From positions 1 to 24,758 of IMG/VR virus record IMGVR_UViG_3300007609_000086: a DNA stretch of 24,758 nt; one strand, written 5' to 3'. Source of the stretch: a virus. Made by a program: the position numbers and the translations under genes. The notes beneath the pieces are model-generated. The model had not been told where the DNA came from, did no database searches, and saw only the letters and a list, made by a program, of their open reading frames with translations. Within the stretch, counting starts at the first letter, position 1. Every line of letters starts with the position of its first letter. This document shows, piece by piece, positions 1-24,758 of this stretch.

Positions 1-16
1 ATTAAAAAAAATTAGT

Positions 17-24
17 TATATTTG
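17..24 (+). promoter_or_regulatory. Candidate Bacteroidota promoter, -7 box
   Basis: TATATTTG followed by CG matches the Bacteroidota -7 consensus TAnnTTTG. The expected -33 TTTG element would lie at or beyond the left edge of the window, so only half of the promoter can be checked. It would drive the replication block starting with the genes at 44 or 144. Confidence 0.5.
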
Positions 25-43
25 CGTATTCAAACCACTACAA

Positions 44-181
44 ATGAAAAAGAACTTTAAAAGACTAAGAGAAGGGGTTAAAACATTTGTATCAACATCT
101 GGGCGAGTAGTGGCGTCACCCTTTTTCTATAATTATAACCACTATGGCAAAAGACAAAAAATCATTCGTATTATACTCTGA
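44..181 (+). CDS. Possible small basic protein, 45 aa
   Basis: A short ORF opens with ATG about 20 bases after the promoter-like box and overlaps the start of the next gene by 38 bases in another frame. The product is basic (starts MKKNFKRLREGVKTF) with no domain I recognise. The position between a promoter and a larger gene fits a leader peptide or small phage protein. The second half, inside the neighbouring gene, could simply be open by chance. Low confidence. Confidence 0.3.
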   Translation: MKKNFKRLREGVKTFVSTSGRVVASPFFYNYNHYGKRQKIIRIIL

Positions 182-737
182 TTTACTCAAGAGTATTGAA
201 CATCTAACAAACGAAGAAAAAGGTATTTTATTTAATCACCTTCTTGAGTATGTTAATGACCTTAACCCAGTTTTGGAAGATAGGTTAATTCTTACAGCAT
301 GGAAGCCTATTGAACTTCAGTTAAAAAGAGACTTAATAAAGTTTGAAGAAGTAAAGCAAAAAAGAAGCCAAGCTGGTAAAAAATCAGCAGAGGTAAGAAG
401 GGCTAAATTTGCTGAAACAAATTCAACACATGTTAAAAGTGTTAAACACCGTTCAACAAATTCAACTGTTAATGTAAATGATAATGTAAATGTAAATGTA
501 ATAAATATACCTACATTCAAAGAGTTTTTACATTACGCTAAGTCAAAGAAAGAAAGCATTAGCACAATGAACTTAAAACTAAAATATGATAGCTGGGTGG
601 AGAACGGGTGGAAGGATGGAAACAATAAACAAATAAAAAACTGGAAATCTAAACTACTAAACACGCTGCCACATATCAAAGAGGATTTGAATGATAGTAA
701 CCCCTTGGATGTTTATAGTCAAAAGCTTAGAAAATGA
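144..737 (+). CDS. DUF6291-type phage replication protein
   Basis: 197 aa. Residues 1-70 (KSFVLYSDLLKSIEHLTNEEK and onward) resemble the N-terminal domain of DUF6291 proteins, found in Bacteroidota phages just upstream of a DnaB-like helicase, as here. A basic stretch near residues 72-92 (KKRSQAGKKSAEVRRAKF) is also typical of phage replication initiators. A low-complexity Asn-Val linker (residues about 110-121) separates it from a C-terminal domain with a Trp-rich segment (YDSWVENGWKDGNNKQIKNW) like that of helicase loader or initiator proteins. The stop overlaps the start of the next gene (ATGA). Likely role: origin recognition or helicase loading, as lambda O/P do; this is inferred from family and position. 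ATG 144 is the first good start. Confidence 0.7.
   Translation: MAKDKKSFVLYSDLLKSIEHLTNEEKGILFNHLLEYVNDLNPVLEDRLILTAWKPIELQLKRDLIKFEEVKQKRSQAGKKSAEVRRAKFAETNSTHVKSVKHRSTNSTVNVNDNVNVNVINIPTFKEFLHYAKSKKESISTMNLKLKYDSWVENGWKDGNNKQIKNWKSKLLNTLPHIKEDLNDSNPLDVYSQKLRK
415..505 (+). repeat. Iteron-like repeat cluster, candidate origin
   Basis: Inside the replication-protein gene, the 12-mer AACAAATTCAAC occurs twice as a direct repeat (416-427 and 455-466). Between and beside the copies are GTTAAA-like hexamers. From 471 to 501 follow hexamers of the type AATGTA/AATGAT, which encode the Asn-Val linker. Lambda's origin likewise consists of iterons inside gene O, so this is a candidate replication origin. 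It could instead be only a low-complexity protein linker. Confidence 0.4.
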
Positions 738-964
738 AATATACAGAAGAGCAATGGAAGTTAATGCAGCAAAGGTTTAACGAAATGACACCCTTTAAGC
801 AAATAGAGACCATTTACAAGCATAAAGAACTATTTGAGGTGGAAAGTATAGGAGAATGGCTCAAAGTATCGCCAAAAGGGCTTAAAATGAGTTTTGAAGT
901 AAAACAAGGAAAGGATAAGGAACAAATAAAATCAATTATAAAGATATGGAGATTAGTAAAGTAG
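734..964 (+). CDS. Hypothetical protein, 76 aa
   Basis: Starts by ATGA overlap with the replication gene and ends 19 bases inside dnaB, so it is tightly built into the operon. Mostly helical and charged (MKYTEEQWKLMQQRFNEMTP); no domain recognised. Its position between an initiator-like protein and a DnaB helicase would suit a small replication accessory protein, but nothing in the sequence proves it. Confidence 0.7.
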   Translation: MKYTEEQWKLMQQRFNEMTPFKQIETIYKHKELFEVESIGEWLKVSPKGLKMSFEVKQGKDKEQIKSIIKIWRLVK

Positions 965-2247
965 AAGAAGCAGTATTAGGAGCAATTTTAATAGATAGCA
1001 AGTGTATACACATTGTAGCTGATAAGCTGGGAGAGCATTTGTTTATTAGCCAGTCTAATAAGATAATTTGCAAACATATATTAGAACTATACAACCAAAG
1101 AAAGGCTATTGACTTGATAACACTTACTTCATCATTAAGAAATTCAAGCGAATTAGATAAAATTGGCGGTGCTTATACAATTGCAGCGGCAACTAACAGA
1201 ACAACATCTTCTGCAAATATTGAGTTTCATATAGCTATTTTAGCTCAAAACTACATGAAAAGAGAAGTGCAAACTATTGGTCAGAAATACTCAACTTTGG
1301 CAAGTGTAGATGTTCAAGATATTTTTAACCTTACTTCTTCATTTGAAAAGGATGTAAGCGGTATTACTGCTAAAATTATTTCAAAGGGTGTGGCAAATGC
1401 TGAAAAGGTTTCTAAAGAGTTTATTGAACATTTAGAAAATGAGGTGATAAACGATGGACTACCTACTCCAATAAACCAACTAGACGAATTATTGGGAGGG
1501 TGGCAAAAATCAGATTTAGTTATTATTGCAGCACGTCCAGGTATGGGAAAGTCTAGCTTAGCTATATCAATTGCAAATACAGCAGCGTTTGAAGCTGCAA
1601 AGAGTGTAGCAATATTTAGCTTAGAAATGCCAACAAGGCAAGTAGCACAGCGTATTTTTAGCATAAAGAGTGGAGTAGATTATTCTAAAGTAAGGAATAG
1701 AGAATTTAATAGCATGGAAAAAGATATACTATTGAGAGTAAATGAAGACTTTAAGCAAACAAAATACTTTATTGATGACACCGCTGGAATAAAACTAAAT
1801 GAGCTAAGAGCAAAGTGCATTAAATTGCAGCGCTCCGAGGGATTAGACATGGTAATTATAGATTATATCCAACTTATGAGATTAGGTTATAAGGTAGGAA
1901 ATAGGGAGCAAGAAGTGTCAGAAATAACTAAGGGATTAAAAGAACTTGCAAAAGAATTAGACGTTCCAGTAATTGCTCTTGCACAGTTAAATAGAGATGT
2001 GGAACAGAGGAGCAATAAAAGACCGCAATTAAGTGACTTAAGAGAAAGTGGTTCTATTGAACAAGATGCAGATATAGTTATGTTTGTAATGCGTCCAGAA
2101 TATTATGACTTCCACGAGTTTGAAAACGAAAGTACAGATGGTTTAGCGTTAATATTAGTTGACAAGCATAGAAATGGAGCTACAAAAGACTTAAAAGCAT
2201 ACTTTAATAAGAACACAATGGAGTTCACAAATATTTATGGTCCATAA
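946..2247 (+). CDS. dnaB: Replicative DNA helicase, DnaB family
   Basis: 433 aa, usual length for a phage DnaB. The N-terminal DnaB domain (residues 1-100; EEAVLGAILIDSKCI) is followed by a RecA-like helicase core with Walker A ARPGMGKSS at residues 196-204 and Walker B MVIIDYIQLM around 302-311. Later come the usual PVIALAQLNRDVEQR and LRESGSIEQDADIVMF motifs. It is the hexameric 5'-3' helicase that unwinds DNA at the fork and recruits primase. ATG 946 gives the family's expected N-terminus and overlaps the previous gene. The DUF6291 protein upstream is its likely loader partner. Confidence 0.97.
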   Translation: MEISKVEEAVLGAILIDSKCIHIVADKLGEHLFISQSNKIICKHILELYNQRKAIDLITLTSSLRNSSELDKIGGAYTIAAATNRTTSSANIEFHIAILAQNYMKREVQTIGQKYSTLASVDVQDIFNLTSSFEKDVSGITAKIISKGVANAEKVSKEFIEHLENEVINDGLPTPINQLDELLGGWQKSDLVIIAARPGMGKSSLAISIANTAAFEAAKSVAIFSLEMPTRQVAQRIFSIKSGVDYSKVRNREFNSMEKDILLRVNEDFKQTKYFIDDTAGIKLNELRAKCIKLQRSEGLDMVIIDYIQLMRLGYKVGNREQEVSEITKGLKELAKELDVPVIALAQLNRDVEQRSNKRPQLSDLRESGSIEQDADIVMFVMRPEYYDFHEFENESTDGLALILVDKHRNGATKDLKAYFNKNTMEFTNIYGP

Positions 2248-2263
2248 ATAATTTAAAATCAAA

Positions 2264-2295
2264 TTTGGAATTGTAAGATATATTTTGTTACTTTG
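2264..2295 (+). promoter_or_regulatory. Candidate promoter before the recombination genes
   Basis: TTTG (2264-2267), a 20-base spacer and TTACTTTG (2288-2295) followed by CG closely match the Bacteroidota promoter form. Transcription would begin shortly before the ATG at 2317. This argues against the in-frame TTG at 2293 as a start codon, because that triplet lies inside the -7 box. Confidence 0.6.
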
Positions 2296-2316
2296 CGTAA
2301 ACAAACAAATAAAGAA

Positions 2317-2862
2317 ATGAACAAAGAAAATAAAAATACATTTGACATACTTAGCGCAATAGATTGCTCCGAGTATGTAGAGAAGAAAGGAAACTTAACT
2401 TACCTTTCATGGGCTTGGGCTTGGGGAATAACTAAAAAGAACTTTCCAGATGCAAACTATGAGGTAATAAACTTTGAAGGCAAACCATACTTAGCAGATG
2501 AACACTTAGGCTACATGGTGCAAACTAAAGTTACTATAAACGAAGAAGTAATACCAATGCACCTTCCAGTCTTAGACTATCGAAACAAGGCAATGAAAGA
2601 AAACGCCACCATGTTTGATATTAACACTTCAATAATGAGATGTTTAACAAAAAACCTTGCAATGTTTGGGTTAGGTCATTACCTTTATGCTGGAGAAGAT
2701 GCAGTTAGACCTATTGAAAAATCATTATCTATTGAAGAAATAAAAGAAGCTGCAAAACAAGCTAAAACAAAAATGGAACTCACAAGGCTTTATAATAAAA
2801 ACAAACCTAACTCAGAAGAGTTATCAGAATATTTTAGGGAACTATTAAAAGAATTAGAATAA
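2317..2862 (+). CDS. Single-strand annealing protein, SAK3/DUF1071 family
   Basis: 181 aa from ATG 2317. The pattern FDILSAIDCSEYVEKKGNLTYLSWAWAWG, then LGYMVQTKVTINEE, PVLDYRNKAM, and the C-terminal FDINTSIMRCLTKNLAMFGLGHYLYAGED is characteristic of the DUF1071 family, now described as SAK3-type single-strand annealing proteins. Such proteins bind ssDNA and anneal complementary strands in phage recombination, the job of Red beta. The PD-(D/E)XK exonuclease two genes downstream would supply ssDNA, giving a Red-like pair. The next gene starts by TAATG overlap. Confidence 0.88.
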   Translation: MNKENKNTFDILSAIDCSEYVEKKGNLTYLSWAWAWGITKKNFPDANYEVINFEGKPYLADEHLGYMVQTKVTINEEVIPMHLPVLDYRNKAMKENATMFDINTSIMRCLTKNLAMFGLGHYLYAGEDAVRPIEKSLSIEEIKEAAKQAKTKMELTRLYNKNKPNSEELSEYFRELLKELE

Positions 2863-3194
2863 TGAAAGAGACAATTAAAGAACTTATTACCATACCAGAG
2901 TTATCTGAAATGTTTGGTTTAAAAAAGAGTTACATATATAAAATGTTGCATGAAAAAAGCTTGCCACATTATAAACCTTTTGGCAAAAAAGTATTTTTTA
3001 AATTAAATGAGATTAATGAAATATTAGAAGTTTCTAAGGTAAAAAGTAATAAATATGAAACAGATAAACTAGACAAACAACGTGAACTTTTAATTGACTT
3101 TATGGATAAAACACAATCTAATTTAGGCTGGGGATGGGATTTGTGGCAATCAGAAAAGTTAGCGGATGAATATTTAAAAGTAAATTTACAATAA
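2862..3194 (+). CDS. Excisionase-like helix-turn-helix protein
   Basis: 110 aa. Residues 8-60 (ITIPELSEMFGLKKSYIYKM, then LPHYKPFGKKVFFKLNEI) form an HTH_17/MerR-excisionase-type DNA-binding domain. The C-terminal 50 residues are charged and unassigned, with a Trp-rich segment (LGWGWDLW). It is coupled to both neighbours by one-base overlap (TAATG), so it is translated with the annealing protein and the exonuclease. A DNA-binding regulator or architectural role is the simplest reading; no integrase is nearby to make it a true excisionase. Confidence 0.75.
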   Translation: MKETIKELITIPELSEMFGLKKSYIYKMLHEKSLPHYKPFGKKVFFKLNEINEILEVSKVKSNKYETDKLDKQRELLIDFMDKTQSNLGWGWDLWQSEKLADEYLKVNLQ

Positions 3195-3865
3195 TGAACA
3201 TTACACAAAGAAAGTCAAGGATAGGACATTACACCAGCAGCCAGATATACAGGCTAATGGGTACTAAAAGAGTAAGAGAAACCTATCAAGAAGAAATAGA
3301 GCTAGAGAAACGTTTAAAGACGGCAATTAAAGAAGATGGAGGTTCAAGGGCATCTAACTGGGGTACTATAATGGAATTTTACGTTAACGAGAACTACCTA
3401 CCTATTGGATGGAATGCTTGGATAGAAGGCACAATAGAAAACGAAGAGTTAAATAATTGGAGTGGAACGCCAGATATTTACAGCGAAGAAGGCATAGGAG
3501 ATATTAAATGCTATGGCAGAAAGAAGTTTGCTAAAATGGCATCAATAATTGAGCAAAATGATTTAGAGCTATTTAAAAAGGAGTTTCCAGATACTTACTG
3601 GCAGTTGACATCAAATGCAGCTTTAGCAGATAAAAGTAAGTGCATGTTATTAATCTACCTACCTTATGAAAAAGAATTAAACGACATAGCTAACTGGGTG
3701 TCTAATTACGAGATAGACCAGCCTTGGAAGTATAGGTTTATTTCAGAGAGTGAAAGCTGGGAGCTGCCATGTCAAAGCAATGAAAGCGACTTTGATAATG
3801 TAATTAGTTTTGAATGGGAGTTAGTAAAAGAAGATGTAGAAGCACTTAAACAGGAATTGGAGTAA
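3194..3865 (+). CDS. PD-(D/E)XK exonuclease (YqaJ/lambda-exo-like)
   Basis: 223 aa. Motifs in order: a basic start with YTSSQIYRLMG, then SNWGTIMEFYV with a conserved acidic residue, then WSGTPDIYSEEGIGDIKCY, which supplies the PD...(D/E)xK catalytic core (Asp of GTPD, Asp-x-Lys of GDIK). Next is YWQLTSNAALADKSKCMLLIYLPY, as in YqaJ-type viral recombinases. It would resect dsDNA ends and feed ssDNA to the SAK3-like protein upstream. Its stop codon TAA runs directly into the first module junction of the downstream array (TAACG at 3863-3867). Confidence 0.85.
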   Translation: MNITQRKSRIGHYTSSQIYRLMGTKRVRETYQEEIELEKRLKTAIKEDGGSRASNWGTIMEFYVNENYLPIGWNAWIEGTIENEELNNWSGTPDIYSEEGIGDIKCYGRKKFAKMASIIEQNDLELFKKEFPDTYWQLTSNAALADKSKCMLLIYLPYEKELNDIANWVSNYEIDQPWKYRFISESESWELPCQSNESDFDNVISFEWELVKEDVEALKQELE

Positions 3866-3872
3866 CGTAGGA

Positions 3873-4159
3873 GTATAAAAACAGTAAAAAGCGGATTATG
3901 AGCAGACAACATCATTATTTAAAAACAGAAACAGAATACTACCAAGCGGTAGAGCGTGGGGAAAAGAAGTTTGAACTACGAAAAAATGACAGAGACTTCA
4001 AAAAGTACGATATGATATACCTTGAAGAAGTTGTAAAAGGTGTAAAAACTGGGCGAATTTTACCACAAATGGAAATACAATATGTGCTAAAAGGTGGTAA
4101 GTACGGATTGAGCGAGGGCTTTTGTATAATTAACTGGTAGCTTTTTATTGGTTTTATAC
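3873..4159. repeat. Module 0: inverted-repeat bracket around the DUF3850 gene
   Basis: Left arm 3873-3892 is GTATAAAAACAGTAAAAAGC and right arm 4140-4159 is GCTTTTTATTGGTTTTATAC; 18 of 20 positions are complementary. The left arm ends 5 bases before the start codon and the right arm begins on the last base of the stop codon, so the bracket fits the gene exactly. AACG precedes it (3864-3867) and ATTGTT follows it, the junction pattern shared along the chain. Confidence 0.75.
3898..4140 (+). CDS. DUF3850 (ASCH/PUA-like) protein
   Basis: 80 aa. HHYLKTETEYYQAVERGEKK, FELRKNDRDFKKYDMIYLEE and the C-terminal YVLKGGKYGLSEGFCIINW match DUF3850, a small ASCH-superfamily domain common in phages. ASCH/PUA folds bind RNA or modified nucleotides, but the role of DUF3850 in phages is not established. 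The gene sits alone inside a 20-bp inverted-repeat bracket, first in the accessory module chain. Confidence 0.88.
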   Translation: MSRQHHYLKTETEYYQAVERGEKKFELRKNDRDFKKYDMIYLEEVVKGVKTGRILPQMEIQYVLKGGKYGLSEGFCIINW

Positions 4160-4162
4160 ATT

Positions 4163-4192
4163 GTTGGCATCATCGTTTTAATGTGTGCCAAC
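4163..4192. repeat. Module 1: gene-less hairpin with CGTTTTAATG loop
   Basis: Arms GTTGGCA (4163-4169) and TGCCAAC (4186-4192) pair perfectly; CAT and ATG just inside can extend the stem. The loop holds CGTTTTAATG (4174-4183), repeated in three other hairpins of this region. It lies between the brackets of the DUF3850 gene and the 81-aa gene. Confidence 0.75.
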
Positions 4193-4198
4193 GGACTT

Positions 4199-4492
4199 GT
4201 ATAAACTCTAGTAATTAAAACCATAACAGAAATGACATATAGAAACTACATAATTGAATACACCGCAAAAGCCAAAAATGGAGCGGTGTTAAAAAGCGGA
4301 AAAATAAGAGCTAAAAACCGAATGAGTGAATTTGAAGCTCAAGTAAAGTTTGAAGAATGGTTAAAGAAAAAACACCCTGAATTTGGACAGTTGATAGTGC
4401 ATAAGTGCTATGTTGACAACCCACTTAGCGGAATTTTTGGCGACATATTAGGCAAGGACAACCCTTTCGGGTTTTAATTATTGAGTTTATAC
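4199..4492. repeat. Module 2: inverted-repeat bracket around the 81-aa gene
   Basis: The left arm 4199-4222 begins GTATAAACTC and ends TAATTAAAACC. The right arm 4470-4492 is its reverse complement apart from two versus three bases in the middle, so 21 pairs are matched. The right arm covers the stop codon (TAA at 4475-4477), and the left arm ends 10 bases before the start. Its arm sequence differs from those of the neighbouring modules. Confidence 0.78.
4232..4477 (+). CDS. Hypothetical phage protein, 81 aa
   Basis: Starts MTYRNYIIEYTAKAKNG and ends DNPLSGIFGDILGKDNPFGF. The first half looks beta-rich, followed by an amphipathic helix (FEAQVKFEEWLKKKHPEF). I recall similar short proteins from Bacteroidota phages but no function. 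The last codons and the stop form part of the right arm of its inverted-repeat bracket, so the C-terminus may be constrained by DNA or RNA structure. Confidence 0.75.
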   Translation: MTYRNYIIEYTAKAKNGAVLKSGKIRAKNRMSEFEAQVKFEEWLKKKHPEFGQLIVHKCYVDNPLSGIFGDILGKDNPFGF

Positions 4493-4495
4493 TGT

Positions 4496-4538
4496 GTTGT
4501 ATGGGCTTTACGCCCTTGCCGTTTTAATGGCATACAAC
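4496..4538. repeat. Module 3: gene-less hairpin with nested stems
   Basis: Outer arms GTTGTATG (4496-4503) and CATACAAC (4531-4538) pair perfectly. Inside lie GGGC tttac GCCC (4503-4515) and GCC gttttaat GGC (4518-4531). CGTTTTAATG is at 4520-4529. It differs from the other hairpins in carrying an extra GC-rich sub-hairpin. Confidence 0.75.
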
Positions 4539-4543
4539 GGACA

Positions 4544-5307
4544 GGCATAAGAATAGTAAAAACACGACTTATGAGTATTAAAAATAAATACAAGGTACAA
4601 AGCATAAATGTAAGCACAGTTAAAGAGTGGTTTCTTAAAAAGCACTACGCTAAAAGAATGCCTAATGTTACTTATTGTTTTGCCCTTTTAGATGAAAATA
4701 ACTTGACTGTTGGTGTTTGTACTTTTGGGTTTCCAATGGCTTCACAATTACAGGCTGCTGTTAATGGAAAGTTTAAAGTTATGGAACTAAATAGGCTTGT
4801 TACAAATGATGATTTGCCAAAAAATTCAACTTCTTATTTTGTTGCAGAGTGTTTAAATAAAATACCTGCACCCATGACCTTTGTTAGTTACGCAGATAGT
4901 GAGCAAGGGCATCATGGTTATATTTATCAAGCTACTAATTGGATTTATACTGGAATGGGTGCTGGTGGTTGGGGTTGGGCTGTAAAAGGGCTTGAACATA
5001 TGCACCACACAAGCATAGAGGATAGTGTTGGTAGGTATGAAAACAGAAATACAGACAAAAGCCTTGAAGAATTATTAAAAGAAAAATATGGTGACAAACT
5101 TTACAAGAAGAAAGAAAGCCCCAAACACAGGTATTTTATGTTTAAAGGAAATAAAGTTGAAAAGAAGATTTTTTGGCAAAATTTTAAGTACAAACAGCAG
5201 CCATACCCTAAAGGGCAAAACAATAGATATGATGCTGGATATAAACCTGCCATACAAACCACTCTTTTTTAAATGCAGAAACTAAGTGTTTTTATTATTT
5301 ATATACC
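4544..5307. repeat. Module 4: inverted-repeat bracket around mom
   Basis: The left arm 4544-4565 (GGCATAAGAATAG...AAAAACAC) and right arm 5286-5307 (GTGTTTTTATTATTTATATA then CC) are complementary at 18 of 22 positions, and one mismatch would be a G-T pair. The left arm ends 5 bases before the start codon at 4571; the right arm begins 13 bases after the stop. Confidence 0.7.
4571..5272 (+). CDS. mom: Mom-family DNA modification protein
   Basis: 233 aa from ATG 4571; an upstream in-frame TTG at 4481 lies inside a bracket arm and was not used. Segments VKEWFLKKHYAKRMP, KVMELNRLVTNDDLPKNSTS, FVSYADSEQGHHGYIYQATN and WIYTGMG match the GNAT-like Mom family. Phage Mu Mom converts adenine to a carbamoylmethyl-type derivative that blocks many restriction enzymes, so an anti-restriction role is likely; the exact modification cannot be read from sequence. 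The C-terminus is AIQTTLF, resembling the QxxLF sliding-clamp-binding peptide and shared with the methyltransferase downstream. It is a single-gene module in the inverted-repeat chain. Confidence 0.88.
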   Translation: MSIKNKYKVQSINVSTVKEWFLKKHYAKRMPNVTYCFALLDENNLTVGVCTFGFPMASQLQAAVNGKFKVMELNRLVTNDDLPKNSTSYFVAECLNKIPAPMTFVSYADSEQGHHGYIYQATNWIYTGMGAGGWGWAVKGLEHMHHTSIEDSVGRYENRNTDKSLEELLKEKYGDKLYKKKESPKHRYFMFKGNKVEKKIFWQNFKYKQQPYPKGQNNRYDAGYKPAIQTTLF

Positions 5308-5309
5308 AT

Positions 5310-5338
5310 GTTGTGCAATCGTTTTAATGTTGCACAAC
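5310..5338. repeat. Module 5: gene-less hairpin with CGTTTTAATG loop
   Basis: Perfect 9-bp arms GTTGTGCAA (5310-5318) and TTGCACAAC (5330-5338) enclose an 11-base loop, T plus CGTTTTAATG (5320-5329). Two bases separate it from the mom bracket and five from the next module. Confidence 0.8.
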
Positions 5339-5343
5339 GTTTA

Positions 5344-5455
5344 ATGTATGAGTAGTGTGGCAAAACTTGTTGGTATGATACTTACAGAGAACCACCCATC
5401 TGGACGCAGTAATCACTGGAATAAAAAAAGGCTGTAAGCCACATTACTTATACAT
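5344..5455. repeat. Module 6: inverted-repeat bracket around a 29-codon ORF
   Basis: Left arm ATGTATGAGTAGTGTGGC (5344-5361) and right arm GCCACATTACTTATACAT (5438-5455) are complementary at 16 of 18 positions; one or both mismatches could be G-T pairs. The left arm contains the start codon of the short ORF, and the right arm begins one base after its stop. Only three bases separate it from module 7, with no hairpin between. Confidence 0.75.
5348..5437 (+). CDS. Possible 29-aa cassette protein
   Basis: Begins MSSVAKLVGMILTENHPSGR and ends in a basic segment (NHWNKKRL). No family recognised. The ORF starts inside the left arm and stops one base before the right arm of module 6, filling the module as the longer genes fill theirs. 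That fit is the main support. It could also be a non-coding spacer. Confidence 0.4.
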   Translation: MSSVAKLVGMILTENHPSGRSNHWNKKRL

Positions 5456-5516
5456 AATGTTATATGCTTTTATTTTTTAGCGTTGGAAAATATTTTTAAA
5501 ATTTCTTTGCATATCT

Positions 5517-5547
5517 ATTGTATATATAAATAATATATATATATTTG
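5517..5547 (+). promoter_or_regulatory. Bacteroidota-type promoter inside module 7
   Basis: TTG (5518-5520), a 19-base spacer and TATATTTG (5540-5547) followed by TAG closely match the Bacteroidota promoter form. The next gene starts at 5572, about 25 bases downstream, so this module carries its own promoter. Confidence 0.7.
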
Positions 5548-5571
5548 TAGAGAACATTAAAACAAAGAGGT

Positions 5572-5820
5572 ATGAAAAAAATTAAAAGATTTTGCAAAGA
5601 GTATAAAATGAAGTTTGAAAAACAAACTTATTTTGGTTTTATAGCATCTATTTTAGTTGATGTAAAAGCAGGTATGGAGCGTGATTTACACACTGGAAAA
5701 CTAATAAGTACTCCTATAAAAAAGATAGGCACAAGAAGAGTTTATTTTGATATGCATACTTATAGTGATGGAGATATATCTTTTGGTAAACAATATAAAA
5801 ACTCACACCCTGCGTTGTAG
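5572..5820 (+). CDS. Hypothetical protein, 82 aa
   Basis: Lysine-rich start (MKKIKRFCKEYKMKFEKQ), an apolar segment (YFGFIASILVDV) and a beta-looking end (RRVYFDMHTYSDGDISFG). No known domain. It is the first gene behind the promoter in module 7. A terminator-like hairpin overlaps its last codons, so it may be expressed more strongly than the two genes after it. Confidence 0.65.
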   Translation: MKKIKRFCKEYKMKFEKQTYFGFIASILVDVKAGMERDLHTGKLISTPIKKIGTRRVYFDMHTYSDGDISFGKQYKNSHPAL

Positions 5821-5828
5821 GGTGTTTT
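5805..5828 (+). terminator. Terminator-like hairpin at the end of the 82-aa gene
   Basis: ACACCCT (5805-5811), a 7-base loop and AGGGTGT (5819-5825) continue into a TTTT run. The stem overlaps the last codons and the stop. The T run is short, so partial termination or 3'-end protection is as likely as full termination. Confidence 0.5.
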
Positions 5829-5840
5829 AGATATACAGAT

Positions 5841-6044
5841 ATGACTGCAAAAGAAAAAGCTAAAGAGTTAATAGAAAAGTATGATAAAAAAATAAACTCA
5901 ATAGCCATTAAGCCCATAAAAGAAGCATCATTAATATTAGTTAATGAAGTACTTGAAAGTTTTATGATAAATATTCCTAAACATCAAATGGATTTTTGGG
6001 AAGAAGTTAAAAAAGAAATAAAAGAATATAAAGGGAGATATTAA
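5841..6044 (+). CDS. Small hypothetical phage protein, 67 aa
   Basis: Begins MTAKEKAKELIEKYDKKINS and ends with HQMDFWEEVKKEIKEYKG. Helical, charged proteins with this opening (MTAKEKAKEL) and a W-x-E-V-K-x-E-I ending recur in flavobacterial phages; the function is unknown to me. Second gene of module 7, 20 bases after the first. Confidence 0.7.
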   Translation: MTAKEKAKELIEKYDKKINSIAIKPIKEASLILVNEVLESFMINIPKHQMDFWEEVKKEIKEYKGRY

Positions 6045-6092
6045 ACTCAAAAACGCCATTAATGAACGGTTACTGGCAAAACTAAGTGAACT

Positions 6093-6221
6093 ATGAAAAA
6101 GAAACTAATAGAGATACCCGAAGAACTATTTAAGAAAATAGAGGAATCTGCTAAAAATAACGTAAGAAGTGTAAATAAAGAGATACAGTTTCTTCTTACG
6201 AGTGCGGTGGGTAAAAAATAA
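6093..6221 (+). CDS. Mini Arc-like ribbon-helix-helix protein, 42 aa
   Basis: The sequence KKLIEIPEELFKKIEESAKN, then RSVNKEIQFLL, fits the beta-strand/helix/helix pattern of Arc/MetJ ribbon-helix-helix DNA-binding proteins, with the typical R-S-x-N-x-E-I of the second helix. At 42 residues it is close to the minimum for the fold, which works as a dimer. It probably represses nearby genes. No toxin partner is evident, so an antitoxin role is speculative. Its stop codon is part of the right arm of module 7. Confidence 0.7.
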   Translation: MKKKLIEIPEELFKKIEESAKNNVRSVNKEIQFLLTSAVGKK

Positions 6222-6235
6222 TTGCATATAACGGT

Positions 6236-6349
6236 AAAGTATATGATTTCGGTGGCGATTGATTGCAGAACTTTTCGCATACCGACTAATTAACAAGACT
6301 GCACAGTGGCTAAAATTAAGCACTATAACGCCACTGAATTATATACATT
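6236..6349. repeat. Module 8: long imperfect stem without a gene
   Basis: The left arm 6236-6257 (AAAGTATATGATTTCGGTGGCG without the middle quoted further) and right arm 6329-6349 pair at 18 of 21 positions with one bulged base. The 71 bases between hold no ORF of note. A competing hairpin CAGTGGC (6304-6310)/GCCACTG (6330-6336) uses the same right arm, so two folds are possible. Flanking TATAAC (6227-6232) and GTTATA (6350-6355) also pair, giving the overall layout of a long integron attC. Confidence 0.6.
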
Positions 6350-6656
6350 GTTATAGGGCGGTTTTATTATGCACAAAGTACAATTAGTTTTTATTGAATT
6401 ACCATTTGCGCCATATTATGAGTACGATGAAAAATTAATATTAAACATTAAAGAAAAAGTAAACAACAAAGAAATAGAATTACCTATTATACCGACAAAA
6501 GAAATGAAATTAGACCTTTCAACGTTTAATAGTGATTTTGAATTTACCGAAAAAGAGATAGAAGCAATTGATGACTGCAACCAATTGTACGACATAGATA
6601 CTATTGTAGTTACTTCGTCAAATGTTGAGATATGGCTAACTTAAATGCCCTATAAC
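6350..6656. repeat. Module 9: inverted-repeat bracket around the 91-aa gene
   Basis: GTTATAGGGC (6350-6359) and GCCCTATAAC (6647-6656) are perfect 10-bp inverted repeats at the edges of a single-gene module. Pairing beyond these ten bases is weak, so the bracket is shorter than in the other modules. Confidence 0.7.
6369..6644 (+). CDS. Hypothetical acidic protein, 91 aa
   Basis: Starts MHKVQLVFIELPFAPYYEYD and is rich in Glu/Asp, especially in the second half (FEFTEKEIEAIDDCNQLYDID). No domain recognised; the size and acidity recall phage anti-host proteins, but that is only a comparison. ATG lies 9 bases after the left module arm and the stop lies 2 bases before the right arm. Confidence 0.65.
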   Translation: MHKVQLVFIELPFAPYYEYDEKLILNIKEKVNNKEIELPIIPTKEMKLDLSTFNSDFEFTEKEIEAIDDCNQLYDIDTIVVTSSNVEIWLT

Positions 6657-6661
6657 GTGCC

Positions 6662-6696
6662 TTGTGTATGTTGTCGTTTTAATGCAACATACACAA
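6662..6696. repeat. Module 10: 12-bp hairpin, best attC-like site
   Basis: TTGTGTATGTTG (6662-6673) and CAACATACACAA (6685-6696) form a perfect 12-bp stem around the 11-base loop T plus CGTTTTAATG. Just outside lie TATAAC (6651-6656) with a 5-base spacer and GTTAGCA (6698-6704) with a 1-base spacer. The whole 6650-6704 unit resembles a short integron attC: inverse core, stem, asymmetric spacers, core. Confidence 0.78.
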
Positions 6697-6753
6697 TGTT
6701 AGCAGTATGTATTTTTAATTTTTTTTTAGCGTGGGATTTTTAAAACTTTAATA

Positions 6754-7473
6754 ATGGAAATAAACAGAATATACAACGAGCCGAATAATGAAACAATGGC
6801 AAAAATGCCAGATTGTTTTGTAGATTTAATTGTAACTTCTCCTCCCTACAATTTGGGTAACTCAAAAAAAGGAAGTTTTTACGGTGGGAAAAGTAAAGGG
6901 GAAAATATTGAATACATAGACCACGATGACGATATGCCAACACAAGAATATATTGATTGGCAACACTTATTATTTAAAGAATGGATGAGAATATTAAAAC
7001 CAACAGGAGCAATATTTTACAACCATAAACCAAGAATTTTAAATGGTGTTTATGATGACCGCAAAAACTTAATACCATTTCCAATAAGGCAGGAAATTAT
7101 TTGGGATAGGTGTGGAATGGTTAATTTTTCAGGTAGTTTTTTTGCACCAAATACCGAAAGGATATACATAATTGCAAAGCCTGAATGGAAGCCTAATAAA
7201 GAATGTTTAGGTTTTGGAGAAGTTTGGAAAATTACACCCGATACAGGAATAAACCACCCTGCTCCATTTCCATTGAAACTTGCAAAGAAAATAATTGTAT
7301 CATCAACAAATGAAGGTGCAATAGTTTACGACCCTTTTATGGGAAGTGGAACAACGGCTATTGCCTGTTTACAGCATAAAAGAAATTATATTGGTAGTGA
7401 ATTATCAAATGAGTATGTTGAACTTTCAAAACAAAGACTGAAACCTTATGAAATGCAGACTACTCTTTTCTAA
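6754..7473 (+). CDS. Beta-class DNA methyltransferase (N4-C or N6-A)
   Basis: 239 aa. Motif IV DLIVTSPPYN (SPPY at residues 29-32) precedes the SAM-binding motif I YDPFMGSGTTAIA (D193-P-F-M-G-S-G-T), the order of beta-class amino-methyltransferases. TSPPY is shared by N4-cytosine and some N6-adenine enzymes, so the base is undecided. No restriction enzyme is adjacent, so it is an orphan phage enzyme likely to protect phage DNA. It ends in EMQTTLF, the same clamp-like tail as Mom. A perfect hairpin follows the stop. Confidence 0.93.
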   Translation: MEINRIYNEPNNETMAKMPDCFVDLIVTSPPYNLGNSKKGSFYGGKSKGENIEYIDHDDDMPTQEYIDWQHLLFKEWMRILKPTGAIFYNHKPRILNGVYDDRKNLIPFPIRQEIIWDRCGMVNFSGSFFAPNTERIYIIAKPEWKPNKECLGFGEVWKITPDTGINHPAPFPLKLAKKIIVSSTNEGAIVYDPFMGSGTTAIACLQHKRNYIGSELSNEYVELSKQRLKPYEMQTTLF

Positions 7474-7490
7474 TCGGTTTGAAAAACCGA
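7474..7490 (+). terminator. Hairpin directly after the methyltransferase stop
   Basis: TCGGTTT, a 3-base loop gaa and AAACCGA form a perfect 7-bp hairpin right behind the stop codon. There is no T run, so it may stabilise the mRNA end rather than terminate transcription. Confidence 0.4.
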
Positions 7491-7533
7491 AAGTGCGTTG
7501 GCAAAAAATTAAAAATATTACTGCTAACACAAA

Positions 7534-7561
7534 AATAAGTTGATTTTTAATTCAATTTATT
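7534..7561. repeat. Module 12: hairpin at the right end of the chain
   Basis: AATAAGTTGA (7534-7543) and TCAATTTATT (7552-7561) pair over 10 positions with one G-T pair, loop TTTTTAAT. It is flanked by CTAAC (7524-7528) and GTTAA (7566-7570), as in module 10, but the loop is not CGTTTTAATG. No partner for the following GTTAAAAGC was found, so the chain appears to end here. Confidence 0.6.
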
Positions 7562-7610
7562 GACTGTTAAAAGCAGTTCAGCTCTGCTGTATTGCGTATT
7601 AAAACTGAAA

Positions 7611-8300
7611 ATGAAAAAGAAATGCAAAGGAAAAGGACTTGCAAAAGGTAATGGATGCAATAAGCTTGAATTTATTAATCCAATGTGTAAAGGTCTTTGC
7701 TCTTCTTGCTGGAAGTCATGGCTGCTAAATTCTAATGAAGGTAAACAATACCTTTCTAAAGTAGGTTTAAAAGCTAAGAAGAAAGTAAAGCACAAAAAGC
7801 AACAAGCCAAAACAAAAGGACTTAGACAACTAATGAGCGTAGATGCTTATAGAGCTAAAGTTTTGCAGCCAGTAATAAATGAGATAGCAAGGTTAATAGA
7901 CTACGGACAGCCTTGCATAGCATCAGGAAGAACAACTGGTAAGATGGCTGGAGGTCATAGAAAGTCAGTAGGCACTAATAGAGGTATTGCACTTAATCTT
8001 CACAACATACATATTCAGTCCTTTGAAAGTAATAGTTTTAGGGGTGGAGATGAGCGAGCCTATGATGCTGGAATAGTTCGAGAATATGGGGATACTTATT
8101 TAGATTACCTTATCTCCTTAGAAAATTATACGGCTAAATTTAGCAAGGCAGAATTAGAAGAAGCCTATCCAAGAGCTTGCAAGTTTAGGAATGAATTAAA
8201 AAAAGATAAAAAAGTTTTAAGTTCTAAAGAGCGCATAAAGAAAAGGAATAAAGCAAATGATTTTATAAAATTGTACGATTTAAAAGGTTTTATTTGGTAA
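7611..8300 (+). CDS. ninG: NinG/Rap-like recombination nuclease
   Basis: 229 aa from ATG 7611; the in-frame TTG at 7560 lies in the last module hairpin. An N-terminal Cys cluster (MCKGLCSSCW) and long lysine-rich linker lead to the NinG core: KVLQPVINEIARLIDYGQPC, GGHRKSVGTNRGIALNLHNI and DERAYDAGIVREYGDTYLDY. Lambda NinG (Rap) is a DNA-junction endonuclease that cuts branched recombination intermediates, which fits the annealing protein and exonuclease upstream. C-terminus is lysine-rich. Confidence 0.88.
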   Translation: MKKKCKGKGLAKGNGCNKLEFINPMCKGLCSSCWKSWLLNSNEGKQYLSKVGLKAKKKVKHKKQQAKTKGLRQLMSVDAYRAKVLQPVINEIARLIDYGQPCIASGRTTGKMAGGHRKSVGTNRGIALNLHNIHIQSFESNSFRGGDERAYDAGIVREYGDTYLDYLISLENYTAKFSKAELEEAYPRACKFRNELKKDKKVLSSKERIKKRNKANDFIKLYDLKGFIW

Positions 8301-8324
8301 ATACAAAATAACATTGTATATTTG
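8293..8324 (+). promoter_or_regulatory. Bacteroidota-type promoter
   Basis: TTTG (8293-8296), a 20-base spacer and TATATTTG (8317-8324) followed by TAG match the consensus closely. It overlaps the last codons of ninG and would start the operon beginning at 8360. Confidence 0.7.
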
Positions 8325-8359
8325 TAGTAACAAAAACGAAAAAACAAAATAAAAGAAAT

Positions 8360-8656
8360 ATGAAAAACAAAATTAAAGAAGGAGTAAAAAGAGTAATGAA
8401 GGACAACACCTCAATACTGACAAAGCCAAACTACCAAGACAGGGTAATGTATCTTCACTTGACACAGAATGAAGGCATAGACCATGAAGTAGCTTTACTA
8501 ATGGTTAAAAATTATCCTTTGCTGGATAGCGTAAAAAGGCGTATAAGATTAGAACAGGAACTTAATCCAAACTTTAGAGATAGCAACTGGGAGAAACGCC
8601 AAAAAAAATCAAAGGAAGTATCAGAAGAAATAATAGATGAAAAAAATGAAAACTAA
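8360..8656 (+). CDS. Hypothetical protein, 98 aa
   Basis: Basic and helical (MKNKIKEGVKRVMKDNTS; later NYPLLDSVKRRIRLEQELNP), ending in a charged Lys/Glu tail. No domain recognised. First gene behind the promoter at 8293. It overlaps the DnaA-like gene downstream by 20 bases, suggesting coupled translation. A second in-frame ATG at 8396 is a possible alternative start. Confidence 0.7.
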   Translation: MKNKIKEGVKRVMKDNTSILTKPNYQDRVMYLHLTQNEGIDHEVALLMVKNYPLLDSVKRRIRLEQELNPNFRDSNWEKRQKKSKEVSEEIIDEKNEN

Positions 8657-9152
8657 AGTACAGGGATTAATACTAAATCAAGATGTTTTATTAGCTATTG
8701 CAAAGGGTTTTAACACGCCTTCATGGAAAGTAGCACAAAGCATAAACACAAGAAGCAGAGCAAGAGAGTACGTTAAGATAAGGCAAATGTACGCATATAT
8801 TAGAGTAGTCTATGATAAACTATCTTTAAAGGAGGTAGGAGATGAAATGGGAGGATTTGACCATAGCACCATTATACACTCTAAAAACGAAATACAAGAC
8901 CAGATAGAGATAGGTAGCTTTGACGGCAGAGTATACAAGCAATGCTGCTTATTCTATACAAATGAAATCAAAAGGAACTACAAAACAACCGCTTTAAATG
9001 ACAGTGTTCAAGTGTTCACAAGTTTAAAAAGGCTATTGTATCTGGAAGACTTATCCAGCCAAAGAACAAAGATTAGAAAACAAATAGAAAAATTAAAAGA
9101 CATTATAACTATATTAAGCAATGAAGAAGAAGCAGATAGAGATTGCGCTTGA
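8637..9152 (+). CDS. DnaA domain IV-like DNA-binding protein
   Basis: 171 aa (ATG 8637, or 8646). Residues about 37-90 (RSRAREYVKIRQMYAYIRVV, then LSLKEVGDEMGGFDHSTIIH) match the C-terminal DNA-binding domain of DnaA: a basic helix with R-x-x-x-Y, then the DHST signature helix that reads the DnaA box. The AAA+ part of DnaA is absent. The protein continues with a helical, charged region (SLKRLLYLEDLSSQRTKIRK). A role in phage replication, or in titrating or blocking host DnaA boxes, is plausible but inferred. Confidence 0.82.
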   Translation: MKKMKTKVQGLILNQDVLLAIAKGFNTPSWKVAQSINTRSRAREYVKIRQMYAYIRVVYDKLSLKEVGDEMGGFDHSTIIHSKNEIQDQIEIGSFDGRVYKQCCLFYTNEIKRNYKTTALNDSVQVFTSLKRLLYLEDLSSQRTKIRKQIEKLKDIITILSNEEEADRDCA

Positions 9153-9468
9153 GATATGCGCTAAGACCTTTGACATCAGCGAAAAAGAAATAAAAGAAAT
9201 CATAAAGGACACCCAAAACATAAGGGCAAATGACATTGTAAAACATACTTTCAGGGGTGTAATGTGCAATTTGTCAAAGTATTACAAAGAAGAGGGTTAT
9301 CATTGTTACACGCTGCAAGAAATAGCAGTTTACGAGGGCAACAATACTCATGCAAACGTAATCAAAAGTAGAACTATCTTTAATGATGCTTTAAACTGCA
9401 AAGGAAAAGACGGGCATACTAGAGTTTATAAGACTGCTAATTACTTTTTAAAGGAGTATTTAAAGTAA
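9121..9468 (+). CDS. Second, divergent DnaA domain IV-like protein
   Basis: 115 aa. The layout of its neighbour recurs: an N-terminal helical part, ANDIVKHTFRGVMCNLSKYY for the basic helix, then YTLQEIAVYEGNNTHANVIK, where THANV stands in place of DHSTI. This looks like a diverged tandem copy of the DnaA C-terminal fold; similarity to DnaA itself is weak. The start overlaps the previous gene by 32 bases. It may partner or compete with the upstream protein. Confidence 0.65.
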   Translation: MKKKQIEIALEICAKTFDISEKEIKEIIKDTQNIRANDIVKHTFRGVMCNLSKYYKEEGYHCYTLQEIAVYEGNNTHANVIKSRTIFNDALNCKGKDGHTRVYKTANYFLKEYLK

Positions 9469-9480
9469 AGGTTTTTTATT

Positions 9481-9702
9481 ATGATTGATATTAAAATAAA
9501 AACATATCCAAAGGTAGATGAAGTTCCTTATCTAGATGTGAATAAAGAATATGTAAAACTTGAATTTAATTGTATTCCAGAAGAGGGTGTAAATATTAAA
9601 GCTAAAAAAGAAAATGGTGAAACTGTACATTTATGTGAACTAGACTCATTGCAAGCAGTACAAATGGCAAAAGCTGTAATATCTTTTTTTAATGACTTAT
9701 AA
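9481..9702 (+). CDS. Hypothetical protein, 73 aa
   Basis: Beta-rich look (IDIKIKTYPKVDEVPYLDVN, EYVKLEFNCIPEEGVNIKAK), ending in a helix (LQAVQMAKAVISFFNDL). No known family. It lies 12 bases behind the second DnaA-like gene in the same operon. Confidence 0.65.
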   Translation: MIDIKIKTYPKVDEVPYLDVNKEYVKLEFNCIPEEGVNIKAKKENGETVHLCELDSLQAVQMAKAVISFFNDL

Positions 9703-9715
9703 AATAAAGAAAACC

Positions 9716-10063
9716 ATGAAAACAATAATACTATTAATACTCTTTGTATTTAGTCAAGATGTAAATTGGACTATCTACAACGCTGCAAAAGGTCAAACGG
9801 ATAGTAACCCTCTGGAAACAGCAGACGGCTCTATAATCGACCTTAAAAAGCTAAACGAAGGCAAAATAAAATGGATTGCCATATCAAGAGATTTAAAAAG
9901 TAAATATCCTTTTGGAACTAAGGTAGTTATAACAGGCTGCAAGTATGAAGGAGTTTGGGAGGTTAGAGATGTAATGAACAAAAGATACTCCAGAACAATA
10001 GACTTTTTAGTGCCTTCAAATGTAAAGCTGGGAAAAGGGAAATGTAAGATTAGCAAAAAATGA
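9716..10063 (+). CDS. Secreted 3D/RlpA-like barrel protein
   Basis: 115 aa from ATG 9716, chosen because it starts directly with a signal peptide (MKTIILLILFVFSQD); an earlier in-frame ATG at 9692 would place eight polar residues before it. The mature part has the double-psi barrel pattern NPLETADGSIIDLKKL, WIAISRDLKSKYPFGTKVVI, then GVWEVRDVMNKRYSRTIDFL, as in RlpA/3D-domain proteins that act on peptidoglycan. It may help in cell-wall opening at lysis, though enzymatic activity cannot be told from sequence. It would act outside the inner membrane. Confidence 0.8.
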   Translation: MKTIILLILFVFSQDVNWTIYNAAKGQTDSNPLETADGSIIDLKKLNEGKIKWIAISRDLKSKYPFGTKVVITGCKYEGVWEVRDVMNKRYSRTIDFLVPSNVKLGKGKCKISKK

Positions 10064-10070
10064 AAAAAGA

Positions 10071-10283
10071 ATGGAAGATAAATTAATAGATATTTTACAG
10101 GATTTTCAAAATGATACAAACCACAACGAATTAAATGCAGTTGATGATATATTTGATTTATTTAATATTGTAAGGCAAAGCAAAGAGTTAAAAGATTTTC
10201 TTTTAGAGATTGAACAGGATAAAAACTACATACACAGCCAATATTTTAAAAACAAGGCTAAAAGATTAAGGGAAAGACTTTAA
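10071..10283 (+). CDS. Hypothetical acidic protein, 70 aa
   Basis: Starts MEDKLIDILQDFQNDTNHNE and is helical, acidic in the first half and basic at the end (FKNKAKRLRERL). No domain recognised. Seven bases downstream of the barrel protein. Confidence 0.6.
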   Translation: MEDKLIDILQDFQNDTNHNELNAVDDIFDLFNIVRQSKELKDFLLEIEQDKNYIHSQYFKNKAKRLRERL

Positions 10284-10316
10284 ATTAATCCAAGTCATGA
10301 ATAACTAAAAAATAAT

Positions 10317-10324
10317 TATATTTG
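10317..10324 (+). promoter_or_regulatory. Candidate promoter -7 box
   Basis: TATATTTG followed by TAAAG matches the Bacteroidota -7 box in the only sizeable gap before the packaging genes. I see no good TTTG at the -33 position. If real, transcription would begin almost at the GTG of the next ORF, giving a leaderless message. Confidence 0.4.
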
Positions 10325-10328
10325 TAAA

Positions 10329-10481
10329 GTGACAAAGCTAGAAATACACGCAGACATAATAGAGGGAGAACAATACACGAACGACCTAAACACACTTAGA
10401 AAGGAATATAAAGCTAAGTATGGAGAGTATGTACCAGTAACTAAATGGAATGATAGACAATGGATAAAAACGAAACTCTAA
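10329..10481 (+). CDS. Small hypothetical protein, 50 aa, GTG start
   Basis: Reads (M)TKLEIHADIIEGEQYTNDL and ends VTKWNDRQWIKTKL. It has well-mixed composition and a Trp-containing end that look like a real protein rather than noise. GTG 10329 is the only usable start; an in-frame stop lies at 10302-10304 and no ATG follows. It overlaps the next gene by 22 bases. No family known to me. Confidence 0.55.
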   Translation: MTKLEIHADIIEGEQYTNDLNTLRKEYKAKYGEYVPVTKWNDRQWIKTKL

Positions 10482-10702
10482 GCGACAAAGAACTAGCAAA
10501 ACTATTAATAGACCCAATGCCTATTGAAGAGTTTAAAGACTGGATTAAAATACCATGCACCATAGATGACCTTTATGCTTGCTATGACTATTATGAAAAC
10601 CTACCTCAAACAAGTCTAAACATAGAAAAGCTAATCTTAATAGACGAACAGATAATGGAAAAGGTATTAACACAAGTTCCTCATAGGGTAACCGACAAGT
10701 AA
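10460..10702 (+). CDS. Hypothetical acidic protein, 80 aa
   Basis: Starts MDKNETLSDKELAKLLIDPM; helical and acidic, with YACYDYYENLPQ in the middle. No domain recognised. Its position just before terS is one where small packaging accessory proteins are often found, but nothing else points to that role. Confidence 0.65.
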   Translation: MDKNETLSDKELAKLLIDPMPIEEFKDWIKIPCTIDDLYACYDYYENLPQTSLNIEKLILIDEQIMEKVLTQVPHRVTDK

Positions 10703-10729
10703 ACATACACGAAAACAAAAAAGAAAACA

Positions 10730-11149
10730 ATGGCTAAAAAAATATCTATAACAAAAGAACAGTTCAATAAAATATGTGAAGGACTAGAAACATCACACAA
10801 AGGACTACTACACTTCTGCCAGTTACAAGGCTTTAAAAGTGAAACGCCTTTTAGGAACTTGAAAAAAGACAACGAAGAGCTGGAAAAGAGATACGCGCGC
10901 GCACGAGAAATGCAGCTAGACTACTTAGGGGACTTACTTATAGAGCTTTCTTTTGACGGCTCTGGGGATAGAGAAGTAAACCAAGGCGTAAATGTAGGCA
11001 GCAACTCAATAGCAAGGGATAGACTAAAGGCGGATACCTTAAAGTTTGTGTTGGCTAAGTTAAAGGCAAATGTATATGGTGCGAAGGTCGAAGTAACCAA
11101 CATAGAGAAGCCTATATTTAATGGTATTGATTTAGATGTGGAGGAATAA
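10730..11149 (+). CDS. terS: Terminase small subunit
   Basis: 139 aa. An N-terminal helical HTH-like part (ITKEQFNKICEGLETSHKGL, then LQGFKSETPFRNLKKDNEEL) leads to the Bacteroidota phage TerS pattern RYARAREMQLDYLGDLLIEL, and SIARDRLKADTLKFVLAKLK with a C-terminal YGAKVEV. TerS recognises the packaging start on phage DNA and activates TerL. Normally terL follows at once; here a GIY-YIG nuclease gene stands between. The codons for YARAR contain a CGCGCGCGC tract (10894-10902), odd in this AT-rich DNA. Confidence 0.88.
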   Translation: MAKKISITKEQFNKICEGLETSHKGLLHFCQLQGFKSETPFRNLKKDNEELEKRYARAREMQLDYLGDLLIELSFDGSGDREVNQGVNVGSNSIARDRLKADTLKFVLAKLKANVYGAKVEVTNIEKPIFNGIDLDVEE

Positions 11150-11223
11150 GCTAAACAGAAGTGCTACTTTCATACTGGCAAAACACCTATAAAAAGTAAA
11201 CAGAGCAAATAAAAGATAAACAA

Positions 11224-11883
11224 ATGGAAATAATACAGAAATTTACAACCTTTAAAAATGAAATAGACCACTTATTTAATCTAATTGAAAAAAAACGAGA
11301 GGAGAGAGAAACGTGGAGCAATGAAAATAGAAAACAAATAAAGGCTTTGTACCCAGCAAAAAACAAAATTTATAAAGTAAAGGATATTTATAAAATTGTT
11401 AATTCTTATGACCATGATAAAATTAACTCAGATGAAGATTACTATTTTAAGGTAACATTTACAAGGTTTGCGCCTAAAACAGATTTTAGATTTGATGACC
11501 CTTACCCAAGTGTTAAGGGAGTTGTGTTAGACTGCAACTTAAAAGAAACTGATTTGATAGGTTATTTTACTAGAGTTTCAATAACTGAATTAGAAAAGGT
11601 AGAAAAGAAAAATACTTCTCAATCCGAAAGGCTAACAAAGATTTATGTAATGATTGACAAAAATACTGGATACTATAAAATTGGACGTTCTAAAAATCCT
11701 TCAATAAGAGAAAGAACATTGCAATCAGAAAAGCCCACAATAGAAATGCTATTTAACTCTGATGCAAAGGTTAAAGATGAAAAGGTTTTACATGATAAGT
11801 TTTATGAAAAAAGAGTAAGGGGTGAATGGTTTGATTTAAACGGCTCTGATTTATGTACTATTAAACAATATCTGAATTGCTAA
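11224..11883 (+). CDS. GIY-YIG (Mug113/T5orf172-like) nuclease
   Basis: 219 aa. Residues 138-212 carry the compact GIY-YIG variant of the T5orf172/Mug113 group: KIYVMIDKNTGYYKIGRSKN, a conserved Arg (RERTLQSE), then Glu and His (DEKVLHDKFYEKR) and RGEWFDL at the end. The N-terminal 135 residues are unassigned and may bind DNA. Standing between terS and terL, where Bacteroidota phages usually have no gene, it looks like a freestanding homing-type nuclease insertion. Its last seven bases overlap the start of terL. Confidence 0.8.
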   Translation: MEIIQKFTTFKNEIDHLFNLIEKKREERETWSNENRKQIKALYPAKNKIYKVKDIYKIVNSYDHDKINSDEDYYFKVTFTRFAPKTDFRFDDPYPSVKGVVLDCNLKETDLIGYFTRVSITELEKVEKKNTSQSERLTKIYVMIDKNTGYYKIGRSKNPSIRERTLQSEKPTIEMLFNSDAKVKDEKVLHDKFYEKRVRGEWFDLNGSDLCTIKQYLNC

Positions 11884-13859
11884 TTAAAACCACCGCACAG
11901 GATAAAATAGCCAAACTAAGAAAACGTATTAGAGTGGTTTATGGTGGCACTTCTGCAAGTAAGACATTTAGTATTATACCTTTTTTAATTGAGTACGCTA
12001 TAAACAACGCAAACCAAGAGATAAGCATAGTATCTGAAAGCATACCTCACTTAAGACGTGGAGCAATGAGGGACTTTCTAAAGATAATGCAAGGGATTGG
12101 AATGTACCAAGATGCAAAGTTCAACAAGTCTTCACTTACTTACAAGTTTGGAAACAGGTCTTACATAGAGTTCTTTAGTGCAGACCAGCCAGATAAACTA
12201 AGAGGAGCAAGAAGGGACGTTCTATTTATAAATGAGTGCAATAATGTAACCTTTGAAGCATACCAGCAACTAGCAATAAGAACAAGAAAGTTTATTTATC
12301 TGGACTATAACCCTACTCATGAGTTTTGGGTGGATACAGAACTAAGCGAAGATAAAGACGTTTGCAAGGTAGTTTTAACATACAAAGATAACGAAGCCTT
12401 AGAGCCTGCAATAGTAAAAGAAATAGAGAAAGCAAGGGAACGAGCTAAAACATCCCACTACTGGCGCAATTGGTGGAACGTTTATGGATTAGGAAAACAG
12501 GGAAAGGTCGAAGGAGTAATTTACAAAGACTTCAAAATAATAGACCAGCTCCCAAAAGAATCGAGGCTACTATGCACAGGTCTGGACTTTGGGTTTACTA
12601 ATGACCCAACAGCAGCAGTTGACATCTACAAGCTAAATGAAGGCTATATCTTAAACGAAGTTCTTTATAGGAAAGGATTACACAACAATGAAATATACAC
12701 CCTCTTAAAAGACAAGAGATTAGTTTATGCAGATAGTGCAGAGCCTAAGTCAATTAGTGAAATGCAAAGATATGGATTGCAGATTTTACCAGCTACAAAG
12801 GGGCAAGGCTCTGTTATGTTTGGTATACAGTTATTACAATCTCATAAAATTTTTGTAACTTCGCAAAGTGTTAACCTAATAAAAGAAATGAGGAATTATA
12901 GCTTTGACAAGGACAAACAAGGAAACACACTAAACAAGCCAATAGATGCTTTTAATCATTGTTTTGTAGGTAGTACACCAGTAAGTACAATTGATGGTGT
13001 TAAAATGATTAAGGATATTGAAGAAGGTGACTTAGTTTTAACTTCAAAAGGACATCACAAAGTATTGAAAAAATTTGATAATGGTATCAAAAAAGTATAT
13101 ACATTTTCTTTGAATTTTCATGCTTTTGTAGTATATTTAACTTGTACACCAGACCATAAAATAAATACAACAAAAGGATGGAAGCCAATACAAAAACTAA
13201 GCAGCAAAGATGTATTATACTTGAAGAAAAGTTTAATGGGAAAACATATAAGCTGCACAACGGAGAAAGATATTTTAGCAGAGGAACAAAAAGGCTGCAT
13301 AGAGTTGTTTGGGAGTTCCACAAAGGAGCAATACCAAAAGGATACCATATCCATCACGTCAATGGCAACACTTTGGATAACAGAATTGAAAACCTTAATA
13401 TTGTACATGAAAAACTACATCTTAGGTTTGAGGCTAAAAAGCGTTTTAAAAACAACCCTAAATTTGCTAAAGAGTTTCAATCTAAAGGCATTGAAAAAGC
13501 TAAGGAGTGGCATAAGTCAACAGGTGGCAAAGCATGGCATATTGAGCATGGTAAGAAAACATGGATTAACAGAAAGTATAGAACCCTTGAATGTAATGAG
13601 TGCGGCAAAGAGTACAAAACAAGACATTCAGGAGTTTCAAAATACTGCCATAACAACTGCAAGGCTAAAGCGAATAGACGTGAAAGAAAGCAAAGAAGAG
13701 AGGGTATATGATTTAATGATTGAAACAAACCACGAGTATTTTGCAAATGGTGTTTTAGTTCATAATTGCTTAGATGCTGCAAGGTATGGAGCAATGGAAG
13801 TAATGGCTGGAAACGAAAAAGGCAGTTACAGAGTAAGAAGAGTAAATTATAAGAAATAA
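11877..13859 (+). CDS. terL: Terminase large subunit interrupted by an intein
   Basis: 660 aa precursor; 391 aa after removing the intein (residues 362-630). ATPase: Walker A-like YGGTSASKT (22-30) and Walker B DVLFINE (114-120). RNase H-like nuclease: D237 in TGLDFGFTNDPTA, D286 in LVYADSAEP, and motif III DAFNH (357-361) joined after splicing to CLDAARYG (from 631). It cuts concatemeric DNA and drives it into the head. The start is TTG 11877: an in-frame stop lies at 11862-11864 and the first in-frame ATG falls after Walker A. The start lies inside the end of the nuclease gene upstream, perhaps because insertion of that gene cost terL its own ATG. Confidence 0.95.
   Translation: MLIKTTAQDKIAKLRKRIRVVYGGTSASKTFSIIPFLIEYAINNANQEISIVSESIPHLRRGAMRDFLKIMQGIGMYQDAKFNKSSLTYKFGNRSYIEFFSADQPDKLRGARRDVLFINECNNVTFEAYQQLAIRTRKFIYLDYNPTHEFWVDTELSEDKDVCKVVLTYKDNEALEPAIVKEIEKARERAKTSHYWRNWWNVYGLGKQGKVEGVIYKDFKIIDQLPKESRLLCTGLDFGFTNDPTAAVDIYKLNEGYILNEVLYRKGLHNNEIYTLLKDKRLVYADSAEPKSISEMQRYGLQILPATKGQGSVMFGIQLLQSHKIFVTSQSVNLIKEMRNYSFDKDKQGNTLNKPIDAFNHCFVGSTPVSTIDGVKMIKDIEEGDLVLTSKGHHKVLKKFDNGIKKVYTFSLNFHAFVVYLTCTPDHKINTTKGWKPIQKLSSKDVLYLKKSLMGKHISCTTEKDILAEEQKGCIELFGSSTKEQYQKDTISITSMATLWITELKTLILYMKNYILGLRLKSVLKTTLNLLKSFNLKALKKLRSGISQQVAKHGILSMVRKHGLTESIEPLNVMSAAKSTKQDIQEFQNTAITTARLKRIDVKESKEERVYDLMIETNHEYFANGVLVHNCLDAARYGAMEVMAGNEKGSYRVRRVNYKK
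12960..13766 (+). other. Class 1 intein (269 aa) within TerL
   Basis: Block A begins with Cys362 (CFVGSTPVSTIDGVKMIKDI). Block B has TPDH (T424-H427) and GWKPIQKLSSKD. Block F is EERVYDLMIE. Block G is NGVLVHN ending in His629-Asn630, with Cys631 as the first residue of the C-extein. All residues for standard class 1 splicing are present. The site lies inside the catalytic nuclease motif DAFNH/CLDAARY, so the unspliced protein should not cut DNA. The middle, about residues 452-597, matches no splicing block and is the out-of-frame reading of a nested HNH gene. Confidence 0.93.
13178..13711 (+). CDS. HNH homing endonuclease nested in the intein, other frame
   Basis: 177 aa in another frame of the same strand, wholly inside the intein. 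Residues 17-75 (FNGKTYKLHNGERYF, RLHRVVWEFHKGAIPKGYHI, HHVNGNTLDNRIENL) give the HNH fold with the HH and N of the active site. A basic helical linker and a zinc-finger-like C139-x2-C142 ... C157-x3-C161 follow, as in phage HNH homing enzymes. The frame has a stop at 13157-13159, so ATG 13178 (preceded by AAAAGG) is the natural start. It would cut intein-free terL alleles and so spread the intein. Confidence 0.85.
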   Translation: MEANTKTKQQRCIILEEKFNGKTYKLHNGERYFSRGTKRLHRVVWEFHKGAIPKGYHIHHVNGNTLDNRIENLNIVHEKLHLRFEAKKRFKNNPKFAKEFQSKGIEKAKEWHKSTGGKAWHIEHGKKTWINRKYRTLECNECGKEYKTRHSGVSKYCHNNCKAKANRRERKQRREGI

Positions 13860-13866
13860 ACAAACT

Positions 13867-14127
13867 ATGAAAAGAATAATATTAACAATTTTAGCAAGTG
13901 TAGCATTAATGGGATGCCAAAAAGAAGAAAGAACGCAAACACAACAAAACCAAAAGAATTGTACTTGTGGAGTAATAGCCAATGACGGGATAACAAATGG
14001 ATGTTACTGGCTGGAGATTAGAAACGACTGTACAGGGAATAAAAAGAAGTTTTGTTTTGACCAAGATATCTGGTTTGAAAATCATGTAGGGAATAACATT
14101 TGTATTAATAACGCTCAATCATGGTAG
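13867..14127 (+). CDS. Small Cys-rich lipoprotein, likely surface-exposed
   Basis: 86 aa. A signal peptide with lipobox (MKRIILTILASVALMGC) is followed after the lipidated Cys by QKEER. This resembles the surface-export signal of Bacteroidota lipoproteins, Gln-Lys then two acidic residues. The rest is a threonine/glutamine linker and a Cys-rich domain (NCTCGVIANDG, NGCYWLEIRNDCTG, NICINN). Placed right behind terL in the late genes, it may coat infected cells and block re-infection, as phage T5 Llp does by masking its receptor; that role is inferred only from type and place. Confidence 0.75.
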   Translation: MKRIILTILASVALMGCQKEERTQTQQNQKNCTCGVIANDGITNGCYWLEIRNDCTGNKKKFCFDQDIWFENHVGNNICINNAQSW

Positions 14128-14198
14128 TTTTAATGGTGGCTTTAATTTGCTCGGTGTTTTTATACATAGGCTATGCAGTTGTAAAACAAGAAGAATGA
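14121..14198 (+). CDS. 25-aa single-pass membrane peptide
   Basis: Starts MVVLMVALICSVFLYIGYAV and ends with four charged or polar residues. Nearly the whole peptide is one membrane helix. It overlaps the lipoprotein stop by 7 bases and shares ATGA with the next gene, so it closes the gap exactly; such tight packing supports a real gene. A tiny membrane protein beside a lipoprotein suggests a host-envelope role (superinfection exclusion or lysis); unproven. Confidence 0.6.
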   Translation: MVVLMVALICSVFLYIGYAVVKQEE

Positions 14199-14794
14199 AT
14201 ATTAACCAATATCAAGAAGTCTACCAGCTATTAAATAGCGACATAGAGCCAAACGAAAAGGCATGCGCCTTCTATGCTATTATAAATGATATGGAAGTTG
14301 AGGAGGTAAAAACAAAAGTACCATTTAGAAAGGTATTGAAGTATTACAACGTCAACAAACATATTAAACAAGTTCCTATTTACGCTTGGTATAGAATAGG
14401 CTGGAAGTTATACTTTTTAGATTTAAACTTTAGCCAATACACAGCAGCAGATGTAATAGCATTAAGGGCTTACTTTGCAAGTGAAACAGAAATGGTATCG
14501 AATCTTCATAAGATAATGGCATTGCTAACTAAGCGAAAAAATAAAAGTGTAGATTACTTTAACGAGCTAAGCGAAAAGATAAAGGACAAAGTAAGCGTAT
14601 CAAAGGCATATTCAATCGGGGTTTTTTTTTGCGAAAATTACAGCGAAACACAACTATTGAAGACGTTAACAAAGAGGATGAAGAAAGTCAACAACAAGCT
14701 GGAGAAATTACAACAGAAGAAGTCGGAAGGCGTTATATCGAAATTATCGACCGCATGGCAAAAGGCAATAGGGAGGGTTGGGAGTTCTTCTTAA
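14195..14794 (+). CDS. Probable tail assembly chaperone, short form
   Basis: 199 aa from ATG 14195 (ATGA overlap with the membrane peptide; the in-frame TTG 14147 is unlikely). Mostly helical: MNINQYQEVYQLLNSDIEPN, IYAWYRIGWKLYFLDL, then YSIGVFFC followed by a lysine-rich tail. The Phe-Phe-Cys codons lie on a run of nine T (14622-14630), where a -1 slip leads into the frame of the next entry, as in the lambda G/GT pair. Tail chaperones of siphophages are typically made this way. Unlike usual, the tape measure gene is about 5 kb further down, so the assignment rests on frameshift and context. Confidence 0.65.
   Translation: MNINQYQEVYQLLNSDIEPNEKACAFYAIINDMEVEEVKTKVPFRKVLKYYNVNKHIKQVPIYAWYRIGWKLYFLDLNFSQYTAADVIALRAYFASETEMVSNLHKIMALLTKRKNKSVDYFNELSEKIKDKVSVSKAYSIGVFFCENYSETQLLKTLTKRMKKVNNKLEKLQQKKSEGVISKLSTAWQKAIGRVGSSS
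14623..14629 (+). promoter_or_regulatory. -1 ribosomal frameshift site, T TTT TTT
   Basis: In the frame of the 14195 gene this heptamer reads T TTT TTT and is followed by G; both codons can re-pair after slipping one base back. The -1 frame is open from 14563 to 14934 and contains no ATG before 14754, so it needs the slip to be expressed. Confidence 0.6.
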
Positions 14795-14934
14795 AAATGA
14801 ATTGGCTAGAGTTTGACAATTACATGGACTTCTGGCTAGAGAAACAAAAGGCAAAAGGAACGCTTTATAAGAACGCAAAGAGCAGTGAACAAATAATGAT
14901 ACGGCAATTAAATTATATTATAGAAAATGGGTAG
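14629..14934 (+). CDS. Frameshift extension of the tail assembly chaperone
   Basis: 101 residues read in the -1 frame after the T9 run. They give a fusion of about 246 residues with the first 145 of the upstream gene. The part is acidic, then Trp/Phe-rich: TTIEDVNKEDEESQQQAGEI, KGNREGWEFFLKMNWLEF, and LYKNAKSSEQIMIRQLNYII at the end. The only start-like codon at the beginning is TTG inside the T run. The alternative is a homopolymer sequencing error and a single gene. It overlaps the start of the next gene by 8 bases. Confidence 0.65.
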   Translation: MRKLQRNTTIEDVNKEDEESQQQAGEITTEEVGRRYIEIIDRMAKGNREGWEFFLKMNWLEFDNYMDFWLEKQKAKGTLYKNAKSSEQIMIRQLNYIIENG

Positions 14935-15541
14935 GACTTACAACGAAGGCAAAGCACAGGCAGATATTATTGCTAGTGAATTTTTAGATAACTTTGGAGA
15001 TGGACAAAGCACAAAGGTAGTTTTAGAAAATGGAATACAAAGGCTACTATTTGATTACATGGAGCAAACCATTAATGGTATTAGAGCTTCGATACTTGAA
15101 AAAGATGTAAAAGCTAGTGGAAACCTTTTAGCAAGTCTTAACGAACCAGAGCCAATAGATGCAGATGTAAATGGATTTTATAATATAAAGTTTACAATGG
15201 CAGACTATTGGGAGGACGTAGAGAACGGGCAACCTCGTGGAACAGTTGTAAGTGTAGATGACTTAATGAGTTGGATTACTAACAAGCCTATAAAAATAAG
15301 AAGTAATAACAGGGAGAAAGGGGTTAGCATACTAAAGAAAAGAGAAAGACTTGCAAAAAAGATGCAGCACGCCATATATGAATATGGAACTATAAAAAGA
15401 TTTAACTACAAAGGCTCAAAGTTTTTAAGTAGTGTTATAACAGATGACAGCCTAAGAGATTTGAGTTTATTGGTGGCAGAATTAACAGGCTTATCAGTTG
15501 CATACTCAATTAAAAGCGTATTTGAAAGGGAAAATCAATAA
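14927..15541 (+). CDS. HK97 gp10-like tail protein
   Basis: 204 aa. After a helical N-terminus (RTYNEGKAQADIIASEFLDN), the segment ASGNLLASLNEP, FYNIKFTMADYWEDVENGQP and DDLMSWITNKPI follows the gp10-like pattern of a strand motif ending in a short loop before an I-x-x-W-I element. Such proteins join the tail tube to the head or complete the tail. The C-terminal helix region is lysine-rich, then apolar (LSLLVAELTGLSVAYSI). Placement in the tail cluster agrees. Confidence 0.65.
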   Translation: MGRTYNEGKAQADIIASEFLDNFGDGQSTKVVLENGIQRLLFDYMEQTINGIRASILEKDVKASGNLLASLNEPEPIDADVNGFYNIKFTMADYWEDVENGQPRGTVVSVDDLMSWITNKPIKIRSNNREKGVSILKKRERLAKKMQHAIYEYGTIKRFNYKGSKFLSSVITDDSLRDLSLLVAELTGLSVAYSIKSVFERENQ

Positions 15542-15560
15542 AAATTATATATTATAGTGT

Positions 15561-16736
15561 ATGACAATGACTATTCACCAAAGACCAGAAGATGTTACAC
15601 CAGCATTTAATCCAGTTGTTTATGTTGTGAGTTCAACTAATTCATCAGAGCCAAACCATAAGTTTATCATAGATATAAAGGTAGGGGGTACGTTAATAAC
15701 GAGAGAAAAGTTCACTCCTCCACCATTGCAAGCAAATGCCTTTATTGACATAGGCAGGATAGTTTCCAATTTAGTCAAATTTGATTTAGACTTTAGCTTA
15801 ATATCTTGCTATCCAATGTTAAATAGCCAAAAGGACTTTACTATTGAGATAGGAGAGAGCTATGGCGGTACAGATTACTTAAATAAGGTTAGCGACACTT
15901 TTACAGCGGTAAACATAGGCTTAGACCCTTACCAATGGCTTGACTATGACTTTGCCAACTATGAGCAAAAGATATTAAACAAGCTAACAAACAAGCTAAG
16001 AATAAACAGCAAAGCATGGTTATACTTTTATCATACCAATACTAATCAAGTAACTGGCATTAGAGTAACAGCAACCAATGCGGCTGGAACTCCAACAATA
16101 AGTGAGATAGACAATCCTTACAATGCAAGTAATCCAGATGACAGATTTGTTTATTGTCCTATTGGCGCAAACATGAATACTATTGATGCTGCTGATTTAA
16201 ACCCAGCTATAAATGCTGGAAACGTTCTGCCAGCAGATACAGTAAGTGTATTAATTGAGTTGTTAGATACAGCAGTTGTAACAGATAGTATGACCTATGA
16301 AATTATAGGAACTTGCTACAAGGATTATGAGGTGTATTACTTAAACTCAAATGGGGCTTTTGATACTTTGGTATTCAATAAAAACTATTCCATAAAAAGG
16401 AACTTACAATACCAAAATACAGAAAGGATAAATAGTTCAATGTTGACAGCTACAAGTTACGGCTACAATAGTTATGATGGACAAGCGGTAAAAAACAGAA
16501 TAGACACCCGACAAAGGTGGATGTTAAATACTGATTGGATAAACGAGGTAGAAAGTGCAGCATTATTTGAAATGGTTAGCAGCCCTGTAATATTTCTAAA
16601 AGATAATGGAGTTGTAAAAAGGGTTAATCAAAACCTTACAGATTACCAAGAGGAAAACCAACGAGCTAAAAAGATATTTAATTTCAGTATTGAGTTAACA
16701 GATAGTTTGCAGTTTGAAAGACAATGGATAAACTAG
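15561..16736 (+). CDS. Tail-module structural protein, unknown type
   Basis: 391 aa, starting MTMTIHQRPEDVTPAFNPVV with a beta-rich composition (VYVVSSTNSSEPNHKFIIDI and onward). No enzyme motif. It overlaps the large receptor-binding gene downstream by 13 bases. I recall similar proteins next to distal tail or baseplate proteins in Bacteroidota phages; a distal-tail role is inferred. Confidence 0.6.
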   Translation: MTMTIHQRPEDVTPAFNPVVYVVSSTNSSEPNHKFIIDIKVGGTLITREKFTPPPLQANAFIDIGRIVSNLVKFDLDFSLISCYPMLNSQKDFTIEIGESYGGTDYLNKVSDTFTAVNIGLDPYQWLDYDFANYEQKILNKLTNKLRINSKAWLYFYHTNTNQVTGIRVTATNAAGTPTISEIDNPYNASNPDDRFVYCPIGANMNTIDAADLNPAINAGNVLPADTVSVLIELLDTAVVTDSMTYEIIGTCYKDYEVYYLNSNGAFDTLVFNKNYSIKRNLQYQNTERINSSMLTATSYGYNSYDGQAVKNRIDTRQRWMLNTDWINEVESAALFEMVSSPVIFLKDNGVVKRVNQNLTDYQEENQRAKKIFNFSIELTDSLQFERQWIN

Positions 16737-19648
16737 GACAGATTAAAATAAATGGAGCTGGTTTAGCTGGCACTCCTATTGTGGTGGATGTATTTCTGCC
16801 TATACCTGTTACTAAATCTATTGCAGACATAGCAGAGCCACAAAGTAGACAAGGGGCATACTCTAAGACCATTACAATACAAGGCAATACAGATATTAAT
16901 TCTGCCTTTAGACATATCTATGAAATAAACAAAGACATAACAAATACAAGTGGACAATATAACCCAGACTTTAACCCAAACAAAAGAGTAGAAGTCGAGT
17001 ATAGTGTAGGCGGTATCATTCAATTGGAGGGTTATATGCGCTTAATGAACATAAGAAAGGAACTGCAGACTTCAAAGATAATTTATGATTGCCAGATATT
17101 TGATGAAGCGGCAGACTTTTGGAAAGAAATTGACGGCAAGACAATGGCAGACATTGACCTTACCAAGTATAACCACACTTTAAACTATGATGCAATAAGA
17201 AAGTCATGGGACCAGAACATATTTGAGAATGGAATACAAGTGCCATTTGCATACGGAAAGGGATATGTGCATGGATTTATAAATAGAAGACCCGATAATG
17301 CAAGTGGAAATTTTGGCGCAACACAAAGCTGGGATGTAGGAGATACAACTCCAATGTTGTACGCAAAGGAATTAGTAGATGCTATTTATTTTGATGCTGG
17401 AGTAGATTATGATAGCGGCAGTTTCTTCAATACAGATGAGTTCAAAAGGTGGGTTGTTCCTTATAATGGTATAGGATTAGATTTAACAGAGCAAGTCATA
17501 ATAGATAACAAGCTTAGTTCAGATAATTGTGCAATAGATACAAGTGTAACCAGCACAAGCAGAAAGATTGAAAGAATATATCCTACTGGTACAATTACTG
17601 ACCCTTCAAGTTCTTGGAACGGAACTACAAAAATATTTACAGCTCCTATCAATGGAAGTTTTATAGCAGACTTAGGAATAAGCTTTAATGTAATCTTTCA
17701 ATCAATACCACCAAGTTATGAATTTACTATAAATATTTCTTTTAGAAACTTAACAAAAAATACAAGAGTGCAAGTAGGTAATACATTGCCAATAGCAACT
17801 TCTGCCGTACCAGTAGCACGTCAATTTGTATTCACTAACGTATCACTTCAGCTGGATAATGTTAATTTAGGAGATGAATTAATTTTAGAAGCAACGACTT
17901 TTGACACTGGAACATCTAACTATTCTATACAAAGCACAGCTAGTGAAGCATTAAGCATACGGCTTAATTCTTCTTATTACTCGAATGGCTCTTTAGTAAA
18001 CTTTGAGCAATTTTTAAATAAAGATGTTAAGCAAAAGGACTTTATGCTAGATTTAGTAAAGACCTTTAATCTTTACATTGACTTAGATGAAGATGGTAAG
18101 CATATAGTAAGGACAAGAGATAACTACTATTCAAGTGATGTTGTAGACTTAGAGCCACACCTTAACACAGCTAAGGAGGTTACATATGAGCCTATGGGCG
18201 CATTAAATGCTAATCCTTATATTTTTGACTACAAAGAGGATAAAGATACATTAAACGAATACTATAAAGATACTAAGTCAATCACTTATGGACGTAAACG
18301 ATATGATGTTGATAACGACTTTATAACTAATACCAAGAAGATAGAAGTAACCTACTCACCAACTGTAATGAGATTTCACAAAGATACCTCTATGAGTTTG
18401 CCAAATATTATATTTTTAACAAAAGAGGGCGAACAGGATAAGAGTAAGAAAGGCAATTACAGGTTAATAAGGTATGAAGGTATAAAGCCTTGCAATCAGT
18501 ATGCAATTGATGATGGACCAAATGTGAACTTTATGTATGCCTATCCTTTAATTGGGCATATTGATGATGGTCTAAATCCTACATTAGATGGACTTTTTGG
18601 GATGCCAGAAACTCATTTTCTTAACCCAAATATAAAATATTCAAATAACACTTTATTTTTTAGGTATCACCTTAAGCAATATAGGGAAACAACAGATAAG
18701 AACAGCAAGATAGTAACTGGTTACTTTAACATTAGCCCAGACGTTTTTCCTAAATTGAATTTTAACAAGCTATATTATTTTGATAACAGCTACTTTAGGA
18801 TAAACAAGATTTACGATTACAAGCCTTATGTAGATACTAAAATAGAATTTATAAAGGTAATTGAATACGATAAACCAAGCTCTGGTAGTGGCAGCGGAAA
18901 TGGCGGCTCTGATGACTTTGATGAATTTGCTGAGTTATTTCCTATTGGTTCAAACATTGGTCAAGTAAGGGGTAACAACTCTTTATATTCTATTGGAGAT
19001 GATAACAACCTAAACCACGATAGTTTTGCAGTTGGAGATAATAACTTTAGCGGTAATGCTGTTTCAACTTTTTTAAGTAGTTCAAATAATACTATATTAG
19101 ATGATGCAACACAAGTAACCCTAATAAATACAGATAGCCAGACCATTACAGAAAACGGCTTGTATATTAATGGGGTACATGTTATCCCTAATGATAATTT
19201 AACAGTATTTAGCGCAGCAGACCAAATAGCAGATAGTGGCGGAACTCCAAAAGAAATATTTTTTACTGGAAATATATTAAATGGCGACAGCCTTTCAGTT
19301 AGTGGTAATGAAATAACGATAGAAAGAGGGGGGTTGTATTCTATAACCATGAATGCTCAAATTTACAGAACTTCTGGGGGTTCAAAGCAAGACTTTTATA
19401 TGTGGGTAGAAGGCGATACTGGCTCTGGTTTTAGTGCCTTACCAAATAGCGCAAGGCATAGCAGCACTTTAAATTCAAATGAAACATTTATAGTACCTAT
19501 GGAAATGAACCAAAGTTTTAATTCTGGTGATATTATAAAGTTTATGTTTGAGGTAAGTAGCACTAATGTATATTTGAATTACGAGCCAGTAAGCGGTTCA
19601 AGACCCGAAGTAAATAGTTTTAATGCAATAGTAAGGAGAGTATTATAA
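16724..19648 (+). CDS. Baseplate/receptor-binding protein with C1q/TNF-like tip
   Basis: 974 aa. The N-terminal 450 residues are beta-rich (INGAGLAGTPIVVDVFLPIP). A hub-like region near 430-480 contains FMLDLVKTFNLYIDLDEDGK and HIVRTRDNYYSSD, as in phage baseplate hub proteins. A Gly/Ser linker (SGSGSGNGGSDD, about 722-733) leads to a C-terminal jelly-roll (about 835-974; ERGGLYSITMNAQIYRTSGG, DFYMWVEGD, FNAIVRRV) like C1q/TNF domains. Such domains form trimers and bind host surfaces, so this is the most likely host-recognition protein. The start overlaps the preceding gene. Confidence 0.75.
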   Translation: MDKLGQIKINGAGLAGTPIVVDVFLPIPVTKSIADIAEPQSRQGAYSKTITIQGNTDINSAFRHIYEINKDITNTSGQYNPDFNPNKRVEVEYSVGGIIQLEGYMRLMNIRKELQTSKIIYDCQIFDEAADFWKEIDGKTMADIDLTKYNHTLNYDAIRKSWDQNIFENGIQVPFAYGKGYVHGFINRRPDNASGNFGATQSWDVGDTTPMLYAKELVDAIYFDAGVDYDSGSFFNTDEFKRWVVPYNGIGLDLTEQVIIDNKLSSDNCAIDTSVTSTSRKIERIYPTGTITDPSSSWNGTTKIFTAPINGSFIADLGISFNVIFQSIPPSYEFTINISFRNLTKNTRVQVGNTLPIATSAVPVARQFVFTNVSLQLDNVNLGDELILEATTFDTGTSNYSIQSTASEALSIRLNSSYYSNGSLVNFEQFLNKDVKQKDFMLDLVKTFNLYIDLDEDGKHIVRTRDNYYSSDVVDLEPHLNTAKEVTYEPMGALNANPYIFDYKEDKDTLNEYYKDTKSITYGRKRYDVDNDFITNTKKIEVTYSPTVMRFHKDTSMSLPNIIFLTKEGEQDKSKKGNYRLIRYEGIKPCNQYAIDDGPNVNFMYAYPLIGHIDDGLNPTLDGLFGMPETHFLNPNIKYSNNTLFFRYHLKQYRETTDKNSKIVTGYFNISPDVFPKLNFNKLYYFDNSYFRINKIYDYKPYVDTKIEFIKVIEYDKPSSGSGSGNGGSDDFDEFAELFPIGSNIGQVRGNNSLYSIGDDNNLNHDSFAVGDNNFSGNAVSTFLSSSNNTILDDATQVTLINTDSQTITENGLYINGVHVIPNDNLTVFSAADQIADSGGTPKEIFFTGNILNGDSLSVSGNEITIERGGLYSITMNAQIYRTSGGSKQDFYMWVEGDTGSGFSALPNSARHSSTLNSNETFIVPMEMNQSFNSGDIIKFMFEVSSTNVYLNYEPVSGSRPEVNSFNAIVRRVL

Positions 19649-21583
19649 ATGGCAAAGATAGTTACAGTAGCAGATGTACAATTACAGCTTACAGGGCAAG
19701 AGAGCCTTACAGAGCTAAACAATAAGTTAGAGTATGCAAAAGAAAATGTAAAAGATTTTTCATTAGCTTATGGCGAAAGTTCGGAAGAGGTAAAAAAGGC
19801 TAAAACTCAAGTAACAGAATTAGAGGGAGCAGTAGAGTCATTAAATGAAAAGTCGTTAAAGAAAACAAAAGACAATTTTAAAAAGATAGACAGTTCAAGT
19901 AAGTCTATTGTAAATGGGTTTAAGCAGATGAAAAACGCTGCAAGTAATTTAAATTCAGAAAATGTTGACTTATTAGGGTCAGTTGAGAACTTGCATGCAG
20001 GTTTTTCAAATATAAAGAATTCTGCAAGTAATATACTAGGTATTTTTAAAAACGGTAACCTTTCAAAGACATTTGCAAATATTGGCAACGCCATAAAAAC
20101 TAAAGTAGTAGGAGGCTTAAACTTGGCTAAAACAGCTGGTAAAGCGTTCCTTGCATCTTTAGGAATAGGATTAATAATAACTGGTATATCTTTAATTATT
20201 GAAAATTGGGAAAAGCTAATTGGGTTAATTGGCTTAGGCAAATCAGAATCACAAAAAAACTTAGACATAGCACAAGAAGCTGTAAAAGTTGAGCAAGGTA
20301 AACTGGATGCAATAGGCGCACAAGAGAACATTTTAAAACTTCAAGGTCTAAGCGAAAAAGAAATACTAAAACTTAAACAAGACCAGCTTGCAATGGTAAT
20401 AAAAAAGCAAAGAGTTGAACTTGACGCAGCTAAAGTAAATAAGGCTAATGAAGTTGCAAGGGCAGAACGGAACAAAAGGTACTTAAAAAATGTACTTAAA
20501 GGTATAAGTTTAGCTTTAACTTTAATTTTAAAGGCAGCTGACCAAGTAGGCAAGTTTTTAGGCAAAGACTGGGGATTAGAAGATAAAATATTTGACCCTA
20601 TTGCAGAGTTAATGTTTGACCCAGAAGAAGTTGCAGCAGAAGGGGATAAAACAATAGAAGAAGCAGAAAAGAAATTAAAAAAGTTAGAAAACCAACAGGC
20701 TGGGTTTCAACTAAAAGTTAATTCAATTAATAAAAAGGCAGCAGACAAAAATAAAAAAACAGCAGATGAAGCAGCAGCCAAAAAAATAGAAGATGATAAG
20801 TTAGCCAAAGAAGAGCAAGCTAAGTTAAAACAAGAAGCTAAAGAAATAGCAGAAGCAGCAGCAAGGGAGAAAAAGGAGCGAGAAACAGACGAGTTTGAGC
20901 TAAGAAAACAAGATTTAAAAGCAAAATATTTAGAAGAGAAAGCTATATTAATTGCACAAGGGATAGAAACGAAAACCCTAAAATCAAATTATGATGCAGA
21001 GTTACTTCAAATAGAAGCCGATAAATTAAAAAAAGAACAAGATTTAAGAGATACAGCAGCGGCAGAAAAAAGGGCAAATGAAGAAGCAGATGCAAATGCA
21101 TCCATAAAACAAAAAGAAAAAGAAGCAGCGGCAAAAGCAGCCATTGAGCAAAGTGCATATAACACCGCAGCAGCATTTAGTAATCTTATTGGAGAGTTAG
21201 GAAATGAAAATATAAAAGTTCAAAAGGCGCAAGCACTTATTCAGATAGGGATTGATACAGCCAGCGCAATTAGTTCACTCGTTAAAATGAGCCAAGCAAA
21301 CCCAGCTAATGCACCAACTGGAGGTATAGCAGGAGCGTTACAATTTGCAACGGGGTTACTTCAAATAGGTACTAACATGGCAAAGGCTGCCAACATACTA
21401 GGTAGTTCAGGTCCACAAGTTGGAGGAGGTAATCAGGACCTTGCAGATGATGCAGCAAATGATGCTGCGAACAATCAACAGAACAGACAACAGCAGCAGT
21501 TTAAAGTATTTGTAACTGAAACAGATATAGCCAATGCAACAAGTAAAAGAATAAATCTAACTCAAGTAGGAATAGTAGAATAA
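19649..21583 (+). CDS. Tape measure protein (short)
   Basis: 644 aa, mostly alpha-helical with long coiled-coil stretches rich in Ala/Lys/Glu (residues about 320-510, e.g. KKIEDDKLAKEEQAKLKQEA). A hydrophobic, glycine-containing segment lies around 165-185 (FLASLGIGLIITGISLIIEN). A second apolar part follows near 510-590 (NPANAPTGGIAGALQFATGL), then a Gln-rich end. Composition, membrane segment and tail context fit a tape measure, which sets tail length. At 644 residues it is short for the type, so a short tail is expected. Confidence 0.82.
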   Translation: MAKIVTVADVQLQLTGQESLTELNNKLEYAKENVKDFSLAYGESSEEVKKAKTQVTELEGAVESLNEKSLKKTKDNFKKIDSSSKSIVNGFKQMKNAASNLNSENVDLLGSVENLHAGFSNIKNSASNILGIFKNGNLSKTFANIGNAIKTKVVGGLNLAKTAGKAFLASLGIGLIITGISLIIENWEKLIGLIGLGKSESQKNLDIAQEAVKVEQGKLDAIGAQENILKLQGLSEKEILKLKQDQLAMVIKKQRVELDAAKVNKANEVARAERNKRYLKNVLKGISLALTLILKAADQVGKFLGKDWGLEDKIFDPIAELMFDPEEVAAEGDKTIEEAEKKLKKLENQQAGFQLKVNSINKKAADKNKKTADEAAAKKIEDDKLAKEEQAKLKQEAKEIAEAAAREKKERETDEFELRKQDLKAKYLEEKAILIAQGIETKTLKSNYDAELLQIEADKLKKEQDLRDTAAAEKRANEEADANASIKQKEKEAAAKAAIEQSAYNTAAAFSNLIGELGNENIKVQKAQALIQIGIDTASAISSLVKMSQANPANAPTGGIAGALQFATGLLQIGTNMAKAANILGSSGPQVGGGNQDLADDAANDAANNQQNRQQQQFKVFVTETDIANATSKRINLTQVGIVE

Positions 21584-21588
21584 ATATT

Positions 21589-21753
21589 ATGAAAATTAAA
21601 GAAGAATTATTAGGCAGTAAAGTAACAAAGGGTCATCTAACAATAATCTTAGAACAATCTAAGAATTGTGTATCTTTGTGCAAGAAGTTAAAGTTAGACG
21701 TATTTCAAGAAGAACAGAAGAAAGATGTTAAACCTCGTACAAAATCAAAGTAA
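21589..21753 (+). CDS. Small basic protein, 54 aa
   Basis: MKIKEELLGSKVTKGHLTII, then two Cys and a basic end (KPRTKSK). Lies five bases after the tape measure gene and overlaps the next gene by 29 bases in another frame. No family known. A TATCTTTG promoter-like box (21671-21678) lies within it without a clear -33 partner. Confidence 0.55.
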   Translation: MKIKEELLGSKVTKGHLTIILEQSKNCVSLCKKLKLDVFQEEQKKDVKPRTKSK

Positions 21754-21985
21754 TACTTGTTACACCTTTGTAACGTTATGGGGTGGAGTAGCTCCTTATA
21801 CGTTGAAAATGGTTAGCAATTTAGATAGAGATGTAACACAAAACTTTATCTTAACTCTGGACAACTATGGAGATAGGAAAAGATATGTAATAACACCAAC
21901 AGTAATGCTAGGAACTTATGACTACACCATAGAGGATGACTTAGGCAATACATACGAGATAGGATTAGCAGAAATAACGGAATGA
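21725..21985 (+). CDS. Small phage protein before portal, 86 aa
   Basis: Beta-rich (TCYTFVTLWGGVAPYTLKMV, DNYGDRKRYVITPTVMLGTY, ending EDDLGNTYEIGLAEITE). It looks like a small immunoglobulin-like or single-barrel structural protein; no family is certain. It overlaps the 54-aa gene and shares ATGA with the portal gene. Confidence 0.65.
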   Translation: MLNLVQNQSNTCYTFVTLWGGVAPYTLKMVSNLDRDVTQNFILTLDNYGDRKRYVITPTVMLGTYDYTIEDDLGNTYEIGLAEITE

Positions 21986-24090
21986 AAATAGAATTTATAA
22001 ACACGAATAAAAAGGACGTTAAATACTTTTTGTCAAGGTCGCAAGATGATAACAAATGGCTAGGCTATAATGAAGATGGCAAGCAAGGCGTTTCAAGGGT
22101 TAATCAATTAGCCTATGACCTTATAGAGCTGTACAATCAAAGTTCTAAACATAACGCTATAATTACTTCAAAAGTAAATTACATTACAGGAGAAGGCTTA
22201 AAAGCGGAAAATCCAGACCAGAAAACAAGAGAGTTTTTATTTAGCGTAAACAGAAATGAAACGGCAAATGAATTATTTGAAAAGATTTGCTTAGACTATG
22301 AATTACAAGGCGGTTTTTTTGTTCAATTAGTTTTTTCTAAACTTGGTGGTGTTTTAGTTAATTCATATCATATGCCTTTCCAGAAGATGCAACCTAGCGA
22401 AGACGGCAAAAAATTTAAATATACACCAGACCCAAAGAAACCTAGAGAATTTGAAGTATTTGATGCCTATGTAGATGGAGAAAATACAGGAACTAAAGTA
22501 TTATTTATTTCTAAGTATCGTGCTGGTTCAGATGTATTGCCTTTGCCTGATTACTTTGCAAGTTTAAAGTATATTCAGATAGATGCAGAAATAGCCAACT
22601 TTAACTTATCTAATATTAGAAGTGGTTTTAGTGCTGGAACTATGATAGTCTTTGCAGATGGAGAGCCAGACCCAGAAGAAGAAGACGCAATAGTAGAACA
22701 ATTAAAGCACAGCACAAGCGGAACAGATGCGGCTGGCGGTGTGTTTGTTTACTTTAAAAAGTTAGGTAGTGAACGACCCGAAGTAATACCTTTAAATGGT
22801 AATGACTTAGTAGAACGCTTTGCTAACTTAAACGAGCAATGCAAGGATGAAATAATGATAGGTCATAAAGTAGTTAGTCCTATGTTGTTTGGAGTTAGGA
22901 CAGAAGGGCAATTAGGAGGACGTAATGAAATAATAGAGTCCTTTGAATTGTTTAATAACAGCTACATAAAACCAGCGCAAAAGATATTCACATCTACTTT
23001 TAATTTCCTAAACAGATTAAGCGGAGGACAAAGCACAATTTCAGTAAAAACACCTTTACCAATAGGCTTGGATTTAATACAATTATTTCAAGAGGGTATT
23101 GTTACAGATTTACCTTATATTCAAAAGGAATTAGGATTGCCAGTTAAAAAGGTAGAAACTCAATTAAGAGAATATGACGGCAAATTTAGGGATACCGACT
23201 GGCACGAGTTTGTAAACTTTGGAGAAGCAGCAGAAGGGTTTGAAATACTAAAAGAAATGGACGTATTTTTCAACTCACAGGATATGCCAGTTAGTTTTGA
23301 TAGTGTAGATGACGAAATATTAAAGGCTATTGCAACTAATCCAGCTATTGATGTAGCAAGTTTGATAAATGCTTTAGATTTAGATGCTAAGGATGCAAGC
23401 GAAAGGATAGGCAGATTGATTGAAGACAAGTTAATAAACCCAGACAAGGGGCTGCAAATTACTCCAGAGGGTGAATTAACAATAGACAAAGCACCCAAGA
23501 GCCAGTTTTTCGTTAAATATCAGTACTCTGGTCCTCAAGATAAAAGAAATAGAGCTTTTTGTGCTAAACTAATGGAACTAAACAGGGTGTATACAAGAGA
23601 AGAAATAAACCAGCTTAGTGGAATACTAGGTTATAATGTTTGGATGCGTAGAGGGGGCTGGTATCATAATACTGAATTGGATGTGAATACTCCCTATTGT
23701 AGACATACATGGAAGCAAATAATCGTTAAAAGAAGGGTAAACAATGTATCAAAAACTAATAACATAGAAAAACAACTTGAAAGCGAATTTCCAAAATTAA
23801 CAATAGATGTTTATCAAAATGATAAAAATAGAGTGCTAACATTATCTCGTATAATTATTCCCGATAATTTAAGAGGTGAAGGTATTGGAACTGATTTTAT
23901 GGAAAGCCTTATAGACAAAGCAGACAAATTAGATTATAAAATTATATTGACTCCATCAGAAGATTTCGGGGGTGATAAAAATAGGCTTATAGATTTCTAT
24001 AAAAGATTTGGCTTTGTTTTAAATAAAGGCGAAAATAGGGATTTTTCACACAGGGAGGATATGTATCGATTACCAAAAACTAAAAACTAA
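21982..24090 (+). CDS. Portal protein fused to a GNAT acetyltransferase-like domain
   Basis: 702 aa. Residues 1-360 are a portal core (VNQLAYDLIELYNQSSKHNA, NYITGEGL, ELQGGFFVQLVF, GHKVVSPMLFGVRTEGQLGG). Around 440-505 a winged-helix-like segment (DDEILKAIATNPAIDVASLI) precedes a Cys/His module seen in Bacteroidota portals (RAFCAKLMELNRVYTREEIN, RRGGWYH, PYCRHTWKQIIVKR; to about 583). From about 588 to the end is a GNAT-like domain: LTLSRIIIPDNLRGEGIGTD with acetyl-CoA loop R631-G-E-G-I-G-T637, then LTPSEDFGG and LIDFYKRFGFVLNKG. The portal is the DNA gate of the head; the GNAT part is an unusual addition. Confidence 0.9.
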   Translation: MKIEFINTNKKDVKYFLSRSQDDNKWLGYNEDGKQGVSRVNQLAYDLIELYNQSSKHNAIITSKVNYITGEGLKAENPDQKTREFLFSVNRNETANELFEKICLDYELQGGFFVQLVFSKLGGVLVNSYHMPFQKMQPSEDGKKFKYTPDPKKPREFEVFDAYVDGENTGTKVLFISKYRAGSDVLPLPDYFASLKYIQIDAEIANFNLSNIRSGFSAGTMIVFADGEPDPEEEDAIVEQLKHSTSGTDAAGGVFVYFKKLGSERPEVIPLNGNDLVERFANLNEQCKDEIMIGHKVVSPMLFGVRTEGQLGGRNEIIESFELFNNSYIKPAQKIFTSTFNFLNRLSGGQSTISVKTPLPIGLDLIQLFQEGIVTDLPYIQKELGLPVKKVETQLREYDGKFRDTDWHEFVNFGEAAEGFEILKEMDVFFNSQDMPVSFDSVDDEILKAIATNPAIDVASLINALDLDAKDASERIGRLIEDKLINPDKGLQITPEGELTIDKAPKSQFFVKYQYSGPQDKRNRAFCAKLMELNRVYTREEINQLSGILGYNVWMRRGGWYHNTELDVNTPYCRHTWKQIIVKRRVNNVSKTNNIEKQLESEFPKLTIDVYQNDKNRVLTLSRIIIPDNLRGEGIGTDFMESLIDKADKLDYKIILTPSEDFGGDKNRLIDFYKRFGFVLNKGENRDFSHREDMYRLPKTKN

Positions 24091-24095
24091 ATATA

Positions 24096-24668
24096 ATGGC
24101 ATATACATACTTAATAACAGAAACAGAATTAAAGCAAGATACTATCATGCAAAATAATGTAGATAGTAAGCTAATTGGAATGGCAATGAGAGAAGCACAG
24201 GACATCTATACAAGGGATGTTTTAGGGTCGGCTCTTTACAATCAACTTATCATTGAGTTTAATGCTGGTACTTTAACGGCTGCAAACCAAACATTACTAG
24301 ACTATGTTAAACCAATGCAAAGGTATTACATCTTAAAGGAGTTCTTAATGTACGGCTGGATTAAATTAGCCAATAGTAGTGTAGGTACTAGAGATGTAGA
24401 TGACTTGCAAACATCACAACAGGACGGCATAAATGCTATTGAAGGGCGGTTTGAGCAAAAGGCAGAGTATTACAAAAAAAGACTTATTGTTATGATTTGT
24501 GATAACATTACAGACTATCCACTTTACAATACAGGCAACCAAGAAATATATCCAAACCAAAAAGCCTATACATCAAGTTTTAGAATATTCAATAAGAATG
24601 GGGAAGAAAAAATACAATATCAAAAAGCGAATTGTTTACGAAAAAATCCTGAAGGAAGCATTAAATGA
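24096..24668 (+). CDS. Head-tail connector-like protein (DUF6712-like)
   Basis: 190 aa. MAYTYLITETELKQDTIMQN, MREAQDIYTRDVLGSALYNQ, VKPMQRYYILKEFLMYGWIK and ENR-type helices ending in YYKKRLIVMICDNITDYPLY fit the all-helical connector/adaptor type (DUF6712) found after the portal in Bacteroidota phages. The last 25 residues overlap two other open frames, so the exact C-terminus is less certain. Confidence 0.7.
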   Translation: MAYTYLITETELKQDTIMQNNVDSKLIGMAMREAQDIYTRDVLGSALYNQLIIEFNAGTLTAANQTLLDYVKPMQRYYILKEFLMYGWIKLANSSVGTRDVDDLQTSQQDGINAIEGRFEQKAEYYKKRLIVMICDNITDYPLYNTGNQEIYPNQKAYTSSFRIFNKNGEEKIQYQKANCLRKNPEGSIK

Positions 24669-24741
24669 GATTAGCAGAAGTAATAACAGAAATAAAAACA
24701 GCAGCAGAAAACCACGCTCTAATACAAACGATAGTTTATGA
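24598..24741 (+). CDS. Possible small basic protein, 47 aa
   Basis: Starts MGKKKYNIKKRIVYEKILKE, then a Ser/Asn/Arg-rich tail. It overlaps both the connector gene and the following partial gene in a third frame. The first half reads like a real phage peptide; the second looks like out-of-frame sequence. It is a candidate only. Confidence 0.3.
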   Translation: MGKKKYNIKKRIVYEKILKEALNEISRSNNRNKNSSRKPRSNTNDSL

Positions 24742-24758
24742 TGAGGCTATTATGCAAG
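24665..24758 (+). CDS. Partial gene cut by the window end
   Basis: ATGA overlap with the connector stop; reads MRLAEVITEIKTAAENHALI before running off the edge after about 31 residues. Probably the next head or connector gene; not identifiable. Confidence 0.6.
   Translation, partial: MRLAEVITEIKTAAENHALIQTIVYDEAIMQ

Follow-up and report, generated by a model that had tools for sequence, protein, structure and literature searches.

Integrons, which spread antibiotic-resistance genes in bacteria, have been regarded as devices of bacteria, acquired by phages now and then. A stretch of viral DNA, IMG/VR record IMGVR_UViG_3300007609_000086 (24,758 nucleotides, hereafter the window), raises the question whether phages run such devices of their own: between positions 3864 and 7568, brackets formed by inverted repeats, either GTT..AAC (R) or AAC..GTT (L), follow one another in unbroken and strict alternation. 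The original prediction, made from the sequence alone, saw in them either a cassette-type capture system or a family of structured elements carrying genes.

The chain is real. A chain finder, for which GTT, AAC, arms and spacers were the only inputs, recovered 11 brackets in a row, covering 4193-7565, with a score of 82.5, compared with 5.5-9 in five other stretches of the window and with a mean of 9.1 and a maximum of 17.5 in 120 dinucleotide shuffles of the array region, which thus failed to reproduce the chain. By a stricter count a chain of 8 was found in the array and of at most 6 in 300 shuffles, the value of 6 being attained by one shuffle. The three longest pairs returned by an independent inverted-repeat finder were 6697/7529, 5459/6232 and 4199/4492, and in a base-by-base drawing of the arms the brackets stood in register, with L'' of the first one starting at 3873; by these and the chain finder, the bracket positions first given were correct within a few bases. 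The gaps of 0-6 bases noted between segments do exist, but they are made up of a conserved AAC and unequal spacers, 5-6 nt after AAC and 1-3 nt ahead of GTT.

The array comprises six [L][R] units, with DUF3850, an unknown gene, Mom, a three-gene unit, another unknown and an N4/N6 methyltransferase as cargo (Table 1); Pfam matches were obtained for all three functions named beforehand (Mom, methyltransferase, DUF3850). Brackets span up to ~830 nt with a gene inside. Whole-array DNA similarity to cultured phages was tried and set aside, as it gave only short matches, mostly to methyltransferase genes.

Table 1. Coordinates of the cassette array and its flanks in the window.
Feature	Position	Strand	Remarks	Basis
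Upstream phage gene	3194..3865	+	phrog_4763	weak YqaJ exonuclease match
AAC, left array boundary	3864..3866	+	overlaps stop codon of upstream phage gene 3194-3865	sequence
Cassette 1	3867..4192	+	L 3867-4162 with DUF3850 gene; compact R hairpin 4163-4192 (GTTGGCATCATCGTTTTAATGTGTGCCAAC)	arms
Cassette 1, DUF3850 gene	3898-4140	+		Pfam DUF3850 E=1.7e-20
Cassette 2	4193..4538	+	L 4193-4495; R hairpin 4496-4538, loop CGTTTTAATG	chain
Cassette 2, ORF, 81 aa	4232-4477	+	no match	family searches
Cassette 3	4539..5338	+	L 4539-5309; R hairpin 5310-5338 (GTTGTGCAATCGTTTTAATGTTGCACAAC)	chain
Cassette 3, Mom-like DNA modification gene	4571-5272	+		Pfam Mom E=1.2e-34
Cassette 4	5339..6232	+	L 5339-5458 (120 nt, without ORF of at least 40 aa); R 5459-6232	chain
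Cassette 4, three small genes, in R	5572-5820, 5841-6044, 6093-6221	+	last one Arc-like	Pfam Arc
Cassette 5	6233..6656	+	gene-less 117-nt L 6233-6349; R 6350-6656	chain
Cassette 5, ORF, 91 aa, in R	6369-6644	+		
Cassette 6	6657..7528	+	L hairpin 6657-6697, loop CGTTTTAATG; R 6698-7528	chain
Cassette 6, N4/N6 DNA methyltransferase, in R	6754-7473	+		Pfam N6_N4_Mtase E=2.5e-42
Right array end	7529..7568	+	last AAC 7526-7528, then short hairpin 7534-7561, GTT 7566-7568	
NinG-like gene directly after array	7611..8300	+		Pfam NinG E=6.9e-17

Relatives, in which chains were searched on both strands with reverse arrays included, show what is conserved. They contain 80 compact hairpins of the form GTTGT-N4-TCGTTTTAATG-N4-ACAAC in distinct contexts; despite 16 different 5' arms, 72/80 are fully paired when G.T is counted, and the loop CGTTTTAATG is invariant. 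The claim that pairing rather than arm sequence is kept therefore stands, and it holds in related phages. The CGTTTTAATG pattern was encountered in 15 stretches in a census of ~85,000 bacterial and archaeal species genomes, and in a draw of 395 Bacteroidota genomes only in the reference genome itself; given this scarcity in cellular genomes, it is chiefly a mark of phages and prophages. Papers retrieved for the loop sequence were unrelated. In the window, R''-L''...L'-R' pairing between tandem gene cassettes forms at least two attC-like sites, and, as in integrons, site structure rather than sequence is conserved together with a strand asymmetry.

Which part of the chain is exchanged can be read from homology and from natural deletions. 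Among 100 matches between different arrays, 31 start and 33 end at AAC (~4.8 and ~4.4 expected by random placement), compared with 5 starts and 14 ends at GTT (~4.3 and ~5.5 expected), and the edge positions have their maxima at -4/-3 and 0/+1 relative to the AAC end. Between isolates of the cultured Polaribacter phage Freya, arrays differ in that complete [L][R] units have been lost precisely, always as pairs: Freya_1, 2, 5, 8 and 9 equal Freya_10 minus whole AAC-to-AAC stretches (5/5 predicted, zero mismatches), a comparison of deposited genomes in which some concern about mis-assembly is left, although the deletion junctions have only AAC or CAAC (3-4 nt) in common. Freya_6 carries an extra 472-nt [L][R] unit between AAC and attI that is missing in Freya_10. 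Since shared stretches and deletions begin and end at AAC and not at every AAC/GTT junction, the mobile unit is, as far as genome comparison can tell, a pair of neighbouring brackets (AAC, L''..L' GTT..R..AAC) and not one bracket. The idea of a cassette-type capture system was right, as the [L][R] units correspond to integron gene cassettes; single brackets, however, are not the separate modules they were taken for, and the gains and losses looked for at AAC/GTT junctions are exact at AAC only. Loss, gain or swapping of whole cassettes at a core site, as known from integrons, is apparent in relatives (Freya; homology ends) rather than in the window phage, whose own evidence for exact exchange is the L segment 6233-6349, which recurs in five other phage contigs, each time with a different neighbour upstream of AAC.

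Compared with integrase-linked arrays of Bacteroidota chromosomes, phage-type arrays are built the other way round. On their sense strand G.T/T.G pairs outnumber A.C/C.A pairs by 538 to 22, whereas chromosomal arrays have 9 and 82, respectively; spacers of about 5-6 and 1-3 nt are mirrored as 1-3 and 5-6; and 333 ORFs run in sense and 20 in antisense direction, compared with three and 44. Because spacer asymmetry, wobble strand and ORF direction are reversed together, phage cassette genes are, judging by these features, inverted relative to attC polarity, and the classical orientation, in which genes point away from attI with attC at their 3' side, is not that of phage-type arrays. Furthermore, ORFs cross GTT in 109/337 cases and AAC in 15/356 cases in phage-type arrays, and genes may start inside attC.

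Relatives encode phage tyrosine recombinases of ~264 aa that form a clade, and in nearly every locus examined an array ends closely upstream of the start of the recombinase gene. Where non-redundant recombinase loci had at least 1.5 kb upstream, the array lay upstream in 44/45 and downstream in 1/45; the 44 array ends were located 32-58 nt before the recombinase start codon and were followed by a conserved attI-like motif (AAC followed by TATTATATATAA). In the recombinase tree 25/26 phage recombinases tested formed one clade (100/99). Best matches of the linked enzymes were XerA/XerC/XerD-like tyrosine recombinases (NF040815; PDB 4a8e, 5hxy), from which they differ in being tied to cassette arrays with an attI-like motif and, in phages, in forming their own clade; the IntI-specific inserted helix region was not found in them (model positions ~180-240 unmatched). 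They scored about 92-225 bits with TIGR02249 (cut-off 265), a model rejected as an integron marker because it matches Xer proteins throughout 14 array-bearing genomes and is not diagnostic. Integrase and attI thus stand beside the array, as in a complete integron, in relatives and not in the window, where no attI-like motif resembling those of relatives follows the last AAC and tblastn with the recombinases gave no match, hence no integrase. Contig L123 has the gene order array - integrase - ninG.

That no description matched the chain had been too strong a statement. Phage CALINs were already known (Qi et al., 2023; PMC9892861), and they include an array of Polaribacter phage P12002L with two methyltransferases, of which one attC (attC2, the active site) recombined with IntI1, as did some phage attC sites in general. 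Such arrays resemble the window in paired R''/L''/L'/R' boxes, GTT/AAC cores, tandem cassettes and methyltransferase cargo; P12002L agrees with it in architecture, has cassettes for Mom and methyltransferase, ninG as a neighbour and two sites whose loop is CGTTTTAATG, and a homologue of the gene at 3194-3865 likewise precedes its array. What sets the window type apart is a unit bounded by AAC in gene orientation, with the gene turned round relative to attC polarity, genes located within attC, a conserved CGTTTTAATG loop and a core without strict GTTRRRY, features not described in the passages of PMC9892861 consulted. Within Bacteroidetes, Salinibacter ruber M1 was reported to hold a complete integron (IntegronFinder 2; PMC9024848). 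Sedentary chromosomal integrons with IntI (Vibrio type) have the integrase - attI - array layout and structure-conserved attC sites in common with the phage type, whose recombinase, however, is Xer/XerA-like without the IntI insert and adjoins, in phages, the end of the array that the cassette genes face. For the phage integrase clade, the inverted polarity and the genes inside attC, no description was found in literature on Bacteroidota and phage integrons that covered few subscription journals and preprints.

From AAC to AAC the mobile unit contains one attC-like site of two nested pairings, L''/L' and R'/R'', with the gene inside L, inside R or running from L into R through L'/R'. With regard to folding and recombination chemistry, we infer the following course. 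Once the gene-sense strand is single-stranded, both pairings would fold into one stem recognised by its shape, and a tyrosine recombinase would cut at AAC, the R box that flanks the longer spacer of 5-6 nt, so that whole [L][R] units could be excised, inserted or swapped. In attC sites studied earlier (Bouvier et al., 2009; PMC2727003), the loop (VTS) hardly affects recombination or the choice of strand; where extrahelical bases are lacking, the strand is decided by the spacers, and the top strand of such sites recombines at R''. In the window type, by contrast, the folded strand appears to be gene-sense, marked by G.T wobble pairs whose G stands on the 5' arm. Integrase and attI would be expected directly 3' of the last AAC, the position at which the ~264-aa recombinase is encoded in many relatives; as both are missing there in the window phage, its cassettes could move only if an integrase were provided in trans, unless the array is a relict. 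Where a function is predicted for the cargo, it is mostly DNA modification (Mom, methyltransferase), which is consistent with a shuffling of anti-restriction genes from which the phage might benefit.

We consider it very probable that 3864-7568 is a six-cassette integron-type array (CALIN) in a Bacteroidota phage, working as proposed above. An ordinary CALIN, with classical bacterial cassettes and canonical [R gene][attC] units cut by a classical IntI at G/TT, shares the box architecture and could draw on the published phage CALINs and the recombination of some phage attC sites with IntI1. It is nevertheless improbable, for in gene orientation the units end at AAC, as do the Freya losses, ORFs run across GTT, gene polarity is opposite to that of chromosomal arrays and the recombinases tied to phage arrays are no classical IntI enzymes; moreover, of the classical GTTRRRY/RYYYAAC core only GTT is retained, the 7-mer fitting 0/6 R' boxes of the window (GTTGGCA, GTTGTAT, GTTGTGC, GTTATAT, GTTATAG, GTTAGCA). 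Hairpins kept at gene edges for transcript folding, as structured RNA or terminators, would account for arms near start and stop codons and for sense-strand G.T pairs, which are G-U in mRNA. Yet the wobble bias changes strand with attC polarity, lying on the antisense strand in integrase-linked chromosomal arrays, which speaks against a function at the RNA level; in addition, brackets of up to ~830 nt enclose a gene in the window, sister phages lose whole units at AAC, and an Rfam search matched no family (only a sub-threshold Histone3 match), so that this reading is hardly credible. A family of transposon-like elements with hairpin ends (IS200/IS605 or REP type), in which every bracket would move by itself, as the heading of the original prediction suggests, is just as implausible in spite of conserved-loop hairpins recurring in many contexts, since arms change between brackets, the search beside the window array recognised no gene for a transposase, Freya losses are paired and the enzyme linked to arrays, at their end, is a tyrosine recombinase.

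Beyond this locus, Bacteroidota phages probably possess their own integron lineage, with a dedicated small Xer-like integrase and attI, inverted genes that can start inside attC and cassettes of DNA-modification and unknown genes shed and exchanged as single units within a phage species, of which the window would be an integrase-less array. Phages seem to run their own version of the integron, with its own integrase clade, attI and cassette polarity, which would provide a natural counter-example to the bottom-strand folding rule in integrons. Accessory anti-restriction genes might be explained as exchangeable parts, phage 'integrase' genes taken as signs of temperate life would have to be reinterpreted, and with Freya isolates already differing by whole cassettes, cassette shuffling by phages would become testable at the bench.

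Segments of the form GTT...AAC (R) and AAC...GTT (L), each closed by complementary arms, alternate strictly along the array of the window, a phage record of 24,758 bases. A chain finder whose only criteria were GTT, AAC, paired arms and short spacers recovered 11 consecutive segments with a score of 82.5, as compared with a mean of 9.1 and a maximum of 17.5 in 120 dinucleotide-shuffled controls and scores of 5.5-9 in five other stretches of the window. Together with the first L segment and the first R hairpin these make up the 13 bracketed segments of the original prediction, and shuffling did not reproduce the chain.

Positions of arrays, neighbouring genes and related features
Sequence	Position	Feature
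Window	3194-3865	gene with homologue in L246
Window	3864-7568	array
Window	3867-4162	first L segment
Window	4163-4192	first R hairpin
Window	4193-7565	11 chain-finder segments
Window	4539-5338	shared L arms
Window	6233-6349	gene-less L segment
Window	11877-13859	terminase large subunit ORF, 660 aa
Window	13178-13711	ORF overlapping terminase ORF
Window	21982-24090	portal-like protein, 702 aa
L290	3364-4190	shared L arms
L287	1640-1950	shared L arms
L246	542-6287	conserved gene order
P12002L (L312)	near 37260 and 29240 of record	two separate arrays
Freya, extracted stretch	419, 1261, 2163, 5054, 5361	AAC ends used in deletions
Ingeline_1 (L508)	~6593-6703	R bracket
Tenacibaculum soleae		hairpin neighbours: terminase, portal, head proteins
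Second bacterial genome		hairpin neighbours: head protease, terminase
Third bacterial genome		hairpin neighbour: tail fibre

Elsewhere in the window, an apparent intein (CFVGSTPVSTIDG... ...EYFANGVLVHNC) lies within the terminase large subunit ORF, which is overlapped by an ORF resembling an HNH endonuclease. The C-terminal end of the portal-like protein resembles a GNAT acetyltransferase domain (RGEGIGTDFMESL...), a fusion that, if real, is unusual.

In integrons the R'' box of a cassette is complementary to that cassette's 5' end, and the L''/L' pairing of the attC site lies within R''/R'; an array built in this way shows alternating brackets in which pairing is kept and sequence is free. 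Qi et al. (2023; PMC9892861) reported that the Polaribacter phage P12002L carries a cluster of attC sites lacking an integrase (CALIN) and that one attC of this cluster was a substrate for IntI1 in E. coli. The phage resembles the window in array architecture, Mom and methyltransferase cassettes, upstream gene and ninG neighbour, and two of its sites have the CGTTTTAATG loop seen in the window. Two separate P12002L arrays are followed after the last AAC by the same ~68-nt sequence (AACGGATAAAACAAGTTTTACCAAAC...), perhaps a shared anchor or an attI-like element without integrase. Hairpins of this kind are also found in numerous IMG/VR contigs, where at least 119 stretches fit a loose pattern and, among the ones inspected, roughly half to two thirds were true hairpins, as well as in Bacteroidota genomes, where all examined cases with informative neighbours lay amid phage genes. 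Contig L291, assigned to a Candidatus Lokiarchaeota bin, also has the compact hairpin but is probably a misbinned phage.

Judged from sequence comparison, the exchange unit is the neighbouring pair [L][R], bounded at AAC, on which two tests over 58 array loci agreed. Among 100 cases of homology between different arrays, AAC marked the start in 31 and the end in 33 (~4.8 and ~4.4 under random placement), GTT in 5 and 14 (~4.3 and ~5.5). An exact duplicate in the MAG locus L288, 100% identical, spans AAC to AAC. ORFs of at least 50 aa crossed 109 of 337 GTT junctions and 15 of 356 AAC junctions; 333 of 353 ORFs lay on one strand. R housed 140 genes and L 92, and a further 92 crossed from L into R. 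The window demonstrably holds six such units, with their boundaries and kinship to mobile units of relatives, and its gene-less L segment recurs in five phage contigs, the sequence upstream of AAC being wholly different each time. Near-identical L arms (GTATATGAATAGTAAAAACAC ... GTGTTTTTATTATTTATATACC) are found in L290, L287 and the window, two of these brackets enclosing Mom and the third an unrelated gene; the cargo of L may thus be exchangeable as well. In the related phage L246, the order of the upstream gene homologue, the DUF3850 gene and ninG is kept with no recognisable array.

Gain and loss of whole units were seen among ten Freya isolates, sister phages from one Polaribacter host, which vary in length ahead of a gene annotated 'integrase'. 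With Freya_10 as reference, Freya_1, 2, 5, 8 and 9 equal its sequence minus stretches between AAC ends, with zero mismatches. Homologous recombination, as an alternative, is unlikely because no more than AAC (in one case CAAC) is common to the deletion junctions; AAC occurs at 2.8% of positions in this stretch. Freya_6 carries a 472-nt unit of [L][R] form, absent from Freya_10, between an AAC and attI. The original paper interpreted this gene as indicating temperate potential; the words 'integron' and 'cassette' do not occur in it (PMC8776804).

Related recombinases adjoin four arrays, starting 42-52 nt past the last AAC, and the order array, recombinase, ninG in locus L123 corresponds to the locus of the window's array. 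An alignment search of viral contigs gave 80 recombinase loci; among the 45 non-redundant ones with 1.5 kb or more of upstream sequence, the array lay upstream in 44 and downstream in one, and 44 array ends fell 32-58 nt ahead of the start codon. Bases 3' of the last AAC are conserved (TATTATATATAA), those 5' of it variable beyond TAAC. Of ten genes tested near the integrase, several are typical of phages (RNA ligase/tail fibre attachment, virion structural, UvsX/DnaB-like). The phage recombinases are Xer-like (best model NF040815) and group in a single clade (100/99) separate from the chromosomal enzymes, with a divergent L105 enzyme outside it on a long branch; the integron-integrase model scored below cut-off and the IntI insert positions were unmatched. 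In Cellulophaga phage Ingeline_1, an R bracket ends 46 nt before the annotated integrase, followed by Freya-like sequence (ACCCACATAAC).

Of the 119 genomes sampled from the class, 55 had a related, larger recombinase. Among 40 chromosomal loci, the 20 with enough sequence showed downstream arrays in about a dozen and upstream arrays in essentially none; a contig end lay within 1.5 kb on the 3' side in 20 of 40 and on the 5' side in none of 40, as expected if repeats break assemblies. Relative to genes, attC polarity in chromosomal arrays is the mirror image of that in phages: spacers are (1-3, 5-6) versus (5-6, 1-3), wobble pairs fall on the antisense strand (A.C/C.A 82, G.T/T.G 9) versus the sense strand (G.T/T.G 538, A.C/C.A 22), and chromosomal ORFs run, by 44 to 3, opposite to those of phage arrays. 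These differences are most simply explained by a single recombination polarity, in which crossover would take place at the R box next to the longer spacer and the genes of phage cassettes would be inserted in reverse. Put in the framework of Bouvier et al. (2009; PMC2727003), the gene-sense strand would be the folded one in phages and the antisense strand the folded one in chromosomal integrons. Bacteroidota arrays L314, L321 and L357-L396, directly past the recombinase 3' end, are probably under-annotated chromosomal integrons; their recombinases often bear a ~100-aa N-terminal extension, and several show an attI-like GGGTATA-N6-GTTA after the stop codon.

Integrons, attC recombination and phage CALINs are already known; in open-licence papers we found no description of a phage integrase clade with attI, of inverted gene polarity or of genes inside attC. 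Since the phage system lacks the strict GTTRRRY core, IntI insert and gene orientation of classical integrons, we regard it as a variant of integron-like function and not as an ordinary classical integron.

In the probable mechanism, the sense strand would become single-stranded as the phage replicates or enters the cell, its sites would fold, and a recombinase would join them at AAC. Integrase and attI are missing from the window at the place where relatives have both, so its array either would need a recombinase in trans, which host, prophage or co-infecting phage might supply, or is no longer mobile. Its cargo of predicted function, two DNA-modifying enzymes, an RNA-binding-like DUF3850 protein and an Arc-like regulator, suggests a shuffling of anti-restriction functions.
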